A stretch of DNA of 64,000 bases from Arthrobacter sp. NicSoilB4 (GTDB lineage: Bacteria; Actinomycetota; Actinomycetes; Actinomycetales; Micrococcaceae): assembly GCF_019977335.1 (NCBI RefSeq), contig NZ_AP024653.1, forward strand, positions 62,001 to 126,000, in the 5' to 3' direction. Numbering within the stretch: position 1 is the first letter of the stretch; each line of letters begins with the position of its first letter. The notes below the pieces were generated by a model, which was given only the letters and a program-made list of their open reading frames with translations, ran no database searches and was not told the DNA's origin. The position numbers and the translations under genes were made by a program. Shown here one piece after another: positions 1 through 64,000 of this stretch.

Positions 1-1
1 G

Positions 2-526
2 GGCCCCGGCAAGAAGGTCGCCGTCGTCGGCCTTGGCGGGCTGGGACACATGGCCGTCAAGATCGCCCACGCCATGGGCGCCGAGGTCACGGTCCTCTCA
101 CAGTCGTTGAAGAAGCAGGAGGACGGGCTCCGCTTGGGGGCGGACCACTACTACGCCACCAGCGACGAGAACACCTTCACGGACCTCGCCGGGTCGTTCG
201 ACCTGATCATCAACACCGTCAGTGCCTCGATCGACATCAGCTCCTACCTGCAGCTGCTGACCCTCGACGGCGCCCTGGTGAACGTTGGCGCCCCGGCGGA
301 ACCGCTCCCGGTGAACGCGTTCGCCCTCATCATGGGCCGCCGGTCCTTCGCCGGATCCATGATCGGCGGTATCCGGGAAACGCAGGAAATGCTCGACTTC
401 TGCGCCGAGCACCAGCTCGGCGCAGAGATCGAGGTCATCCCGGCGGGGAAGATCAACGACGCCTACGAGCGCGTGCTCGCCTCCGACGTGCGGTACCGCT
501 TCGTGATTGACACCGCAACGCTGTAG
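2..526 (+). CDS. Zinc-type NAD(P)-dependent alcohol dehydrogenase, C-terminal part
   Basis: Only the last 174 residues are in the window; the reading frame is open from base 2. It begins in the coenzyme-binding Rossmann fold, with the motif [20 protein letters not shown], followed by the acidic and basic residues that select the cofactor. The rest matches the cinnamyl-alcohol/YahK-like branch of medium-chain dehydrogenases (residues reading LIINTVSA, then [19 protein letters not shown], then [16 protein letters not shown]). The catalytic zinc site would lie in the missing N-terminal half. Likely reaction: reversible oxidation of an alcohol or reduction of an aldehyde in the cytoplasm; the substrate cannot be told. 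A good terminator follows 14 nt after the stop. Confidence 0.85.
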
Positions 527-539
527 TTCCAGTGCAAGG

Positions 540-585
540 GGCCCTGCCGGTCCGGACCGATAGTTCGGGACAGGCAGGGCCTTTT
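540..585 (+). terminator. Rho-independent terminator after the alcohol dehydrogenase
   Basis: A perfect 9-bp stem (GGCCCTGCC at 540-548, GGCAGGGCC at 573-581) is followed by TTTT at 582-585. Confidence 0.8.
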
Positions 586-620
586 GGTGTCGGCTGCAGG
601 GCGTCGTCCCAGTTCAGGCC

Positions 621-626
621 TACAAT
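621..626 (+). promoter_or_regulatory. -10 hexamer TACAAT of a leaderless gene
   Basis: TACAAT ends 7 nt before the ATG at 634, so transcription should begin at or next to the start codon; no Shine-Dalgarno sequence is present. Confidence 0.55.
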
Positions 627-633
627 AAGCCCA

Positions 634-1023
634 ATGATGCCTGAACGAGCTGTCGCCGCCGAAGGGAAGAATTCCTTGAGCGTGCGCGCAGGAATCATTG
701 AATCCGTCTGGCTTCCAGGTTCGTTTGTCGACGTCGAGGACGCCAGGGACGCCATGCTGGCAGTGGAGCGAATCAGCGGCGGAACCCCGATGCCGATGCT
801 CTCGGAAATGACCGATGTGGAGATCACCGCAGCGGCCCGGTACGAGTTCGCCCGGACGACGGGCGTTCTCGCCATCGCCGTCCTCGGATCCAACGCCGTG
901 GACCGGGTGGTCGCGGCTGCCATGAGCCGGCACACCCATTACCCGCACGCATTCTTTACCTCCAGGAGCGCCGCCCTGATCTGGCTGACGGACATCTCCA
1001 ATTTGGAGCCGCGGGGGCAATGA
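634..1023 (+). CDS. STAS-like (DUF7793-type) small protein
   Basis: 129 residues, cytoplasmic, no membrane segment. The pattern of an N-terminal beta-strand (SVWLPG), a helix reading VEDARDAMLAVERISGG, a strand LSEM-TDVEI, then a helix and a strand AIAVLGSNAVDR with the closing FFTSRSAALIWL matches the SpoIIAA/STAS-like domain family common in Arthrobacter, in which the protein stands alone rather than fused to a transporter. Function unknown. The start was chosen at the first of two adjacent ATGs because a -10 hexamer lies 7 nt upstream and there is no ribosome binding site. Confidence 0.65.
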   Translation: MMPERAVAAEGKNSLSVRAGIIESVWLPGSFVDVEDARDAMLAVERISGGTPMPMLSEMTDVEITAAARYEFARTTGVLAIAVLGSNAVDRVVAAAMSRHTHYPHAFFTSRSAALIWLTDISNLEPRGQ

Positions 1024-1085
1024 ACCGCTGCTAGCATGACCGTCAGGGGCATCAGGAGGCAGCGTGCCCGAGAGATGGAGACACG

Positions 1086-3503
1086 ATGAGCATGTCTACG
1101 ACGTCGGAAACACAGTCGGATTCACAGTCGGACCAGCAGTCGGCCGCACTGCACGTAGCGGACAGCCACGATCTGCTCCGGGTGCAGGGAGCCCGCGAGA
1201 ACAACCTCAAAGACATCAGTATCGAGATCCCCAAACGCCGCCTGACGGTGTTCACGGGCGTTTCCGGCTCGGGCAAGAGCTCGCTGGTGTTCGCCACGAT
1301 CGCCGCCGAGTCGCAGCGGATGATCAACGAAACCTACAGCGCCTTTGTGCAGGGGTTCATGCCCAACCTGTCACGGCCCGACGTCGACTTTCTCGAAGGC
1401 CTGACGACGGCGATCATCGTCGACCAGGAGCGGATGGGCGCGAACCCCCGCTCCACGGTGGGCACGGCCACCGACGCCAACGCGATGCTCCGGATCCTCT
1501 TCAGCCGGCTGGGATCGCCCCACGTGGGCCCGCCCACGGCGTTCTCCTTCAACGTCCCGACGCGGAAGGCCAGCGGCGTGATGAGCACCGAAAAAGCCGG
1601 CGGCAGGGTCGAGAAGAGCGTTGTGCAGAACGTCGTCTACCTGGGCGGCATGTGTCCGCGCTGCGAGGGCATGGGCTCGGTCTCCGACTTTGACCTCACC
1701 GCGCTCTACGACGAAACCAAGTCGCTGGCCGAGGGTGCCCTCACGGTCCCCGGCTACAGCATGGACGGCTGGTACGGCCGCATCTTCAGCGGCGCCGGGT
1801 TCAACATGGACAAGCCGATCGCCAAGTACACCAAAAAGGAAATGCACGACCTCCTTTACAAGGAACCGACCAAGATCAAGGTCGAGGGCATCAACCTCAC
1901 CTACGAGGGCTTGATCCCGAAGATCCAGAAATCGATGCTCTCCAAGGACGTCGACGCGATGCAGCCCCACATCCGGGCCTTCGTGGAGCGCGCCATCACC
2001 TTCCAGGCCTGCCCCGAATGCGACGGCACGCGGCTCAGCCCCGAGGCCAGGTCCTCGAAAATCCAGGGCAAGAACATCGCCGACCTCTGCGAGATGCAGA
2101 TCAGCGACCTCGCCACGTGGGTCCGCGAGCTCAACGAGCCCTCGGTCGCGCCGCTACTCAAGGGCCTGCAGCACCTGCTCGATTCGTTCGCAGAAATCGG
2201 GCTCGGTTACCTCTCGCTGGACCGGCCGGCGGGCACGCTGTCCGGGGGAGAGGCCCAGCGCACCAAGATGATCCGGCACCTGGGCTCGTCCCTGACGGAC
2301 ATCACGTACGTCTTTGACGAACCGACGATCGGCCTGCACCCGCACGACATCGAGCGGATGAACCAGTTGCTGCTGCAGCTGCGCGACAAGGGCAACACCG
2401 TGCTCGTCGTCGAGCACAAGCCGGAGACCATCGCCATCGCCGACCACGTCGTTGATCTGGGCCCCGGCGCGGGCACCGAAGGCGGCCGCGTCTGCTTCGA
2501 GGGCAGCGTGGAGGGGCTGCGGGCGAGTGACACCATCACCGGCCGCCACCTCGATGACCGGGCCAAGGTCAAGGGATCGGTGCGGAAGCCTTCCGGCGCG
2601 ATGGAGGTGCGGGGCGCCTCGACGCACAACCTGAAGGACGTCGACGTCGACGTTCCGCTTGGTGTGCTGTGTGTGGTCACGGGTGTCGCGGGGTCGGGGA
2701 AGAGCTCGCTGATCCAGGGCTCGGTGGCAGGCCGCGAGGGTGTTGTGGTGATCGACCAGGGCGCCATCAAGGGGTCCCGGCGCAGCAACCCCGCGACCTA
2801 CACGGGCCTGCTTGAGCCGATCCGCAAGGCGTTTGCCAAGGCCAACGGCGTGAAGCCGGCGCTGTTCAGCTCCAACTCGGAAGGCGCCTGCCCCACCTGC
2901 AATGGTGCCGGCGTCATCTTCACCGAACTGGGCGTGATGGCCACGGTCGAGTCCACCTGCGAGGACTGCGAGGGCAAGAGGTTCCAGGCCTCAGTCCTGG
3001 AATACAAGCTGGGCGGCCGCAACATCGCCGAGGTGCTGGCAATGTCGATGACGGAGGCCGAGGACTTCTTCGGTGCCGGCGAGGCGAAGACGCCGGCGGC
3101 GCACAAGATCCTGGACCGGCTGGTGGACGTCGGGCTTGGCTACCTCACCCTCGGCCAGCCGCTCACCACACTGTCCGGCGGCGAAAGGCAGCGCGTCAAA
3201 CTTGCCACCCAGATGGCGGAGAAGGGCGACGTTTACGTCCTCGACGAGCCCACCACCGGCCTGCATCTCGCTGATGTCCAGAACCTGCTGGGCCTGCTCG
3301 ACCGCCTGGTGGAGTCCGGAAAATCGGTCATCGTGATCGAGCATCACCAGGCGGTCATGGCGCACGCCGACTGGCTCATCGATCTGGGTCCCGGTGCAGG
3401 ACACGACGGCGGCCGGGTCGTCTTCGAGGGCACCCCGGCGGACCTGGTCGCCGCGCGGTCCACCCTGACAGGGGAGCACCTCGCGGCTTACGTCGGCGGG
3501 TGA
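1086..3503 (+). CDS. Short UvrA-like ABC protein (UvrA2/DrrC type)
   Basis: 805 residues, clearly shorter than true UvrA (about 950). It has two ABC ATPase modules: Walker A GVSGSGKSS near residue 58 and GVAGSGKSS near 533, signatures LSGGEAQR near 384 and LSGGERQR near 695, and Walker B strands ending in FDEPTIGLH and LDEPTTGLH. Four CxxC pairs (CPRCEG, CPECDG, CPTCNG, CEDCEG) form the zinc modules of the UvrA fold. The missing length is in the UvrB-binding and first insertion region, as in the UvrA2 and DrrC-like proteins linked to tolerance of DNA-intercalating drugs. Role in this organism is inferred. Its last 16 bases overlap the convergent membrane gene downstream. A GGAG sits 5 nt before the chosen ATG. 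Confidence 0.85.
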   Translation: MSMSTTSETQSDSQSDQQSAALHVADSHDLLRVQGARENNLKDISIEIPKRRLTVFTGVSGSGKSSLVFATIAAESQRMINETYSAFVQGFMPNLSRPDVDFLEGLTTAIIVDQERMGANPRSTVGTATDANAMLRILFSRLGSPHVGPPTAFSFNVPTRKASGVMSTEKAGGRVEKSVVQNVVYLGGMCPRCEGMGSVSDFDLTALYDETKSLAEGALTVPGYSMDGWYGRIFSGAGFNMDKPIAKYTKKEMHDLLYKEPTKIKVEGINLTYEGLIPKIQKSMLSKDVDAMQPHIRAFVERAITFQACPECDGTRLSPEARSSKIQGKNIADLCEMQISDLATWVRELNEPSVAPLLKGLQHLLDSFAEIGLGYLSLDRPAGTLSGGEAQRTKMIRHLGSSLTDITYVFDEPTIGLHPHDIERMNQLLLQLRDKGNTVLVVEHKPETIAIADHVVDLGPGAGTEGGRVCFEGSVEGLRASDTITGRHLDDRAKVKGSVRKPSGAMEVRGASTHNLKDVDVDVPLGVLCVVTGVAGSGKSSLIQGSVAGREGVVVIDQGAIKGSRRSNPATYTGLLEPIRKAFAKANGVKPALFSSNSEGACPTCNGAGVIFTELGVMATVESTCEDCEGKRFQASVLEYKLGGRNIAEVLAMSMTEAEDFFGAGEAKTPAAHKILDRLVDVGLGYLTLGQPLTTLSGGERQRVKLATQMAEKGDVYVLDEPTTGLHLADVQNLLGLLDRLVESGKSVIVIEHHQAVMAHADWLIDLGPGAGHDGGRVVFEGTPADLVAARSTLTGEHLAAYVGG

Positions 3504-4528
3504 CCCGTCCGGGGCTGATTTTTCCGGTTCTGTTCCCGGACGACCGTCCCGATCACTGCGATCACCAGTGCCAGGACCAGTGCCGGCCCCGCCCCGCCGG
3601 CGGGGCCGAGTGCCGACGTGAAAACCTGTTTGCCCAGCGCGGCCATCCCTTGCAGGTCTCCCGCCAGGACACGCGTGCCCAGCATGCTGCGTACCGCTGA
3701 GAAGATCGCGGGAACCACCCAGAGCAGACCCAGATCGACCAACCACACCAGGGCCCGGATCTTCGGGCGCAGTCCGCACCACGCGAGTGCGGCGCCCACC
3801 AGCACTGCCGGGAGCCAGCGCAACGCCATCGCCAACAACGCCGGGAAGTTGCCGATGCCGGCCACCGCACTTACGCCGGCAGCCAGCCAGGACGCCAGCG
3901 GCACAGCCGCAAGGCCAACGCCCAGGGCAGCCAGCGCCATGGATCTTGCCGCGAGGAGCAGCAGCGACACCAGCCCCGCAGCGATCGCGGCCGCCACCCC
4001 GGCGAGCATGCCGGCCAGGTAGAGGCTTGACAGCTGCCCGGGCGCCAGGCCGCCGGCGAGCACCGTGAACGCCTGAGCCGCCGAGGCGACCTGCACCGCC
4101 GCCACAGCCACGGCCGCGCACCACGTGGCCAGGAGCCGCCGCGCGGGCGACCAGCACCGGACCGCGAATCCTGCGGACGCCCCGCCCGTGACCATGAGGG
4201 CCACCAGTGTGGTGCTTTCGTACTGGTTCAGGGGCAGGAGTGCCAGCGGCATCTGCGCCGGCATCACCTGCGTGCCCCACAAGTTCTGGAGCGGGAGCCG
4301 CGCGCCGGTGATCAGCCAGGGCGCCAGCCCCAACAGTCCGGCCGCGAGCCCGATCAGGAGGGCAATGGCAACATCCCTGCCTGCCCCGTGCGCAGCCACG
4401 TTCGTCTGGTGCGCCGGGTGCGGTTTTGGCTGCTCGGCGGTGCTGCGCTGGCTTCCGCTGCTGCCGGCGACGAGATCAGCCTCAGCAGGGGGACGGCGGC
4501 GACCTATCTGGTCGTCGGGGTCACTCAC
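3488..4528 (-). CDS. Polytopic membrane protein of unknown function
   Basis: 346 residues. A charged, proline-rich N-terminus of about 65 residues is followed by roughly eight hydrophobic segments, starting with VAIALLIGLAAGLLGLAPW and ending with VLALVIAVIGTVV before a short basic tail. I recognise no family motif. The GTG start was chosen because AAAGGAG lies 6 nt upstream; the open frame runs further upstream but that extension has non-coding-like composition. The 3' end overlaps the UvrA-like gene by 16 nt in convergent orientation. Confidence 0.7.
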   Translation of the reverse strand: MSDPDDQIGRRRPPAEADLVAGSSGSQRSTAEQPKPHPAHQTNVAAHGAGRDVAIALLIGLAAGLLGLAPWLITGARLPLQNLWGTQVMPAQMPLALLPLNQYESTTLVALMVTGGASAGFAVRCWSPARRLLATWCAAVAVAAVQVASAAQAFTVLAGGLAPGQLSSLYLAGMLAGVAAAIAAGLVSLLLLAARSMALAALGVGLAAVPLASWLAAGVSAVAGIGNFPALLAMALRWLPAVLVGAALAWCGLRPKIRALVWLVDLGLLWVVPAIFSAVRSMLGTRVLAGDLQGMAALGKQVFTSALGPAGGAGPALVLALVIAVIGTVVREQNRKNQPRTGHPPT

Positions 4529-4838
4529 GGGAACTCCTTTAGTAGCGGCGGGATTGCGCGGATGCCTGAGGTGATGGCGCAGCCCGCGGCCGCCCAGGAG
4601 GGCCTGCAGTAAACGGGCTGGAAGGTCAGATGCTACACCGAGTGGATTAATTGAGCGGCCACCGTCCCCGGAACTGCCGCAATTTAGCCCGTCGTGTAGG
4701 CCGTGGGAGGAACGTCGTACGCCGTTGCATACGGTGCCCGCGTTGCATAGCCTCGCCGTAGGGCCCGGTTTCCACCCCAGCCCGCCATCACTCACACCAC
4801 AGGCCGTCCCGGATGATCGGGTCGGCAAAGGAGAAACG
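4529..4838. other. Intergenic region, no gene seen
   Basis: About 310 bases between a leftward membrane protein gene and a rightward reductase gene. I see only a direct repeat of GTTGCATA at 4724-4731 and 4742-4749, 18 bp apart and so on the same helix face, roughly 90 bp upstream of the reductase start. It could be an activator site; nothing else supports that. Confidence 0.4.
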
Positions 4839-5465
4839 ATGAAGCTGACAGTATTCGAGTTCGTGAGTGTCGACGGCGTATCGCAGGGCCCGGGATCGCC
4901 TGAGGAAGACACCAGCGACGGGTTCACCCAGGGTGGATGGCTTGTCCCGCTCATGGACGGAGCATTCATCCGGCAGGCCGCGGAATGGCTCGGCCAGGCG
5001 GACGCGCTCCTGCTCGGCCGACGCACCTACGACGCGTTCGCGAGGGACTGGCCGCAGATCACAGATCCGGACGATCCATTCACTGCGCTCATGAACGGCC
5101 TGCCGAAATACGTCGCCTCGCACACTCTGACGGCGGGCAGCTGGAATCCGACCACCATCCTGTCGGGCGATGTCGCAGACCAGGTCGCGGAACTCAAAGA
5201 GCAACCCGGCCGGGAGCTCCAGATCCACGGAAGCGCCCGGCTGGTCCAATCCCTGCTGGCCGCAGGGCTGATCGACGAGTTTCGGCTCGTGGTGGCTCCG
5301 GTCATCGTCGGTCATGGCCGCCGCCTCTTCCCCGACGGCGGCGCATCAGCGGGGCTGCGCCTCGTCAGCAGTCAGACCACCCCTGGCGGACTCACCCTCC
5401 AGGTGTACGAACGAACGGGACCCGCCACCTACGCGACATACACCGGAGTCTCAGACCTGGGCTAG
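4839..5465 (+). CDS. Dihydrofolate reductase-like protein (RibD C-terminal family)
   Basis: 208 residues, one RibD_C/DHFR fold. Recognisable parts are the N-terminal strand MKLTVFEFVSVDGVSQGPG, the segment LLLGRRTYDAF, the strand KYVASHTL, the glycine-rich ELQIHGSARLVQSLLAAGLIDE and the closing PVIVGHGRRLFPDGG. Stand-alone members of this family bind NADPH; their substrates are mostly unknown, and this is not the folate enzyme itself. The ATG is set by a clear AAAGGAG 7 nt upstream. Confidence 0.85.
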   Translation: MKLTVFEFVSVDGVSQGPGSPEEDTSDGFTQGGWLVPLMDGAFIRQAAEWLGQADALLLGRRTYDAFARDWPQITDPDDPFTALMNGLPKYVASHTLTAGSWNPTTILSGDVADQVAELKEQPGRELQIHGSARLVQSLLAAGLIDEFRLVVAPVIVGHGRRLFPDGGASAGLRLVSSQTTPGGLTLQVYERTGPATYATYTGVSDLG

Positions 5466-5518
5466 GTTCTGAACCGCCGACGGGCTCGCGAAGGGCCGGG
5501 CGGCGCTGGTTCAGGCGC

Positions 5519-5758
5519 CGTGTCCGCCTCCACAGCACCGGAACAAAACGCATCCACCACCCCATCGTCGGGAATCTCGAACTCGATTTCAAAGCGATGC
5601 CCTTGTCAGCAGGGAGTGGACTGATGTTCCTGGCGTACACCGCCAGAGCCGGCACCGTCTCTCACGACAGCCTTCAGCTTCTCGCAACGTGGGCGGCCAC
5701 CCACGACCGGGCACCGGCCAGCACTCCAGCACCGCCCGAGCTCAGCGAGGGCCGCTAA
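5519..5758 (+). pseudogene. 3' remnant of an MmyB-type XRE regulator
   Basis: An open stretch ending at the TAA at 5756-5758 encodes VRLHSTGTKRIHHPIVGNL followed by LFKAM-type and GLMFLAYTARAGTVSHDS segments and LLATWAATHD. This is the last part of the MmyB-like ligand-binding domain (typical form: H-x-TG-x-KRF-HHPVVGDL ... YTAEPGSPS ... LRLLASWAA) that follows a helix-turn-helix in many actinobacterial regulators. The roughly 200 residues that should precede it, including the DNA-binding domain, are absent; the reductase gene occupies that place. No start codon or ribosome binding site fits. I read it as a decayed gene. Confidence 0.7.
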
Positions 5759-5768
5759 GCACTTGCGG

Positions 5769-6221
5769 TCAGCGCTGCGGGGCCGCGGTCAGGTGCCGGT
5801 TGCGCGCCTCAATGAGCTTCCGGAGATAGCGGGCCAGAACCAGCTTCTCGGCCACACGTCCGAGCGGGCCGAACGGGGCCACGAACTCGATCCGGTCCAC
5901 CATGATGGTTCCTTCGGGATCCTCGCCGAACTCATGGACGTGCCGGAACCGCCGGAACGGGCCCTTGACCTGCTCATCAACGAAAGAATCCGGAGCCTCC
6001 ATCTGCGTGATGCGGCTCGTCATCCGAATCGGGACACCGAAATGCCAGGCCCGCCAGGTCACCTCTTCCCCCAGGGAGATCAGGCCGGTCCTGACGCCGG
6101 CAACGGCATCTTCCCGTGACCGCGCCATCGAGTCCTTGTGGGCGTCGATGCTGCGGGCCAGGTCAAACAATTCGGCCTTGGGCATGCTTGTCCGCGTCGT
6201 GCATTCGAAGTAGACCGCCAT
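5769..6221 (-). CDS. SRPBCC (START-like) family protein
   Basis: 150 residues, cytoplasmic. The order of segments fits a small cyclase/dehydrase-type helix-grip fold: FECTTRTSMPKAELFDLARSI at the start, GEEVTWRAWHFG, MTSRITQMEAPDSFVDEQVKGPF-type strands, HVHEF, and the C-terminal long helix LGRVAEKLVLARYLRKLIEARN. Members bind hydrophobic ligands in a central cavity; the ligand is unknown. The gene is transcribed away from the next one, with only 38 bp between the two start codons, and appears leaderless (CATACT, complement of 6228-6233, 6 nt before the ATG). Confidence 0.75.
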   Translation of the reverse strand: MAVYFECTTRTSMPKAELFDLARSIDAHKDSMARSREDAVAGVRTGLISLGEEVTWRAWHFGVPIRMTSRITQMEAPDSFVDEQVKGPFRRFRHVHEFGEDPEGTIMVDRIEFVAPFGPLGRVAEKLVLARYLRKLIEARNRHLTAAPQR

Positions 6222-6247
6222 CGTCCGAGTATGCCAGGCCCCGGGAC

Positions 6248-6253
6248 TAGGAT
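6248..6253 (+). promoter_or_regulatory. -10 hexamer TAGGAT of a leaderless gene
   Basis: Ends 6 nt before the ATG at 6260. The opposite-strand -10 (CATACT, complement of 6228-6233) lies only 14 bp away, so the two divergent promoters must share sequence upstream of their -10 elements. Confidence 0.55.
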
Positions 6254-6259
6254 CGCCTC

Positions 6260-7417
6260 ATGGGGCCGACGGAGGACTTGTTCGAAGGGATGCCGGGCAG
6301 GCTGCCGGAGTCGATGGCGCGCGGCAGGGCGCTGTACCGGTCAACGGAGGGCCCGACGGCGGCCGTCAGGCATGTGGGCGGCTACGCACCTTTCATCGAA
6401 TTCTGTGAACGCAACGGAGTGCACGCCGGAGAACTGGCCTCAGACCCTGAAGGGCTCATTTGGTTCCTGCGTTGGCACGGTGCCCAGCTTGCTCACGAAG
6501 GCGCGCTCAGTGCTGCGGCGGCCGTCTTCGCCGGGAACACCATCGCCGGGCTGCGGCCGGACGCGCGGTGGTACGCCTACGAAGGGGCCCCTCCCACGGT
6601 GGGGAACCGGGAAAGGCAGTTCGAGGTTGACCGGCTACTTGATGGGCTGGTCAGCGCCGACGACGAATCCATACAGGAGCTCGTTTCCATGCTGGCGGTC
6701 TGGGCCCAGGAAGAGCTGGATGAGGCCCCGGCAGCGCAGCCGATCCCGGTGGCCCCGTCGGCTGGACAGCCCCGCTATGTCCGGCCGCACCTGCCTCAGA
6801 TGACTTACTTTTCGCCCGAGGGGCGGCCCATTCCGTACGGCCGGCAATGGGGCGATGACGGGCCAGATCCCGATTCGTACAGCGTGGACAGCCACCCCGA
6901 GCGTTTCGCCGGGCTCCACGGCGTCGCCCGCGCCCTGATCGACCATCTCAGGGACGTCTACGACGTCGACGTTGACGACGATCCGGTGCATGCTGGGGAA
7001 ATGCTGCTGGACGTCAAGGACGTGCTGGAGTCAGTCAAGGTCACGCCGCGGCGTTCCGGAGCAGCGCCCCTGACGTTCGTGCTGACCGGGTATCCGGGGG
7101 TGGCGGTGCATGCCGGAGTGCTGCACGACTTCCCGTTTCCGGTATGCGGCTGCGACGCCTGCGACGAAACAGTCGAGACAACAGCGGACCGGCTGGAGTT
7201 TCTGGTACTTTCGGTCGCCGCTGGCGGCTACCGCGAACGCTACCCGGTGGGCCGCAAGCGCTGGAGCGAATACACTCTGAACGCGTTCGACGGTTCCGGG
7301 TCGGAAAGCGGCCAAAGTGAACCCGCCCCGGCCGCCGGCGCCCGTCTCCGGGTCGCCGAGACCAGGCTGCGGGAAGTAGCCGCGGGATGGAGACCCTGGC
7401 CGCTGCGGGGACGTTGA
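6260..7417 (+). CDS. DUF6226-type protein with an extra N-terminal domain
   Basis: 385 residues. Roughly residues 170-345 match the DUF6226 pattern: YVRPHLPQMTYFSPEG, YGRQWGD, YSVDSHPERFAGLH, then LTFVLTGYPG, HAGVLHDFPFPVCGCDACDE with its three clustered cysteines, and YRERYP. The first 170 residues are a separate acidic, helix-rich part (HVGGYAPFIEFCERNGVHAG, then LIWFLRWHGAQLAHEG) that I cannot assign. Stand-alone DUF6226 proteins are usually about 200 residues, so this looks like a fusion. Function unknown. It is leaderless. Confidence 0.7.
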   Translation: MGPTEDLFEGMPGRLPESMARGRALYRSTEGPTAAVRHVGGYAPFIEFCERNGVHAGELASDPEGLIWFLRWHGAQLAHEGALSAAAAVFAGNTIAGLRPDARWYAYEGAPPTVGNRERQFEVDRLLDGLVSADDESIQELVSMLAVWAQEELDEAPAAQPIPVAPSAGQPRYVRPHLPQMTYFSPEGRPIPYGRQWGDDGPDPDSYSVDSHPERFAGLHGVARALIDHLRDVYDVDVDDDPVHAGEMLLDVKDVLESVKVTPRRSGAAPLTFVLTGYPGVAVHAGVLHDFPFPVCGCDACDETVETTADRLEFLVLSVAAGGYRERYPVGRKRWSEYTLNAFDGSGSESGQSEPAPAAGARLRVAETRLREVAAGWRPWPLRGR

Positions 7418-7447
7418 CAGCGGACGGTCCCGCAACGTCCGTCGCGG

Positions 7448-8131
7448 TCAGGTGTTGCGGGTGCCCGCAGCGGGCTGCACAGACCTTGCGAGGCCGTCGA
7501 GGACCAGGTCGAGCCCAAACTCGAACTCCGCACCGTAGTCGTAGCCGGGCTTCATCACATGCTCGATCGAGAACTCGGCGAGGTGTGGGTAGTCCCCCGA
7601 GGAATAGTGGCTCATCATGCGCTCGGCAACCTCGGCCAGGGGTTCCGGGCCGTTGACCGGCAGGGTGGCCTCGGAGAGGGCGAACCCGTAAACGTAGGCG
7701 TCGATCACGGCGTAGGCGTGGGCGGTCATCTCCACCGAGAAGCCCGCCGCGCGGAGCGTGCCGATGACGGCGTCGTGGTGTTTCAGCGTTGCCGGTCCGG
7801 GGCTTGTCCGCGTCTCGACGAGGCCGATTGCCCACGGGTGGCGCCGCATCGCCTCGCGGGCGGAGGCGGCCCGCCGCCGCATCTCAACGCGCCAGTCGCC
7901 GCCGATCACCGGCAGGTCGATCTCGCTGAAGACGATGTCCACGATGCCGTCGAGAACCTCATCCTTGTTGGCCACGTGGTGGTAGATCGACATCGGCTTG
8001 ACCTCGAGTGCGTCGGCGAGTGAGCGCATCGTCAGGGCTCCAATTCCACCGGCGTCGGCAACCGTGACGGCGCCGCGCAACACCAGCTCCCGGCTGAGCC
8101 GGGGGCGGCTTGGGCTAGCTCCTGCAGGCAT
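7448..8131 (-). CDS. TetR/AcrR family transcriptional repressor
   Basis: 227 residues. The N-terminal helix-turn-helix is clear (GIGALTMRSLADALEVKPMS then IYHHVANKDEVLDGIVD), followed by a TetR_C_1-type ligand domain (RRRAASAREAMRRHPWAIGL, then HAYAVIDAYVYGFALSE). It faces the oxidoreductase gene at 8228 across 96 bp that contain two near-identical palindromes, so it probably represses that gene and itself. A GGAGTG element lies 4 nt before its ATG. Confidence 0.9.
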   Translation of the reverse strand: MPAGASPSRPRLSRELVLRGAVTVADAGGIGALTMRSLADALEVKPMSIYHHVANKDEVLDGIVDIVFSEIDLPVIGGDWRVEMRRRAASAREAMRRHPWAIGLVETRTSPGPATLKHHDAVIGTLRAAGFSVEMTAHAYAVIDAYVYGFALSEATLPVNGPEPLAEVAERMMSHYSSGDYPHLAEFSIEHVMKPGYDYGAEFEFGLDLVLDGLARSVQPAAGTRNT

Positions 8132-8165
8132 TTAACACTCCACGTTTCATCAGGCCATAGACCGT

Positions 8166-8203
8166 TCGTACTTAGTACGATACATTAACCGTACTAAGTA
8201 CGA
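8166..8203. promoter_or_regulatory. Twin TetR-type operators
   Basis: CGTACTTAGTACG (8167-8179) and CGTACTAAGTACG (8190-8202) are each perfect inverted repeats of CGTACT around one central base, and each is the exact reverse complement of the other. The first extends to 15 bp (8166-8180). Their centres are 23 bp apart. They lie between the divergent TetR and oxidoreductase genes. Confidence 0.85.
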
Positions 8204-8227
8204 AAACTTCCCTTGAAAGGCCCTGAC

Positions 8228-9262
8228 ATGACGAACCACATCAGTGCGCCGGCCGCAGGCAACCAGGCTGCCGCTGACGACACCATGAAAGCCATCGTGC
8301 AGGACGCGTACGGTTCCGCGGACGTCCTCCGTTCCGGCCGGACCGCGCGGCCGCGCATCGCCGAGAACGAAGTGCTGATCCGTGTGCACGCGGCGGGGAT
8401 GGACCGCGGGACGTGGCACATGACGACGGGCCGGCCCTACCTCCTGCGCATCCTCGGATTTGGGTTCCGCAGGCCGAAGAACAGCGTACCGGGAATCGAC
8501 GTCGCCGGCACCGTCGCCGCTGTTGGCTCCGCCGTTTCCCGGTTCGCCGTGGGTGACCAGGTGTACGGGATGTCCCGGGGGTCGTTCGCCGAGTACGCCG
8601 CCGCGCTGGAGGACAAGCTGGCCCACAAACCCTCCAACCTGTCATTCGAGCAGGCCGCCGTGGTGCCGATCTCTGCGGGCACTGCCCTCCAGGCCCTGGA
8701 CGCCGGACAAGTGGAGCGCGGCCAGAAGGTGCTGGTCCTGGGCGCCTCAGGCGGCGTCGGCACCTACGCCGTGCAGCTGGCCAAGTCCCTTGGTGCGGAG
8801 GTCACGGGCGTCAGCAGCGCCGGAAAGGCCGATTTGGTGCGGTCGCTCGGAGCGGACCACGTCCTGGACTACGCGACGGATGACTTCGCCGACGGTTCGC
8901 GTCACTACGACCTGATCCTCGACATCGGAGGCAACCCGAAACTTTCCCGGCTGCGCCGGGCCCTCACGCCCACCGGGACGGCCGTCGTCGTCGGAGGCGA
9001 GGAAGGCGGCAAGTGGACGGGAGGCTTCGGCCGGAGCCTGCGGGCACCCCTCGTGTCCCTGTTCGTGCGCCAGCGCCTGGCCATGCTCGCGTCCAAGGAA
9101 CGCGCCAGCGACCTCGAGCGGCTCAACCCCCTCCTCAAGTCCGGCGCCGTGACGCCGACCATCGACAGGACGTTCACGCTCGCCGACGTGCCGGATGCCA
9201 TGCGGCGCCTGGAAGCAGGGCACGTGCGCGGCAAGATCGCCATCACGGTTTTCAGGGGCTAA
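8228..9262 (+). CDS. NAD(P)-dependent zinc-independent alcohol dehydrogenase (quinone reductase-like MDR)
   Basis: 344 residues. It carries the GroES-like N-terminal domain (VLIRVHAAGMDRGTWHMTTG, then GIDVAGTVAAVGSAV) and the Rossmann domain (KVLVLGASGGVGTYAVQLAK), and ends in the usual DAMRRLEAGHVRGKIAITV. The catalytic zinc ligands of true alcohol dehydrogenases are absent, so it belongs with NADPH:quinone reductases. Control by the neighbouring TetR protein suggests detoxification of a reactive carbonyl or quinone (inference). The ATG at 8228 follows GAAAGG by 7 nt and both operators lie upstream of it. Confidence 0.85.
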   Translation: MTNHISAPAAGNQAAADDTMKAIVQDAYGSADVLRSGRTARPRIAENEVLIRVHAAGMDRGTWHMTTGRPYLLRILGFGFRRPKNSVPGIDVAGTVAAVGSAVSRFAVGDQVYGMSRGSFAEYAAALEDKLAHKPSNLSFEQAAVVPISAGTALQALDAGQVERGQKVLVLGASGGVGTYAVQLAKSLGAEVTGVSSAGKADLVRSLGADHVLDYATDDFADGSRHYDLILDIGGNPKLSRLRRALTPTGTAVVVGGEEGGKWTGGFGRSLRAPLVSLFVRQRLAMLASKERASDLERLNPLLKSGAVTPTIDRTFTLADVPDAMRRLEAGHVRGKIAITVFRG

Positions 9263-9306
9263 TGAAACCACTGGGCAGGCAGGCTCCGTCTGGAGCCTGC
9301 AAAACG

Positions 9307-11094
9307 TCAGGGGCGGAGCAGGAACTCCCGCACGGCATGGATGTACTCGGCGGACCGCGTTGCCATCACCCCGTGGCCTTCGCCCGCGAAAATACGGACT
9401 TCAGCCTGAGGGTAGAGGGCACGGAGGGCCGCACGTGCCTGGGGTGAGAAGGCTTTGTCCTGCTCCGATTCGATCAGCAGCACCGGCATGGGGGGCGTTG
9501 CGAGTGTGGGCGCCTGCGCTCCCGCGGCCGGCAGACGCATAAATTCGTTTATCTCCCGCAGGCCGGACAGCAGGTCCTCCTTGCCCAGCCGGCCGAGAAT
9601 GTCCGTGAGCAGCTTGTTCCAGAACACCGCGTCGCCCTGCGAATCCGGGGCGAACCAGTGGCGCCAGTTCCAGCCGGTCAACGAACGCACGGCATTTTCC
9701 GGAAGCACGGCGAGGATGCGGATGAGGAGCGGGAGCATCGGCAGTGGGGGCGCGGCGGGGCTCCCGGTGTTCGCGAGCACGAGGCGCCGCACGCGGCCGG
9801 GATGCCGGCGGGCGAACGCCTGGGCCACAAAACCGCCGAACGATGAGCCGAACACATCCGCCTGCCCGGCTCCCTCGGCGTCGAGGATCGCCGCCAGGCC
9901 GTCGGCGAGCCCGGTGATGCCGGCACCGGGAGGATAGGCCGGTGCAAGCACGCGGAAGTCCCGTTCCAGCGCTTCGATCAGCAGCAGGTACATGGCCGGG
10001 ACGCGGGTGCCCCCGGCTGGCAGAAGCACCGTCTGCCCGCCCGAGCCTCCGGCGAGGTAGCGCCACTGCACGCCGTCGACGTCGAGCGTGCGGTACCGGT
10101 GGCCGGCACGGAAGGCCTCAAGCCGGGCGTCCAGCGTCGACGGCGGCCCGGCCTCCCGCTCGTCCGGGCTGCGTTCCGGCGCAGGGAGGTGCGGGGAACG
10201 GCCTTCACTCCGGCCCGGGGGAAGGGGGCGGCCGTCGAGGAACCGGCCGACGGCGTCGGCGTACTCGGTCGGGTGCGTGGCGGCCGCCCAGTGCCCGCCT
10301 TCGCCGAAAACGTACGCCCGGGCGCCGGGATAAGCGGCCAGCAGGGCTTCGCGTTCGCGCGGCGTGAAGCCGCGGTCGTCCGAAGCGGCGATCAGCAGCA
10401 CATCCTCCGGACGCTCGAAGGTCGACGCGGCGGCGTAACGGTCCGGATGAGCCACCAGATCCAGAAGCACTTCCAGGCGCGCCAGTGCCGATTCCTTGGT
10501 GTGGGCGGCGAAGAGGTCCTCCGTGTAGGCGCGGAGGAAGGCACGCTCATTGTCTTCCGCCCCCGCGGTAAGGCGAGTGATCCTCGGACGGTAGAACGCG
10601 GCGAGGGCGGCCTTGGGCAGCAACGCGAAGGCACGGACAAAAACGCGCACCAGCCGCGTGTGGCCCCGCGTATAGAGACCGAAGCCGGAAAGGATGAGCT
10701 TGTCCACCCGCTGCGGATAGCGGCGGGCAAAGGCGTGCGCGACGCCGGCGCCAAGGGAGTGGCCGAAAATGCTCGCAGAGGTGATCCGCTCCGCGTCGAG
10801 TATGGCCACGATCCCTTCCAGAAGTTCGGCCATGGTCCGCACCGCGGGATAGGAAGGGGAGATGACCCGGAAGCGGGGTTCGAACGCGGTGATCGTGCGG
10901 AACGCGGAATCGCCGAAAGAGAACCCGCCGCCCAGGACCAGAAGCGCGGGTCTGGCGCCCTCAGCTGAGGCGGAATCCCCTGCGGTGTGCGGCCCGGCGG
11001 GTCCCGCGATGTACTTCCATTCGACGCCGCCGACTGTCAGCGATCGGTAGGGGTGGCTGGCGCGGAACGCCCGTAGCTCGGCATAGCCGTCCAT
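9307..11094 (-). CDS. Tandem alpha/beta-hydrolase (two fused domains)
   Basis: 595 residues made of two full alpha/beta-hydrolase folds, about residues 1-290 and 325-595, joined by a proline- and charge-rich linker. The halves are homologous: YRSLTVGGVEWKYIAG against YRTLDVDGVQWRYLAG, and GHSLGAGVAHAFARRYP against GSSFGGFVAQAFARRHP. Nucleophile serines are at about residue 112 (GHSLG) and 416 (GSSFG); candidate histidines are in GEGGHW and GEGHG. The substrate is unknown. The start was set at the ATG behind GGGAGG; an upstream ATG 19 codons earlier is less likely. Confidence 0.8.
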   Translation of the reverse strand: MDGYAELRAFRASHPYRSLTVGGVEWKYIAGPAGPHTAGDSASAEGARPALLVLGGGFSFGDSAFRTITAFEPRFRVISPSYPAVRTMAELLEGIVAILDAERITSASIFGHSLGAGVAHAFARRYPQRVDKLILSGFGLYTRGHTRLVRVFVRAFALLPKAALAAFYRPRITRLTAGAEDNERAFLRAYTEDLFAAHTKESALARLEVLLDLVAHPDRYAAASTFERPEDVLLIAASDDRGFTPREREALLAAYPGARAYVFGEGGHWAAATHPTEYADAVGRFLDGRPLPPGRSEGRSPHLPAPERSPDEREAGPPSTLDARLEAFRAGHRYRTLDVDGVQWRYLAGGSGGQTVLLPAGGTRVPAMYLLLIEALERDFRVLAPAYPPGAGITGLADGLAAILDAEGAGQADVFGSSFGGFVAQAFARRHPGRVRRLVLANTGSPAAPPLPMLPLLIRILAVLPENAVRSLTGWNWRHWFAPDSQGDAVFWNKLLTDILGRLGKEDLLSGLREINEFMRLPAAGAQAPTLATPPMPVLLIESEQDKAFSPQARAALRALYPQAEVRIFAGEGHGVMATRSAEYIHAVREFLLRP

Positions 11095-11223
11095 GGATCC
11101 TCCCGCCGGATGGCCTGATAGGACGGAGACTACGCCGCAGCTTCCGGCCATCGCAACGGATGCCTGACCGGGAACGCATCAGCGCTGTTGGCTGGGCGTT
11201 TCGGCGCCGGTGTCTGTTGCCGT

Positions 11224-11643
11224 TCAGAGGTGCGGGCTGCGGGACCGCCGTCGTGAACGCGCCGCTTCGGCCAGGACCAAGGCCATGAACGACGCGATTC
11301 CCGCCGCGCCGATCGCAATGCGTGCCCAGGGTGGAAGGCCCCACAACCCGTGGGCCGGGGACTGCAGTCCGAAGACTCCGGAGATCAACACGAGTGTTCC
11401 GCCGGAGGCCAGAACCACTGAAGTGATGACCAGGGCCCAGAACCGTGCCAGCCGCGACTTCGGCGCGAAGTTGTCTGCGTACTGGCTGGGTGTTCCGAAC
11501 GCGGCCGTAGGGTCCTCCCCGGATTCGGCGATCCGGCGCTGGACGTCGCGCACGATCCGGGTTACCGCTGCGGCGGGAACGTCCCGGAGTTCCAGAATCT
11601 CCGCCAGTTCTGTTGTGTATTCTGTTGCAGCCGTCTCAGTCAT
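11224..11643 (-). CDS. Small HAAS-like membrane protein of the ABC operon
   Basis: 139 residues. The soluble N-terminal half (YTTELAEILELRDVPAAAV, then VRDVQRRIAESGEDP and AFGTPSQYADNF) has the helical pattern of the HAAS/DUF1700 signalling domain that often accompanies ABC exporters. Two hydrophobic helices follow (ALVITSVVLASGGTLVLISG and IAIGAAGIASFMALVLAEAA), then a basic tail. It is the last gene of a four-gene operon, 25 nt after the permease, with GGAAGGA before its ATG. A role in controlling or assembling the transporter is inferred. Confidence 0.65.
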   Translation of the reverse strand: MTETAATEYTTELAEILELRDVPAAAVTRIVRDVQRRIAESGEDPTAAFGTPSQYADNFAPKSRLARFWALVITSVVLASGGTLVLISGVFGLQSPAHGLWGLPPWARIAIGAAGIASFMALVLAEAARSRRRSRSPHL

Positions 11644-11668
11644 GTCGGGGTTCCTTCCCGTTACGTTG

Positions 11669-12865
11669 CTAGAAGCGGATTGCATCGATGACCTTGACGC
11701 GGACCGCGACGACGGCGGGGATGGCCCCGGCCAATGCGCCGACAAGAACGGCCGCCCCAAGGCCGAGGAGGGCCGCGTCCACCGGAAATGGCGGATATTC
11801 CGTCAGGCTCGGCGCGATCTTGGATTCGATCCAGGGGTTCTTGACCACCGCGACGGCGAGCATGACCCCAATCACCCCGGCCACCGCCGTTGCCACAACG
11901 GACTCCATCATGACGCCCAGGAAGATGCGCCGGGACGTGGCCCCAAAGCTTCGCCGGATCCCGATTTCCCGGACCCGGTACCGCACGGTGACCATGGAGA
12001 TGTTCAGCATTCCGACCGCCCCCAGGAGCAAAACGAGTCCGGCCACACCGCCAACGACCAGCTGGGCAGGCGCGAATGGATCCCCGTAGCTGGCGTAATC
12101 CGACCGGTCCACCGCGGACTGCATGCCGGGGAACTGCTGTTCGAGGTCCGAGGCGATGGCTGCCTTGAGCGAGGCTGCCTGTTCGTCCTGGACCCAGATT
12201 TTGAACTGCTGCCCGGGCCCTGCCGCGCCGCCGGTCAAGACCCCCGACCGCTCGGCAGCGCCCGTCAGCATGAAGGCCGACGGCGGGTTCTCAGGATAGG
12301 GATCGGGCACGACGCCGATGATCACGGCTGTTGTCTTCAGGTCTCCGGAGGTGGTGATCTTGGGACTGGTGGCCAGGTCTGGCCGCCCGGCGGCGTTGTA
12401 GAAGCTCTCCGAGACAACCAGCGCGGGTGCCAGCCGTTCCTCGTCGTTCGCCGCGAACCAGCCTCCCTGGCTTACGTCGATCCGGTGAATGACCCCGTAG
12501 CCCGGATCGATCACCTGGAGCTGCACCGGCTGGACGCCCCGGGGAAACTGAAAGGACAGTTGCGCCTGGGAAGCGTGCGAAAAGTACGTTATTCCGTAGC
12601 GCTCGATGATGCCGCGGTAGGCGACTTCCAGTTTCTGCGGATCGGGTTGGCTGGGGCCGTAAACCCCGATCGCGAGGGTGGCCGAACGGCCGCCGTTTCG
12701 TTCGGAATCTGCCTTGAATCCTTCCCGCGCCAGGTCGCCGACGCCGACGACTGACGTGAGGGCAGCGACCGACAGTGCCACTCCCACGAGGGCCAGGAGA
12801 ATGCGTGTTTTGTTGATTCGGAGTTCCTGCCACGCCTCTACCAGGGCGGATACGACGCCGGTCAC
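11669..12865 (-). CDS. ABC transporter permease, MacB/FtsX type
   Basis: 398 residues. One N-terminal transmembrane helix (TRILLALVGVALSVAALTSV) is followed by a large extracytoplasmic domain of about 230 residues and three C-terminal helices that carry the FtsX signature REIGIRRSFGATSRRIF. This is the MacB_PCD plus FtsX layout. The GTG start overlaps the stop of the ATPase gene by 4 nt (GTGA), so the two are translationally coupled. With the adaptor and ATPase it should form a mechanotransmission-type exporter of a hydrophobic compound, peptide or envelope component; the substrate is unknown. Confidence 0.85.
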   Translation of the reverse strand: MTGVVSALVEAWQELRINKTRILLALVGVALSVAALTSVVGVGDLAREGFKADSERNGGRSATLAIGVYGPSQPDPQKLEVAYRGIIERYGITYFSHASQAQLSFQFPRGVQPVQLQVIDPGYGVIHRIDVSQGGWFAANDEERLAPALVVSESFYNAAGRPDLATSPKITTSGDLKTTAVIIGVVPDPYPENPPSAFMLTGAAERSGVLTGGAAGPGQQFKIWVQDEQAASLKAAIASDLEQQFPGMQSAVDRSDYASYGDPFAPAQLVVGGVAGLVLLLGAVGMLNISMVTVRYRVREIGIRRSFGATSRRIFLGVMMESVVATAVAGVIGVMLAVAVVKNPWIESKIAPSLTEYPPFPVDAALLGLGAAVLVGALAGAIPAVVAVRVKVIDAIRF

Positions 12866-13575
12866 GCGGGCACCCCTGCCGGGATCTCGGCGGGGGTGAG
12901 CACGCCTGCGTCGAGGCGATAGCACGCCCGGGCCAGGGCTGCGACGTTGACGTCGTGCGTGATCGTGATGAGCGCGGCTCCCGATTCGGTGGCCACCGTA
13001 TCGAGCAGTGCCATGACGGCCTGGCCGGTATCAATATCGAGGGCGCCGGTGGGTTCGTCCGCCAGGATCAGCCGGGGCCGGCGAACGAGCGCCCGCGCTA
13101 TCGCGACCCTTTGCTGTTCGCCGCCGGAGAGCATGTTCGGCAGCGTGTCGGCGCGCTGTGCCAGGCCCACACGGTCCAGCATGTCCATGGCCAGTTCCCT
13201 GCGCCGCCAGAACTGGGCTCCCTTGGCGTACAGCAGGGGAGTGATCACGTTGTCCAGCGCGCTCCGGCCCGGCAGGAGGTTGAACTGCTGGAACACGAAC
13301 CCCACCGAGGACCCGCGCAGTACCGCCCGCTCGTTGCCGCGCATCTGCTCCACAGGGGTCCCCTGGAATCGGAGTTCTCCGCTGGTGGGCAGGTCCAGCA
13401 GCCCGAGGAGGTTCAGGAGGGTGGACTTCCCGCACCCGGATCGACCGATCACCGCCGTGTGGTCCCCGGCGTGGACGGCGAGGTCCACACCCCGGAGAAT
13501 ATGCAGCTCTTGGTCGTCGGGAAGGCGGACGGTCCGGGTCACACCCGAGAGGGCTACCAGTTCCTCCATGGTCAC
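12862..13575 (-). CDS. ABC transporter ATP-binding protein, MacB/LolD type
   Basis: 237 residues, a single ABC domain: Walker A GRSGCGKSTLLNLLGLLDLP, Q-loop FVFQQFNLLPG, signature LSGGEQQRVAIARAL, Walker B LILADEPTGALDIDTG and switch histidine ITHD. The D-loop and spacing fit the LolD/MacB exporter subfamily. The GTG start overlaps the adaptor stop by 4 nt; an ATG two codons later is an alternative. Confidence 0.92.
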   Translation of the reverse strand: MTMEELVALSGVTRTVRLPDDQELHILRGVDLAVHAGDHTAVIGRSGCGKSTLLNLLGLLDLPTSGELRFQGTPVEQMRGNERAVLRGSSVGFVFQQFNLLPGRSALDNVITPLLYAKGAQFWRRRELAMDMLDRVGLAQRADTLPNMLSGGEQQRVAIARALVRRPRLILADEPTGALDIDTGQAVMALLDTVATESGAALITITHDVNVAALARACYRLDAGVLTPAEIPAGVPA

Positions 13576-14708
13576 CCCCCGGCCGGGTAGGAACCCGGCC
13601 CGGCGAACTGCTGGCCAGGCTGCGGCCTGGCGGGGGCGCCGGGAATGAATTCAAGCACGGCTTCACCCTCGGCAAGGCCGGAGACGATCTCCACCATGGA
13701 GCCGTCGTTGAGGCCCAGCTGCACTTTCCGCTCCCGTGGCTCTCCGGCCTGGGACCCGGCCTGGGACCCGGCCGGCGTTCCGGTTGCGGCGTCCGGGACG
13801 GTACCGGCGGGAGCGAGCCACACTGACCCTTCCTTGACGCTTCCCCGGACCGAAGTGAGCGGCACCGTAACGACGTCGGTGGCCTGGCCCGCAGTGACGG
13901 TCATTGTCGCGCCGAGCCCGGCGAACACCTCGACGCCGGAGGGAACGGCGCAGCTGATGGTGCCGGTCGGCGCGCCGCCCTGTTCGGGCGCGCTGCCTCC
14001 GCCCGGGATGGCGGCGGCGTACGGCACCGAGCGGCTCACGCCGCCGGACGCGCCTCCGGTGCCCCCTGACACGCCACTGGTTGCGCCCTTCAGCGCGACT
14101 GTGGGGCAGGAGAACGGGGCGGGACCTCCGACGACGGCGATCTCCGCTGAGCTCGGTTTGGCCAGCAGCCGATACTGCTGGGCCGCGTCGACAGATCCGC
14201 TCACGGTGAAGGTGCCCGGGTTGACGGCACCCGCGGTCTCGCCCACTCCCACTTGCTGGTTGAGCAGCACAGTGAGGCTCTCCAGCACGCCTGACGCCGG
14301 AGCAAGGACATCGGCGTAGGTGTAAGCGGGGCCGGTACGGCCCGGCGGCTGGCTGCCGGTGTCCGGCGTTGTTGACTCGGCCGCAACTTCAGTGCGGACC
14401 TGATAGAGACGATCGCCGGAGGTCACCTTGCCGCCCGCGGCGAGAAACAAGTGCGTCACGACGCCGGCCGTTGTATTGCGGACGCCCACGGCAGCATCGC
14501 TCTGCACGGTTGCCTTGATCTGGACTGAATTGGTCACCGTCGCCCGGGAGGCCTGAACCACCGGGATGGCGACCTCCGCCGACGGTCCGTTCAGCGCCTG
14601 TCCTGGTCGCATTCCGTCGATAAACGCTATCTTGACCAGCGCCATGGCTATGACGGCGAACACTGCCAGCCATGCCACGGGCATGACGACGCGCCTGAAA
14701 ACTCTCAT
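13572..14708 (-). CDS. Membrane-anchored adaptor of the MacAB-like exporter
   Basis: 378 residues. An uncleaved N-terminal helix (VVMPVAWLAVFAVIAMALVK) is followed by a periplasmic-adaptor-like body: first lipoyl-type half near residues 75-105 (GVVTHLFLAAGGKVTSGDRL), a matching half near 145-165 (VLAPASGVLESLTVLLNQQV, GVGETAG), a beta-barrel, and a C-terminal domain with VVTVPLTSVRGS and VEIVSGLAEGEAVLEFIPG. A low-complexity glycine/serine-rich loop lies near residues 205-240. In a Gram-positive host it presumably links substrate capture outside the membrane to the permease. First gene of the operon, with GGGGCAGAG before its ATG. Confidence 0.8.
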   Translation of the reverse strand: MRVFRRVVMPVAWLAVFAVIAMALVKIAFIDGMRPGQALNGPSAEVAIPVVQASRATVTNSVQIKATVQSDAAVGVRNTTAGVVTHLFLAAGGKVTSGDRLYQVRTEVAAESTTPDTGSQPPGRTGPAYTYADVLAPASGVLESLTVLLNQQVGVGETAGAVNPGTFTVSGSVDAAQQYRLLAKPSSAEIAVVGGPAPFSCPTVALKGATSGVSGGTGGASGGVSRSVPYAAAIPGGGSAPEQGGAPTGTISCAVPSGVEVFAGLGATMTVTAGQATDVVTVPLTSVRGSVKEGSVWLAPAGTVPDAATGTPAGSQAGSQAGEPRERKVQLGLNDGSMVEIVSGLAEGEAVLEFIPGAPARPQPGQQFAGPGSYPAGG

Positions 14709-14855
14709 CTCTGCCCCGTTCGGTAACTCCCCACAGAACCTCTCTGCGAGAGATGCACTTCACACCCTATAGCCGGGCCGATTCCGGCTTGGGACGCCGC
14801 GCTATGGGCGCCGACACGCGTGGGCCGCACCGGCCGGCGCTCTGTCCCGCCGTTG

Positions 14856-14861
14856 TACCGT
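14856..14861 (+). promoter_or_regulatory. -10 hexamer TACCGT of a leaderless gene
   Basis: Ends 8 nt before the ATG at 14870; no ribosome binding site. Confidence 0.45.
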
Positions 14862-14869
14862 GGGGCCCG

Positions 14870-15655
14870 ATGACTATTTCAGAACTTCTCACGGCGTACG
14901 ACCAACAGTTGCGGACGGATGCGGAGACCCCCAGCGCGGTCGCCGTCGAATGCCTTGGCCCCTTGCGGCTTGTGACCTTCGCCGGCGGCCGTGGTTTTGT
15001 GACCTACCAAAACCTGGACGGCGCCGGCGCAGCAACGATCGCGGGCTGGGTGGCCGGAGCCTTGGCGTCCTTCCGTGAGGACCCCTCAATCGTTCGGGTC
15101 GAGTGGAAGACGCGCGGCCACGATTCTGCGCCCGGACTCCATGAGGCGCTGCTCGGGTGCGGCTTTGAGCCGGAAGAGACCGAGTCCGTCATGGTGGGGC
15201 CGGCCAGGGCGCTGTGTGTGGACGTGGACCTGCCCGACGGCGTGAACCTGCGAAGGGTTACAGAAGAACCGGACATCCGGGCCATGAGCGCCATGCAGGA
15301 CGAGGTCTTCGGCAGTCCCGCCTCCGACGGCAACGCCGAAGCAATCCTGCGCCGCGTGGCCCGCGACGATGGGATGGAACTGTGGGTTGCCGAACATGAG
15401 GGGAAGATTGTCAGCGCGGGTCGGCTTGAACCGGTTCCGGGGACGGATTTCGCGGGCATCTGGGGCGGGGCCACCCTCGAAGAGTGGCGCGGCCGGGGGA
15501 TCTACCGTGCCGTCACCGCGGCGCGGGCCCGGGCCGCGGTGGCCTTGGGCAAGAGCCTCATCCATAGCGATTCAACCGAATATTCACGGCCGATCCTGGA
15601 ACGTTACGGCCTGCTCCGGGTATCGACGACGACGCCGTACTGCTGGCGCCGCTGA
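14870..15655 (+). CDS. GNAT family N-acetyltransferase
   Basis: 261 residues. The C-terminal half holds the GNAT core: VAEHEGKIVSAGRLEPV (strand beta4), IWGGATLEEWRGRGIYRAVT (motif A with the RGRGIY acyl-CoA pyrophosphate loop) and YSRPILERYGL (motif B). The N-terminal half is a degenerate second acetyltransferase-like region. The acceptor is unknown. Confidence 0.8.
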   Translation: MTISELLTAYDQQLRTDAETPSAVAVECLGPLRLVTFAGGRGFVTYQNLDGAGAATIAGWVAGALASFREDPSIVRVEWKTRGHDSAPGLHEALLGCGFEPEETESVMVGPARALCVDVDLPDGVNLRRVTEEPDIRAMSAMQDEVFGSPASDGNAEAILRRVARDDGMELWVAEHEGKIVSAGRLEPVPGTDFAGIWGGATLEEWRGRGIYRAVTAARARAAVALGKSLIHSDSTEYSRPILERYGLLRVSTTTPYCWRR

Positions 15656-15695
15656 CGCCCGAAGCCCGGCGCCGCCGTCCGTGGTTCCTCCCGTC

Positions 15696-18362
15696 TCACT
15701 GACCCTGCGAAGCGGCCGGATGCTCGATCGTGACGGTGCCGGCGTCCCCGTCGACGCGGATCTGCCAGCCGCTCGCAATCCGCTGCGTGGCAACGCCGGT
15801 ACCGAGCACGGCCGGGATGCCGTACTCACGGGCCACGATGGAGCTGTGGCTCAACGGGCCGCCGACGTCGGTAACGACGCCGGAGGCCATTGCGAAGAGC
15901 GGGGTCCATGCCGGTGTGGTGATGCGGGCCACCAGTACGTCGCCGGGCAACATCCGGGCGAAATCCTCTGGTCCTCTCAGGACGCGGGCCGGGGCGCTGA
16001 CCTGGCCCGAGCTGGCACCGGCGCCTTTGATGACGTCGCCGGGCGCTCCTTGTGGGGCTGCCGGCATCATTGACCCGAAGGCCCGTTCCATCCACGGGCT
16101 CTCCGGGAGTAGTTGCGGGGCTGCGGCCTTGGCCTGGCCCCGCCACAGCATCTTGCGTTCCTCAACGGCGCCGGCCCGGACTGGCTTGTCTGCTCCGGTA
16201 ATTGCCACGGCCGCCGGTGTGCCTGGTCCTGCGAGGCCGAACTCGACGGCGCTGCGCAGCTCCTGGTGGCGCAGCCAGAACACGTCGGCGGGCTCTGCGA
16301 TGACGGCGGAGTCAACCAGCCGTTGTCCGAGTTCGAGCAGCATCCGCCGGAGCAGCGGCCACGCCAGGCCGACGTCGGCGAGGGCATCCTCGCGGATCGG
16401 GGCGGCGCGCTGTGCCCACCGGAGCAGCCGCAGGAACGCGGCCCGGCGTTTCGGCCCGAGCCGCGCGATCGTTCGGCTCGTTTCATCCTCGCGGCGGGCG
16501 GCCGACAGCCGCTGGCGCTCGTAAGGGTCATTGCCCTGCCCCCGCAGGTAATACTTCACCGTCTCCAACAGCGGCGAGGGATCGTCGGCCGGCACCGGGC
16601 TGGCGAAGTCCAGATTGTAGACAGCATGGCCGAACCGGCCGAGGTGTTCCTGGAAGCGGCGATGCCATTGCTGCCAGAGTGCCGGGTCCAGCCCGGCAGG
16701 CGGGGACCCGGTGCGCTGCGACACGGCCAGTGCCGCGGTGGGCGCAGCGAGGATCGCCGGGGCCAGCCCCGGAACTTCCCGGGCCCAGGCCGCGAGGTCG
16801 TACAGCGACTTCTCGGCCCGGATGGGTTCGCTGTCGTAGCCCAGGAGGAACGTCAGGGCGGAGGGGTCCCCGTCGCGCCGCACGAACTTGTCGTAATAGG
16901 CCCGAAAGGAGATTTCGCTGGTTGCAGCGATCGGAATGATGGACTGCACGGCCGTGTAGTACACGGTGCCGGCGTCCAGAAGCGTCTGCACACCTTCGAG
17001 CAGTTCCTCCCCGGAGAGCTCCCCGACAGGCCTCGCCGACCAGTCCTTGATCAACTCCACGTAACGGGGATGCGAGAATTCCCGCCAGCCGGCCACTCCC
17101 ATGTGCGCCTTGCCGCGGGCCAGCGCGCGCATCGCGGCCAGCGACTTGCCCATCACCCGCCACATTCCCGAATTGCGGTAGTAGTAATAGGCGTAGCCGT
17201 TAATGGTGGGCAGTCCGACGTCGCCCTCGCGGATGACATCCTTTCCGACGGCGCCAGCCATCAGGGCACGCAGCGACCGGGACACCGAGCCGTCTATGAG
17301 GTCGGCGAACAGCGGCGAGAGCGGGTCAGGCATCTGCTCCACGATGCTCGCACGGAAGTAGAGCCCGTGCCTGTAGGGCACCGGCCACGTGTCCGGGATG
17401 TCGGCTGCCGGTTCGGGCAGTGCGGTGATGGGCCGGGATTGGAGGATGAAGAATTCGCCGCCGGCCCTGGCCCACTCGATGTCCTGGGGTGTTCCGAAGT
17501 GACCAGCAATCCTTGTCCCCAAGGCGGCCAGCGCGGCCGCCGCCTTGTTGTCCAGGACGGGCTGGCGACGGCGCGCCGTCGGCACCGGCTGCTCCCGCGT
17601 GTGGTGGTCCGCATAAACAGTCATGACCTCCTTGTCAGCCGTCCGGCGCGACAGGACCCAGCCCGTGCCGGCCTCGACGACGACGTCGTCCGTGGAGACC
17701 GATCCGCTGACGACGGACTCGCCAAGGCCCCATGCGGCACTGATAACTGTCTGGTCGCGGCGCCCGTTGGCCGGATTGGCGGTGAACATTACCCCGGCGG
17801 CCTCGGCCTCGACCATCCGCTGGACCACGACGGCGAGGCGGACAGTGTCCGGCCCGATGCCTTCACGGGCCCGGTAGGCCATGGCACGCGGCGTCCACAG
17901 GGAAGCCCAGCAATCGGTCACGGCCGCAGCCAGCGCCTCTATCCCGACGACGTTCAGGTAGGTGTCCTGCTGCCCGGCGAAACTTGCCGATGGAAGGTCC
18001 TCGGCCGTGGCGGAGGAGCGCACCGCCACAGCTGCATCCCCGTCGCCCAGCAGCCTGTAGGCGGCGCCGAGTTCACCCGCGATCCCGGCAGGCATTGTTC
18101 CGCCGGTGAACAGGGCACGGATCCGCGTCGAGGCATCCTCGTAGTCCTGTGGCGCCGCCGTCGGTGACAGCGCGGCCAGCTCTTGAATGCCGGCTTGAAG
18201 GTGATTGGCTTCCACAAAGTCGGCATAGGCAGCGGTGCCCAGCACAAACCCAGAAGGGACCGGCAGCCCGGCCCGAACGAGGCCGCCCAAGCCGACGCCC
18301 TTGCCGCCGGCCGCGGCCACGTCACCTGGTCCTACATCACCGAAGCTGTAGATGTAGGTCAT
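15696..18362 (-). CDS. Rifamycin phosphotransferase-like / PEP-synthase-type protein
   Basis: 888 residues in three parts: an ATP-grasp domain (residues 1-310, with GGKGVGLGGLVRAGLPVPSG, AVRSSATAEDLPSASFAGQQ-type loop and WGLGESVVSG), a central helical domain (about 330-770, with MPDPLSPLFADL), and a C-terminal swivelling phosphohistidine domain with GGPLSHSSIVAREYGIPAV, His839 being the expected phosphate carrier. Length and order fit rifamycin phosphotransferases, which inactivate rifampicin using ATP, better than PEP synthase, which has a PEP-binding TIM barrel that is not seen here. The usual rifamycin-associated element upstream is absent, so the drug link is tentative. Confidence 0.75.
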   Translation of the reverse strand: MTYIYSFGDVGPGDVAAAGGKGVGLGGLVRAGLPVPSGFVLGTAAYADFVEANHLQAGIQELAALSPTAAPQDYEDASTRIRALFTGGTMPAGIAGELGAAYRLLGDGDAAVAVRSSATAEDLPSASFAGQQDTYLNVVGIEALAAAVTDCWASLWTPRAMAYRAREGIGPDTVRLAVVVQRMVEAEAAGVMFTANPANGRRDQTVISAAWGLGESVVSGSVSTDDVVVEAGTGWVLSRRTADKEVMTVYADHHTREQPVPTARRRQPVLDNKAAAALAALGTRIAGHFGTPQDIEWARAGGEFFILQSRPITALPEPAADIPDTWPVPYRHGLYFRASIVEQMPDPLSPLFADLIDGSVSRSLRALMAGAVGKDVIREGDVGLPTINGYAYYYYRNSGMWRVMGKSLAAMRALARGKAHMGVAGWREFSHPRYVELIKDWSARPVGELSGEELLEGVQTLLDAGTVYYTAVQSIIPIAATSEISFRAYYDKFVRRDGDPSALTFLLGYDSEPIRAEKSLYDLAAWAREVPGLAPAILAAPTAALAVSQRTGSPPAGLDPALWQQWHRRFQEHLGRFGHAVYNLDFASPVPADDPSPLLETVKYYLRGQGNDPYERQRLSAARREDETSRTIARLGPKRRAAFLRLLRWAQRAAPIREDALADVGLAWPLLRRMLLELGQRLVDSAVIAEPADVFWLRHQELRSAVEFGLAGPGTPAAVAITGADKPVRAGAVEERKMLWRGQAKAAAPQLLPESPWMERAFGSMMPAAPQGAPGDVIKGAGASSGQVSAPARVLRGPEDFARMLPGDVLVARITTPAWTPLFAMASGVVTDVGGPLSHSSIVAREYGIPAVLGTGVATQRIASGWQIRVDGDAGTVTIEHPAASQGQ

Positions 18363-18602
18363 GACCGCCTATCCCTTCTGGAGCCGGGCAGCCCCCCGTC
18401 GAGCCTGATTCTCAACATACTGGCACTCCGGCATGCTGGAGGCTACCGGTCGCGACTCCGGCGCCGGCGCTTGCCGCCCGTTTAGCCATCCTCGATGTGG
18501 TGTTCTCGCCGGATTCTGATCAGCATACGGTGACGCTCACCAGGCCCGGCACTTTAGGGCCGGACTCTTTCAGCACCCGCTGCGCCATGGCAGACTGCGG
18601 CC

Positions 18603-18839
18603 ATGAGCATTGAGCAATGGTGGCCGAAGCTGAAGCCCTCAACGCGGGAATGGCTGATCGACAACAACGGCGATGCAGTGCCGGCGGAGATCCTCGATGA
18701 GATCGAGGATGCTGGCGGGTCGGTTGCGTCGGGTGCCTGGTGGGTGGGCGAGAACGGGCCCTCGGGATTCTACTTCTCGGACGAGGCGATCGACTGGATT
18801 GACGCCGTCGGAAACGGCGAAACGCCGGACACCCGCTGA
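18603..18839 (+). CDS. Small conserved hypothetical protein
   Basis: 78 residues, acidic, no membrane segment. Features are MSIEQWWPKLKPSTREWLID at the start, PAEILDEIEDAG, and a tryptophan-rich end (ASGAWWVGENG, FYFSDEAIDWIDAVG). I do not recognise a named family. CAGACT ends 6 nt before the ATG, in line with leaderless expression, and a strong terminator follows 31 nt after the stop. Confidence 0.65.
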   Translation: MSIEQWWPKLKPSTREWLIDNNGDAVPAEILDEIEDAGGSVASGAWWVGENGPSGFYFSDEAIDWIDAVGNGETPDTR

Positions 18840-18870
18840 AATCTGCGCAAGGGCTCTCCAACGTCAGCCC

Positions 18871-18913
18871 AACGAAAGTGCCCCCCGCCTGCACGGTAGG
18901 GGGCACTTTCGTT
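18871..18913. terminator. Bidirectional terminator
   Basis: A perfect 15-bp stem (AACGAAAGTGCCCCC at 18871-18885 and its complement at 18899-18913) sits between convergent genes; both strands read through CACTTTCGTT. Confidence 0.8.
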
Positions 18914-18954
18914 CGGGTCTAAAGGACTATTCCTGGCGCGTCCTTGCGACTCGC

Positions 18955-20241
18955 CTAGTGCGTCAGGTCCTTGCCCTTGGTCTCCGGGATGGTGAAGACG
19001 AACAGCACGCTGATGAGCAGCAACACCACGGCGTACACGTTGAACAGGTTGGAGAGGCCAATGGTCCCGAGCCAGGTCTGCAGGTACGGGGCGGTCCCGC
19101 CGAAGACTGCCACGCAGATGGAATACGGGACGCCGACGCCGATAGTCCGGATGCTCGTGGGGAACAGTTCCGCGTAGACGGCCGGAACGATCGCGGCGCT
19201 GGCGGCAATGAAGATGAGCATGACGGACATGGCCACGGCGAGCTGCCAGGCTGAATCCTTCAGCAGCCAGGTCATGGGGAAGTGCATGACGGCGCTTCCG
19301 GCAGCGCCGGCCCAGAGCACCTTCTTGCGGCCGATCCGGTCGGACAGCTTGCCCCAGAAGGGCAGGGCGGCAATGAAAACGATGTTCGCGACCACGCTGG
19401 CCCAGAGCGCCTCGCCGCGGTCGATCTTCAGCGTGGTGGCGGCGTAGCTCGGGGCCACAACACCCCAGATGTAGTAGATCACCGTGAGGCCCACCGTCAG
19501 CCCGATGACCTGGAGCGCCTGCTTGCGGTGTTTCACGATCTGCGGCCAGATGGCGGCGCGCTTCTCGGTGGCCGTCTCGCCTTCGAAAGCCTCGGTCTCG
19601 TGCAGCTTGGAGCGCATGATCAGCGCGTAGAGGCCCATGACGGCGCCGACCAGGAAGGGGATACGCCAGCCCCAGTCATTCATCGCATCGGCGCTGAGGG
19701 TCATGTTGAGGACCGCACCCAGCAGCGTGCCGGCCAGGATTCCCACCGTGCCCGAGGTGTAGATCAGGGTGGCCCACAGGCCGCGCTTCTCTTTCGGGGC
19801 CACCTCGGAGAGATAGGTCTGCGACGACGGCAGCTCACCGCCGTGGGCCAGGCCCTGGATCAGCCGGGCCACCAGGAGCATCAGCGACGCCCAGAACCCG
19901 ACGCTTGCGAAGGACGGCGCGACGCCGATCATCAGGCTGCCCAGCGACGCGAGCCCGACGGCGAGCGTCATGGACGTCTTGCGGCCGACGCGGTCGCCGA
20001 TCCAGCCGAACAGGAAACCGCCGACCGGCCGGGCCACGAAACCGACGGCGAAGATCGCCAGCGTTGCCAGAACCGCCGAGGCAGGGTCCGCCTTGCTGAA
20101 CAGCTGGCTGGCGATGAACGGCGTGAACGTGGCGTAGATCGCCCAGTCGTACCATTCGACGGCGTTCCCGATGCCCGTACCCAGGAGGGTCTTCCGCGTG
20201 GCCGCCCGGCTGATGAGCGGCGGGTTCGTGATGGTGGTCAT
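18955..20241 (-). CDS. MFS transporter, metabolite:H+ symporter (MHS) family
   Basis: 428 residues with 12 hydrophobic segments. The N-terminus GNAVEWYDWAIYATFTPFIA is characteristic of the MHS branch (ShiA, ProP, KgtP). Two loop motifs appear: GWIGDRVGRKTSM between helices 2 and 3, and KLSDRIGRKKVLWAG between helices 8 and 9. It lies 21 nt downstream of a peptidase-like amidohydrolase in the same direction, so it probably imports that enzyme's substrate or a related acyl-amino acid or organic acid. Confidence 0.85.
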   Translation of the reverse strand: MTTITNPPLISRAATRKTLLGTGIGNAVEWYDWAIYATFTPFIASQLFSKADPASAVLATLAIFAVGFVARPVGGFLFGWIGDRVGRKTSMTLAVGLASLGSLMIGVAPSFASVGFWASLMLLVARLIQGLAHGGELPSSQTYLSEVAPKEKRGLWATLIYTSGTVGILAGTLLGAVLNMTLSADAMNDWGWRIPFLVGAVMGLYALIMRSKLHETEAFEGETATEKRAAIWPQIVKHRKQALQVIGLTVGLTVIYYIWGVVAPSYAATTLKIDRGEALWASVVANIVFIAALPFWGKLSDRIGRKKVLWAGAAGSAVMHFPMTWLLKDSAWQLAVAMSVMLIFIAASAAIVPAVYAELFPTSIRTIGVGVPYSICVAVFGGTAPYLQTWLGTIGLSNLFNVYAVVLLLISVLFVFTIPETKGKDLTH

Positions 20242-20262
20242 GATGTCTCCGAAGATGTAGGG

Positions 20263-21501
20263 CTAGGAAGCGGCGGACGTTGGGGTGCCGGCGGCAAGTG
20301 CAGCGATCCGGGCAATGGCGAGCTCTGCGTAAAGCGCCGCACCGTCGGTGAGGACGCCGTCGTCGAACGTGGCGTAGGGGGAGTGGTTGAACGCGGCGGC
20401 GGTGTGGTCCGCGCCCGGCGCGACGGCGCTGAGCCCGATGAACGTGCCGGGCACCTCCGCCATCACCCGGGAGAAGTCCTCGGATCCGCTGAGGGGCGTG
20501 GCCCAGCGGGTCAGCCGGGACTGACCAAACAGGTTCTGGATGGTCCTCTCTGCGGTGATGGTCTCGTTTTCGTCCGTGATGCTGAGCGGGTATTCCCCGC
20601 GGTAGTCGACCTCCACCTCCAGGCCGTGGGCGTGGGCGATGCCCTTCAGGAGGGTGGGAACGGCGGTCATCATCCGCTCGCGGGAGGCGTGGGAGAAGGT
20701 GCGGACGGTTGCCTCGATGCGCGCCGATTCGGGGATGACGTTGCGGGTGGTGCCCGCCTGCAGGACGCCGACGGTCAGGACTACCGGGTCAAACATGTTG
20801 AACTGCCGGGTGATCATGACCTGCAGCGCGGTCACCATCTCCGCCGCCGCGGTGACGGGGTCCTTGGCCGCGTGCGGGGCGGAGCCGTGGCCGCCGGCGC
20901 CCAGGATCGTGACGAACAGTCCGTCAGAGGCGCTCAGCATCACACCCGGCTTGGTGGCGAACTGGCCGTGCGGTTCCAGCGAGGAGAACACGTGCATGCC
21001 GTAGGCGGCGTCCGCGCGCCTGCCCGCCGCGTCCAGCACCCCTTCGCGGATCATGTGGCCGGCACCGTCGTAGCCCTCCTCGCCGGGCTGGAACATCAGG
21101 ACGACGTCGCCGGCCAGCTGCTCGCGCCGTTCGGCCAGGAGGGTGGCGGCACCGGCCAGCATCGAGGTATGGAGGTCGTGGCCGCAGGCGTGCATGGCGC
21201 CGTCGAGCCGGGAGGAGTAGCCGACGCCGGTACGTTCCTGGACGGGGAGGCCGTCCATGTCCGCGCGCAGCAGGACGACGGGCTTGTTGGCCGACGCGTG
21301 CGGTGCGCCGCCGCGCAGAACTGCGGTGACCGACGTCGTGGTCTCGCCGAGGGTGATTTCGTACGGCAGGCCGTCGAGGGCTTTGAGGACTTTCTCCTGG
21401 GTGCGGGGGAGGGCCAGGCCGATCTCCGGTTCCTGGTGCAACTCGTGGCGGAGCCGGGTGATGTGGCCTTGCAGTTCCTTGGCATCGGCGGTGACCGACA
21501 T
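20263..21501 (-). CDS. M20D family amidohydrolase (hippurate hydrolase-like)
   Basis: 412 residues. Metal-site motifs include HELHQEPEIGL, RADMDGLPV, HACGHDLHTSMLAGAATLL and MFQPGEEGYDGAGHMI, with the dimerisation domain between GGHGSAPH and the C-terminal GSEDFSRV. Family members hydrolyse N-acyl amino acids such as hippurate or indole-acetyl-amino acids in the cytoplasm. First gene of a two-gene unit with the MHS transporter and divergent from an Lrp-type regulator. The start ATG follows AGGAAGAGGG. Confidence 0.88.
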   Translation of the reverse strand: MSVTADAKELQGHITRLRHELHQEPEIGLALPRTQEKVLKALDGLPYEITLGETTTSVTAVLRGGAPHASANKPVVLLRADMDGLPVQERTGVGYSSRLDGAMHACGHDLHTSMLAGAATLLAERREQLAGDVVLMFQPGEEGYDGAGHMIREGVLDAAGRRADAAYGMHVFSSLEPHGQFATKPGVMLSASDGLFVTILGAGGHGSAPHAAKDPVTAAAEMVTALQVMITRQFNMFDPVVLTVGVLQAGTTRNVIPESARIEATVRTFSHASRERMMTAVPTLLKGIAHAHGLEVEVDYRGEYPLSITDENETITAERTIQNLFGQSRLTRWATPLSGSEDFSRVMAEVPGTFIGLSAVAPGADHTAAAFNHSPYATFDDGVLTDGAALYAELAIARIAALAAGTPTSAAS

Positions 21502-21638
21502 ATGTTCCCTCTTCCTGAACGGTTGGCAGGTGCTTACGAACCATTGTGGAGTGACTGGAGTCACAGGGAGGAAAATGACTGAAAAAATGCAAAAATGTGA
21601 GGGTAAGTACAGGAATCATTCATTGGCGGAGGGCTTTT

Positions 21639-22673
21639 GTGGAGATCAGCGAGGAAGACCTGCAGCTGATCCACGCGCTGCAGATAGCGCCGCGGATCAG
21701 CTGGTCGGATGCTGCCGGCATCCTGGGCGTCCATGCGACCACTTTGGCGGCCCGCTGGGAACGGCTGAAATCCTCCGGAACCGCCTGGAGCACGGCCCAC
21801 CTGATCGGCGATCCGAAGCAGATGTGCCTGGCGCTTGTTGATGTGGACTGCGAGATGACGTCGCGGGCCGCGGTGACCGCAGCGCTGGCGGCGATCCCGG
21901 AAGTGGTCACGGTGGAGGAGGCGGCCAGCAACCGTGACCTTATGCTCACGGTCATCACGCCCACCCTGGCCCAGTTCAGCGACGTCGTCCTGGAGCGCCT
22001 CAAGGAGATCCCCGGCCTCACCAAGTACCAGACGGCGCTGTGCACGCGGCTGCACTCCGGCGGCTATGCGTGGCGGCTGAACGTGCTGGACAAGGCGCAG
22101 ATTGCCGCGCTTCGGGCGCTGGCGGGGCCCGAGGCTTCCGGCGCGGCACCGGCGGCAAACCAGGGTGCGCCGCTGCCGCGGAGCCACCTGGACCTGATTC
22201 CGTTCCTGGCCAGGGACGGGCGCGCGGGCGCCGCTGACATCGCCCGCGCCCTTGGCCGCAGCCCCGCTACGGTCCAACGCCAGCTGAATCGGGTCCTGGC
22301 CAGCCACGTTCTCTCTTTCCGGTGTGAAATCGCGCAGAAATACTCGGGGTACCCGGTCACCTGCCAGTGGCTCGCCAACGTTCCGCCCGGCCGCCATGAG
22401 GCCGCCGCTGCCGAGCTGCGCAACTTCCGCAACATCCGGCTCACCGCCTCCACCACCGGCCGCACCAACTTTGTGATCCTGATGTGGCTGCATTCCCTGG
22501 CGGACGTTATGAACGCCGAACAGGCACTCCAGCTGCGGATCCCCGGCATCCAGCTCGTGGAGAGCGTTGTGGTGCTCAACTCCGCCAAACGGGTCGGCTG
22601 GATGCTGAACCCGGACTCGACCGCCACCGGGGCCGTCGTGGTGCCCGCCGCCGAGCTGGCACCGACGGCCTGA
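21639..22673 (+). CDS. Lrp/AsnC family regulator with two DNA-binding halves
   Basis: 344 residues, about twice the usual Lrp length. A first winged helix (ISEEDLQLIHALQIAPRISW, then AAGILGVHATTLAARWERL) and RAM-like domain are followed by a second helix-turn-helix (HLDLIPFLARDGRAGAADIA, then LGRSPATVQRQLNRVL) and a second RAM-like part. This pseudo-dimeric architecture is known among actinobacterial AsnC proteins. It faces the amidohydrolase and transporter and likely responds to their amino acid. GTG was chosen because GGCGGAGGG lies 5 nt upstream; an earlier GTG at 21597 has no such site. Confidence 0.85.
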   Translation: MEISEEDLQLIHALQIAPRISWSDAAGILGVHATTLAARWERLKSSGTAWSTAHLIGDPKQMCLALVDVDCEMTSRAAVTAALAAIPEVVTVEEAASNRDLMLTVITPTLAQFSDVVLERLKEIPGLTKYQTALCTRLHSGGYAWRLNVLDKAQIAALRALAGPEASGAAPAANQGAPLPRSHLDLIPFLARDGRAGAADIARALGRSPATVQRQLNRVLASHVLSFRCEIAQKYSGYPVTCQWLANVPPGRHEAAAAELRNFRNIRLTASTTGRTNFVILMWLHSLADVMNAEQALQLRIPGIQLVESVVVLNSAKRVGWMLNPDSTATGAVVVPAAELAPTA

Positions 22674-22698
22674 GGTCACCTGTTCCCACTGCCCGGCT

Positions 22699-22803
22699 GC
22701 GCTCCCGCCCAGTTGCTTCTTCGCGGCACAGTCCGGCACCGGCGTGTCCCGGGGAAAACGCCGGATTCCGGGGCTGCGGCGGCCGGTAACTGGGCAGGAG
22801 CGC
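22699..22803. repeat. Dispersed palindromic element, copy A
   Basis: Left arm GCGCTCCCGCCCAGTTGC (22699-22716); right arm GGTAACTGGGCAGGAGCGC (22785-22803), its inverted copy with a few changes. The interior contains GGCGTGTC. It lies between the convergent Lrp-type gene and purU. Other copies are at 39531, 50711 and 51202. Confidence 0.8.
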
Positions 22804-22824
22804 GGCGCGCCGGGTGGGGCGAGG

Positions 22825-23700
22825 CTAGCGCAGCACGACGGTCCGGTTGCCCTGCAGGAACACGCGTCCCTCGCAGTGCCAGCGGACGGCGTTGGACAGG
22901 GCCCTGCATTCCGTGTCCCGGCCGGCGGCCACCAGCTCGTCCGGCCCGTAAGTGTGGTCCACGTCCACCACCTGCTGGGAGATGATGGGCCCCTCGTCCA
23001 GCTCGGCGTTGACGTAGTGGGCGGTGGCGCCGACCGTCTTCACACCGCGGGCGTGGGCCTGGTGATAGGGCTTCGCGCCCTTGAAGCTGGGCAGGAAGGA
23101 GTGGTGGATGTTGATGGCGCGGCCATCCAGCAGGCGGGTGAGGTCGTCGCTGAGGACCTGCATATAACGGGCCAGAACCACCAGTTCGACGTCCATCCGG
23201 TCGATCAGTTCCAGAAGCCGTTGTTCGGCCGCAGGCTTGGTGTCCGGCGTGACGGGCACATGGAAGAAGGGGATCCCGTGCCATTCGACGGTCCGCCGAT
23301 GATCGGGGTGGTTGGAGACGACGCCGACGATCTCGGCGGGCAGTTCCCCTGTGCGTGCCCGGTACAGCAGGTCGTTGAGGCAGTGCTCGAATTTCGAGAC
23401 CATGATCAGGACCCGCCGTTTGGCCCCGTGACGCCGCAGTTCCCAGTGCATGCCGAATTTCTCGGCGACGGGCACGAAGGCGTCCCTGAGCGACTCGAGC
23501 GTGGCCTGGTCCCCCGCCGAGGCAAAGTGGAGCCGCATAAAGAAGTGGCCGTCCAGCTGTGAATCGAATTGTTTGCTCTCGAGGATGTCGCAGCCCTGGT
23601 CCAGCAGGAATCCGGAGACCGCGTGGACGATACCGCGCGTTTCCGGGCAGTCCAGGGTCAGGATGTGCTCCACGGTTTCGGGTGTCTGGTCGCCGGCCAT
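22825..23700 (-). CDS. purU: Formyltetrahydrofolate deformylase
   Basis: 291 residues. An N-terminal ACT domain (ILTLDCPETRGIVHAVSGFL) precedes a formyl-transferase fold with NHPDHRRTVEWHGIPFFHVP, INIHHSFLPSFKGAKPYHQA (the N-H-D active-site histidine) and DEGPIISQ (the aspartate). The ACT domain separates PurU from glycinamide formyltransferase. It hydrolyses 10-formyl-THF to formate and THF, which balances the one-carbon pool when sarcosine oxidation loads it. Last gene of the operon; its ATG is 2 nt after the sdaA stop. Confidence 0.92.
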   Translation of the reverse strand: MAGDQTPETVEHILTLDCPETRGIVHAVSGFLLDQGCDILESKQFDSQLDGHFFMRLHFASAGDQATLESLRDAFVPVAEKFGMHWELRRHGAKRRVLIMVSKFEHCLNDLLYRARTGELPAEIVGVVSNHPDHRRTVEWHGIPFFHVPVTPDTKPAAEQRLLELIDRMDVELVVLARYMQVLSDDLTRLLDGRAINIHHSFLPSFKGAKPYHQAHARGVKTVGATAHYVNAELDEGPIISQQVVDVDHTYGPDELVAAGRDTECRALSNAVRWHCEGRVFLQGNRTVVLR

Positions 23701-23702
23701 GA

Positions 23703-25118
23703 TCAGCACTCCACGACGTTCACGGCGAGGCCTCCGCGGGAGGTTTCCTTGTACTTGGTTTTCATGTCCGCTCCTGTTTCACGCATGGTTTTGATGGCCT
23801 TGTCCAGCGAGACCTTATGGCTGCCGTCGCCGTGGAGGCACAGGCGGGCGGCGTTGATGGCTTTGACGCTGGCGATCGCGTTGCGTTCGATGCAGGGGAT
23901 CTGCACCAGCCCGCCGACGGGATCGCAGGTCAGGCCGAGGTTGTGTTCGATCCCGACTTCGGCGGCGTTTTCCACTTGTTCCGGGGTGCCGCCCAGCACT
24001 TCGCAAAGCCCCGCTGCCGCCATGGAGCAGGCCGATCCGACTTCACCCTGGCAGCCGACTTCCGCCCCGGAGATGGAGGCGTTGATCTTGAAGAGGATGC
24101 CGACGGCGGCCGCCGCCAGGAGGAAGCGGACGACGCCGTCGTCGTCGGCTCCCGGAACAAACTTGACGTAGTAGTGAAGCACCGCGGGGACGATGCCGGC
24201 TGCGCCGTTGGTGGGGGCGGTGACGATGCGCCCGCCGGCCGCATTTTCCTCGTTGACGGCCAGGGCAAACAGGTTCACCCATTCCATGGCGAGCAGCGGG
24301 TCGGCGGGCACCTGGGCCAGCGCGGGGGTCCTTGCCCGGTCCCCGGCGCTGGTGGCGGCGGCCGCCAGCGTCCGGAACAGGGCCGGGGCGCGGCGTGGGA
24401 CGTTCAGCCCGCCGGGCAGGATGCCCTCGGCCGCGCAGCCGTTGTCCACGCACTGGCGCATAACAGCCCACAGTGCCAGGAGCTTTTCGCGGAGTTCGGC
24501 CTCACTGCGCCAGACCAGTTCGTTGGCGAGCATCACGTCGGAGATGGACATGCCCTCCCGCTTACAGATGTCCAGGAGCTCGTCGGCCGTCGTGAAGGGG
24601 TAGGGCAGCACGGTGTCGTCCCGCACCACCTGGTCGCCGGCGTCGGCATCGCCATCAACAACGAAGCCGCCCCCAACGGAATAGAAGCTCCGTTCGCTGA
24701 GGACAGCCCCGGCATGGTCCAGCGCCCGGAAGGTCATGCCGTTGGGGTGGGCCGGCAGCGACTTGCGCCGGTGCAGGACCACGTCCTCGTCCCAGTTGAA
24801 GTCCACCCGGTGGTGGCCGCCGAGCCGCAGCTCCGCGTCCAGGGCCGCGGCCGCCACCTCGTCATCGGCAGTGCCGGTGTCCACTGTCTCGGGGTCGTGG
24901 CCCTGGAGACCCAGGACCACGGCCTTGTCCGAGCCGTGCCCCCGGCCGGTGGCCCCCAGAGAGCCGAACAATTCGGCCTGCACCCGCGTGGTTGCACTCA
25001 GCTGCCCGTCACTCTTGAGCCCGTCGGCGAAGCGTTTTGCTGCCCGCATCGGGCCGACCGTGTGGGAGGAGGACGGCCCGATGCCAACAGAAAACAGGTC
25101 CAGGACGCTGAGCGCCAT
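23703..25118 (-). CDS. sdaA: L-serine ammonia-lyase, iron-sulfur type
   Basis: 471 residues. The beta part has [20 protein letters not shown]; the alpha part has [20 protein letters not shown] and [20 protein letters not shown], and the conserved [20 protein letters not shown], giving the cysteines of the [4Fe-4S] cluster that acts as Lewis acid. It converts serine to pyruvate and ammonia and so is the exit from sarcosine catabolism to central metabolism. The ATG overlaps the soxG stop by one base (TGATG). Confidence 0.93.
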
Positions 25119-25753
25119 CAGGGGACCTCGGGGGTCGCAAATTCGCGCATGGCATCGAGGAGCCAGCGGCCGAGGAACTCCGCAAAGGAGGCCCGCGGGA
25201 AGACCCGGTAGGTCTCTTCCGCGGTCTTCCACAGAATGGCCGGGATGCCGCCGATTTCCGTGGACAGCGCCGTTCCGGTCTTGAAGACCCGGGGGTGCAG
25301 GTCCAGCGAGCAGCCCTTTTCCAGGACGGCCCGCGCCCGCGGACCGGAGAGTTCGAGCGTGGTGCGGTTGGCGGAGAGATCGACCACCTGGCCGGCGTCG
25401 TCCCCGAGTGCTGCGATGAGCGTCCGGGGGAGTTCGCCGCCCACGCTTTCGTGGGATGCGGCGGGTGCCACGAGCAGGAATTCTGCCGGGCCCAGCCACA
25501 GCACCGCGGTGTCGCCGCTGCTGCGGACTTCCCCGGACGCGGAGGGCAGGCCTCCCGTGAGGGCTCCCAGCCGCTCCCCGCCGTCGCCCGCCGGATCGAC
25601 CCGGAACCCAGCCATGGTCAGGAACGGCACCTCGCGCAGCTCCACCGTGCCCGCCACGGATCCCGCTGCAAAAGCTGCGGCCAGCAGCGACGCCGGGCTC
25701 TGCCGGAGGGTCTGGATCTTCTTGGAATTTTCGAGTGCTGCTGTGTCAGCCAT
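25118..25753 (-). CDS. soxG: Sarcosine oxidase gamma subunit
   Basis: 211 residues. It has the SoxG pattern: an alanine-rich start, [62 protein letters not shown] and [20 protein letters not shown]. It is a structural subunit related to the glycine-cleavage T-protein fold and packs against the alpha subunit in the heterotetramer. The ATG overlaps the soxA stop by 8 nt. Confidence 0.9.
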
Positions 25754-28706
25754 CTTTGCGGGTCCCTTCAGAGTCAAAAAGTACGGTTTCTGCGACAACC
25801 ACGTCAACCAGCTGGTCGCCGGCGGCGGCCACGAGAGTTTCGCCGATGCGGTTGCGGCCATTCTTGATCAGGGCGAGGGCGAACGACCTGCCCAGTGCGG
25901 CGCTGTGGTAGCTGGACGTCACGAACCCCTGCATGGGGACCGGGCCGTAGGCGGGGTTGACGGTGATGCCCTGTTCCACCAGTTGGGTGCCTTCGGGGAG
26001 CCGGATGGTGCCGTCCACGGGGAGGACGCTGACCAGGTGCTTCCGGTCGGTGCGGGCGGCGTCCTTGCGGGTGTAGGAACGCTTGCCGATGAAGTCCTTG
26101 GCCTTGGAGACCACCCACTCCATCCCCGCGTCCTGCGGTGTGACGGTCCCGTCGGTGTCCTGGCCGACGATCGGGTAGCCCTTCTCCGCACGCAGGACGT
26201 GCATGGTCTCGGTGCCGTACGGGGTGATGTTGAACTCCGCCCCGGCCGCTGCCACGGATTCCCAGGTGTTCAGCCCGTACCAGGACGGGATGTTGATTTC
26301 GTAGGCCAGTTCGCCGGAGAAGGAGATCCGGCAGACCCTGGCCTGGACACCGGAGGCCAGGGTGGTCTCGCGGAACGTCATGAAGGGGAAGGCCTCGGCG
26401 TCGAGCCCGCCGTCGGCCGCCAGTTCCGGGGCCAGTTTGGCCACGACGTCGCGGGACTTCGGTCCGACGACGGCGATGGTGGACCACTGTTCTGTGACGG
26501 AGGTGCAGTGCACGTCCAGGCCAGGCCATTCGGTCTGCAGCCATTCCTCCAGCCAGTCCAGGACCTTGGCGGCACCGCCGGTGGTCGTCGTCATGAAGTA
26601 CCGGTCCTCGTCGAGGCGGAGGGTGACGCCGTCGTCGAAGATCATGCCGTCCGGAGTGCACATCACGCCGTAGCGGGCGGAACCCGGGGCGAGCTTCTTG
26701 AACGCGTTGGTGTAGATGCGGTTCAGGAACTCGCCGGCGTCCTTGCCCCGGATTTCGATCTTGCCCAGCGTGGTGGCGTCCATGAAGCCCACGGATTCCC
26801 GGACGGCGGCGCATTCGCGCAGGACCGCGGCGTCCATGTCCTCATCCGCCTGCGGGTAGTACCAGGGGCGCTTCCACTGGCCGACATCCTCGAACAGGGC
26901 ACCCTGGGCGACATGCCAGGGGTGGATCGACGTGAGGCGGGCCGGGTCGAAGAGCTCGCCGCGCTGGCGTCCGGCCAGGGCGGCGAAGGCCACCGGGGTG
27001 AACGGGGCACGGTACGCGGTGGTGCCGATCTCCCCGATGCCCCGGGACGCTTCGCCTGCCTGGCGGAGTGCCGCGGCGATGACGCCGATCGCGTTCACCC
27101 CGGAGGTCTTGCCCTGGTCGTTGGCGGTGCTGATCGAGGTGTAGCGCTTGACGTGTTCCACCGAACGCATGCCGGCGCCGGTGGAGCGGAGCACGTCGGC
27201 CACGGACTGGTCGCGCTGGAAGTCGACGAAGTGGTGGTGCCAGTCGTCCGGTCCGCCTTCCTGCCCGGGGACCAGCCACAGCTGGCGAGTCGGGGCGGAT
27301 GCTTTCGGCTCAGCCAGGACGGACGACCCGCCCGAGTTTTCAGGCTCGAAGCCGGCGGCGCTGACTGCCGCCGCCCCGGCGGAGATGCCCTCGGCGACGC
27401 AGTCTGCGAGCCCGAAGCTGCCCCGGCCCGCGCCCGCTACCTGCTGGTTGGGGACGATGCTGCTGGGCACGAAGGCGGCCAGCTCATCGTCCCAGCGGAT
27501 CTTGCCCTGGCGCTGGGAGTGCAGGTGCACCACGGGGGACCAGCCGCCGGAGACGGCGAGCAGGTCGCAGGCCAGCTGTTCGACGCCGGAGGTGAGTTCG
27601 CCGTCGTCGTCGATGCTCCGGATGGTGACGCCGGTCAGCCGGCCGTCGCCGGAGACGGCAGCGGAGGTGTCGGCGACGGCGCTGCCGATCAGCACCCGTG
27701 TGCCGGCTGCGGCCGCTGCGGCTGCCTTTTCGCTTAGCTGCGGGCGGGCGTCGACGACGGCCTCGACCCGGATGCCCGCGGCCCGGAGGTCGGATGCCAG
27801 GGCGTAGGCGCTGTCGTTGGTGGTGCTGACGACCACCCGGGAGCCCGCGGCGACGGCGTAGCGGTTGAGGTAGGTGCGGACCGCGGAGGCGAGCATGATG
27901 CCGGGGCGGTCGTTGTTTTCGAACACCAAGGGGCGTTCGTGCGCGCCCGGGGCCAGGATCACCTGTTTGGCACGGATGTGCCAGATCCGCTGGCGGGATA
28001 CGCCGGGCGCGGCCGGGGACAGGAGGTGGTCCGTCCGGTTCTGGGCCGCGATGACGTAGTTGGAGTCGTAGGAGCCGAAGGCCGAGGTGCGGTTCAGGAC
28101 CGTGCACTCGGCCGCGGAGATCAGCTCGGCTTCAACGTTGGACACCCAGTCCAGGGCGGGGACCCCTTCGATGGTCTCCGCAAGGGCCGGTTCGGTGGAT
28201 CCGGACAGCAGCGAGCCGCCGAGTTCCGGCTGGTCGTCGATGAGGATGACGCGGGCGCCGCTGCGGACGGCTTCGCGCGCCGCGGCCAGTCCTGCCGGGC
28301 CGCCGCCGACGACGAGGACGTCGGTGTGGACGTACTTCTTGTCGTACTCGGCGCGGTCCTCCGCGGGATCCAGCTTGCCGAGCCCGTTGAGCAGTTCGGC
28401 GCTGAGCCCGTCCACGAGGGACACGGTGGTGGCGGGAAGCATGGATTCGGCCACGTGGCCCGGGAACCGGGCGGCGACCTTGACGAGGGCGTTGGATTCC
28501 TCGACGCCGGCGGACATGATGCCGCGGGGCCGGTCCTCGTACAGGGAGTTGCCGGCGGAGATCTGGCCGTTCGCCAGCAGGGCGGAGGCGAGGGTGTCGC
28601 CGGGGTGGCCCGTGAATTCACGGCCATCCACGGCAAAGCGCCAGGTGACGCTGCGGTCAATGCGTCCGCCGGTGCTGAGGCGCGCGGGCTGCGGCTGAGC
28701 GGTCAT
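25746..28706 (-). CDS. soxA: Sarcosine oxidase alpha subunit
   Basis: 986 residues. Order: a 2Fe-2S-ferredoxin-like N-terminal domain that has lost the cluster (residues 20-100), a dinucleotide-binding domain ([20 protein letters not shown] near 130), and a C-terminal aminomethyltransferase domain (about 600-980) that transfers the methyl-derived carbon to THF, giving 5,10-methylene-THF. NAD+ binds here, FAD and FMN mediate electron flow with the beta subunit, and oxygen is reduced to peroxide. It overlaps soxD by 4 nt. Confidence 0.95.
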
Positions 28707-29047
28707 TTGCTTGCTCCTTCCGGGGAGACGGGGCTGGGGAGTGTGGGGGCTGTGGTTCCCGTGGCGGTGTTTTCCTTGTCAGGGCGGAGCTGCCCCATCG
28801 GGTAGACGGCCTGGATGTCGTAGGTGACGGTGTCGCGGAGCATGTTGAACCACTGCCGGCAGCTGGTGCTGTGGAGCCAGCGCTCGGCGAAGGCGCCCTT
28901 GGTGTTGTCGCGGTAGAACAGGTATTCGGCCCATTCACGGTCGGTGAGTTCCGCCGGGTTTTCGGGGTAGGCGATGTGGGCCTGGCCGCCGTAGTGGAAT
29001 TCGGTCTCGTCCCGGGGGCCGCAGTTGGGGCAGGGGATCAGGAGCAT
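28703..29047 (-). CDS. soxD: Sarcosine oxidase delta subunit
   Basis: 114 residues. The zinc ligands known for this family, Cys6, Cys9, His59 and Cys63, are all present ([10 protein letters not shown] and WLHSTSC). The core ends near residue 95; the last 20 residues are a proline/threonine-rich tail. It is needed for assembly of the four-subunit enzyme. It lies 30 nt after soxB and overlaps soxA by ATGA. Confidence 0.93.
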
Positions 29048-29060
29048 GTCCGTACCTCTT

Positions 29061-29088
29061 TCTAGTGGGCAATCTTCTTAGTGGGCAA
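29061..29088. repeat. Short duplication at the soxB stop codon
   Basis: TAGTGGGCAA occurs at 29063-29072 and 29079-29088. On the coding strand this repeats the codons for Ala-His-stop, so a second stop codon follows the true one. Confidence 0.6.
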
Positions 29089-30298
29089 CGGCGGCGGCGC
29101 CGTGTTCATCGATCAGGGCGCCGGTTTCGAAGCGCTCGAGGGCAAAGGGTTTGTTGAGGGTGTGCGGTGTTCCGGTGGCGATGGTGTGCGCGAACGTCAG
29201 TCCCGCCGCCGGGGTGCCCTTGAAGCCGCCCGTGCCCCAGCCGCAGTTGACGAACATGTTCTCCACCGGGGTGGTGCCCACGATGGGGGAGGCGTCGAGG
29301 GTGGTGTCCACGATCCCGCCCCAGGTCCGGAGCACGTGGGCTCGGGCGAAGATCGGGAAGAGTTCGACGGCGGCGGCCATCTGGTGCTCGATCACATGGA
29401 AGGAGCCGCGCTGCCCGTAGCCGTTGTAGGAGTCGACGCCGGCGCCCATCACGAGTTCGCCCTTGTGCGCCTGGGAGACGTAGACGTGGACGTGGTTGGA
29501 CATGACCACGGTCGGGTGGACGGGCTCGTGTAGTTCGGACACGAGTGCCTGCAGCGGGTGGGACTGGATGGGGAGCCGGAACCCGGCCATTTCCGCGAGG
29601 ACCGAGCTGTGCCCGGCGGCGCAGAGTCCGACCTTTTCGGTGTGGATGGTGCCGCGGTTGGTTTTGACGCCGACGACGCGGTTGCCGTCCTTGAGGAAGC
29701 CGGTGACTTCGCAGTTCTGGATAATGTCCACGCCGAGTTCGTCGCACTTGCGGGCGAAGGCCCAGGCGACGTGGTCGTGCTTGGCGATGCCGGCACGCGG
29801 CTGGTAGGTGGCGCCCATGACGGGGTAGCGGATGTTGTCGTTGATGTTCAGGATGGGGCAGAGTTCCTTGACCTGCTGCGGGTCCAGCCATTCGGCGTCG
29901 ACTCCGTTGAGCTTGTTCGCACCTACGCGGCGGATGCTTTCGCGGACGTCGCCCAGGGTGTGGGCGAGGTTCATCACGCCGCGCTGGCTGAACAGGAAGT
30001 CGTACTCGAGCTCCTCCGGCAGGATCTCCCACAGCTTCAGGGCGTGCTCGTAGATCGCCGCGCTCTCGTCCCAGAGGTAGTTGGAGCGGATGATCGTGGT
30101 GTTCCGGGCCATGTTGCCGCCTGCGAGCCAGCCTTTTTCCAGGACGGCGATGTTGGTCATCCCGTGGTTCTTGGCCAGGTAGTAGGCGGTGGCGAGGCCG
30201 TGCCCGCCGCCGCCGACAATCACGGCGTCGTAGGAGGACTTGGGCTCCGGGTTCCGCCAGAGGAATTCCGGGTGTTCCGGAAGCTGTTCCGTGCTCAT
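29078..30298 (-). CDS. soxB: Sarcosine oxidase beta subunit
   Basis: 406 residues, FAD-dependent DAO-type oxidoreductase. The N-terminal fold shows [20 protein letters not shown] and [20 protein letters not shown]; the histidine in [20 protein letters not shown] is the expected site of covalent FMN. It oxidises sarcosine to the imine and passes electrons to the alpha-subunit side. Its start overlaps the glyA stop by 4 nt. Confidence 0.95.
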
Positions 30299-31635
30299 TG
30301 TGCTGCTCCAATCAGTTCTGCCTCAAGCGCGGGTGACGCCGTCTTGCCGCCAAGGTGCGGGTAGAGGGGGAATTTGTCCGCCAGGGCGCTGACGCGCCGG
30401 CGGAGGCCGGCGGCGGTTTCGTCGCTGAGTGCGTTGTCGATGGCCGGTGAAGTGAGGGCGGAGGCGATGATGTCCGCCACCTCCGCGAATTCGGTGGCGC
30501 CGAAGCCGCGCGTGGCCAGTGCCGGGGTGCCGATCCGGAGCCCGGAGGAGACCATGGGCGGGCGGGGGTCGAACGGTACGGCGTTGCGGTTGACCGTGAT
30601 GCCGATCTGGTGTAGCCGGTCTTCGGCCTGCTGCCCGTCCAGCTCCGAGTGCCGCAGGTCCACCAAGACGAGGTGGACATCGGTGCCGCCGTTGACCACC
30701 GAGATCCCGGCGGCGGCGACGTCGTCCTTGAGGAGCCGGGACGCGAGAAGGCGGGCGCCTTCGAGGGTGCGTTCCTGGCGTTCCTTGAACCCGGCCGAGG
30801 CCGCGATCTTGAAGGCGACGGCCTTGGCCGCGATCACGTGTTCCAGCGGGCCGCCCTGCTGGCCGGGGAAGACGGCGCTGTTGATCTTGCGCGCAAATTC
30901 CTCCCTGCTCAGGATCACCCCGCCGCGCGGGCCGCCAAGGGTCTTGTGCGTGGTGGTGGTGACGACGTCGGCAAAGGGCACCGGGTTCGGGTGCAGCCCG
31001 GCAGCCACGAGACCGGCGAAGTGCGCCATGTCGACCATCAGGTAGGCGCCCACGAGGTCGGCAATCCGGCGCAACTCGGCAAAATCCAGCTGCCGGGAGT
31101 AGGCCGACCAGCCGGCCACGATCATTTTGGGCCGGTGCTCGAGGGCCAGGGCCTCGACTTCGGCCATATCGACCAGGTGGTTGTGCTCGCTGACGTGGTA
31201 CGGGACCACGTTGTAGAGCTTGCCGGAGAAGTTGATGCGCATGCCGTGGGTGAGGTGTCCGCCGTGTGCGAGCGAGAGTCCCATGATCGTGTCGCCCGGC
31301 TCCAGCAGGGCAAACATGGCGGCGGCGTTCGCCTGGGCCCCGGAGTGCGGCTGCACGTTCGCGGCTTCCGCGCCGAACAGGGCCTTGACACGGTCGATGG
31401 CGAGCTGTTCGATCACGTCGACGTGCTCGCAGCCGCCGTAGTAGCGCTTACCCGGGTAGCCCTCGGCGTATTTGTTTGTCAGGACCGAGCCCTGCGCCTC
31501 CATGACCGAGGCGGGGGCGAAATTCTCGGAGGCGATCATCTCGAGGGTGGACTGCTGGCGCAGGAGCTCCCTGTCCACAGCTTCCGCTACTTCGATGTCC
31601 ACTTCTGATAACCGGTGATTCAGCTGCCCAACCAT
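30295..31635 (-). CDS. glyA: Serine hydroxymethyltransferase
   Basis: 446 residues. Fold-type I PLP enzyme with [38 protein letters not shown] and the PLP lysine in [15 protein letters not shown]. Here it would run towards serine, consuming the glycine and methylene-THF made by sarcosine oxidase. A housekeeping glyA probably exists elsewhere in the genome. First gene of the operon; AAGGAG precedes its ATG, and a promoter with an overlapping palindrome lies 20-50 nt upstream. Confidence 0.95.
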
Positions 31636-31652
31636 ACGACTGCTCCTTTGAA

Positions 31653-31681
31653 ATACTACTTCTGACTAATTGATATATCAG
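31653..31681 (-). promoter_or_regulatory. glyA-sox operon promoter with overlapping operator
   Basis: On the minus strand, -35 CTGATA (complement of 31676-31681), 17-nt spacer and -10 TAGTAT (complement of 31653-31658). The perfect 10-bp palindrome TGATATATCA (31671-31680) covers the -35, the position of a repressor site; the divergent GntR protein is the obvious candidate. Confidence 0.55.
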
Positions 31682-31772
31682 TGTGGGATCAATGGTATGG
31701 TGGAAATCACAACAGAGTCAATAGGTTCCCGGCCAAAACCGCCGGATGGGCCGCTGGGGAAGGGGAGATCCG

Positions 31773-32444
31773 TTGAGCGCAGGACACCTTATGCCGGCAG
31801 CCGAGGAGGGGGAGATCTCCCTGGCCGAGGCGGCCTACCGCCAACTGCGGGACAAGCTGATCATGCTTGAGATCAAGCCCGGCGCCCCGATCAACGACGG
31901 CCAGCTGGCCACTGAACTTGGGGTGGGCCGGACTCCCGTCCGGGAGGCCATCAAGCGCCTCGAGGTTGACCATCTGGTTGTTTCATACCCGCGCCGGGGA
32001 ACGTTCGCCACCATCGTTGACATCACGGAACTCGCGGATGTCTCGGACATCCGCGAGCTGCTGGAACCGCTGGCGGCCCGCCGCGCCGCAACGAACGCCA
32101 GCTCGGAAATGCGCGAGGAGCTCCGGGAGGTCGCCCGGGCCATCTCCGGTCTCGATGCCACACCACGCGACAAGCGCGAGCTCATGCGCTACGACCTCAC
32201 CGTGCACCGGCTGATCTACCGCGCCGCGGGCAATCCCCACCTGGAAGACACCCTGATCCGCTACGACAACCTCGCCACGCGGATCTGGTGCCTGGTGCTG
32301 GACAAGCTCCCCTCGGTGGCGGGACACATCACCGAACACGTCGGGCTGCTTGAGGCAGTCGCCGACGGCGACGCTGATCTTGCCGCAAAGCTTGCCCTCG
32401 AGCACGTCTCAAGCTTCGAGAAAAGCGTCCGGCAGGTTCTCTAG
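31773..32444 (+). CDS. GntR family regulator, FadR/VanR (FCD) type
   Basis: 223 residues. The winged helix is LAEAAYRQLRDKLIMLEIKP, GAPINDGQLATELGVGRTPV and REAIKRLEVDHLVV; the C-terminal all-helical FCD domain contains DISDIRELLEPLAAR-type and LMRYDLTVHRLIYRAAGNPH segments whose Asp and His residues usually hold a metal. It is divergent from glyA and probably controls the sarcosine operon. TTG was chosen because AAGGGGAG lies 5 nt upstream; ATG at 31791 is the alternative. Confidence 0.85.
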   Translation: MSAGHLMPAAEEGEISLAEAAYRQLRDKLIMLEIKPGAPINDGQLATELGVGRTPVREAIKRLEVDHLVVSYPRRGTFATIVDITELADVSDIRELLEPLAARRAATNASSEMREELREVARAISGLDATPRDKRELMRYDLTVHRLIYRAAGNPHLEDTLIRYDNLATRIWCLVLDKLPSVAGHITEHVGLLEAVADGDADLAAKLALEHVSSFEKSVRQVL

Positions 32445-32490
32445 GGCCCCTGGGGGCGCGGCAGCCTGGGCGGCGTGCGCCGCGCCTCAG

Positions 32491-32601
32491 TCATCTTTTC
32501 TTCCAGCGCTTCGGCCACTTCACGTTCATCAGGAGCAATCCGAACAGGAGCGCGTCGATTGTCATGATTCCCGCCATCAGGTAGGCCCACCCGATCATCA
32601 T
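32491..32601 (-). CDS. Candidate 36-residue single-span membrane protein
   Basis: An open frame of 36 codons starts at ATGATG. Residues 1-26 form a hydrophobic helix (begins MMIGWAYLMAGIMTIDALLF) with one buried aspartate at position 16; residues 27-36 are a tryptophan- and lysine-rich cationic tail (VKWPKRWKKR). Third codon positions are mostly G or C, as in real genes here. The start overlaps the stop of an 18-codon frame (32598-32654) by the coupling pattern ATGA. I do not recognise a family; its shape resembles small accessory subunits of transporters or membrane enzymes. Confidence 0.5.
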   Translation of the reverse strand: MMIGWAYLMAGIMTIDALLFGLLLMNVKWPKRWKKR

Positions 32602-32654
32602 GGCCTGCCCGCCGTCGGGTGGCCGGAACTGTGTGTGCCTACCAGAATGCGCAT
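32598..32654 (-). CDS. Candidate 18-residue leader peptide
   Basis: ATG preceded by AGGAGA at good spacing, coding MRILVGTHSSGHPTAGRP, then TGA overlapping the ATG of the 36-codon gene. The strong ribosome binding site belongs to this frame, while the downstream frame has only a weak one, so translation of the membrane peptide would depend on it. Coding bias is moderate. Confidence 0.35.
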   Translation of the reverse strand: MRILVGTHSSGHPTAGRP

Positions 32655-32907
32655 GGCGATCTCCTGACGTGGATCCCCCCAGTCACTCGATAGTCCACTA
32701 AGTGTGCCACTGTGCCTCCCCTGGGGGGAACGGCGGCGCCCGCTGGCCCAAGCTTTTTCCAAGCCGGCCTCAGGCGTCGCATTATGTGCAACAAAGTAAC
32801 ACCTTAAGCAACGACTCGTCGGCAGTCCGCCCGGCCGCCTTTCGGCGCCTGTTCCCCTCCACGACTTCTGTGTGCGCGAGAAAATCACGCCAAGAAAACA
32901 AAGGCCA

Positions 32908-32936
32908 TTGACTGTGTCACGCGTCACGCCTATTCT
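32908..32936 (+). promoter_or_regulatory. Sigma-70-type promoter of the creatinase gene
   Basis: TTGACT (32908-32913), a 17-nt spacer and TATTCT (32931-32936). The predicted transcription start is about 70 nt before the ATG. Confidence 0.75.
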
Positions 32937-32939
32937 GAT

Positions 32940-32952
32940 GCAACAGTGTTGC
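32940..32952. promoter_or_regulatory. Operator palindrome at the creatinase transcription start
   Basis: GCAACAGTGTTGC is a perfect 6-bp inverted repeat around one base, beginning 4 nt after the -10 element, so a bound protein would block transcription. IclR family sites often read TGCAACA-N-TGTTGCA, and an IclR gene follows creatinase. Confidence 0.65.
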
Positions 32953-33013
32953 GCTGAATGCAACGCGAATCCCAACTTCCCCTGGAACCCCATCGCAGAA
33001 GGGCACCATCACG

Positions 33014-34270
33014 ATGACTATCACCACCTCGGGCAACGCCTCGTCCATCGCCGAACTGGAGCGTCTGAAAGTCCTGCACAACGGCCAGAAGGAAAAGCTG
33101 ACCTTTTCCAGCGCCGAATTTGAGCGCCGGCTCGGCGGGCTGCGCCGGATCATGGCAGAGAAGGACCTGGACGCCGTCGTCCTGACCAGCTACCACTCCA
33201 TCAAGTACTACTCCGACTTCCTCTTCACCTATTTCGGCCGGTCCTACGCCATGGTGGTCACCAAGGATGACACCGTGACCGTCACGGCCAATATCGACGC
33301 CGGCATGCCGTGGCGCCGCAGCTACGGCGACAACGTGGTCTACACGGACTGGCGCCGGGACAACTACATCTTCGCCATCCAGGAGGCGCTGCGCACCCGC
33401 GGCATCAGCCCGCGCCGGCTGGGCGTCGAAGACGATTCCCTCCCGCTCGACAACCGGAACAAGATCCAGGCGGCGTTTGCCTCGGCCACCCTGGTGGACG
33501 TGGCCCAGGCCGCCATGCGCCAGCGGATGATCAAGTCGGCCGAGGAGATCGAGGTGATCAAGCACGGAGCCCGCATCGGAGACCTCGGCGGCGAGGCCAT
33601 CCGCAACGCCATCACCGCCGGCATCACCGAATACGAGGTCGCCCTGATCGGCACCGAAGCCATGGTCCACGAGATCGCCCGGACCTTCCCGGACTCGGAA
33701 ATCCGCGACACCTGGGTGTGGTTCCAGTCCGGCATCAACACCGACGGCGCCCACAACTGGGCCACCACCCGGAAGATCCAGGAACACGACATCCTGTCCC
33801 TGAACTGCTTCCCCATGACCTCCGGGTACTACACCGCCCTGGAGCGCACCCTGTTCTACGGCGAACCCGACGCCCGCTCCCTGGAGCTGTGGAACATCAA
33901 CGTGGAGGTCCACAAGCGCGGCCTCGAGCTCATCAAGCCGGGGGCCGTCTGCAAGGACATCGCCGCCGAGCTGAACGAGATCTACGTGGGCCACGGACTG
34001 CTCGCCAACCGGACGTTCGGCTACGGACACTCCTTCGGCGTCCTGAGCCACTACTACGGCCGCGAAGCCGGACTGGAACTCCGCGAGGACATCGACACCG
34101 TTCTCGAGCCTGGCATGGTGGTCTCCATGGAACCCATGATCACGGTCCTGGACGGCCAGCCGGGAGCCGGAGGCTACCGCGAGCACGACATCCTGGTGGT
34201 TGGTGAGGACGGGGCCGAGAACATCACGAAGTTCCCGTTCGGCCCGGAATACAACATCGTGGGCGCCTGA
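33014..34270 (+). CDS. Creatinase (creatine amidinohydrolase)
   Basis: 418 residues of the pita-bread (M24) fold. It follows the well-known Pseudomonas creatinase closely: LTSYHSIKYYSDFLFTYFGR, ANIDAGMPWRRSYGDNVVYT, DTWVWFQSGINTDGAHN with the catalytic-region histidine, SLNCFPMTSGYYTALERTLF, YGHSFGVLSHYYGREAGLEL and YREHDILVV. The metal ligands of true M24 aminopeptidases are not conserved, as in creatinase. It splits creatine into sarcosine and urea, feeding the sox operon across the GntR gene. A terminator follows at once. Confidence 0.93.
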   Translation: MTITTSGNASSIAELERLKVLHNGQKEKLTFSSAEFERRLGGLRRIMAEKDLDAVVLTSYHSIKYYSDFLFTYFGRSYAMVVTKDDTVTVTANIDAGMPWRRSYGDNVVYTDWRRDNYIFAIQEALRTRGISPRRLGVEDDSLPLDNRNKIQAAFASATLVDVAQAAMRQRMIKSAEEIEVIKHGARIGDLGGEAIRNAITAGITEYEVALIGTEAMVHEIARTFPDSEIRDTWVWFQSGINTDGAHNWATTRKIQEHDILSLNCFPMTSGYYTALERTLFYGEPDARSLELWNINVEVHKRGLELIKPGAVCKDIAAELNEIYVGHGLLANRTFGYGHSFGVLSHYYGREAGLELREDIDTVLEPGMVVSMEPMITVLDGQPGAGGYREHDILVVGEDGAENITKFPFGPEYNIVGA

Positions 34271-34305
34271 CCGTCCCACGCCCGCCCGAAAGGGACGAAC
34301 ACCAG

Positions 34306-34338
34306 AAGCGGCGCCACGTCCACCGTGGCGCCGCTTTT
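34306..34338 (+). terminator. Terminator after creatinase
   Basis: Perfect 13-bp stem (AAGCGGCGCCACG at 34306-34318, complement at 34324-34336), 5-nt loop and TTTT. Confidence 0.9.
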
Positions 34339-34368
34339 CGGCCCTCATGCGGAATGATGGGAACCACC

Positions 34369-35193
34369 ATGACCCCAGCAGAATCTCCCGGGACCACCGG
34401 AAACGGCGACACCAAGGGCACCTCCGTCATCGTCAACGCCATCGCCGTGCTGCGGACTTTCACCGCTGATGAACCGCTGCTCGGTGTCACGGAGATCGCC
34501 AACCGGGTCGGGCTGCACAAAAGCAGCGTTTCCCGGATCCTGGCCACCTTCGAGCAGGAACACCTGGTGGAACGCGACCCGGAAACACGCCGCTTCCGCC
34601 TGGGCCTGGGGCTGATCGCCGTCGCCGGCCCGTTGCTCGCTGAACTCGAGGAGCGGCGCGTGGCCTACCCCGTCCTGCGCGAACTCACCGAACAGACGGG
34701 TGAAACCAGCGCACTGATGGTCTGGAACGGCACGGAATCAATGTGCGTCGAGCAGATCGCCAGCCGCCAGCAGATCAAACACACCACCCCGCTGGGGGCC
34801 CGGTACCAGGACGCCATGAGCGCTTCCGTCCAGGTCTTCCTGTCCGCCGAACCCGCCGAACGGGTCCGTGCCCTGCTCCGCAGCGGCACCATCACGTATC
34901 CGGGGCTGGATGATGCCAGCCTGGACGGCTACCAGATCAAACTCCGCGACGCAGCAACCCGGGGCTGGGCCATCAACTACGGTGAATCATCCATCGACGA
35001 AGTCGGCGTTGCCGCACCTGTCTTCGACCACCGCGGCGACATCGTGGCCTCCGTCCTCATCCCGGCCCCCCGGTTCCGCGTTTCCCGCGAACGGCTGCAG
35101 AGCCTGGGCGAGGCGTGCGCCGCTGCCGCGCGCCTCGTCACCACCCGTCTTGGCGGCCGCCCTCCCGCGGGTCCGGAGCAGGCGCAGAGCTAG
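34369..35193 (+). CDS. IclR family transcriptional regulator
   Basis: 274 residues. Winged helix IVNAIAVLRTFTADEPLLGV, TEIANRVGLHKSSVSRILAT; the effector domain has YPVLRELTEQTGETSALMVW, TTPLGARYQDAMSASVQVFL and GWAINYGESSIDEVGVAAPV followed by FDHRGDIVASVLIP. It sits between creatinase and a convergent PucR gene; the palindrome at the creatinase promoter is a likely target. ATG 34369 was chosen; ATGs at 34354 and 34357 are possible. Confidence 0.85.
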   Translation: MTPAESPGTTGNGDTKGTSVIVNAIAVLRTFTADEPLLGVTEIANRVGLHKSSVSRILATFEQEHLVERDPETRRFRLGLGLIAVAGPLLAELEERRVAYPVLRELTEQTGETSALMVWNGTESMCVEQIASRQQIKHTTPLGARYQDAMSASVQVFLSAEPAERVRALLRSGTITYPGLDDASLDGYQIKLRDAATRGWAINYGESSIDEVGVAAPVFDHRGDIVASVLIPAPRFRVSRERLQSLGEACAAAARLVTTRLGGRPPAGPEQAQS

Positions 35194-35214
35194 GCGGCCC
35201 GGTCCGCAGGAGGG

Positions 35215-36792
35215 TCAGGAGAGCGTGGCCAGCCGCGTGGCCAAATGCAGGGCCGCCAGCCGGCCCGTGTCCCGCGGGTCACCACCGCACAGCTCGAAGA
35301 TCCGCCGCAGCCGCTGGTGCATCGACTGCCGTTCCACATGAAGCTCGCGGGCCGCGTGGGCGGTGTTGCATCCGCAGTCCAGCCACGTGGCCAGGGTGTC
35401 GAGCAGCCGGGAATTCCGTTGTGCGTCATGATCCAGCAGCGCGCCCAGCTGCTGGCGCACGAAGTTCCGGCGCTGGTACGGGTCCAGCGATTGAACGGTG
35501 AGGCGTTCCACCGCGAACGCCTCGGCGTCGATCACGGACTGGTGGAGACCGCCGCTTCCCGGGGCCTGCTGCGGGGAAGACGCCAGCTCCAGCGTGAGCT
35601 TGGCTTCGGACAGCGACCAGGGCGCGTCCGAAATACCGGCCACCAGCGGACCCACGGCCGCGAGCGTTCCGGCCATCGCCGAAAGCTCCACCAGACCTGC
35701 CAGCAGCCGCCGCCGGCTCTCTTCCGAAGCATCGCCCGCCAGACTGGCGACGGCGAGAAGCTCGGCGTTGTCGACGTACGTGGCGTGGGACTGCGCCGCC
35801 CGGGACAGGTGCTGCTCCAGGGATGTCCGTAGCTGCTGTGAAATGTCCGAGCGCACCACCACGGCCACGAGCGGGGCGGACACCGGAATTCCGGCCGCTG
35901 ATGCCAGTTGCTGCAGCCGCCAGGGCTGGCTGCCCGAATCGATCGCGCGGATCAGTGCTGCTCCGGCAACCTCCCGCAGCCCGGGGGACATCCGCTGCAG
36001 CATGGCCAGCGCCAGGATGTCCACGGAGCGCTTTCCGGCTGTCCGGGCAAGGTTCTCGTCCTCGTCCGCTGGGACGCTGAGCAACAACTGCGCCGCAAGG
36101 ATTCCGCGCACAGGAACGTCGATGTGGATCAGCCGCGCATGTTCGTGGGGCGCGGCCGTGCCCCCTGCGGCGCTGCCGGCGTCGGCGGTCTCGCTATGTC
36201 CGGCCGTCTCGGCCCGCTCGGCATTGCCGGGCGATGCACTGGCAAGGGTCGCGCCCGTGAGGGACGCCAGGGTCACCTCGGCACGGGTGATGCCGGCAAG
36301 TACGGCCAGAATCCGGTCCAGGCTGCCGCCGTGCGCCAACTCGACGGCCATGGCGTGGCTGGCCTCATCGGCCCGCCGCAGCTGCGAAACCGACTCGCTG
36401 ACCAGCGACGAGTTGATGGCCTGCATGACACTGACAAACGGGACCACCTTGCGCAATTCGATCAGCGGAAGGCCGACCGCCTCGGCGGCCGACACCATCG
36501 AGGACGGGAGCGAAGGCAGGGCGGGGCCGGTTTCGATCGCGAGGGCAGCCACGCCCCGCTCGGCCAGCTCGCGGATGTAAGTGACGCGCCGTTCGTCGGA
36601 GGCGAGGGCGAGGGCCTCCCCGCCGGTCAGCAGGAACTCCCCGCCGTCGAGTAACGGGGCGATGTCAAGAATCTCGCTGGAGTGGATCCACCGGAGCTGG
36701 GTCCTGGCGGCGGTGCCGGCCGCCGCCCGGACGACCGGATCGGCGGCGGACAGCGTTGGGTGGTTCAGGACATCTTGAAGACGTATTGACAT
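35215..36792 (-). CDS. PucR family transcriptional regulator
   Basis: 525 residues. The N-terminal PucR domain (about 1-125) shows LRWIHSSEILDIAPLLDGGE and FLLTGGEAL; a GGDEF-like central part follows, and the C-terminal helix-turn-helix is LLDTLATWLDCGCNTAHAAR and LHVERQSMHQRLRRIFELCG. PucR proteins control purine, allantoin and related nitrogen pathways. It is divergent from the NCS1 permease, with a long palindrome between, and so probably regulates creatinine uptake and hydrolysis. An insertion rich in Ala/Gly/Glu near residues 190-220 looks disordered. Confidence 0.85.
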   Translation of the reverse strand: MSIRLQDVLNHPTLSAADPVVRAAAGTAARTQLRWIHSSEILDIAPLLDGGEFLLTGGEALALASDERRVTYIRELAERGVAALAIETGPALPSLPSSMVSAAEAVGLPLIELRKVVPFVSVMQAINSSLVSESVSQLRRADEASHAMAVELAHGGSLDRILAVLAGITRAEVTLASLTGATLASASPGNAERAETAGHSETADAGSAAGGTAAPHEHARLIHIDVPVRGILAAQLLLSVPADEDENLARTAGKRSVDILALAMLQRMSPGLREVAGAALIRAIDSGSQPWRLQQLASAAGIPVSAPLVAVVVRSDISQQLRTSLEQHLSRAAQSHATYVDNAELLAVASLAGDASEESRRRLLAGLVELSAMAGTLAAVGPLVAGISDAPWSLSEAKLTLELASSPQQAPGSGGLHQSVIDAEAFAVERLTVQSLDPYQRRNFVRQQLGALLDHDAQRNSRLLDTLATWLDCGCNTAHAARELHVERQSMHQRLRRIFELCGGDPRDTGRLAALHLATRLATLS

Positions 36793-36843
36793 GACACTCC
36801 GTCGCGTGAAGCAAGTATTAACTAGACACATCATATATAGGCG

Positions 36844-36863
36844 TATGTGGCATGTGCCACATA
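36844..36863. promoter_or_regulatory. Long palindrome between pucR-type gene and permease
   Basis: TATGTGGCATGTGCCACATA: 9-bp perfect inverted repeats separated by 2 nt, 36 nt before the permease ATG and just after an AT-rich CATATATAG stretch. Likely operator of the PucR protein. Confidence 0.7.
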
Positions 36864-36898
36864 ATCTGGAAGGACCCCACTCACTCACGGAGGCTCCA

Positions 36899-38437
36899 AT
36901 GCGTGAAACCCCCCCTAAGATTTCGGCAAGCCACGCCCCCGCGGTCAACGAAGACTGCGAAGCCTGGCTCCAGCCCATTCCCGAATCCCAGCGGACCCGG
37001 AAAGTATCAGGCCAGTTCTGGATCTGGGCCGGTGCCAACCTCGCCCCGATCAACTGGGTGCTCGGCGCCCTCGGCATCCACCTCGGCCTCGGCTTCGCCG
37101 ACACCGTCACCGTTCTGGTTTTGGGGAACCTGATCGGCATGCTGCTCTTCGGCTGCTTCGTGCTGCTGGGCCAGAAGACGGGTGCGACCGGCATGGTCCT
37201 GGCCCGGGCCGCCTTCGGCCGGCGCGGGAACTACCTTCCGGCGGCCATCCAGGCGTTGCTGGTCATCGGCTGGTGCGCGGTCAACACGTGGATCATCCTT
37301 GACCTGGTCATGGCGCTGTTCGGGACGCTCGGCTGGGTGGACCCGACCGCCCACAACTATGGCTGGAAGATCGGCGTCGCGACTGCCATCATGGCCGCGC
37401 AGGTTGCCATTGCGTGGTTTGGCTACAAGGCGATTGCCGCCTTCGAAAAGTGGACCGTGCCGCCCACCATCATTATCCTCGCGGTGATGTCCGCCGTCGC
37501 CTGGTTCGGCATGAAGATCAACTGGTCCTACTCCGGCCCGGCCGGCAACATCCTCGAAGGCTCGGAGCGCATCGCCGCGATGAGCGCCGTCATGACGGCG
37601 ATCGGCATCGGCTGGGGCATCACCTGGTTCACCTACGCCGCCGACTACTCCCGCTTCGTCAGCACCGAAGTGCCGAAGCGAAAGGTCTACCTGGCCTCGG
37701 TCCTGGGGCAGTTCATCCCCGTCGTCTGGCTCGGGATCCTGGGCGCCAGCCTGGCCACCAACAGCGGTGAGATCGACCCCGGAAAACTCATCGTCCAGAA
37801 CTTCGGCGTCATGGCGCTCCCGGTGCTGCTGATGGTCCTGCACGGACCGATCGCCACCAACATCCTGAACATCTACACCTTCTCGGTCGCAACACAGGCC
37901 CTCGACATCACCATCAGCCGCCGCAAGCTCAACCTGTTCGTCGGTGTGTTCTCTCTTGCCGCCGTCGTCTTCTTCATCTTCCAGGAGGACTTCGCCGCCG
38001 TCCTGGATGCGTGGCTGATCGGACTCGTAGCGTGGGTGGCTGCCTGGGGCGGCGTCATGCTGGTGCACTACTTCTGGATTGAGAAGCGCTGGCCCAGCGA
38101 CCCGGCCCGGCTGTTCGACGCCGTCGGCACCAAGCGCCTGCCTGGCGTGAACCCCGCCGGCATCGCATCCCTGCTCATCGGCATCTTCGCGACGTGGCTG
38201 TTTATGTACGGGCTGGTCCCGGCCATGCAGGGCCCGGTCGCCGTCGCCCTCGGCGGATGGGACTTGTCCTGGCTGGCCGGCGGCCTCTCCAGCGCAACGG
38301 CCTACGCCCTGATGGGACCGCGATTCCACCGGAAGTTCCTGCAGGTGCCAAGCAGCGCCGGGGCGACCGCGGAAGAGGCTGCGCCGCGCGTGCCCGACCT
38401 CTCGGCCACCACCACCGCCGCCCCGGCCGGCCTCTAG
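36899..38437 (+). CDS. NCS1 family permease, probable creatinine/creatine importer
   Basis: 512 residues with about 12 hydrophobic segments. NCS1 features include WIWAGANLAPINWVLGALGI near the start, VLARAAFGRRGNYLPAAIQA, IGWCAVNTWIILDLVMALFG, and GITWFTYAADYSRFV in helix 8. Known substrates are cytosine, purines, hydantoins and allantoin. The creatininase gene follows by 136 nt in the same direction, so a cyclic ureide-like compound such as creatinine is the likely load (inference). ACGGAGG precedes the ATG. Confidence 0.88.
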   Translation: MRETPPKISASHAPAVNEDCEAWLQPIPESQRTRKVSGQFWIWAGANLAPINWVLGALGIHLGLGFADTVTVLVLGNLIGMLLFGCFVLLGQKTGATGMVLARAAFGRRGNYLPAAIQALLVIGWCAVNTWIILDLVMALFGTLGWVDPTAHNYGWKIGVATAIMAAQVAIAWFGYKAIAAFEKWTVPPTIIILAVMSAVAWFGMKINWSYSGPAGNILEGSERIAAMSAVMTAIGIGWGITWFTYAADYSRFVSTEVPKRKVYLASVLGQFIPVVWLGILGASLATNSGEIDPGKLIVQNFGVMALPVLLMVLHGPIATNILNIYTFSVATQALDITISRRKLNLFVGVFSLAAVVFFIFQEDFAAVLDAWLIGLVAWVAAWGGVMLVHYFWIEKRWPSDPARLFDAVGTKRLPGVNPAGIASLLIGIFATWLFMYGLVPAMQGPVAVALGGWDLSWLAGGLSSATAYALMGPRFHRKFLQVPSSAGATAEEAAPRVPDLSATTTAAPAGL

Positions 38438-38573
38438 CCAGGAGATCACCCCGGCGGTGCCGATTACACCACCGGTTTCCCCTTCGGCCCGGCCCGCAAC
38501 ATCACCAGCGCCCGATACCCGGTGGCGGCGGCAGCCGCCACCGGCTCGGACCTTAACGAGGAGCACCACCAGC

Positions 38574-39377
38574 ATGGAAAAGTCAGTATTTCTGGAGGAC
38601 CTGGATGCCTTTGCCTACCGCGAAGCCTTGGCATCCGGGGAGGCGATCGTCCTCATTCCCGTCGGCTCCCTGGAACAGCACGGCCCGCACCTTCCGCTGG
38701 GAACGGACACCATCCTGTCCTCCTACTTCGCGGAGGGCGTCGCCCGGCGGCTGGGTGCAATGGTTGCCCAGCCGATCGCCTACGGGTACAAGTCGCAGCA
38801 GAAGTCCGGCGGCGGCAACCACCTCCCGGGCACGGTCAGTCTGGATGGTGCCACCCTCATCGGCGTGGCGCGCAACCTGGTCAAGTCCTTCCTCAACCAG
38901 GGCGTCCGGCATGTGGTGTTCATCAACGGCCACTTCGAGAACTACCAGTTCCTGTACGAGGGAATCGACCTGGCCCTGGACGAGCTTGGGATCGCGCCCG
39001 GGGCCAAGCAGAGCGTGCTGCTGCTGTCGTATTGGGACTTTGTCAGCCAGGACACGCTGACGCAGGTCTACCCCGAGGGCTTCCCGGGCTGGGACATCGA
39101 GCACGGCGGGGTCCTGGAAACCTCGCTTATGCTCCACCTCGAACCGGCCCGGGTGGCCATGGGCCGCCTGGTCGACGGTCCTGCCGCGGTCCTGCCGCGC
39201 TTTGACAGGCTGCCGGTAGTGCCGGAGCGGACACCCGCCACCGGTTGCCTGTCATCGGCCGCGGGCTCCAGCGCTGCCAAGGGCGCGGTGCTGTACGGGC
39301 AGGTGGTCGAAGATCTGGCCGCCGACCTGGCAAGCGAACTGGTCCGTGAACCTACGCCGGCAGCTGTTCCGGCGTAG
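38574..39377 (+). CDS. Creatininase (creatinine amidohydrolase)
   Basis: 267 residues. The family metal site is complete: VGSLEQHGPHLPLGTDT (Glu, His, Asp), INGHFENYQF and DIEHGGVLETSLML. Segments shared specifically with Pseudomonas creatininase rather than mycofactocin-type relatives are YGYKSQQKSGGGNHLPGT, LSYWDFV and YPEGFPGWDIEHGG. It opens creatinine to creatine using two metal ions. With the permease upstream and creatinase 4 kb away it completes the creatinine route. The start is the ATG after GAGGAG. Confidence 0.92.
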   Translation: MEKSVFLEDLDAFAYREALASGEAIVLIPVGSLEQHGPHLPLGTDTILSSYFAEGVARRLGAMVAQPIAYGYKSQQKSGGGNHLPGTVSLDGATLIGVARNLVKSFLNQGVRHVVFINGHFENYQFLYEGIDLALDELGIAPGAKQSVLLLSYWDFVSQDTLTQVYPEGFPGWDIEHGGVLETSLMLHLEPARVAMGRLVDGPAAVLPRFDRLPVVPERTPATGCLSSAAGSSAAKGAVLYGQVVEDLAADLASELVREPTPAAVPA

Positions 39378-39419
39378 GCACAACGATCCACAGGGCAACA
39401 CGGTTCACACAGTAATTCG

Positions 39420-39449
39420 GGTGCCGCGGGGAGACTTTCCCGCGGCACC
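39420..39449 (+). terminator. Terminator-like hairpin after creatininase
   Basis: 11-bp perfect stem (GGTGCCGCGGG at 39420-39430, CCCGCGGCACC at 39439-39449), followed only by TTG, so the U-tract is weak. Confidence 0.6.
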
Positions 39450-39530
39450 TTGCCAGTTAAGGACCTGCGGCAACGTGGCGGAGCGCTTCCGCTTTACCTT
39501 CCGGATCTGTTTCCGCGCACCGGCGAAACT

Positions 39531-39624
39531 GCGCTCCTGCCCAGTTACCACTCGCGATGGGCTCCGACACCCGCGTGTCGCCTGGCCTGCACCGCTTCGT
39601 GGGTCGGTAACTGGGCGGGAGCGC
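39531..39624. repeat. Dispersed palindromic element, copy B
   Basis: Left arm GCGCTCCTGCCCAGTTACC (39531-39549); right arm GGTAACTGGGCGGGAGCGC (39606-39624), complementary at 18 of 19 positions. The interior carries CGCGTGTC. It fills the space between creatininase and the convergent protease-like gene. Confidence 0.85.
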
Positions 39625-39705
39625 GGGATCCTCCGCTCACTCTGGATGGGCCGCCCGCCGTCGCCACGGGTGAGCGGCCCGTAGTCCCTGCCGCCGGCTG
39701 CCTGC

Positions 39706-40521
39706 TCAGTACAGGAAAATCGGCAGCCAGTCGCCGTTGTGGGCCTGGACCAGCGCGAGGAACAGCACGAAGTCGAACGTCAGGTGCACAGCCACGACGT
39801 AGGTGAGGGACTTCGTCAGTTTGAACGTGTAGCCCTGCAGCAGCGCGAACGGGAACGTCAGCAGCGGCCCCCACGACTGGTAGCCGATCTCCCAAAGAAA
39901 GGACGAGAAGATCACGGCCTGCAGGATGTTGGCCAGCCAGTCGGGAAAGTGTTGCCGCAGCAGCGTGAACGTAGTGCAGATGAAGAACAACTCGTCCCAG
40001 ATGCCGACAGCGTTCACTCCGAGAAAGAGCCGCCAAAAGATGGCCGGGTCGGTTGCGTCCGGCCAGTTTTGGTAGACCCCGGTGCTGATCAGGTACACGG
40101 GCAGAAGGAAGTAGCCGAGCAGCACGACGCCGGCCAGGTACAGCTTCGCGGTAAACGGCCATTTACGGCCGGTCTTCACAGGGAACCTGATGATCTTCTC
40201 GCCGTACACGAACCGCGATACCAGCCACGGCACGAGTACGGCAAGGGCGAGGGCGCCACCCATGAGGACTATGTGCTGCGTGCTCAAGTCAGCGTTCAGC
40301 GGAACCGCGCTGATGATGACCATGCCCGCGGCGACCAGCGCAAGGTGCCGCATCAACGCGCGGTCGATGAAAGCCGCCGTGACCAGGCCCAGGGCAAGCA
40401 CGCCGTAGCCAAGGTCATTCCCGGCGCCAAACAGCAGCACGCCGGACGCCGAGACAAGCCCCGCCGGCACCAGCTTCCAGCTGAGCGCGGTGCGCGGACT
40501 TTCCGTCGAGATCGATGTCAC
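39706..40521 (-). CDS. CPBP-like intramembrane protein
   Basis: 271 residues with about eight hydrophobic segments. The last third matches the CPBP (Abi/Rce1-type) protease pattern: GIWDELFFICTTFTLLRQHF in place of EExxxR, FSSFLWEIGYQSWGPLLTFP, and VVAVHLTFDFVLFLA with a conserved histidine. The first glutamate of the EE pair is Asp here, so activity is uncertain. The GTG start is supported by CATGCT 6 nt upstream (leaderless). Confidence 0.65.
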   Translation of the reverse strand: MTSISTESPRTALSWKLVPAGLVSASGVLLFGAGNDLGYGVLALGLVTAAFIDRALMRHLALVAAGMVIISAVPLNADLSTQHIVLMGGALALAVLVPWLVSRFVYGEKIIRFPVKTGRKWPFTAKLYLAGVVLLGYFLLPVYLISTGVYQNWPDATDPAIFWRLFLGVNAVGIWDELFFICTTFTLLRQHFPDWLANILQAVIFSSFLWEIGYQSWGPLLTFPFALLQGYTFKLTKSLTYVVAVHLTFDFVLFLALVQAHNGDWLPIFLY

Positions 40522-40753
40522 CTCACCAGCATGCCAGTGCCGTCCGCGGCGCGGAACGGTCCACGGGAAGTGACCCTGTGGCGCGGGCGCCGGGCAGGGC
40601 CGGCCCCAGCCGAAGCCTATGCTTTCCACCTGCTACGCCATGGTCTTCCTTCTTGGGCCGCAGGCGTTGCGGTCCTGATCGCCCCGATCGCCCTGCTGCT
40701 CATCACCATCGACCTCAAAGTGCCCCCGGAGGGAGGCGACCAAACACGAAAAT

Positions 40754-40796
40754 GGGAGGCCCCTTCGCCTGAACAATTCAAGCGGAGGGGCCTCCC
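40754..40796 (-). terminator. Terminator of the gentisate operon
   Basis: Perfect 11-bp stem (GGGAGGCCCCT at 40754-40764, AGGGGCCTCCC at 40786-40796). Read leftwards it is followed by ATTTTCG. The remaining bases 40522-40753 show no gene I can support. Confidence 0.8.
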
Positions 40797-40820
40797 GCTT
40801 TGTCGATCGTTTAGCTGGCC

Positions 40821-41576
40821 TCAGATCCACTTGGGCGCGGCCGGAACCGTGCAGTTGGATCCAGCGCCCGGCCCGACGGCGGTGACGCCGCCGTTGCCGC
40901 GGCCTGCGGCCCATTCGACGACGGCCGCCAGCGGTCCCGACACCACCGTCGGGGACGCCGACGTCGTGTCCCCGAGCGTGAGGTCGCGGTCCGTCACCTT
41001 GACCACGAGACCCGTATCCGTGCCGCGGGTCTTCCAGGCGCCGGTGATGTCCTTCAGGAGCCGTTCCAGCACGGGGGCCGGGATGTCGGTGAAGGCGGCG
41101 CCGTTGGCCAGGTCGACGGCGTGCATCCAGACTTCGCGGCTGCGCATCCAGACCGTTTCGGTGGCGGGCACCTCGCGGCCCTGGATGGTCCGGACCAAGT
41201 GGCGCCAGGCGTTCTCGGGCAGGTCCCGCCATTCGACGTTCAGGTGCACGGCGGAGTGGTCGAAGAGATGCCGCAGTGCGATCGGGCTCAGCGTGGCGCC
41301 GAAGTCGATCTCGTGGTCCCGGACGTCGGTGGAGGCGTACATCGGGGTTTCCACCCCGGTGGCCGCCCACTCGATGAGCCGGGCAATGGCCCGGGCGTTG
41401 TAGCCGATGTGCGCCGTGATGTGGCGGCGGGTCCAGCCCGGCAGCAGCGAGTCGCCGTCGAGCTCCGCGTCACTGAGCTCGTTGAGCTTGCGGGCGAAGA
41501 ACGCCGTACCCCGGCGCGCCTGCAGCAGGCCCGCCAGCAGCTCCGGGTCCGTCGTCTGGTCGTGGCGGGCAACCAT
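40821..41576 (-). CDS. Maleylpyruvate isomerase, mycothiol-dependent
   Basis: 251 residues. The DinB-like MDMPI domain is clear: LPGWTRRHITAHIGYNARAI (first metal histidine), then EVWMHAVDLANGA (second metal pair), and a C-terminal domain ending VTAVGPGAGSNCTVP. It isomerises maleylpyruvate to fumarylpyruvate using mycothiol, the actinobacterial thiol. The ATG overlaps the upstream stop by one base. Confidence 0.88.
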   Translation of the reverse strand: MVARHDQTTDPELLAGLLQARRGTAFFARKLNELSDAELDGDSLLPGWTRRHITAHIGYNARAIARLIEWAATGVETPMYASTDVRDHEIDFGATLSPIALRHLFDHSAVHLNVEWRDLPENAWRHLVRTIQGREVPATETVWMRSREVWMHAVDLANGAAFTDIPAPVLERLLKDITGAWKTRGTDTGLVVKVTDRDLTLGDTTSASPTVVSGPLAAVVEWAAGRGNGGVTAVGPGAGSNCTVPAAPKWI

Positions 41577-42397
41577 CAGGCTTCCTTGACCACGCGGTTC
41601 TTCAGCTGTCCCAGTCCCTCGATGCTGGTGACCAGGATCTGGCCCTCCTGCAGGTAGCGCTTCGGGTCCTGGGCGTGGCCCACTCCGCCGGGGGTGCCGG
41701 TGGCGATGACGTCGCCCGGGTTCAGCGTGATGATGGTGGAGATGTAGGAGACCAGGAATTCCGGCGTGAAGACGACGTCGTTGGTGGGCGTCTGCTGCTG
41801 GATTTCGCCGTCGACCGCGGTGGTCATGAGGCCGCCGTTGAACTCGTCCTTGGTGACCAGGGCAGGGCCGAACGGGGTGGACTTCTCCCAGGTCTTGCCC
41901 TGCAGCCACTGGATGGTGCGGAACTGGTAGTCGCGCATGGACACGTCGTTCAGCACGGCGTACCCGGCGATGTGGCCGGCGGCGTCGGCTTCGCTGATCC
42001 GGCGGCCCTTCTTGCCGATCACGACGGCGAGTTCGGACTCCCAGTCGACCGTGTCGGATTCCTGGGGCAGCGCCAGGTCGTCGTTCGGGCCGATCAGGGA
42101 TTCCTGGTACTTGGCGAACAGGGTGGGGAACTCGGGGACTTCCCGGCCCATTTCCTTGATGTGGTTGCGGTAGTTGTGGCCCACGCAGATGATCTTGCCG
42201 GGGGAAGGGACCACGGCGGCCAGGTCAGCGCCCTCGAGCGGGTGCGTGGCGCCGGAGGCGTTCTGCGCGGTCGCTTCCCAGCCTTCGGTGCGGAGCAGCG
42301 CTCCGACGTCGGCGAAGCCGTCGATCTCGGTCAGGGTGTCGCCGTCCTGGCGCACGGCCTTGGTGCCGGTTTCAGTGCGGAGGGTGAGGAGTCTCAT
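41576..42397 (-). CDS. Fumarylpyruvate hydrolase (FAH family)
   Basis: 273 residues. FAH core: IICVGHNYRNHIKEMGREVP, then DWESELAVVIGKKGRRI, GYAVLNDVSMRDYQFRTIQW, LQGKTWEKSTPFGPALVTKD and GDVIATGTPGGVGHAQDP, giving the metal-binding Glu and Asp residues. It cleaves fumarylpyruvate to fumarate and pyruvate, the last step of the gentisate route. Overlaps the dioxygenase stop by 4 nt. Confidence 0.9.
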   Translation of the reverse strand: MRLLTLRTETGTKAVRQDGDTLTEIDGFADVGALLRTEGWEATAQNASGATHPLEGADLAAVVPSPGKIICVGHNYRNHIKEMGREVPEFPTLFAKYQESLIGPNDDLALPQESDTVDWESELAVVIGKKGRRISEADAAGHIAGYAVLNDVSMRDYQFRTIQWLQGKTWEKSTPFGPALVTKDEFNGGLMTTAVDGEIQQQTPTNDVVFTPEFLVSYISTIITLNPGDVIATGTPGGVGHAQDPKRYLQEGQILVTSIEGLGQLKNRVVKEA

Positions 42398-43527
42398 TTG
42401 TTGTTGCGTCCTTCGATGTAGGTGCGGTTGAAGTTCAGCCGTTCGAAAATGGGGGCGTCGCTGAAGCGGAAGAGATCGAACTCCGTCTCGGCCTGAAGCG
42501 ACCATTGAGTCCAGGACGGGACGACGAACAGGTCGCCCTTTTCCAGGGTCCTGGTTTCGCCGTTGAGGACCACGGAGCCGCGGCCCTCGAAGACCTGCCA
42601 GACGCTGGAGCCGACCTCGCGGACAGCTTCGGTGATAGCGCCGGCGCGGAGGCGGTGGAATTCGGCCCGGATGGTGGGCATCACGTCGCCGCCGGTGGTG
42701 GGGTTGGTGAAGCGGACAGCGGCGTGGCCCTGGGACACGGTGGCCGGGTGGCCCTCGTCCTCGAGCAGCAGCTGCTCCCGCAGTGCGCGGTCGGTGTATT
42801 CCCAGCGGTAGGCGGCGATGGGGGAGCTGGTGGTGTCATCCAGCCCGGAGAGCGGACGCAGCCCCGGGTGCGCCCAGAGCCGCTCGGAGCGGGAGATGTC
42901 CGGGGTGGCTTCGTCGGTGACGCGCTCGGTGCCGAACTCGAAGAAGCCGGCGTCGGCGTAGTGCACGAACGGGATGTCCAGGCCGTCGATCCAGGCCATG
43001 GGCTCATCGGTGTCGTTGTGGTGGCCGTGGAAGTTCCAGCCCGGGGTCAGCAGGAAGTCGCCGCGGGACATCCGGACCGGGTCGCCGTTCACTACGGTCC
43101 AGACGCCTTCGCCCTCGACCACGAAGCGGAAGGCGTTCTGGGAGTGGCGGTGTTCCGGAGCGGTCTCGCGGGCGCCGAGGTACTGGATGGCTGCCCACAG
43201 CGTGGGGGTGGCGTAGGGGGTGTTCCCGAGGCCGGGGTTGGCCAGGGCGATCGCGCGGCGTTCGCCGCCGCGGCCCACGGGGACCAGGTCGCCGGCGCGG
43301 GCGGCCAGCGGATACAGGTCGCTCCACCGCCAGACGTGGGGCACCGCCTTGGGGCTCGGGACCATGGGCATGAGGTCCGCGATCTCGGTCCACAACGGGA
43401 TCAGGTTCTCGCGGTCAAAATCCCGGTAGAGCTCCTGCAGCTGGGCGGCTTCTTCGGGCGTCGGCTCCGGGGCAGTGTGCCCGGCGGCCACTGATTCGTG
43501 AGTCGTGTTCTCGGCGCTGATGGACAC
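42394..43527 (-). CDS. Gentisate 1,2-dioxygenase
   Basis: 377 residues, bicupin. The first cupin has EHRHSQNAFRFVVEGEGVWT, GDFLLTPGWNFHGHHND and supplies the Fe(II) ligands; the second runs from LRAGAITEAVREVGSSVWQV to EKGDLFVVPSWTQWSLQAET. It opens gentisate between C1 and C2 to maleylpyruvate. GTG was chosen because GAGGAGG lies 5 nt upstream; an ATG 11 codons earlier lacks a site. Confidence 0.92.
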   Translation of the reverse strand: MSISAENTTHESVAAGHTAPEPTPEEAAQLQELYRDFDRENLIPLWTEIADLMPMVPSPKAVPHVWRWSDLYPLAARAGDLVPVGRGGERRAIALANPGLGNTPYATPTLWAAIQYLGARETAPEHRHSQNAFRFVVEGEGVWTVVNGDPVRMSRGDFLLTPGWNFHGHHNDTDEPMAWIDGLDIPFVHYADAGFFEFGTERVTDEATPDISRSERLWAHPGLRPLSGLDDTTSSPIAAYRWEYTDRALREQLLLEDEGHPATVSQGHAAVRFTNPTTGGDVMPTIRAEFHRLRAGAITEAVREVGSSVWQVFEGRGSVVLNGETRTLEKGDLFVVPSWTQWSLQAETEFDLFRFSDAPIFERLNFNRTYIEGRNNK

Positions 43528-43637
43528 GGAGGCCTCCTCGGTAGGGTCAGAACAGTTCATTGGCGTAGTTCGACTCTACGGACGGGGGCAGTGTGACCCC
43601 CAACATATTCTGCTGGACAGAATCGTTGGGCTGACTG

Positions 43638-44459
43638 TCAGTCCGGCTCGGCCGGATTGGCCGCGATATCGATCTCCAGCTGCCGGCAGGTTTCCCGCAT
43701 GGCGGGGACGAGTCCGGCGTCGAACACCCTGCGGAAACGCGTCGCGGGAGTGGCGACGCTGAGCGCGCCGACCACGTGGCCGTGCCGGTTGTGCAGGGCC
43801 ATGCCGAGGGCGCTCACACCATCCTCGGTGCCTTCGAAGTTGGCGGCGAAGCCGTTGCTGCGGATGGACTCCAGCTCGCGCAGGAACGCAGCGTACTCCG
43901 GGGCCGGAATGGTGTCCCCGCCGATCTCGGCATTGTTGCTGCGGAAGAGCTGGTCGATCATCTGGGGTTCCAGTTCGGCCAGCATGGCCTTGCCTCCGGA
44001 AGTTTTGTTGGCGGGCATCACGGTCCCCTGCCGGTCACCAACCCGCAACACGTTGTTTCCCTCGACGGTGGCCAGGAAGCGCACCTTCGTCCCCACCCGC
44101 ACCATAAGGTTGACCGTCTCGTCGAGCCGCGCGGAGAGCAGTTCCATGTGCGGCTGGGCCAGCGAGCGGAGCAGCCTGGTCCAGCTCAGCCCGGCGGGTC
44201 CGACGCCCATCGCCGGACCCGGCACGTAACGGCGGGTTTCGTCCTGCACCGCGAAACCCCGGTAGACCAGCATCGCCAGGAGGCGGTGGGCGGTGGACGG
44301 GGCCACCCCCAGCTCCTCGGCGGCGTCCTTGAGCCGAAGTGTCCCGACGTCGCGGAGCAGCTGCAGGAGCTGCAGCGCGTTGTCGACCGCCTCGATTGAA
44401 TAGGTCGGCCGCTTCTGCACGGGCTTCCTGGACGACTTGGACGCGGGCTTGTTCTGCAC
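43638..44459 (-). CDS. IclR family regulator of the gentisate genes
   Basis: 273 residues. Winged helix YSIEAVDNALQLLQLLRDVG, LRLKDAAEELGVAPSTAHRL; effector domain with RVGTKVRFLATVEGNNVLRV, VMPANKTSGGKAMLAELEPQ and HNRHGHVVGALSVATPATRF. It lies between the leftward dioxygenase operon and the rightward transporter/hydroxylase pair. The GTG start is supported by TACAAT (complement of 44466-44471) ending 6 nt upstream; an ATG 17 codons earlier would place the promoter inside the gene. Confidence 0.85.
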   Translation of the reverse strand: MQNKPASKSSRKPVQKRPTYSIEAVDNALQLLQLLRDVGTLRLKDAAEELGVAPSTAHRLLAMLVYRGFAVQDETRRYVPGPAMGVGPAGLSWTRLLRSLAQPHMELLSARLDETVNLMVRVGTKVRFLATVEGNNVLRVGDRQGTVMPANKTSGGKAMLAELEPQMIDQLFRSNNAEIGGDTIPAPEYAAFLRELESIRSNGFAANFEGTEDGVSALGMALHNRHGHVVGALSVATPATRFRRVFDAGLVPAMRETCRQLEIDIAANPAEPD

Positions 44460-44465
44460 ATCAGA

Positions 44466-44471
44466 ATTGTA
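44466..44471 (-). promoter_or_regulatory. -10 hexamer TACAAT of the IclR gene
   Basis: Ends 6 nt before the GTG at 44459. It lies 38 bp from the divergent transporter ATG, so one bound regulator could control both directions. Confidence 0.55.
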
Positions 44472-44508
44472 TTGTGGTTCACCTGCGGCGGCTAGGACAG
44501 TTAGTGGC

Positions 44509-45849
44509 ATGAATCACACACCTTCCGCTGCAGCGCCGCACCGGTCCTCGCCGGGGGCTCCCGCCCCCACTTCCGCTGACGGGCCAGCATCCCGGTTCTC
44601 CAAGGGCTCGGCCGCCGCCGTCTTCGTCTGCTGGCTCCTGGTGGTCTTCGACGGCTACGACCTGATCGTCTATGGCACCGTCCAGTCCTCGCTGATCTCG
44701 GAGACCGGCTGGGGCCTGACGAAGGCCACCGCCGGAACCATCGGTTCCATGGCCTTCCTCGGCATGATGATCGGGGCGATCTTCGCCGGCCGCATGGCCG
44801 ACTCCTGGGGCCGCCGCCGCACCATCCTGGGCTGCGCCGTCGTCTTCTCGGTCTTCACCGTCCTGTGCGCGTTCGCCCCCAACGCCGCCGTCTTCGGCGC
44901 CCTGCGGCTCCTCGCCGGCATCGGGCTCGGCGGCCTGGTGCCCTCGGCCAACGCCCTCGTTGCCGAACTTGTCCCCACCAAATGGCGGTCGACCATCGCC
45001 ACCCTGATGATGTCCGGAGTCCCGATCGGCGGATCCATTGCCGCCCTCGTCGGCATCCAGCTGATCCCCGCCTTCGGCTGGGAATCCATGTTCCTCGTGG
45101 CCGGGCTGGCCCTGGTGATCGTGGTGCCGCTGGGACTCAAATACCTTCCGGAGACGCTGACCCCGGCCAGCGCCGCAGATAAGGCCGCCCGCAAGGCGGC
45201 GGGCAAGAAGTTCAAGGAGCCGTCCGGCTTCTCGTCCCTGCTCCGCGCCCCGTACCTGGGGGTCAGCATACTGTTCGCCCTGGCGACGATCGCCACACTG
45301 TTTGCCTGGTACGGGCTGGGCACCTGGCTGCCCAACCTCATGCAGCTTGCCGGCTACAACCTGGGTTCCGCCCTGACCTTCGCCCTGGCCCTCAACCTCG
45401 GGGCGGTGGCCGGTTCGGTCATCACGGCCTGGGCCGGGACCCGCTTCGGCCCGGTGCCGACCGCCATCGCCGCGGCCGCCGTCGCCGCCGGCGCACTGAT
45501 GGTGCTGGTCGCGGGACCCCCGGTCACCGTCGTGTACCTCATGCTGGTCCTCGCCGGCGTCGGAACCCACGGCACGCAATGCCTGATCATCGCCGCAGTG
45601 GCGAGCCACTATCCCGGCCACCTGCGCGGCACCGCGCTGGGCTGGGCGTTGGGGACGGGCCGCATCGGCGCCGTCGCCGCGCCCCAGGTCGGAGGCCTCC
45701 TGCTGGCAGCCGGGCTGGGCGTCAATTCCAATTTCCTCGCCTTCGCCGGGGCAGCCGCGATCGCAGCGGTCCTGCTGGCCGCCGTCGGCCTCAAACTCAA
45801 AGCCAAATCGTCAATCTCACCCTCATCAACAGGAGCAAGCAATGTCTGA
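44509..45849 (+). CDS. MFS transporter, aromatic acid:H+ symporter family
   Basis: 446 residues, 12 hydrophobic segments. AAHS marks are VVFDGYDLIVYGTVQSSLIS with the DGYD motif in helix 1, GRMADSWGRRRTILG between helices 2 and 3, and RLLAGIGLGGLVPSANALVA in helix 4. Expected cargo is 3-hydroxybenzoate or gentisate. Its end overlaps the hydroxylase start by 8 nt. Confidence 0.9.
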   Translation: MNHTPSAAAPHRSSPGAPAPTSADGPASRFSKGSAAAVFVCWLLVVFDGYDLIVYGTVQSSLISETGWGLTKATAGTIGSMAFLGMMIGAIFAGRMADSWGRRRTILGCAVVFSVFTVLCAFAPNAAVFGALRLLAGIGLGGLVPSANALVAELVPTKWRSTIATLMMSGVPIGGSIAALVGIQLIPAFGWESMFLVAGLALVIVVPLGLKYLPETLTPASAADKAARKAAGKKFKEPSGFSSLLRAPYLGVSILFALATIATLFAWYGLGTWLPNLMQLAGYNLGSALTFALALNLGAVAGSVITAWAGTRFGPVPTAIAAAAVAAGALMVLVAGPPVTVVYLMLVLAGVGTHGTQCLIIAAVASHYPGHLRGTALGWALGTGRIGAVAAPQVGGLLLAAGLGVNSNFLAFAGAAAIAAVLLAAVGLKLKAKSSISPSSTGASNV

Positions 45850-47113
45850 GCACGTCCAGTCCACCGGTGCAGAGTCCACCGATGTCCTCGTCATCGGAGG
45901 GGGAATGGCCGGACTGGCCGGGGCCCTTGCGCTGCGGGAGAACGGCGCCAACGTCACCCTGGTGGAGCGGGCCCCCGAATTCGGCGAGGTCGGCGCGGGC
46001 CTGCAGATGGCACCCAACGCCTCCCGCGTGCTGAAGCGCTGGGGCCTCCTGGAGAAGGCCCTCGAAATCGGCGTCCAGCCCAAGCACCTGGTCTTCCGCG
46101 ACGCCGTCACCGGTGAGGAGCTCACCCGCCAGACCCTCAACGGTGAATTCGCTGACCGTTACGGCGCGCCGTACGTCGTGATCCACCGCAGCGACCTGCA
46201 CCGCGTCCTGCTCGAAGGCTGCGAGGCGGCCGGCGTCAAGCTCGTCAACGACGTCATGGTCGAAAGCGTGGAAACCGTCAACGGCCGCGGTGTCGCGCAC
46301 ACCGCCGCCGGCGTGGACTACGAGGCCGACGTCGTGATCGGCGCCGACGGGCTCAAGTCCACCCTCCGCCCGCTCGTGGCCAGCGACGAGCCGGTCCCCT
46401 CCGCCTATGTCGCCTACCGCGGCACCGTCCCGATCACCGCGGACACGCCCAAGGCCGACCTCGAGGACGTCATCGTCTACCTCGGCCCGGACTGCCACCT
46501 CGTGCAGTACCCGCTACGCAAAGGCGAGCTGCTGAACACCGTTGCCGTCTTCAAGTCCGCCTCCTTCGAGCGCGGCGAAGAGCAGTACGGCGGCGTCGAC
46601 GAGCTGGAGGTCGCCTACAAGGACTGCGTCCCGGCCGTCCAGGAAGCGCTGAAGAACCTGGCCACCGGCATCCGCTGGCCCATGTACGACCGCGACCCGA
46701 TCGAAAACTGGGTCGCCGGCCGGATGGTCCTGATGGGCGACGCCGCGCACCCGATGCTCCAGTACCTCGCCCAGGGCGCCTGCCAGGCGCTTGAGGACGC
46801 CGCTGTGCTGCAGGACGCCACCGTCGGCACCGTCTTCACCGCCGACGGCGTCAACCCGGCAGCCTGGGACGGTGCGATCAAGGAGTTCAACACCATTCGC
46901 GCCGGCCGCACCGCTCGGGTCCAGCGCACCGCTCGCGTCTGGGGCGAATCCTGGCACGTCTCCGGGCTGGCCCGGACCCTGCGCAACCTGCTCTTCAAGA
47001 GCCGGAAGGACAACGACTTCCAGTACAACGACTGGCTGTACGGCCAGGACGGCGACGGCGTCCCGGCAGTCCGCGAGGCCCACTCCGCCCTGGTGGACCG
47101 GGTCTCCGCCTGA
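45842..47113 (+). CDS. 3-Hydroxybenzoate 6-hydroxylase
   Basis: 423 residues, class A flavoprotein monooxygenase. FAD motifs: VLVIGGGMAGLAGALALREN, DVVIGADGLKSTLRPLV and MVLMGDAAHPMLQYLAQGAC. Sequence and context (gentisate dioxygenase, MPI, FPH, AAHS transporter) point to NADH-dependent para-hydroxylation of 3-hydroxybenzoate to gentisate; a salicylate 5-type reaction would need a different enzyme class. AGGAG precedes the ATG. Confidence 0.87.
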   Translation: MSEHVQSTGAESTDVLVIGGGMAGLAGALALRENGANVTLVERAPEFGEVGAGLQMAPNASRVLKRWGLLEKALEIGVQPKHLVFRDAVTGEELTRQTLNGEFADRYGAPYVVIHRSDLHRVLLEGCEAAGVKLVNDVMVESVETVNGRGVAHTAAGVDYEADVVIGADGLKSTLRPLVASDEPVPSAYVAYRGTVPITADTPKADLEDVIVYLGPDCHLVQYPLRKGELLNTVAVFKSASFERGEEQYGGVDELEVAYKDCVPAVQEALKNLATGIRWPMYDRDPIENWVAGRMVLMGDAAHPMLQYLAQGACQALEDAAVLQDATVGTVFTADGVNPAAWDGAIKEFNTIRAGRTARVQRTARVWGESWHVSGLARTLRNLLFKSRKDNDFQYNDWLYGQDGDGVPAVREAHSALVDRVSA

Positions 47114-47123
47114 TCTGATCGGA

Positions 47124-47186
47124 CAACGCGGGGTCATTTAGCGCCCATCCCGAGCCTAAGGATGGACGCTAAGTGACCCCGCGTTG
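47124..47186 (+). terminator. Long hairpin terminator after the hydroxylase
   Basis: 27-bp arms (47124-47150 and 47160-47186) pair at 25 positions and are followed by TTTGTTTT. Confidence 0.8.
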
Positions 47187-47239
47187 TTTGTTTTGGGGGC
47201 CGGTCGGACTCAGGCGGCGCCGGACACCGGCATCCGGCC

Positions 47240-47599
47240 TCAGGCCATCAGCGTGAGTACGGCGATCCGGTACCCGTCGGTTGATTCGATCAGCTGGTAG
47301 CAGAACCGCTCGGGCTGCCGGCCGGCGTAGGACCACGTGACGTCCGCCCAGACGGTGCCCGGTGCCTCGCCCATGATCACGATCTGCTGGTCGACGTCGT
47401 CCACTCCGGCGTATTGGCCGAAGGCGGAAGCGAAGAACTCCTCGGTCTGGCGGGAGTCGCTGACCGGGATCGACGTGCCGGGGAACAGGATGAGCGACGG
47501 CACCGCGTACATGCCGGCGATCGCCTTGGCATCGCGTGCCAGCAGCGCCGCGGCGTAGCGCTCGAAGAACCCGTCTACCTTCTCCTTGGTCGCAGTCAT
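47240..47599 (-). CDS. NTF2-like (SnoaL/DUF4440-type) protein
   Basis: 119 residues: a helix VDGFFERYAAALLARDAKAI, then MYAVPSLILFPGTSIPVSDS, VDQQIVIMGEAPGTVWADVT and a closing strand DGYRIAVLTL. A cone-shaped alpha+beta fold that binds small ligands; function unknown. Leaderless: TAGTCT (complement of 47606-47611) ends 6 nt before the ATG. Confidence 0.75.
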   Translation of the reverse strand: MTATKEKVDGFFERYAAALLARDAKAIAGMYAVPSLILFPGTSIPVSDSRQTEEFFASAFGQYAGVDDVDQQIVIMGEAPGTVWADVTWSYAGRQPERFCYQLIESTDGYRIAVLTLMA

Positions 47600-47774
47600 G
47601 GCCCCAGACTACAAACTCCCGGCGTCCCGCGCACCGATTTTTCCCACGGGCTTTTCCCACGGCGTTTTCCCGCTGGGGGAGTCCGGCATCGGGTAAATCG
47701 GCCCTACCGGCCGGCTTTCGGGCGGGCCGATAATCGGGGGTATCCACCCCGTGCAGACTTTGGAGGCGATCGAC

Positions 47775-48077
47775 GTGTCGGTTTATACGCTGGGAATCTG
47801 GTTGGTGCACCCGGGCCGCGAGAATGATTTCGTGCAGGCGTGGCGGGATCTGGCCCGGAAGACCCAGGAGGACTTCCCGCATGCGAAGGCTGTGCTGATG
47901 CATGACCACGACGTCCGGAACCGGTTCATCAGCACCGGCCCGTGGGAATCCCTGGAACAGGTCGAGCAGTGGCGGGCGTCCGCCGTGTACACCCAGGGCA
48001 TCGAGGCGATGAAGGACATGCTGGAGCACTTCGAGCCGCACACCCTGGACGAGGCCGCCGGCATCGGCGGGGACTAA
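47775..48077 (+). CDS. Antibiotic biosynthesis monooxygenase (ABM) domain protein
   Basis: 100 residues, one ferredoxin-like ABM domain: VYTLGIWLVHPGRENDFVQA, WRDLARKT, FISTGPWESLEQVEQWRASA and MKDMLEHFEPHTLDEAA. Such proteins degrade or bind small aromatic or quinone compounds; the role is unknown. The GTG start follows GGAGG by 8 nt. The stop overlaps the convergent gene by 4 nt. Confidence 0.75.
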   Translation: MSVYTLGIWLVHPGRENDFVQAWRDLARKTQEDFPHAKAVLMHDHDVRNRFISTGPWESLEQVEQWRASAVYTQGIEAMKDMLEHFEPHTLDEAAGIGGD

Positions 48078-48694
48078 GCCCGGCTGCCCGGTTCCGCGCC
48101 CTGCAACGCCTCGAGTACCGCGGGCAAGAGCACCCCGTTCCGGCCCCAGACCGGGTCGAAGACTTCAACGTACCAGGACTCGGCCAGCAGCAGGGCGAGG
48201 GTCTCGTTGGCCTCCTCGGTCCAGTCCCGGAGCTGTTCTTCGCTGACCGGGCCTTCACTGCTGCCAAGGACCGTCACCACGTCGTCGTTCCACAGCGTCA
48301 CCGGGATGGAGGCCTGGCTGGTTTCCCCGGGAGCGTGCGCCACGGTGACCAGGCCGGTCCGGGTGGACAGGTCCAAGAGCGCCGACGCCGACTCCGCACT
48401 GCAGAACCCCGTCACGTAAGCCCGCTGCGCATGGCCCTCGGCGAGCAAGCCGGGCTGCGACTCCCTGGTGAAAAGGCTGTTCCGGTTCAGTTCCGCGAGC
48501 CCTGCAGCGATGGCCCTCGTTTCGGCGTCGAAACCGGGAGTGAAGGTCCCCGGCTGGTACTCGCTGCGGCTCTCCAGCCAGCGAGCGGTGAGCTCGCCGG
48601 CCGCCGGGATCGTGCCGGCCTGCCGCCAGACTTCGCGGTCTGCCAGGAGCCGCCCGAAGGAATCCCGCTCGGTGGTGTATCTGTCCTCTGCCAT
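48074..48694 (-). CDS. DUF6919-like hypothetical protein
   Basis: 206 residues, acidic, soluble. Segments such as LGELTARWLES-type AAGELTARWLESRSEYQPG, LAELNRNSLFTRESQPG and RAYVTGFCSAESASALLDLS fit the DUF6919 family of actinobacteria, as far as I can recall it. Function unknown. Leaderless: TAGCGT (complement of 48701-48706) ends 6 nt before the ATG. Confidence 0.6.
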   Translation of the reverse strand: MAEDRYTTERDSFGRLLADREVWRQAGTIPAAGELTARWLESRSEYQPGTFTPGFDAETRAIAAGLAELNRNSLFTRESQPGLLAEGHAQRAYVTGFCSAESASALLDLSTRTGLVTVAHAPGETSQASIPVTLWNDDVVTVLGSSEGPVSEEQLRDWTEEANETLALLLAESWYVEVFDPVWGRNGVLLPAVLEALQGAEPGSRA

Positions 48695-48862
48695 CTTTGA
48701 ACGCTACGCCTTTCGGACGGTCGGCGGAGCAGGGCAGTACACACCCCTTAACAAAGGACCAGGCGGACTGGCGGCCCCTTGCGAGATCTCCCGCTAGAAT
48801 TCAGGGGGAATCAGCCCTCAGCAGCCGCGAATCCGTGGCGGAGAAGTACCCGGGAGTCATCA

Positions 48863-49429
48863 GTGCGGCACGGATCCAAGCCCACCATCCGCGACGTCGC
48901 GGAGGCCGCAGGAGTGTCCCTGACCACGGTCTCTTATGTGCTGTCCGGCCGCCCCGGCGGCAACACCCGGATCAGCCAGCCCACCCAGGACCGCGTCCAT
49001 GCCGCGGCCCATGAACTGGGCTATGTGCCCAACCAGGCCGCCCGCGGGATGCGGCGCGGCCGCACCGACGTCGTCGCCCTGGCCATCACCGACCTCGAGG
49101 ACGCCCGGGACCGGGATCTGGCCACCGCCGCGGCCAGCATCCTTCCCCGGCACGGCTACCAGCCGGTCATCCTCGTGGGAGAGAGCTGGCGTCAGTTTAT
49201 GCTTGCCGGCGGCGCCGACGGCGTCATCCTCGGCTCCGTTCCGGCCGAGCGCACCGCCGCCGACCTCGAGACAATGATGGAACTCGTGGACCGCGGCGTT
49301 GCCCAACTGCTCCTCTCGGACACCGTGCCGCCGGACGGCGTCGACGTCCTGGCGCCGGGGACGCCCGCGACGGCGGATGCCCTCGCCGGGCAGGCCGTCG
49401 CCCGGCTGCTCTCCCGTCTCCGCGGCTAG
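48863..49429 (+). CDS. Half-size LacI family protein
   Basis: 188 residues, against about 330-350 for the family. The DNA-binding headpiece is intact (PTIRDVAEAAGVSLTTVSYV, then AAAHELGYVPNQAARGMRRG). After the hinge there is only one lobe of the sugar-binding domain (DVVALAITDLEDARDRDLAT, GADGVILGSVPAERTAADLE) and a short end (LAGQAVARLLSRL). The frame is open with no sign of a frameshift downstream, where the convergent BASS gene follows after 22 nt. GTG follows GGGAG by 6 nt. Confidence 0.7.
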   Translation: MRHGSKPTIRDVAEAAGVSLTTVSYVLSGRPGGNTRISQPTQDRVHAAAHELGYVPNQAARGMRRGRTDVVALAITDLEDARDRDLATAAASILPRHGYQPVILVGESWRQFMLAGGADGVILGSVPAERTAADLETMMELVDRGVAQLLLSDTVPPDGVDVLAPGTPATADALAGQAVARLLSRLRG

Positions 49430-49451
49430 GTGCCCGGACGGGCGCAGTAAG

Positions 49452-50459
49452 CTACGCGTCTCGCAGCGGGCGCCGCGCCAGCCAGGCGGCGACGATCGCG
49501 CCGGAGATGTTGTGCCAGAGCGAAAACACCGCGGACGGCAGCGCGGTCAGCGGGCTGAAATGCGCCGTCGCCAGGGTGGCGGCCAGACCCGAGTTCTGCA
49601 TGCCAACCTCGAAGGCCAGCGCCCGGCGGGCCTTGTCATCCAAGCGCCCCAGCTTGCCGGCCAGATAGCCGAGGCCGAGGCCGAAGCCGTTGTGCAGCAC
49701 CACAGCGAGGAACACGATCCCGCCGGCCGCGACGATCTTGCTGGCGCTGCCGGCCACCACAATCGCGACAATCAGTGAAATGACGACGGCGGAGGCCCAG
49801 GGCAGGGCCGGCAGCACCCTGGCCACGAGCTTCTTGAGGAACAGGCGTGCCAGCAGGCCCGCGATCACGGGCAGGAGAACCGTCTTGACGATGTCCAGGA
49901 CCATGGCGCCGGCGTCGATCTGCAGGTAAGACCCGGCCAGGAACAGGACCAGCAGCGGCGTCACGACCGGGGCGATCAGCGTGGACACGGAAGCGACGGC
50001 GACCGAGAGGGCAACGTCGCCCTTGGCCAGGAACGCCATCACGTTGGAGGCGGTGCCCGAGGGTGCGCAGCCGACGAGGATCAGCCCCACGGCCAGTTCC
50101 GGCGGGAGGTCCAGGGCGACGGCGATGAGCCAGCCGGCGCCGGGCATGATGACGTAGTGCGCCACGATGCCGAGGACCACGGCCCAGGGACGCTTGGCCA
50201 CGGACGCGAAGTCGGGCGGGGTCAGTGTCAGGCCCATGCAGAACATGATGATGCCCAGCAGATACGGCACGCCGGGCCCCAGAGGCTTGAAAACGCCCGG
50301 CAGCAGGTAGCCGGCGACGCCCGCGGCGACGACGAGCAACGGGAAGACGGTGACCGCGATGCGGGCGATCCTGGCCTCGGCGGCGAGGGCGGGATTAGCC
50401 GGGACCGCGGCGGCGGCGGTCTCCGGGGTGGACTCACGTGATTTGGTTGCCTCAAGCAT
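49452..50459 (-). CDS. Bile acid:sodium symporter (BASS) family transporter
   Basis: 335 residues with about ten hydrophobic segments. Family marks are MFCMGLTLTPPDFASVAKRP, LILVGCAPSGTASNVMAFLA in the sodium-binding crossover region and EVGMQNSGLAATLATAHF. Bacterial members carry organic anions such as pantoate, pyruvate or sulfonates rather than bile salts; the cargo here is unknown. Confidence 0.88.
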   Translation of the reverse strand: MLEATKSRESTPETAAAAVPANPALAAEARIARIAVTVFPLLVVAAGVAGYLLPGVFKPLGPGVPYLLGIIMFCMGLTLTPPDFASVAKRPWAVVLGIVAHYVIMPGAGWLIAVALDLPPELAVGLILVGCAPSGTASNVMAFLAKGDVALSVAVASVSTLIAPVVTPLLVLFLAGSYLQIDAGAMVLDIVKTVLLPVIAGLLARLFLKKLVARVLPALPWASAVVISLIVAIVVAGSASKIVAAGGIVFLAVVLHNGFGLGLGYLAGKLGRLDDKARRALAFEVGMQNSGLAATLATAHFSPLTALPSAVFSLWHNISGAIVAAWLARRPLRDA

Positions 50460-50519
50460 CCAAGAAATGGTGCCAGTGCGGACGACCGAGAGCCAGTTCG
50501 TGACTGCCCCGCGCCGTTT

Positions 50520-50710
50520 ATGTCAGATTTTTTGGCCCTGCCTTCCCGCGGTTGCCACAAGCTGGCGATCGGCGTCGGGGTGCTGGTGGCGATAGTGCCG
50601 TTCGCCCGCCACCTGTGGGACGGCTCCACCGTCGCCTCGCTGGATGCCATCACCGGGAAGTACCGGCACCATGGCAAGGCCGTGGGAAGCCCGGCTCCGG
50701 CGGCTGGGCT
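50520..50710 (+). pseudogene. Possible membrane-protein remnant
   Basis: An ATG at 50520 opens a frame coding MSDFLALPSRGCHKLAIGVG, then a hydrophobic run VLVAIVPFARHLW and DAITGKYRHHGKAV, with a high share of G/C third positions. It then runs into the palindromic element at 50711 and the antisense DUF4287 gene, where the composition no longer looks coding. There is no ribosome binding site. It could be a short gene or one cut by the repeat. Confidence 0.25.
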
Positions 50711-50798
50711 GCGTTCCTGCCCGGTTGCCTCCGCCGACGCGCGCAAAGGACCGGCGTGTCAGCGCGTTTCCGGCCCCATCCTGGCTTGTAAGGAACGC
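50711..50798. repeat. Dispersed palindromic element, degenerate copy D
   Basis: Left arm GCGTTCCTGCCCGGTTGCC (50711-50729), interior GGCGTGTC, and only the outer 8 bases of the right arm (AGGAACGC, 50791-50798). Confidence 0.6.
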
Positions 50799-50807
50799 CC
50801 TGTGTTG

Positions 50808-51101
50808 TCAGGGCGCTGGTTTGCTCGCCTTGCCGTCCAGCCAGAGCGTGTCCGACCCATCGCGGTGCACGCCGGAGGACCCGACATGCTTCGAATCGAT
50901 CCGGGGCCCGTTCTTGATGACGTGGACCAGCGCCATGCCGTGGCCGCGGCCCAGCCCGTAGTCCTGCTTGAGCCATTCGAGGATGGTCCCCGCCTTCACT
51001 GACGGGCCCGCGAATCCCTTTTCCTCGGCGATCTCCACGAGCTGGCGCGGTGTGAGGCCGGTCTTGTCTTCGATGGTGTCGAGATAGGCCTGGAACGACA
51101 T
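50808..51101 (-). CDS. DUF4287 domain protein
   Basis: 97 residues. The DUF4287 part is residues 1-55: MSFQAYLDTIEDKTGLTPRQ, LVEIAEEKGFAG, AGTILEWLKQDYGLGRGHGM-AL. A short C-terminal extension (GSDTLWLDGKASKPAP) follows. Function unknown. GAGAGGAAG precedes the ATG. A small hairpin overlaps the stop codon. Confidence 0.8.
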   Translation of the reverse strand: MSFQAYLDTIEDKTGLTPRQLVEIAEEKGFAGPSVKAGTILEWLKQDYGLGRGHGMALVHVIKNGPRIDSKHVGSSGVHRDGSDTLWLDGKASKPAP

Positions 51102-51201
51102 ACGGGACTTCCTCTCAGCGGGCTTTGGGTTCCTCCGGTCACTCTAAGGACGGACGGGTCGCCCCGCCAGAACTTCTCCCGCCGTACCGCATTGGACCGG
51201 C

Positions 51202-51308
51202 GGGCTCCTGCCCAGTTGCTGGGCGCCGGACCCGGAAATGCCCGGCGTGCCCCGCGGATTTGCCGGGCATTTTGCGCCGTGGCCGGGGGAGTAACCGGGC
51301 AGGAACGC
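51202..51308. repeat. Dispersed palindromic element, copy C
   Basis: Left arm GGGCTCCTGCCCAGTTGC (51202-51219), right arm AGTAACCGGGCAGGAACGC (51290-51308), interior GGCGTGCC. It lies just before the promoter of the phosphatase gene, and only 400 bp from copy D. Confidence 0.8.
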
Positions 51309-51336
51309 ACACGGTGCGGGTTGCAGGCGGAAGGGC

Positions 51337-51342
51337 TACGCT
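51337..51342 (+). promoter_or_regulatory. -10 hexamer TACGCT of a leaderless gene
   Basis: Ends 7 nt before the ATG at 51350; the right arm of repeat copy C ends 28 bp upstream, at the -35 region. Confidence 0.5.
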
Positions 51343-51349
51343 CGGGAAC

Positions 51350-51790
51350 ATGACGCAGACCTGGGATCCGGGCCAGCAGGGAGTCCTGGAGCTTCCCTCC
51401 GGGCGGCTCATCCGCGGCCGCGGACTGCTCCAGCCGTTTCCGGCCGGCCCGCGGCCCGAGTTTGGCCTGTACCTGCTGGGACGGCGCCCGGCGCCGGTGG
51501 CGTGGGATTCCAGATGGGTCCGCTGGCGGGATTTGCGCCTGCCGGCCGACGACGCGGACACCCTGGACGCGCTCACGGAGGCCTGGCGCCGCGCCGAGGA
51601 CGAGCGGGTCGAGGTCGCCTGCTGGGGCGGCCGCGGCCGGACCGGCACCGCCCTGGCCTGCCTTGCTGTCATGGACGGCGTTCCGCCCGCGGAGGCCGTG
51701 GCCTTCGTGCGCGCCCGCTACCGCCGGGGCGCCGTCGAGACTCCGTGGCAGCGGAAGTACGTCGCCCGGTTCCAGCGCCCGGAGGCATGA
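51350..51790 (+). CDS. Protein-tyrosine-phosphatase-like protein
   Basis: 146 residues. The cysteine-phosphatase loop CWGGRGRTGTALAC (C-x5-R-T, cysteine near residue 91) is intact, preceded by the aspartate-bearing WRDLRLPADDADTLDALTEA-type helix region. Short members of this group act on phosphotyrosine or small phosphates. Substrate unknown. Confidence 0.75.
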   Translation: MTQTWDPGQQGVLELPSGRLIRGRGLLQPFPAGPRPEFGLYLLGRRPAPVAWDSRWVRWRDLRLPADDADTLDALTEAWRRAEDERVEVACWGGRGRTGTALACLAVMDGVPPAEAVAFVRARYRRGAVETPWQRKYVARFQRPEA

Positions 51791-51920
51791 CGCGCCGACC
51801 CCGTGCCCGGTCCCGGTATTAGGGCACACGATTGGGCCTTTTTTGTTTGCCGTGGACAGGCCTACCGTGGACAGACGGAGCCGCCCGGCCCGGGTGGCCG
51901 ACTCCCCGGAGGAAGATCCA

Positions 51921-52205
51921 ATGACGACGCACGTAGCCGACTGCAGCGTGACCAATTGCTCCTTCAACGACCACTCCAACTGCAACGCCGCCGCCATTAC
52001 CGTCGGTGGCGCTGAAGATCACGCCTCCTGCGCCACCTTCATCGATATCGGCGTGCATGGCGGGCTGCCCAAGGTGCTGGCCGACGTCGGCGCCTGCCAG
52101 CGTTCTGAATGCGCGCATAACGACCACCTGATGTGCAAAGCGACCGAGGTGCACGTGGGCCCGGGTGTCGACAACGCCGATTGCCTCACGTACGCCCACA
52201 GGTAG
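51921..52205 (+). CDS. DUF1540 cysteine-rich protein, two repeats
   Basis: 94 residues holding two copies of a cysteine motif: CSVTNCSFNDHSNCNAAAIT with a following C, and CQRSECAHNDHLMCKATEVH with a following C, four cysteines each. The spacing suggests metal (zinc) or redox binding. Function unknown. CCGGAGGAAG precedes the ATG. Confidence 0.8.
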   Translation: MTTHVADCSVTNCSFNDHSNCNAAAITVGGAEDHASCATFIDIGVHGGLPKVLADVGACQRSECAHNDHLMCKATEVHVGPGVDNADCLTYAHR

Positions 52206-52324
52206 GCCGTGGGCAGCCGCCCTCGACGCCGGAATTTCCCCACCATTGGAACGGGCACCCAGTGTGTCGCGCCGAATCGCCGGTGAGTACCGGCGTCGCT
52301 GTTTCAAAGTGGGGAGAATTCGCG

Positions 52325-52360
<36 letters not shown>

Positions 52361-52466
52361 CGGGCAGGCGGGGAAACGCCGGGCGGGGGCCGGAACGCCG
52401 TGACGATGGGCGCTTCGGTACGCTCGACTCCAAGACCGCATTTCCCCGACCAAGGAGACAATACCT

Positions 52467-53207
52467 ATGGCTGCCGACAGCCCGACCATCCTAGCAACCT
52501 CCGGAGGTTACAAGCCGGGGGCGCGGACCCGCCTGGAATTCAACAAGCTGGTCCATCACGCCGTCGATTTGTCCGGCGTCACCGGGCGGGCGCCCAGGAT
52601 CGCGCACGTCGGAACGGCCAGCGGCGACCAGCGGTGGTTCAACAACGAGGTCAGCGAGGCGGGGAACGCAGCCGGCTTCCAGCTCACGCACCTGAACCTG
52701 TTCACCATGCCCAACGTTGCCAACGTCGAGGAGTACCTGCTCGGCCAGGATGTTGTCTGGGTCAACGGCGGCTCGGTGGTCAACCTCCTCGCCGTCTGGC
52801 GCGCCCACGAACTGGATTCGATCTTCCGGCGCGTCTGGGAAGCCGGAGTCGTCCTTGCCGGGGTTTCGGCAGGTTCGATCTGCTGGTTCAACGGCGGGAC
52901 GACCGACTCGTTCGGTCCCGAGCTTCGTGCCGTGAACAACGGCCTGGGCTTGCTGCCCTACGACAATGGCGTCCACTACGACTCCGAAGCCGCACGGCGT
53001 CCCCTCGTGCACCGCCTGGTGGCGGACGGAACCTTGGGCGAGACCCACTGCACCGACGACGGCGTGGGCCTGCTTTACCGGGGAACGGAACTGGCCGAGG
53101 TGGTCACCGAAGCACCCGGCAAAGCCGCTTACCGCGTGACGCTGGACCGATCAGGGGGTTCATCTCCCGGAGTGCTCGAAGAGCGGCTCGAGCCCACCGA
53201 ACTCTAG
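52467..53207 (+). CDS. Peptidase E (S51 family)
   Basis: 246 residues. The nucleophile elbow GVSAGSICWFNGGTTDSFG and VNGGSVVNLLAVWRAHELDS match S51 serine peptidases, which cleave N-terminal aspartyl dipeptides in the cytoplasm. AAGGAG (52452-52457) sets the ATG. Confidence 0.85.
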   Translation: MAADSPTILATSGGYKPGARTRLEFNKLVHHAVDLSGVTGRAPRIAHVGTASGDQRWFNNEVSEAGNAAGFQLTHLNLFTMPNVANVEEYLLGQDVVWVNGGSVVNLLAVWRAHELDSIFRRVWEAGVVLAGVSAGSICWFNGGTTDSFGPELRAVNNGLGLLPYDNGVHYDSEAARRPLVHRLVADGTLGETHCTDDGVGLLYRGTELAEVVTEAPGKAAYRVTLDRSGGSSPGVLEERLEPTEL

Positions 53208-53221
53208 GCGCAGACGGGGAT

Positions 53222-53638
53222 TCACTCGGCGTTCGTGATCCCGGCGGCGTTGCGTCGCGGCCGGATGACGGCTGCAGCAGCTTCGAGAATGCCGACGACG
53301 CAGACGGCAGTCGCCGCAATTTGGGACTCCAAGAACCCGTCTGTGGCGATTTCCAAGGCAATGGTCAATGGAATCCAGATGATGAGCCATCCGGCAACGA
53401 CCGCGACGGTCCGGGGAAGGGATGGCCGCCCGCGTCCGACCAGAACGCCAAGACCCAGCGCCGCGGTGGTCAGGCCGCCGATGATCATGGCTGCAAGACC
53501 CAGCTTCGCCAGGCCGGTATCGACGGCTGCTTCGATGGAATAGACCCGCGCTGTCTCCAGGACGCCCGTCAGCAGCGAGAACAGCCCGGCCGCCGTCAAT
53601 AGTGTGGCCATGATCGTCATCCGCGCACTCGAGGTCAT
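53222..53638 (-). CDS. Small four-helix membrane protein
   Basis: 138 residues with four hydrophobic segments (IMATLLTAAGLFSLLTGVLE, LGLAAMIIGGLTTAALGLGV, TVAVVAGWLIIWIPLTIALE, IAATAVCVVGILEAAAAVI). No family recognised. The start ATG follows GGGGA closely. Confidence 0.6.
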   Translation of the reverse strand: MTSSARMTIMATLLTAAGLFSLLTGVLETARVYSIEAAVDTGLAKLGLAAMIIGGLTTAALGLGVLVGRGRPSLPRTVAVVAGWLIIWIPLTIALEIATDGFLESQIAATAVCVVGILEAAAAVIRPRRNAAGITNAE

Positions 53639-53697
53639 AGTCCCCAGAACCTACCACCCGTGGACTCGATGCCGGTCTGGTCTCCGCGCCGGATGCC

Positions 53698-54804
53698 CTA
53701 CCCCTGCGTCAGGCGGTAGCGCTCGATCTGCTTGAGCCGGCGCAGGAGGCTGTCACGCCGCGGGTGCGGGACGGCGTCGGCCGGTTCGGCGGTGAGGTCG
53801 ATGTGCTTGGTGCCGTACTGCCAGAGCAGCAGGTCATCGAGGAGCCGGTCCGGGCCGGGGGAGTAGCGGTGGTCCAGGGCCTTGCGGACCTCGGTGATCC
53901 GGTTGGCGCTGAGCAGCCCGGCGAGCTGCATCGTCTGGTTGAGGCCGTGGGCGGCCATAAGCTCCGCGGCCCAGCCCCAGTCGTCGTCGACCTTCCGGTC
54001 CACGTGCGGCAGCAGCGTGCGCCAGACGTCGCGGATCCGGTTCGGGGTGAGCTGCGCGGCGCCTTCGCCGTCCATGTCCCAGTAGCTGCGGACCTCTTCG
54101 TATCGTTCGTGCAGGTCCGCGAAAGCCCCCTCCACGGTTTCCAGCATGGCGGCCGTGGCAGTGAACTGGCGGTCGAAATGTGGGGTCCAGGCCCGCGGAT
54201 CTTCGGCCTTGAAACGGATGTCGTGCTCGATCTCGCTCCAGGCGTGTGCGAAAACGGTGCGGATCTGGCATTCGAAGAAGTAGCTGCCGTTCGGCGGGAC
54301 GTCCGGGTTGAACGCCTGCTGGTACTCCTTGACTGCCTCGTTCTGGATGGTCCGCAGGATCAGGTGGCGGCTGGAATAGCCGTACGTGCCCGACTCGATC
54401 GAGCCGATGTCCTTTTCGCGGTCGCCGCGGCAGTCGAAGAGCTGGCGCTGGCGCTTGATCAGGTTGGCCACCACCGCGTTTTCCGCCGGCAGCTTCGTGA
54501 TGACGCGGACGCCCACCATGTCATTCAGGGTCCGGAACGGGTCCGGGAACTTCAGCACCGGCGGACCGCCCGGCTCCAGCGGCTCCTCCGTCCGGGAGAT
54601 CTTCTCGCGGAAGGATTCGACCGTTTTGGTGCGGCCGGTGACGAACAACGGCGTCACCTCAGTGCCCTTGAGCATGCTCCGCAGCGTCAGCAGGACCTCG
54701 CGGGTGACCAGCTTCAGGGCGGGGCGCACCCGCTCATAGAGTTCCACGTTCTCCTGCACGGACTCGCGCAGGCTCTTGTCCAGTCGATCCCAATTGCTCG
54801 CCAT
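53698..54804 (-). CDS. RelA/SpoT-domain protein, probable small alarmone synthetase
   Basis: 368 residues without hydrolase, TGS or ACT domains. Synthetase motifs are kept: TGRTKTVESFREKISR (ATP-binding R-x-K and S), LNDMVGVRVIT (catalytic Asp), GYSSRHLIL (the G-Y-x-S-x-H motif) and FFECQIRTVFAHAWSEIEHD (catalytic Glu). It could make (p)ppGpp or a related nucleotide from ATP and GTP. The C-terminal 130 residues are helical and unassigned. Leaderless: TAAGCT (complement of 54811-54816) ends 6 nt before the ATG. Confidence 0.82.
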   Translation of the reverse strand: MASNWDRLDKSLRESVQENVELYERVRPALKLVTREVLLTLRSMLKGTEVTPLFVTGRTKTVESFREKISRTEEPLEPGGPPVLKFPDPFRTLNDMVGVRVITKLPAENAVVANLIKRQRQLFDCRGDREKDIGSIESGTYGYSSRHLILRTIQNEAVKEYQQAFNPDVPPNGSYFFECQIRTVFAHAWSEIEHDIRFKAEDPRAWTPHFDRQFTATAAMLETVEGAFADLHERYEEVRSYWDMDGEGAAQLTPNRIRDVWRTLLPHVDRKVDDDWGWAAELMAAHGLNQTMQLAGLLSANRITEVRKALDHRYSPGPDRLLDDLLLWQYGTKHIDLTAEPADAVPHPRRDSLLRRLKQIERYRLTQG

Positions 54805-54916
54805 GCGTCCAGCTTACGGCGGGGGTGCGACGCCGGCGGGCTGAGACCCGCGCGTCGGCCGCCCGCGCACAGCCAACCCGGCCACGGCCTTACGCTGTGC
54901 CGCGCGGCGCTCAGGG

Positions 54917-54922
54917 TAGGCT
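54917..54922 (+). promoter_or_regulatory. -10 hexamer TAGGCT of a leaderless gene
   Basis: Ends 6 nt before the ATG at 54929. Confidence 0.55.
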
Positions 54923-54928
54923 CGGCAC

Positions 54929-55822
54929 ATGGCTGATGTGCGGCGTCGGGCTTTGATCGCGGCCGCAGCGACGGTGACCCTGGGGGCGGTCTCCGCCGCC
55001 TGTTCACCGGGCCCCAAGGAGGACAGTGTGAAGCGGCACAGGTATAGCTACGGCGATGACTCCAGCCAGTGGGGGGAACTCTTCCTGCCGGATGCTGCCG
55101 CCATCAAGGGCGTGGTGGTGGTCATTCACGGAGGCTACTGGCGATCGCAGTACGGCGCGGAGCTCGGCGAACCACTGGCCAGGGACCTTGCGGCGCACGG
55201 CATGGCCGCGTGGAACCTTGAGTACCGCCGCGCCGGCAACGGCGGCGGCTGGCCCCATACCTTCTCCGACGTTCTCGCCGGAATCGACAAGCTCGGCGAC
55301 ATTGCCGGTGAACACGGCCTCGGGCTGGACCGGGTGGTGGCCCTGGGACACTCTGCCGGGGGACACCTCGCAGTCTGGGCGGCGGGACGCAGCCGCCTCG
55401 CGCAGCTCGGCGCCCCCGATGCGGACCGCCAGCTGCTCCGCAAGGACGACGACGGCGCGGTGCACCTGACCGGTGTGGTCAGCCAGTCCGGGGTGCTCAA
55501 CCTCGCCGAAGCCGAACGGCTGAACCTGAGCAACGGCGCAGTCAGCAATCTGCTGGGCGGCTCCTCGGAAAAATACCCGAAACGGCATAAATACGCGGAT
55601 CCGATGAGCGCGGTGCCGCTGAAGGTCCCCGTGTATGCCGTCCACGGCACGGACGATGACACGGTACCCGTCAGCCAGTCCGATTCCTATGCGGCGGCGG
55701 CCAAGGCGGCCGGCGCCCCGGTCCAGCTCCTGAAGGTCCCGGGGGACCATTTCGCGCTGATCGACCCGAAGGCCGCTGCCTACCGGAAGTGCCGCGAACT
55801 GGTGCAAATACTGCTCGGCTGA
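54929..55822 (+). CDS. Exported alpha/beta-hydrolase
   Basis: 297 residues. The N-terminus RRRALIAAAATVTLGAVSAA followed by Cys is a short signal sequence, possibly twin-arginine-like or a weak lipobox. The hydrolase core has VVVIHGGYWRSQYG (oxyanion hole HGGYW), LGHSAGGHLAVWAA (nucleophile), and YAVHGTDDDTVPV and GDHFALID (Asp and His). It resembles the BD-FAE and kynurenine-formamidase group. Substrate unknown. Confidence 0.8.
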   Translation: MADVRRRALIAAAATVTLGAVSAACSPGPKEDSVKRHRYSYGDDSSQWGELFLPDAAAIKGVVVVIHGGYWRSQYGAELGEPLARDLAAHGMAAWNLEYRRAGNGGGWPHTFSDVLAGIDKLGDIAGEHGLGLDRVVALGHSAGGHLAVWAAGRSRLAQLGAPDADRQLLRKDDDGAVHLTGVVSQSGVLNLAEAERLNLSNGAVSNLLGGSSEKYPKRHKYADPMSAVPLKVPVYAVHGTDDDTVPVSQSDSYAAAAKAAGAPVQLLKVPGDHFALIDPKAAAYRKCRELVQILLG

Positions 55823-55844
55823 ACCCGGCTATGCCCTGAGACAC

Positions 55845-55916
55845 TAGACTGGGGTTCAGGTGCGCCGGGAAGTCTGGTCGGCATAGTTCTGCCGACCCAA
55901 CTTTTAGGACCCTCGC
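55845..55916 (+). ncRNA. Structured leader of nhaA, candidate cation riboswitch
   Basis: TAGACT (55845-55850) would start a leader of about 60 nt. It contains GGTGCGCCGGGAAG, then a perfect 7-bp hairpin GTCGGCA/TGCCGAC (55878-55897 region) and a purine run with TTTTAGGACC before the ATG. Structured leaders of this size before nhaA include the lithium-sensing nhaA-I and nhaA-II RNAs; the assignment is my inference. Confidence 0.4.
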
Positions 55917-57266
55917 ATGAACACCACACCTCCCCCCGGCCCCCCGCTTCTGACCATCTTTGGCCGCGGCAGCTACGCCGAATCCCTTCGGATCGGCGAG
56001 ATCCTCCGCAAGGAGACAGTCGGCGGCGCCCTGCTCGTCGCGGCAGCCCTGATCGCCCTTATCTGGGCCAACTCGCCGGTTTCCGAGAGCTACTTCGCCC
56101 TCCGGGACTTCAAGGTCGGCTACGAACCGTGGCATCTGGAACTGAGCCTGGGCGCGTGGGCGGCCGACGGGCTGCTCGCCATCTTCTTTTTCCTCGTGGG
56201 GCTCGAACTCAAGCGCGAGTTCATCGCCGGGGACCTGCGGCAGATCAACAAATCCATCGTTCCGGTGGCAGCGGCAGTGGGCGGCGTCGCCATCCCGGCG
56301 CTGATCTACACGATCGTCAACCTTGCCAGCCCGGAGACCCTGCGCGGCTGGGCCATCCCCACTGCCACAGACATCGCGTTCGCCGTTGCGGTGCTGGCCA
56401 TCATCGGCTCGCATCTGCCCAGCGCCCTCCGGATCTTCCTGCTCACCCTGGCCGTGGTTGACGACCTGATCGCCATCACCATCATCGCCGTCTTCTACAC
56501 GAGCGAACTCCACCCGATACCGCTGCTGCTGGCCCTGATTCCGCTGGCCATCTACACCTACCTGGCGCACAAATACCGGCGATTCTTCAAAATCAATGCC
56601 TCGGCCGCATGGCTGATTCTTCTGCCGCTGGGCGCCGTCACCTGGGCGCTGGTCCACGCGTCCGGCATCCACGCCACAGTGGCAGGCGTGCTGCTCGGCG
56701 TCGCCATCCCGGTCCTGCGGTCCCAGGCCAGCGGAGGCCCGGAGGCCGGCCCGGGTCTCGCGGAGGTCTTCGAGCACCGGTTCCGCCCGATCTCGGCCGG
56801 TGTGGCCGTCCCGATCTTCGCGTTCTTCTCCGCAGGTGTGGCGGTGGGCGGCTGGGAAGGGCTGGGCTCGGCGCTGACCAGTCCGGTGGCCGTCGGCATC
56901 ATCCTGGCGCTGGTCCTCGGCAAACCGATCGGCATCATGGGCACAACCTGGCTGCTCACCAAAATGACCAAGGCGCGGCTGGACACCAGCTTCAAGTGGA
57001 TCGACGTCTTCGGGGTTTCCCTGCTGGCCGGCATCGGATTCACCGTTTCGCTCCTCGTGGCAGAGCTGAGCTTCGGCCACGGCAGCGTCCACGACGACCA
57101 CGCCAAGGTGGGCATCCTCGCGGCCTCGGTGCTGGCGGCCCTGCTTGCCACAGCGGTCCTGCGGACCCGGAACCGGCAGTACCGGCAGGCCGAAGAAGAG
57201 GAGAAAGTCGACTCGGACCACGACGGGATCCCCGACGTCTACCAACAGGACGGCACCGCCGGGTAG
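55917..57266 (+). CDS. nhaA: Na+/H+ antiporter NhaA
   Basis: 449 residues with about 12 hydrophobic segments. The core shows [37 protein letters not shown], and [17 protein letters not shown] with the paired aspartates that bind Na+/Li+ and protons, then [15 protein letters not shown]. It expels sodium in exchange for protons. The cytoplasmic tail is acidic and ends in [12 protein letters not shown], which looks like a calcium-binding repeat. Confidence 0.93.
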
Positions 57267-57333
57267 CCCCGAACCGTGCACCGCGACCCGGAACCCCGTT
57301 CGGCGGCGCCGGGCGGCGCCCGCCGCGGTCGAC

Positions 57334-57397
57334 GTCGTTCTTCTCAGCAGTCGTTCTTCTTAGCAGTCGTTCTTCTCAACAGTCGTCTTTCTCAACA
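57334..57397. repeat. Four tandem copies of a 16-bp unit
   Basis: GTCGTTCTTCTCAGCA at 57334-57349, then three further copies (57350, 57366, 57382) with one to three changes each. They lie in the upstream region of the persulfide dioxygenase. Confidence 0.9.
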
Positions 57398-57414
57398 AGG
57401 GAGGGCTTGCGTTC

Positions 57415-57430
57415 ATACCCCAGGGGGTTT
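57415..57430. promoter_or_regulatory. CsoR/CstR-like operator
   Basis: ATACCCCAGGGGGTTT is a near-perfect inverted repeat of the ATACCCC/GGGGTAT type bound by CsoR-family repressors, some of which sense persulfide. It is 70 nt before the start of the sulfur enzyme. Confidence 0.55.
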
Positions 57431-57499
57431 GATGATGAAGAGGGCGCAGCCCGCCACCGCCCGGTCGACCGCGGCTGCGCGGCCCGGCAGGAGGAAAGC

Positions 57500-58873
57500 A
57501 TGGACGTCGTCGTCATTGAGACCAGGCAACTCGGGGACCGCAGCTACCTCGTCCATGACGGCACCTCTGCGCTGGTCATCGACCCGCAACGGGACACGGA
57601 CCGCGTGGAGGAGGCCGCCCGCGACGCCGGCGTCACCATCACGCACGTCGCCGAGACCCACATCCACAACGACTACCTGACCGGCGGGCTCGAACTGGCC
57701 CGGGCGCACGGCGCGAGCTACCTCGTGAACGCCGCAGACCCGGTGACGTTCGAGCGGAAGCCGATCACGGACGGGCAGGTCGTCCAGGTCGGTGCGCTGA
57801 CGGTCAGGGCCGTCGCCACCCCGGGCCACACCCACACGCACCTGTCGTTCATCGTGGACGACGGCGAGCAGCAAGCCGTCTTCTCCGGCGGAAGCCTGCT
57901 TTACGGCTCTGTCGGCCGCACGGACCTTGTCGCCGCCGAGGACACGCCCGGCCTGGCGCATGACCAGTACGCCTCGGTGCGCCGCCTCGCCGCGGAGGCC
58001 GCGCCCGGGGCCGCGTTGTTCCCGACCCACGGGTTCGGCTCCTTCTGCTCCTCGGGTCCGGCCAGCCGCGCCGGAGGATCCACCATCGGCGAACAGCTCA
58101 CCAGCAACCACGCCCTGACGGATCCGGATGAGGACCATTTCGTCCAGGAACTCATCTCCAACCTCACGGCCTACCCCTCCTACTACGCCCACATGGGGGT
58201 CACCAACGCCGCCGGGCCCGGCCCGGCGGACCTGGCAGTGCCCGAATCGCTCGACGCCGCGGAACTTATGCGCCGGCTGGAGGGCGGCGAGTGGGTGGTG
58301 GACCTGCGCCGCCGCGTGGCCTTCGCCAGCAACCACCTGCTGGGCAGCGTGAGCTTCGAATACGGCACCAGCTTCAGCACCTACCTGGGCTGGATCCTGC
58401 CCTGGGGCGAGCAACTGACCCTCGTGGGATCCCGCGGCGACGTGGAAAAGGCCATCCGCGACCTTTCCCGGATCGGCATCGAGCGCCCGGACGCCGCCCT
58501 CGGAACGGATCCGCACGCGCTTGCACCCCGCGCCGCCCTCGCCTCCTACCCCCGTGTGGGCTGGGACGCTGTGCTCGCCGGCCGGGCTTCCGGGGACACC
58601 GTCGTCGACGTGCGGCGGGCCGACGAGTTCGCCGCCTCGCGGGTGGCCGGGGCGCTCAACATCCCGCTGCATGAGCTGCTGCGTCGGCTGGATTCCGTCC
58701 CTGCCGGGAGGCTGTGGGTGCACTGCACCAGCGGCTACCGGGCCGGGACCGCCGCGAGCCTGCTGCAGCGCGCGGGCAGGGATGTGGTCCACATCGACGC
58801 TAAATTCGACGACGCCGAACGGGCAGGAATTCCGGTGGACAACACCCCCGTGCCGGCGGGCCCGACGGCTTGA
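57500..58873 (+). CDS. MBL-fold persulfide dioxygenase with two rhodanese domains
   Basis: 457 residues. The metallo-beta-lactamase part (1-220) has THIHNDYLTGGLELA, ATPGHTHTHLSF and FPTHGFGSFC, the iron site of the ETHE1/persulfide dioxygenase group. Two rhodanese domains follow: the first (about 255-345) has no active-site cysteine, the second has it in WVHCTSGYRAGTAA. It should oxidise persulfide to sulfite and transfer sulfane sulfur. AGGAGG precedes the ATG. Confidence 0.85.
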   Translation: MDVVVIETRQLGDRSYLVHDGTSALVIDPQRDTDRVEEAARDAGVTITHVAETHIHNDYLTGGLELARAHGASYLVNAADPVTFERKPITDGQVVQVGALTVRAVATPGHTHTHLSFIVDDGEQQAVFSGGSLLYGSVGRTDLVAAEDTPGLAHDQYASVRRLAAEAAPGAALFPTHGFGSFCSSGPASRAGGSTIGEQLTSNHALTDPDEDHFVQELISNLTAYPSYYAHMGVTNAAGPGPADLAVPESLDAAELMRRLEGGEWVVDLRRRVAFASNHLLGSVSFEYGTSFSTYLGWILPWGEQLTLVGSRGDVEKAIRDLSRIGIERPDAALGTDPHALAPRAALASYPRVGWDAVLAGRASGDTVVDVRRADEFAASRVAGALNIPLHELLRRLDSVPAGRLWVHCTSGYRAGTAASLLQRAGRDVVHIDAKFDDAERAGIPVDNTPVPAGPTA

Positions 58874-58950
58874 ACGAGAGACCCCAGACCGGAACAACCG
58901 CGCACCGAAACACTGGGGCGCCGGACCGCGTTCTCTGGCAGAGTATGAGC

Positions 58951-59949
58951 ATGCTCACAGTTATTGGCGAGGGCCTGGTTGATGTGGTCCAGCGCTCCAC
59001 CGGAATCCAGGCCCATGTGGGCGGAAGCCCTCTCAACGTCGCCGTCGGACTGGCCAGGCTGGATCATCCGGTGCAGTTCATCGGCCGCTACGGCCGCGAC
59101 GCCTACGGTGAATCGGTGGCGGCCCACCTGAAGTCCAGCTCGGTGCTCCTTCCGGTGGGACCGGACGAGCTCCCCACGTCCGTGGCCACCGCCCTGATCG
59201 ACGACGACGGCGCCGCCAGCTACACGTTCGAGCTCGCCTGGGAGCTTCCCGGGCTCGCGGACCGGCTGCCGTTCATGCTGCAGGCAACGACCCTGCTGCA
59301 CACCGGCTCGATTGCGACCATGCTGGCTCCCGGGGCGGCCGATGTGCTCTCCGCCGTCGAGCATGCCCATCCTTTGGCCACCATCAGCTTTGACCCCAAC
59401 TGCAGGCCAAGCATCATCACCGACGTGGACTACGCCCGCCGGCAGGCGGAAAAGTTCGTCACGCTGGCTGACGTGGTCAAGGCCTCGGACGAGGACCTCG
59501 AATGGCTGTACCCGGGCGAGGATCCGCTGGATTCGGCCAAGCGCTGGCTCTCGCTCGGCGGGTCCGAGGGCCCCGCCATGGTTGTGGTCACCCGCGGCGC
59601 GCAGGGGCCGTGGGGCGTGAATGCCGCCGGCGAAGCGCAGTTCCCGGCGCCGTCCGTGAAGGTGGCGGACACTGTCGGCGCAGGGGATTCCTTCATGGCA
59701 GCGCTCCTCTCCGCGATTGTGGACCTGGGCCTGGACGGGGCGCAGAACCGCAAGGACCTGCGCGGGCTGTCCGCCGGCAGCCTCCGGGAGCTCCTGGCCC
59801 ACGCCGCCTGGGCCGCCGCCGTCACCGTGTCCCGGGCCGGCGCCAACCCGCCCACCCGTGCGGAACTGAACCGGATGGAGCTGGGCGCGCAGGCGCCCCG
59901 GGACGCCGCTGGCAGAGACCCTGAAAGTGCAGAACTTCCCAGCAACTGA
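58951..59949 (+). CDS. PfkB family carbohydrate kinase
   Basis: 332 residues. It begins MLTVIGEGLVDVV and has HVGGSPLNVAVGLARLD (sugar site), SFDPNCRPSIITD, VVTRGAQGPWGV and the anion-hole motif DTVGAGDSFMAALLSAI with the catalytic Asp. Fructokinase-like; sugar uncertain. ATG 58951 was chosen because CAGAGT ends 6 nt upstream; ATG 58945 is possible. Confidence 0.85.
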   Translation: MLTVIGEGLVDVVQRSTGIQAHVGGSPLNVAVGLARLDHPVQFIGRYGRDAYGESVAAHLKSSSVLLPVGPDELPTSVATALIDDDGAASYTFELAWELPGLADRLPFMLQATTLLHTGSIATMLAPGAADVLSAVEHAHPLATISFDPNCRPSIITDVDYARRQAEKFVTLADVVKASDEDLEWLYPGEDPLDSAKRWLSLGGSEGPAMVVVTRGAQGPWGVNAAGEAQFPAPSVKVADTVGAGDSFMAALLSAIVDLGLDGAQNRKDLRGLSAGSLRELLAHAAWAAAVTVSRAGANPPTRAELNRMELGAQAPRDAAGRDPESAELPSN

Positions 59950-59958
59950 AAGGCAGCC

Positions 59959-60471
59959 ATGACACACCACGAGGCCCCGTCCTTCCGCGTCAGCAGTGAG
60001 TCATTCCAGGACGGCCAGATCCTGCCGCCGGCCCAGCGCGGCGCCTCCACCGGCGCGGGCGCCAAGGACGAGTCGCCGCAGCTGAGCTGGAACGGCGCCC
60101 CGGCCGGAACCCTGAGCTACGCCGTCACCGTGTTCGACCCGGACGCCCCGGGCCGCGGCGGGTTCTGGCACTGGGCCGTGCTGGACCTCCCCGCGAACAC
60201 CACGTTTCTGCCGGCCGGGGCAGGTTCGCGCCAAGGCGGGCACCTGCCGCCGGGCGCCTTCCAGCTGAAGAACGACGGCGGCAGCACCGGTTACATGGGG
60301 GCGGCCCCGCCAAAAGGCCACGGCCCGCACCGGTACATCGTCACGGTCCATGCCCTCGACGTCGCGCACTCCGGGCTCGACGCCGGGGCCCACCCCGCGA
60401 AGCTCGAAGCGAAGCTCGCCCCGCACACCCTGGCCCGGGCGAGCCTGACCGGGATTTACGAACGCCACTAG
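59959..60471 (+). CDS. YbhB/YbcL (PEBP) family protein
   Basis: 170 residues. Ligand-pocket motifs DESPQLSWNGAPAGTLSYAV, VFDPDAPGRGGFWHWAVLDL and GPHRYIVTVHALD are intact. PEBP proteins bind phosphorylated head groups; bacterial roles are poorly known. It starts 9 nt after the kinase stop and may be co-transcribed. Confidence 0.88.
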   Translation: MTHHEAPSFRVSSESFQDGQILPPAQRGASTGAGAKDESPQLSWNGAPAGTLSYAVTVFDPDAPGRGGFWHWAVLDLPANTTFLPAGAGSRQGGHLPPGAFQLKNDGGSTGYMGAAPPKGHGPHRYIVTVHALDVAHSGLDAGAHPAKLEAKLAPHTLARASLTGIYERH

Positions 60472-60657
60472 GCCCGGGTTGCCGGCGGAGCGGCGTACCT
60501 GCGCCCACGCCCGTGCTGCGCCGCCGCGTTCGCCGGAAACCCGCGGGGTCGCCGTTTCCTTCCGGCGACCTGGCACTTGTCCCGCGATTTCGACGTCGGC
60601 GAGGGCGGGCAAGGCACGTGTGAGGCCAGGCCCGGGACCGAGCCGGCGCCGCCAACG

Positions 60658-60663
60658 TAGACT
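60658..60663 (+). promoter_or_regulatory. -10 hexamer TAGACT of a leaderless gene
   Basis: Ends 6 nt before the ATG at 60670. Confidence 0.55.
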
Positions 60664-60669
60664 GGCGGT

Positions 60670-61488
60670 ATGCGGCTGGTAGCAAGTGACATTGACGGAA
60701 CGATCCTCGGCCACGATGGAAAAATCAGTGACCGGACCGTCCGCGCGTTCCACGCCTGCCGGGAAGCCGGCATCGAGCTGGTCTTCGTCACGGGACGCCC
60801 GCCGCGCTGGCTCCACCCTTTGCAGGACCGGCTGGGGCACGCCGGAACCGTCATCTGCTCCAACGGCGCCGTCGTCTGGGACCTCGAGGCGGACCGCCTG
60901 ATCTCGGCCCGGGGCCTGCAGCTCGACGCCGTGTTCGAGGCCCGCCGCATCATCCAGCGGCTGCGCCCCTCCGCCCGGTTCGCCGCCGAGACACTGGACG
61001 GCTTCCACCTGGAACCGGGGTTCATCGAGAACGGCTCCAGCCAACTGCTCGCCGAGGTCACCCCGGCGCCGCTGCACACCACGCTCACCGCGACGGACTC
61101 GGTCGTGAAATTCCTTGCCATTGTCCGCGAGGGCAATGCCGACGAGTTCCTCGCCGAAGTGACGCCCGCCGTAGCGCACCTTGCCGCCGCCACCCACTCG
61201 GCGCCGAACATCGCCCTCCTGGAGCTGTCCCTGCCCGGCGTCAACAAGGCCGTCACCCTCGCCGAATACGCGGCTTCCCTCGGCGTCGCCTCCGCGGATG
61301 TGGTGGCCTTCGGGGACATGCCCAACGACATTGAGATGCTGCGCTGGGCAGGCGACGGCTACGCAATGGCCAGCGGCCACCCTGAAGCCATCCTCGCCGC
61401 CGGGCAGCAGGCCCCGCACTTCGACGACGACGGCGTCGCCCAGATCCTCGAGGCCAAGCTGGCCGCACTGGGTGTCCGACTCCCTTGA
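60670..61488 (+). CDS. HAD family phosphatase, Cof type
   Basis: 272 residues. Motif I VASDIDGTILG (nucleophile Asp), motif II VFVTGRPP, motif III lysine in LPGVNKAVTLAEYA and motif IV VVAFGDMPNDIEMLRWAG. The C2 cap lies between motifs II and III. Likely a sugar-phosphate phosphatase. Confidence 0.9.
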   Translation: MRLVASDIDGTILGHDGKISDRTVRAFHACREAGIELVFVTGRPPRWLHPLQDRLGHAGTVICSNGAVVWDLEADRLISARGLQLDAVFEARRIIQRLRPSARFAAETLDGFHLEPGFIENGSSQLLAEVTPAPLHTTLTATDSVVKFLAIVREGNADEFLAEVTPAVAHLAAATHSAPNIALLELSLPGVNKAVTLAEYAASLGVASADVVAFGDMPNDIEMLRWAGDGYAMASGHPEAILAAGQQAPHFDDDGVAQILEAKLAALGVRLP

Positions 61489-61631
61489 CCCGGAGCCCCT
61501 GACAAGCATCCCGCCGGCCACCCGTCCCGCCCGAGCAGACACCGGACTCCCAGCTTCCGGTCAACTGGCGTTCACCTTGGCGTCCTACGCTGAAACCTCA
61601 CGACGGATCAGCCGACTGACAGTGGGACATC

Positions 61632-61880
61632 ATGGCCAGGTACCGCACGAAGAACATGGACGACACGCCCCTGCGCCCGGCGGCACCGGACGCGCACTGG
61701 AAGAGCCTGCAGCGGGGCGACCGGGTCAGCGTCCGGCTGGCGCCCGGCTACGAGACGGCAGGCCGGGTGGACGCCGTCACGGCGGACCACACCGCCGTCT
61801 GGGTGGACCTCGACGGCGGCCGGGGCCGCACGCTGGTGCACTGCAGCGACGGCGTGGAGATTTTCCCGCACACCAACTGA
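61632..61880 (+). CDS. Small hypothetical protein with SH3-like barrel
   Basis: 82 residues. From residue 28 the alternating pattern GDRVSVRLAPGYETAGRVDA, HTAVWVDLDGGRGRTLVHC, DGVEIFPHT suggests a small beta-barrel. No known family. TGGGA lies a few bases before the ATG. Confidence 0.6.
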   Translation: MARYRTKNMDDTPLRPAAPDAHWKSLQRGDRVSVRLAPGYETAGRVDAVTADHTAVWVDLDGGRGRTLVHCSDGVEIFPHTN

Positions 61881-61973
61881 TCCAGCCCCTGCCGGGCTGC
61901 GCCACTCAGCACCTCGGCGTTCCCGGCGCTTGGGGTGCCGAGGCGTGTGCTGCCGTGCCGCGCAGGGCTCCGC

Positions 61974-61979
61974 TAGGCT
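61974..61979 (+). promoter_or_regulatory. -10 hexamer TAGGCT of a leaderless gene
   Basis: Ends 6 nt before the GTG at 61986. Confidence 0.5.
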
Positions 61980-61985
61980 TCAGGA

Positions 61986-62798
61986 GTGAGCACCCCACAC
62001 CCGTTTTTTGCCTCCGGCCCTGGCGCCGGTGACGGCCCGGATCTTCCCGTGGCCATGGCCCACCGCGGCTTCTCCCGGGACGGCCTGGAGAACTCCATGG
62101 CGGCGTTCCGCGCCGCCGTCGAACTGGGGTTCCGGCATTTGGAGACGGACGTGCACACCACGGCCGACGGCGTCCTGCTGCTGTTCCACGACGACACCCT
62201 GGACCGGGTCACGGACGGCCGCGGCCGGATCTCGGAGCTCCCGGCGGAAGCCGTGGCCCGGGCGAGGATCGGGGGCGCGGAGCCCATCCCGCTCTTCGAA
62301 GAACTAGCCGAGGCCTTCCCTGATGTCCGGTTCAACCTTGACGTCAAGGACTGGAACTCGGTGGATACCCTGGCCGCGGCGATCGAACGGTTCGGCCTGC
62401 ATGACCGGGTACTGATCGCCAGCTTCTCGGACCGCCGGCGCCGTGCCGTGCTGAAGCAGTTAAGCCGCCCGGCCGCGGGCTCGGCCGGGATCGTGTCCAA
62501 CGCCCTTTTCGTCCTGCTGGGGCCGGTGCTGCCCGCGCCCCTGCTGCGCCTCACCGCGGGACGTGCGCTCCGCGGCGTCCACGCCCTCCAGGTCCCGGTC
62601 AGATACGGCGCCGTGACCGTCGTGACGCCCGGCTTCGTCAGGCGGGCGCACCGGCACGGTCTGCAGGTGCACGTCTGGACCGTCAACGATCCCGCGGAAA
62701 TGCACCGGCTGCTGGACCTCGGGGTCGACGGGATCGTCACCGACCGCGCCGACCTGCTCAAGGAAGTCTTGCTGGAACGCGGCGGCTGGAGCGGCTGA
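61986..62798 (+). CDS. Glycerophosphodiester phosphodiesterase
   Basis: 270 residues, one GDPD TIM barrel. Catalytic and metal residues: AHRGFSRDGLENSMAAF (His, Arg, Glu), HLETDVHTTADGVLLLFHDD (Glu, Asp, His) and LDRVTDGRG; later FNLDVKDWNS, and at the end VWTVNDPAEMHRLLDLGVDG. No signal peptide, so it acts in the cytoplasm, releasing glycerol-3-phosphate from diesters. GTG start. Confidence 0.9.
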   Translation: MSTPHPFFASGPGAGDGPDLPVAMAHRGFSRDGLENSMAAFRAAVELGFRHLETDVHTTADGVLLLFHDDTLDRVTDGRGRISELPAEAVARARIGGAEPIPLFEELAEAFPDVRFNLDVKDWNSVDTLAAAIERFGLHDRVLIASFSDRRRRAVLKQLSRPAAGSAGIVSNALFVLLGPVLPAPLLRLTAGRALRGVHALQVPVRYGAVTVVTPGFVRRAHRHGLQVHVWTVNDPAEMHRLLDLGVDGIVTDRADLLKEVLLERGGWSG

Positions 62799-62892
62799 AC
62801 CCGGCGGGACAGCCAGTCGGGGCGGCCGGGCCCGGGCCGAAACCCGCCGGGCCGGTGCGGCCACTGTCCGGGGCTGCTGGCAGGATAGGACC

Positions 62893-64000
62893 ATGCGCAT
62901 TTTGATCGCCCCGGATAAGTTCAAGGGCTCCCTGACCGCCGCCGAAGCCGCCGCCGCCATCGCCGAAGGAGCCCTGCGCGTCTATCCCGACGCGGAGACC
63001 ATCCAGTTTCCGGTGGCCGACGGCGGCGAAGGAACCCTCGAGGCGGCCGTCGCCGCAGGGTACGAGGAGCGGCTGAACGCAGTAGTGGGCCCGATCCTGG
63101 CGCCGGTCGGCGCGGCCTGGGCGATCCGGAAGGACGCCTTCGGCGGGGCTACCGCCGTGATCGAAACCGCGCAGGCCTCCGGGCTGGCGCACATGGAGCC
63201 CACGCCGGCCAACGCCCTCCGCGCGCACAGCTACGGCTGCGGCCAGCTGATCGCCGCCGCCCTCGACGCCGGCGCAACGGAGATCGTGCTGGGCCTGGGC
63301 GGCTCGGCAATGAGCGACGGCGGGAGCGGCGCCCTGCGCGCGCTGGGCCTGAAACCGCTCGACGCCGCCGGCAACGTGGTGCCGCTCGGCGGCGGTTCGC
63401 TCGCCGAAGTGGTGCAGCTCGACGTCAGCGGCCTCGATCCGCGGCTCCGCTCGGCCACCTTCCGGATCGCTGTCGACGTGCAGAACCCGCTCGTCGGTCC
63501 CGACGGGGCAGCCCATGTCTTCGGCCCGCAGAAGGGCGCCGACGCGGACGCAGTGGAACTGCTGGACGCCGGACTCCGCAACTGGGCCTCGGTGCTGCGC
63601 CAGTCCACCGGCCGGGACGTCAACATCCCGGGCGCCGGGGCAGCCGGCGGCTTCCCGGCGTCGTTCCTGGCCTTCAGCGACGCCGCGCTGGAAGGCGGCT
63701 TCGAGCTCGTGGCCGGACTCACCGGGCTGGCTGACAAACTCGTGCAGGCTGACCTTGTGATCACCGGTGAAGGCTCACTGGACTCCCAGTCGCTGACCGG
63801 CAAGGCTCCGATTGCGCTCGCCGATGCCGCGCAGCGCCTTGGAATCCCGGTGATAGTGGTTGCCGGACGGATCCTGGTCACTCCGGAGGACCTTGCCAAT
63901 CACGGTGTGGTGGCGGCGGCGCAGCTGCTGGACCTGGCCGGGAGCCCGGACGACGCCGTCGCCAACGCCGCGAAATACCTTGCCTGGGCCACGAGCCAGG
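62893..64000 (+). CDS. Glycerate kinase (GckA/GlxK type), 3' end beyond window
   Basis: 369 codons are present and the frame is still open at the window end; family length is about 370-385, so little is missing. Motifs: MRILIAPDKFKGSLTAAEAA, FPVADGGEGTLEA, VLGLGGSAMSDGGSGALRAL, NPLVGPDGAAHVFGPQKGA and VITGEGSLDSQSLTGKAP. It phosphorylates D-glycerate with ATP. AGGA lies 7 nt before the ATG. Confidence 0.92.
   Translation, partial: MRILIAPDKFKGSLTAAEAAAAIAEGALRVYPDAETIQFPVADGGEGTLEAAVAAGYEERLNAVVGPILAPVGAAWAIRKDAFGGATAVIETAQASGLAHMEPTPANALRAHSYGCGQLIAAALDAGATEIVLGLGGSAMSDGGSGALRALGLKPLDAAGNVVPLGGGSLAEVVQLDVSGLDPRLRSATFRIAVDVQNPLVGPDGAAHVFGPQKGADADAVELLDAGLRNWASVLRQSTGRDVNIPGAGAAGGFPASFLAFSDAALEGGFELVAGLTGLADKLVQADLVITGEGSLDSQSLTGKAPIALADAAQRLGIPVIVVAGRILVTPEDLANHGVVAAAQLLDLAGSPDDAVANAAKYLAWATSQ

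Follow-up and report, generated by a model that had tools for sequence, protein, structure and literature searches.

The window, i.e., the whole 64,000-nucleotide stretch of DNA analyzed here, contains a 569 bp gap between the end of a GntR-family regulator gene (32444) and the start of a creatinase gene (33014). This gap holds two small overlapping frames on the minus strand, preceded by a series of conserved blocks:

31746–32444, plus strand: GntR-family regulator gene, convergent with the two frames and the usual downstream neighbor in leader-type genomes.
32491–32601 (stop included), minus strand: gene for a 36-residue, predicted single-pass membrane protein, conserved in 134/206 genus genomes, with its Asp in 129/129 and a dN/dS of 0.11–0.21.
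32598–32654, minus strand: 18-codon leader ORF, its TGA overlapping the membrane protein's ATG (ATGA); overlap in 49/50 leader-type loci, lengths shifting by threes.
32659–32668, minus strand: ribosome-binding site of the leader, GTCAGGAGAT, its positions invariant in 127–128 of 128 aligned loci.
32675–32691, minus strand: conserved 5′ block ATCGAGTGACTGGGGGG, from the alignment; a single occurrence in each of 5 genomes inspected.
32702–32709, minus strand: conserved block TGGCACAC (TGSCACAC in relatives), from the alignment.
32727–32731, minus strand: GTTCC, the most distal conserved block, 15–20 bp before TGSCACAC.
33014–34270, plus strand: creatinase gene, divergent and an occasional neighbor (13/132 loci).

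A preliminary description of this DNA had noted two tiny frames overlapping by ATGA opposite creatinase, the first with the strong ribosome-binding site, and coordinates, minus strand, overlap, and difference in site strength were all borne out. The first frame, i.e., the leader, encodes MRILVGTHSSGHPTAGRP, then TGA, and an AGGAG ribosome-binding site (GGAG core) lies six bases 5′ of its ATG, whereas the second frame, translated as MMIGWAYLMAGIMTIDALLFGLLLMNVKWPKRWKKR, is preceded in the window by weak purine runs and a weak ribosome-binding site only. Overall, 132 loci were examined, of which 50 (including the window) were leader-type and about 75 leaderless.

Judged from sequence comparisons, 32491–32601 (minus strand) is almost certainly a genuine protein-coding gene. 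A tblastn search with its 36 residues matched 24 of the 37 genus genomes searched at E values of 9e-6 or better, and a profile built from 16 members recovered the family in 134 of the 206 genus genomes, with one copy each and never multiple copies. Outside the genus, the profile identified one solid homologue in another genus of the same family (E = 1.8e-12), and matches in other families or phyla were judged to be due to chance because they were short matches within large frames. We evaluated selection on the protein gene through disjoint pairs of loci: pN/pS was 0.21 for 17 leader-type pairs (synonymous excess P = 2e-21) and 0.11 for 37 leaderless pairs (synonymous excess P = 2e-83), i.e., the protein was at least as constrained in leaderless as in leader-type loci. 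Taken together, these comparisons establish a predicted membrane microprotein that is essentially genus-restricted, single-copy, and under purifying selection. The preliminary description had proposed an unlisted membrane protein of one transmembrane helix with a buried Asp, and had named a lack of conservation, or frame breaks in close relatives, as outcomes that would speak against it. Both were examined, and tblastn, profile, and purifying selection favored the gene; the observation is confirmed, and stronger than first stated. The gene-like third positions noted at the same time are found in the 36-residue frame but not in the leader. The protein matched no family in NCBIfam and none above cut-off in Pfam (with a sub-threshold GST_C_6 match alone), and matches were likewise absent from solved structures and from a plasmid collection. 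It is a new small family within a known kind, the single-pass membrane microproteins, and a previously unlisted one in a genus that has been well sequenced.

A single membrane span with the C-terminus inside is predicted for this protein. Its best 19-residue hydropathy window scored 1.98 and included Asp16, and this membrane Asp was invariant in all 129 copies having the core. Five residues never varied across 96 unique cores: G, W, and Y where the helix begins, the mid-helix Asp, and the first Trp of the tail. Conserved positions fell on no single clear helix face: a one-sided face was not significant, and a small-residue face was suggestive without reaching significance (P = 0.06–0.10). Because Lys/Arg-rich tails stay inside according to the positive-inside rule, the N-terminus would face outward and the Lys/Arg/Trp tail inward after insertion. 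That the mid-helix acidic residue of a one-helix protein never varies would in turn point to a specific contact with another membrane protein. Based on this Asp and on analogy, we propose that the protein is probably a small partner that assists or modulates a membrane protein encoded at another locus, which it would contact through the helix carrying the Asp.

CydX, KdpF, and MetS exemplify the small accessory subunits of membrane complexes, which are ~30–60 residues long with one helix; CydX also has a conserved acidic residue. The protein described here is like these subunits in size class and single helix, and has the acidic residue in common with CydX, but differs in having no NCBIfam match, no Pfam match above cut-off, and no constant adjoining partner gene. 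In particular, the CydX/YbgT profile (PF08173) was not matched in the Pfam scan, nor was any curated NCBIfam or Pfam model of known small transporter subunits (e.g., MetS). The gene is also not encoded with cydAB (in genome G000, cydA lies at C1:1595463 vs C1:94494 for the 36-residue gene), and cytochrome bd was uninformative as a candidate partner since its subunit I was found in 203/204 genomes, with or without the 36-residue gene.

The gene is preceded by its own conserved ~75-bp upstream element, with a near-identical order across the 132 loci: GTTCC, 15–20 bases, TGSCACAC, ATCGAKTGRCTGGGGG, and GTCAGGAGAT (128 loci were included in the element alignment). The GTTCC block is possibly a promoter element. 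In the ~75 leaderless loci, translation of the protein begins directly from the GTCAGGAGAT site, which usually adds a few residues at the N-terminus, while in the 50 leader-type loci the start codon at the same position opens the leader instead. No further element site was found beyond one per genome in five genomes, and a scan of 84,980 species genomes detected the element in Arthrobacter, Pseudarthrobacter, and a Micrococcaceae genome; four additional matches in unrelated organisms did not precede such a gene. A candidate hairpin beside the ribosome-binding site was rejected given its weak energy and near absence of covariation, the latter because the bases hardly vary. An Rfam search of the window from 30 to 39 kb yielded no family near the gene at E ≤ 1, a search that novel RNAs would escape. 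Elsewhere in the window, a CcsR1-like RNA match that fell short of the gathering score (27.9 vs 65.3 bits) was observed at 34262–34339 (plus strand), overlapping the end of creatinase and the following gap.

Next to this element, the leader combined a conserved architecture with an unconserved peptide. Leaders were mostly 17–19 codons long, and the leader TGA overlaps the later start codon of the protein, either ATG or GTG. This stop-start overlap, on the same strand, was found in 49/50 leader-type loci, the exception (L148) having its leader stop ~ten bases before the protein start. Counted from its ATG up to the Gly-Trp codon, the leader measured 59, 62, 65, or 86, values equal modulo 3, with a single exception of 61, whereas non-coding spacers in the element measured 26, 27, 29, 30, 31, 32, or 33, i.e., lengths regardless of threes. 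The leader peptide displayed pN/pS ratios of 1.0–1.1 in wide comparisons and 1.39 in disjoint pairs, and no conserved run of codons was found across leader-type loci. Since length changes come in steps of three and the overlap is kept while the peptide is not conserved, frame and overlap appear to be under selection, and the peptide does not. Of the interior codons, GTG at position 16 varies least; the GGTG(A) that it forms would fit a ribosome-binding site of the protein gene.

From these patterns, we consider translational coupling through termination-reinitiation to be the likely role of the leader. Specifically, ribosomes recruited at the strong GGAG site would translate the leader as far as its TGA, terminate there, and reinitiate on the overlapping start with the help of a weak GGTGA site present in many copies, so that the leader would serve as a coupling or translation entry device whose own peptide is irrelevant. 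The conserved architecture supports the membrane protein coupled to a leader that had initially been put forward; the accompanying suggestion of a regulatory peptide did not hold, as the leader peptide has a dN/dS of about 1.0–1.4 and shows no sign of a regulatory role. Published ATGA gene pairs are translationally coupled by termination-reinitiation (PMC6728339, PMC10666635). As far as these accounts go, the pair described here is similar in its overlapping stop and start codons, its single strand, and its stronger ribosome-binding site on the first frame, but differs in that the first frame is without a selected product and missing in over half of the family, and in that its site and start align with the direct protein start of relatives.

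Alternatively, the leader may be incidental, with the protein starting independently at its own weak GGTGA-type site and the overlap being historical. A weak GGTGA is indeed found upstream of the protein start in many copies, and two loci (L183 and L184) that have lost the leader start carry a strong GGAGGTG-type site directly before the protein gene. We nonetheless regard this as improbable, since frame and overlap survive several length changes in 49/50 loci while non-coding spacers drift, and since the protein's own site is weak in the window.

Slightly less probable still is the reading of the protein as a membrane peptide akin to type I toxins. Here, the leader would act as mok does for hok, the small hydrophobic protein would damage the membrane when overproduced, and an antisense RNA or mRNA fold would restrain its expression. 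Hok is a type I toxin, a small one-helix membrane protein, and mok its overlapping upstream frame. The protein described here resembles this system in size, single helix, charged aromatic tail, and a translation that would depend on the overlapping upstream frame, and a small RNA could bind to its 5′ region, which is strongly conserved. Unlike hok/mok, however, the gene is a single chromosomal copy, never multi-copy and without a match in the plasmid collection, and the leader is missing in most relatives. In addition, the protein gene is under strong purifying selection, and no antisense RNA or antitoxin RNA was found nearby among the known Rfam families.

The leader could also be a regulatory peptide acting by attenuation or arrest, sensing a metabolite or the translation state and thereby gating the membrane protein. 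In favor of this, the leader is short, has a strong ribosome-binding site, lies just upstream, and is kept in 50 genomes. This is very unlikely given a peptide evolving at a dN/dS of about 1.0–1.4 with no conserved codon run, a GTG at position 16 (its most constant interior codon) that is explained by the GGTGA ribosome-binding site, and ~75 relatives that do without a leader. With ~50 leader-type and ~75 leaderless orthologues sharing one ribosome-binding site, what a leader does can here be told apart from what its peptide does, and the case cautions that a conserved upstream ORF need not be a sensing peptide.

Genomic neighborhoods differed between the two types of loci. In leader-type genomes, the usual convergent neighbor was a GntR-glyA-sarcosine oxidase block (GntR nearby in 32/50), and the upstream side was variable, including creatinase, hexulose-phosphate synthase-type genes, IclR, and transporters. 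In leaderless genomes, the gene was usually located 3′ of a small WPGDRL protein gene (62 loci) and convergent with a GNAT gene. Creatinase was within ~6.5 kb in the 13/132 loci, and near none of the leaderless loci. The fixed position beside creatinase that had been anticipated was not observed, the family's fixed neighbors being the GntR or the GNAT gene instead. In the window, the gene diverges from creatinase, and a gene for an NCS1-type permease lies ~4 kb further on. This arrangement fits the initial suggestion that the membrane protein belongs to the permease of the creatinine block as a small subunit, or regulates the breakdown of creatinine. That suggestion is nevertheless highly improbable and largely contradicted already by the distribution, the protein being equally or more constrained where creatinase is absent. 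A tiny gene should accordingly not be assigned to a pathway that it merely adjoins.

Leaderless loci also adjoin a cassette of a response-regulator phosphatase, a cellulose-synthase-like protein, a STAS protein, and a kinase. At L030:10676-14494 and equivalents, this cassette encodes a response-regulator/SpoIIE phosphatase, a cellulose-synthase-like glycosyltransferase, a STAS protein, and a HATPase kinase, and looks like a regulated exopolysaccharide synthase. It was rejected as a partner because the glycosyltransferase occurs both with and without the 36-residue gene: it is found in many genomes lacking the gene and absent from many having it. Creatinase, the neighboring permease, and the glycosyltransferase cassette are not obligatory partners.

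The WPGDRL protein, encoded upstream in L030, L034, and other leaderless loci, is ~90 residues long with an invariant motif and no Pfam family. It was detected in 93/204 genomes, and all 93 also encode the 36-residue protein, while 41 genomes have the 36-residue gene only and 70 have neither. The two genes are far apart in about 20 of these 93 genomes, and no constant operon partner of the WPGDRL gene was found where it is apart from the 36-residue gene. This nested gene content is the best functional lead, albeit one inflated by genome relatedness. For the chain as a whole, i.e., a gene with its own upstream element, translated through leader coupling, inserted in the predicted topology, and contacting a partner encoded elsewhere through its Asp-carrying helix, we estimate a probability of roughly 0.5.

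To place these patterns in an evolutionary context, we used an rpoB tree (67 genomes, 1848 bases). Leaderless copies were found on deep branches (G177, G172), while leader copies occurred in several places and the tips were mixed. On this tree, the gain of a leader probably postdates the family root, and later loss or exchange would account for the mixture. The 36-residue gene itself was absent at about seven separate places in the sampled tree, i.e., at least about seven losses, indicating that the gene is dispensable in some settings. One genome, G028 (L357, minus strand, ~base 1356 of the reverse complement), displayed an orphan element and leader at the GntR locus with no protein gene, and the retention of both shows a true loss at the homologous site.

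Overall, we tentatively suggest that the family may use two interchangeable expression formats, one initiating directly and one through a neutral leader, both from the same site, under a dedicated regulatory 5′ element, for a buried-Asp modulator of a genus-wide membrane complex, although this fuller reading is rather doubtful. If true, the two formats would provide a natural record of translational coupling arising and being lost. A brief literature check matched no described case of a direct start alternating with a neutral leader on one ribosome-binding site. Finally, several genomes without the 36-residue gene carry short imperfect repeat arrays, such as CTCTCTCACGTCCCGCGTGCTTGGGCG, just 3′ of the GntR stop (L360-L373).

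Follow-up and report, generated by a model that had tools for sequence, protein, structure and literature searches.

What RNA, if any, lies between the promoter and the start codon of nhaA in Arthrobacter sp. NicSoilB4, and what might it sense? The DNA analyzed, called the window, is a 64,000-nucleotide stretch of this genome. An earlier note had described a TAGACT promoter box, a leader of about 60 nt with a perfect GTCGGCA/TGCCGAC hairpin, and a conserved-looking block ahead of nhaA, and it had pointed out that lithium-responsive nhaA-I/II RNAs take this place in other bacteria. The order at the locus is TAGACT, 8 nt, GGTGCGCCGGGAAGTCTGGTCGGCATAGTTCTGCCGACCCAACTTTTAGGACCCTCGC, and the ATG at 55917. 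The TAGACT box is present, and its TANNNT place is kept in relatives. A consensus promoter scan of the locus returned no -35/-10 pair, and the assignment of the box therefore comes solely from this place in relatives. The leader measures about 59 nt (55858-55916) from the inferred start to the ATG, close to the length given before, and the gene behind it is indeed nhaA (TIGR00773, 323 bits against a cut-off of 254). The perfect hairpin is also there, with 8 bp where 7 bp had been noted and a 6-nt loop: GGTCGGCA (55876-55883) pairs with TGCCGACC (55890-55897). In our reading this hairpin is a competing fold and not the conserved structure, and it takes up the 3′ half of the conserved block. The predicted fold of the leader compared with shuffles has z = -2.1, which is weak when taken alone. 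The features are collected in Table 1.

Table 1. Features of the nhaA leader, in window positions.
Feature	Positions	Strand	Basis
-10 box TAGACT (TANNNT)	55845..55850	+	Sequence; TANNNT place in relatives; no -35 match
Inferred transcription start, A55858 or G55859 most likely	55857..55859	+	Inference from -10 spacing
Conserved 25-nt element GGUGC-GCCG-GGAAGUCUGGU-CGGC-A, proposed aptamer	55859..55883	+	Family and phylum counts; model R1 match
State A stem: GCCG (55864-55867) with CGGC (55879-55882), 11-nt loop	55864..55882	+	Compensatory changes at 3 of 4 pairs in relatives
State B hairpin: GGUCGGCA (55876-55883) with UGCCGACC (55890-55897); excludes state A	55876..55897	+	Fold; CGACC/GTCGACC arm enriched 3′ of element in relatives
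Shine-Dalgarno AGGA	55906..55909	+	Sequence; 7 nt 5′ of ATG
nhaA, Na+/H+ antiporter, presumably the regulated gene	55917..57266	+	TIGR00773 above cut-off

The conserved-looking block proved to be real. The block GTGNGCCGGGAAGNCTGGTCGGC, with at most 2 mismatches of 23, was found in 111 of the 149 family genomes, and the reversed-pattern control gave 0 in every row; 98 of these 111 genomes, counted by hand, carry a single copy. Across the phylum, a 19-nt pattern with at most 2 mismatches matched 123 of 396 genomes, a looser search with scattered matches of the reversed control. A stem-free pattern, which leaves the 3′ half of the stem unspecified, matched 102 of 396 genomes, and its reversed control matched in 4. 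The consensus derived for the 25-nt element (window 55859-55883) is GGHGH-GYC-GGGAAG-N-CUGGUC-GRC-R, many invariant positions in the underlying alignment, A1, being fixed by the search pattern. A covariance model, R1, built from 64 sequences including the window's own copy, scored 44.3 bits at 55859-55883 and 17.4 at the next best place. The loop (GGAAGNCUGGU in the window) and the 5′ flank hardly vary across relatives. The 122 aligned sites show little conservation 5′ of the -10 box or 3′ of the element, the most visible flank signal being a weak C preference about 15-17 nt after it. A scan of named genomes gave at least 119 stretches, nearly all from Actinomycetota and three from Chloroflexi records; the carriers among the matches listed include Streptomyces, Amycolatopsis, Mycobacterium, Arthrobacter, Agromyces, and Frankia. 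In the Pseudomonadota control (the phylum of Mesorhizobium), 3 of 200 genomes matched, one of them the centre chosen for its match, and no promoter or transporter context was found at the three places. The matches in Mesorhizobium (L187) and Eremiobacterota (L209), which lack promoter or transporter context, were rejected as chance. Viral carriage was likewise rejected: five IMG/VR entries match the 19-mer, none has the GGNG flank, and all are taken as chance.

The position of the element relative to the promoter is also kept. Among the 122 related sites, a TANNNT begins 17-19 nt 5′ of the stem in 95 cases, 62 of them at 18 nt. Because this distance is mostly fixed, the element appears to lie near the mRNA 5′ end, and its start probably coincides with the transcript 5′ end or falls within 2 nt of it. 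No TANNNT was found in the upstream window at 62 of the 254 sites with a GCC/GGC stem, and the element is therefore not simply a part of the promoter.

The existence of the state A stem was judged from the stem-free search, which is the covariation test to trust. The 100 % paired figure in A1 is partly by construction, because the 11 non-pairing matches, all without a -10 box, were excluded before covariation scoring. A1 holds 64 of 67 distinct paired elements; L187, L278 (GGC/GCC, no -10 box), and L293 (unclear context) were left out. The stem-free search returned 20 Actinomycetota matches with a 5′ half other than GCC, and all were read. Eight follow a -10 box, and all eight pair fully (GTC/GAC four times, TCC/GGA three times, GCT/AGC once). 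One of the 12 without a -10 box pairs (GGC/GCC), and none of the stems of eight chance-like Chloroflexota matches does. Compensatory changes are found at three of the four stem pairs, UA for GC once and UA for CG at two pairs; these counts lean on few events, the GTC/GAC and TCC/GGA variants being partly common to relatives. The stem covariation score of 0.127 was not reached in 500 shuffles, and controls slid along the alignment gave 0.036 or less. An alternative inner stem, CCGG/CUGG, was discarded: variants with G at A1 column 17 break it, as judged by eye. The gene behind each of the three TCC/GGA copies is a NatA/DrrA-like ABC ATPase (by eye, with families run on one). The letters flanking the stem, A1 columns 5 and 25 (window 55863 and 55883), are correlated over the 122 sites, U occurring with G, C with A, and A with A or G. 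Either a non-canonical pair beneath the stem or common ancestry may explain this correlation.

The genes behind the element were tallied at 251 distinct sites, which include a few chance-like ones (e.g. L187), the first loci being weighted to one family. Assignment was by tblastn (224 sites) with ORFs from the sites themselves as references, named via Pfam/NCBIfam on representatives only; 27 sites are unclassified, some with an nhaA or ABC gene further down. NhaA stands behind 151 of the 251 sites, Na_H_Exchanger/CPA1-type antiporters behind 21, and MrpA behind 12. These are followed by KimA-like APC permeases (8), CBS genes (6), NatA-like ABC ATPases (5), STAS-like genes (4), PEP synthase-like genes (3), and P-type cation ATPases closest to Ca2+ pumps in NCBIfam (3). 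A Na/Ca exchanger, a CRP-like gene, a DUF2254 gene, and a glycosyltransferase each occur at two sites, and a membrane pyrophosphatase, TrkH, and NfeD at one site each. The pyrophosphatase matches the NCBIfam 'sodium-translocating' type below its cut-off, on a truncated stretch of the gene. Some sites precede genes without an evident cation link (STAS, CRP-like, PEP synthase-like, DUF2254, PP2C, glycosyltransferase). Among the 149 family genomes, 105 have both the element and nhaA, 13 of the 118 nhaA-bearing genomes lack the element at 2 mismatches, 6 have the element only, and 25 have neither (Fisher p 1.3e-13, only a guide, as the table was counted by hand and the genomes are related). The 6 element-only genomes belong to one genus, and in 6/6 the element precedes mrpA (Pfam on L330, the other five by eye). 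An element before mrpA where nhaA is absent is what a sodium/proton-antiport switch predicts.

Several individual loci extend the tally. At L070 (13-1494), L037, L045, L047, and L134 the APC permease behind the element is related to KimA, a K+ importer (6s3k, E 6.5e-23, run on L070). A small CBS-domain gene stands behind the element at L155 (5956-7742), L218 (Mycobacterium sp. E787), and L233. A CitMHS/ArsB/NhaB-like transporter follows this gene at L155, and the layout resembles the Rv2683-Rv2684 neighbourhood of mycobacteria, a hint that the transporter may handle Na+. One 9.7 Mb genome (G275) has eight copies in three regions (L082, L083, L084, L085), and several precede nhaA, CPA1-type antiporter, and STAS-domain genes. 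These copies possibly form a salt-response regulon.

The element is a real, widespread leader RNA that is absent from Rfam 15, resembling alkali-cation riboswitches in anatomy and gene context and lying outside the known classes. Neither the 64-kb window nor the element at 20 related loci gave an Rfam match above the cut-off of its family. The earlier note had singled out the nhaA-I (RF03057), nhaA-II (RF03038), and Sodium (RF03071) models, and none of the three appeared at the leader even when the scan was relaxed to E = 10. What stands of the alkali-cation reading is a structured, conserved leader in the position of such riboswitches and target genes that transport cations; the proposed link to these three models fell away. 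The five matches that the permissive scan did place at the leader all belong to eukaryotic miRNA/lncRNA models, score far under the respective cut-offs, and were discarded. The 37-bit cut-off of nhaA-I was not reached, and the element has one 4-bp stem in place of the two-stem P1/P2 arrangement with a conserved P2 loop. The 40.5-bit cut-off of Sodium was not reached in the window, the leader, or the 20 related loci. No match to nhaA-II at its 70.4-bit cut-off was found in the Arthrobacter genome, and the control genomes likewise gave none. In the phylum sample, a scan with strict filters that scored no more than 50 candidates for each genome gave nhaA-I in 1 of 100 genomes and Sodium in 0 of 100. 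The single nhaA-I (Li+-I) match, L296 (G190:C1:48608-48662), is genuine at 47.1 bits.

Comparison with published RNAs places the element beside several of them. The Na+-I riboswitch (DUF1646 motif, RF03071) resides in the leaders of cation-transport genes and activates expression with Na+ (PMC9337991, PMC9646797, in the portions available). The available portion of PMC9337991 describes two extended stems, P1 and P2, and names Firmicutes, Proteobacteria, Acidobacteria, and Verrucomicrobia; actinobacteria are not among the phyla named there. The element resembles Na+-I in preceding cation-transport genes of several transporter families, but Na+-I has the extended P1 and P2 stems, occurs in none of the 100 phylum genomes, and gives no match at the element. 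The Li+-I riboswitch (nhaA-I, RF03057) is often located 5′ of nhaA and activates expression, and the Li+-II riboswitch (nhaA-II, RF03038) is also often 5′ of nhaA (both from the available portion of PMC9646797). Li+-I and the element have short GGUG and UGGUCGG strings in common as well as their frequent place before nhaA, whereas Li+-I has two long stems in a 55-position model and is found in 1 of 100 phylum genomes. Li+-II, an 84-position model without a match in the Rfam scan, is set apart by model match. In the available portion of PMC11109978, the dauA motif of Streptomyces precedes a STAS gene, forms a three-stem junction that holds the Shine-Dalgarno sequence, and is proposed to be an OFF switch. 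A few element sites (L082, L084, L223) also precede STAS genes, and an overlap with the dauA motif there is possible, dauA having been compared by its description. Searches of open-licence PubMed Central with related terms and the motif letters found no published report of the element. The sole paper found with the motif letters is, from the part available, a mouse study, and the available part of the main text of PMC8632094 mentions neither nhaA nor Streptomyces.

Evidence for a competing fold in Actinomycetota comes from the sequence downstream of the element. The strongest enriched words 3′ of 235 non-redundant sites are ribosome-site and start-codon words together with CGACC, GTCGAC, TCGACC, and GTCGACC; ATAGTT and CGAAAG are examples of others. 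GTCGACC occurs at 23 of the 235 sites compared to 2.5 expected from dinucleotide shuffles, and CGACC at 88 compared to 37-41. With G-U pairs allowed, the CGACC group is reverse-complementary to GGUCGGC in the element. Its excess is present in all three sampling groups (15/46, 24/68, and 49/117 against 3.5, 6.4, and 11.0 in single-base shuffles). Single-base shuffles also served as controls for the cost of state A, Shine-Dalgarno openness, terminators, 5′-half pairing, and the Chloroflexota hairpins. Of 231 sites, 151 allowed a ribosome site to be assigned, and at these forcing state A costs 8.9 kcal/mol compared to 4.6 with shuffled linkers. Judging from the enriched arm and the higher cost of state A, Actinomycetota leaders seem built to compete with the conserved stem. 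No enrichment of pairing to the 5′ half of the element was detected in Actinomycetota. In the window the competing fold is predicted to be 11 kcal/mol better than state A, a gap that would be much for a small ion to overcome unless folding is under kinetic control.

The output step in Actinomycetota is less clear-cut. Translational control by sequestration of the Shine-Dalgarno sequence was rejected: forcing state A changes the openness of the ribosome site by -0.03, compared to +0.02 to +0.03 with shuffled linkers. This effect in the wrong direction is small but significant (p 0.0003 and 0.003), and taken alone it would suggest that state A lowers translation. In the window, state A takes Shine-Dalgarno openness from 0.65 to 0.64, and start-codon openness drops from 0.54 to 0.16. 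U-tailed terminators are not in excess, with 4 and 7 of 246 sites compared to about 5.5 in shuffles; those at L053 and L089 look convincing individually. Early termination without a U tail, pausing, the ribosome site, or help from a protein are possible outputs. Two general hallmarks of riboswitches are thus seen, a conserved leader element with a covarying stem (its 5′ end inferred) and a downstream structure that excludes the conserved fold; a third, a conserved fold that exposes the Shine-Dalgarno sequence or a U-tailed terminator, was not found in Actinomycetota.

The Chloroflexota sites carry a different downstream structure. In this phylum, represented by a Ktedonobacteraceae record (G545), the stem-free pattern occurs at 23 places in 19 of 201 genomes, and 15 of the 23 places have the GCC/GGC stem. 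The genes behind the 15 are CPA1-type antiporters (11), NhaA (2), a CitMHS/ArsB-type transporter (L318), and a PP2C-like gene (L303, scanned as L224). At the remaining 8 places the stems are unpaired and the reference transporters unmatched. In the further Chloroflexi records L134 and L201, the element stands before a KimA-like permease and a CPA1 antiporter. At 10 of 17 Chloroflexota sites (L303, L305, L312-L317, L324, and L325), the first 10-11 nt of the element form the 5′ arm of a hairpin with 10-11 contiguous pairs, G-U counted, that excludes the stem; single-base shuffles reach this in 2 % or less. These hairpins are mostly terminator-like; in nearly all, U-runs lie at the end of the other arm or behind it. 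L312-L317 seem closely related to one another, but the arms at L305, L324, and L325 differ and match all the same, so element position 5 and the hairpin arm change together. At L311 (1500-1560) a competing hairpin uses the base and loop of the element's stem, pairing GGGAAGACUGGU with ACCAGUCUUUC 5′ of a U-rich stretch, and as folded it is a third way of excluding the stem.

The best explanation, which we hold to be somewhat better than evenly supported, is that the leader contains a very small cis-acting RNA switch, a candidate riboswitch for a monovalent cation, most likely Na+. The element is very probably a cis-regulatory RNA, and it probably senses a ligand directly; that the ligand is Na+ is close to an even call and is inferred from the genes only. 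The 25-nt element would be the candidate aptamer for the cation, most likely Na+ with Li+ possible, and would form first as the RNA emerges. Bound ligand would hold state A and block state B, so that a build-up of the cation would turn on antiporter expression. For Ktedonobacteraceae-like Chloroflexota, the terminator-like hairpin would be state B, giving an antitermination ON switch. In Actinomycetota, including the window, state B would be the hairpin of the type in Table 1, with the ON sign assumed by analogy. More tentatively, the element may be a natural Na+ aptamer of about 25 nt, among the smallest riboswitches, and a main switch for sodium homeostasis in Actinomycetota (species of Streptomyces, Mycobacterium, and Arthrobacter included) and in part of the Chloroflexota, linked to terminator-like hairpins in the latter and to a different platform in the former. 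With 25 nt and 4 bp, it would to our knowledge be smaller than any known cation riboswitch. If true, these proposals help explain salt and alkali sensing across a phylum of antibiotic producers and mycobacteria, and they offer a minimal test case for the discrimination of Na+ from K+ by RNA.

The idea that the RNA itself senses nothing, and that its hairpin is the site for an RNA-binding regulator reporting salt or alkaline stress, is unlikely. RAT antiterminator hairpins of the BglG/LicT family are small, protein-bound, and overlap a terminator. A small hairpin with an invariant loop and an arm overlapping a terminator-like hairpin is also the layout of protein-dependent antitermination, although RAT hairpins serve other genes. 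Several sites per genome, such as the eight in G275, would fit a regulon. Against the idea stand the single copy in 98 of the 111 element-bearing family genomes and the variety of genes that follow the element in two phyla. No regulator gene was noticed beside the element in a casual view of the loci. A riboswitch for a different ligand from the same physiological setting (K+, H+/pH, Li+ alone, or a stress metabolite) seems rather improbable. The KimA-like and TrkH K+ transporters, the P-type ATPases closest to Ca2+ pumps, and the genes outside cation transport speak for such a ligand, but systems linked to Na+ dominate the tally: NhaA, Mrp, CPA1, NatA-like ABC, the Na/Ca exchanger, and the 'sodium-translocating' pyrophosphatase.

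A DNA operator just 3′ of the transcription start, bound by a transcription factor, would account for the constant spacing from the -10 box at most sites, and its palindromic outer GCC/GGC would covary too. This reading is very improbable: the 11-nt core is asymmetric, the 62 sites without TANNNT upstream have no such spacing, the enriched downstream arm matches an RNA helix, and the element serves as an arm of the terminator-like hairpin in 10 of 17 Chloroflexota sites. It is scarcely credible that the element is a divergent nhaA-I, nhaA-II, or Na+-I (DUF1646) RNA. The kind of gene is alike, and the UGGUCGG and GGUG strings recur in the nhaA-I consensus, but no Rfam match appeared even at E = 10. 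The nhaA-I and Sodium models have 55 positions and nhaA-II 84, and nhaA-I has two long stems compared to the one 4-bp stem of the small cation-switch candidate described here.

The window holds the only copy of the element in its genome. On the 3′ side of nhaA (57500-58873), the ORF list shows, by eye, a metallo-beta-lactamase-fold hydrolase with rhodanese-like parts that resembles a persulfide dioxygenase.
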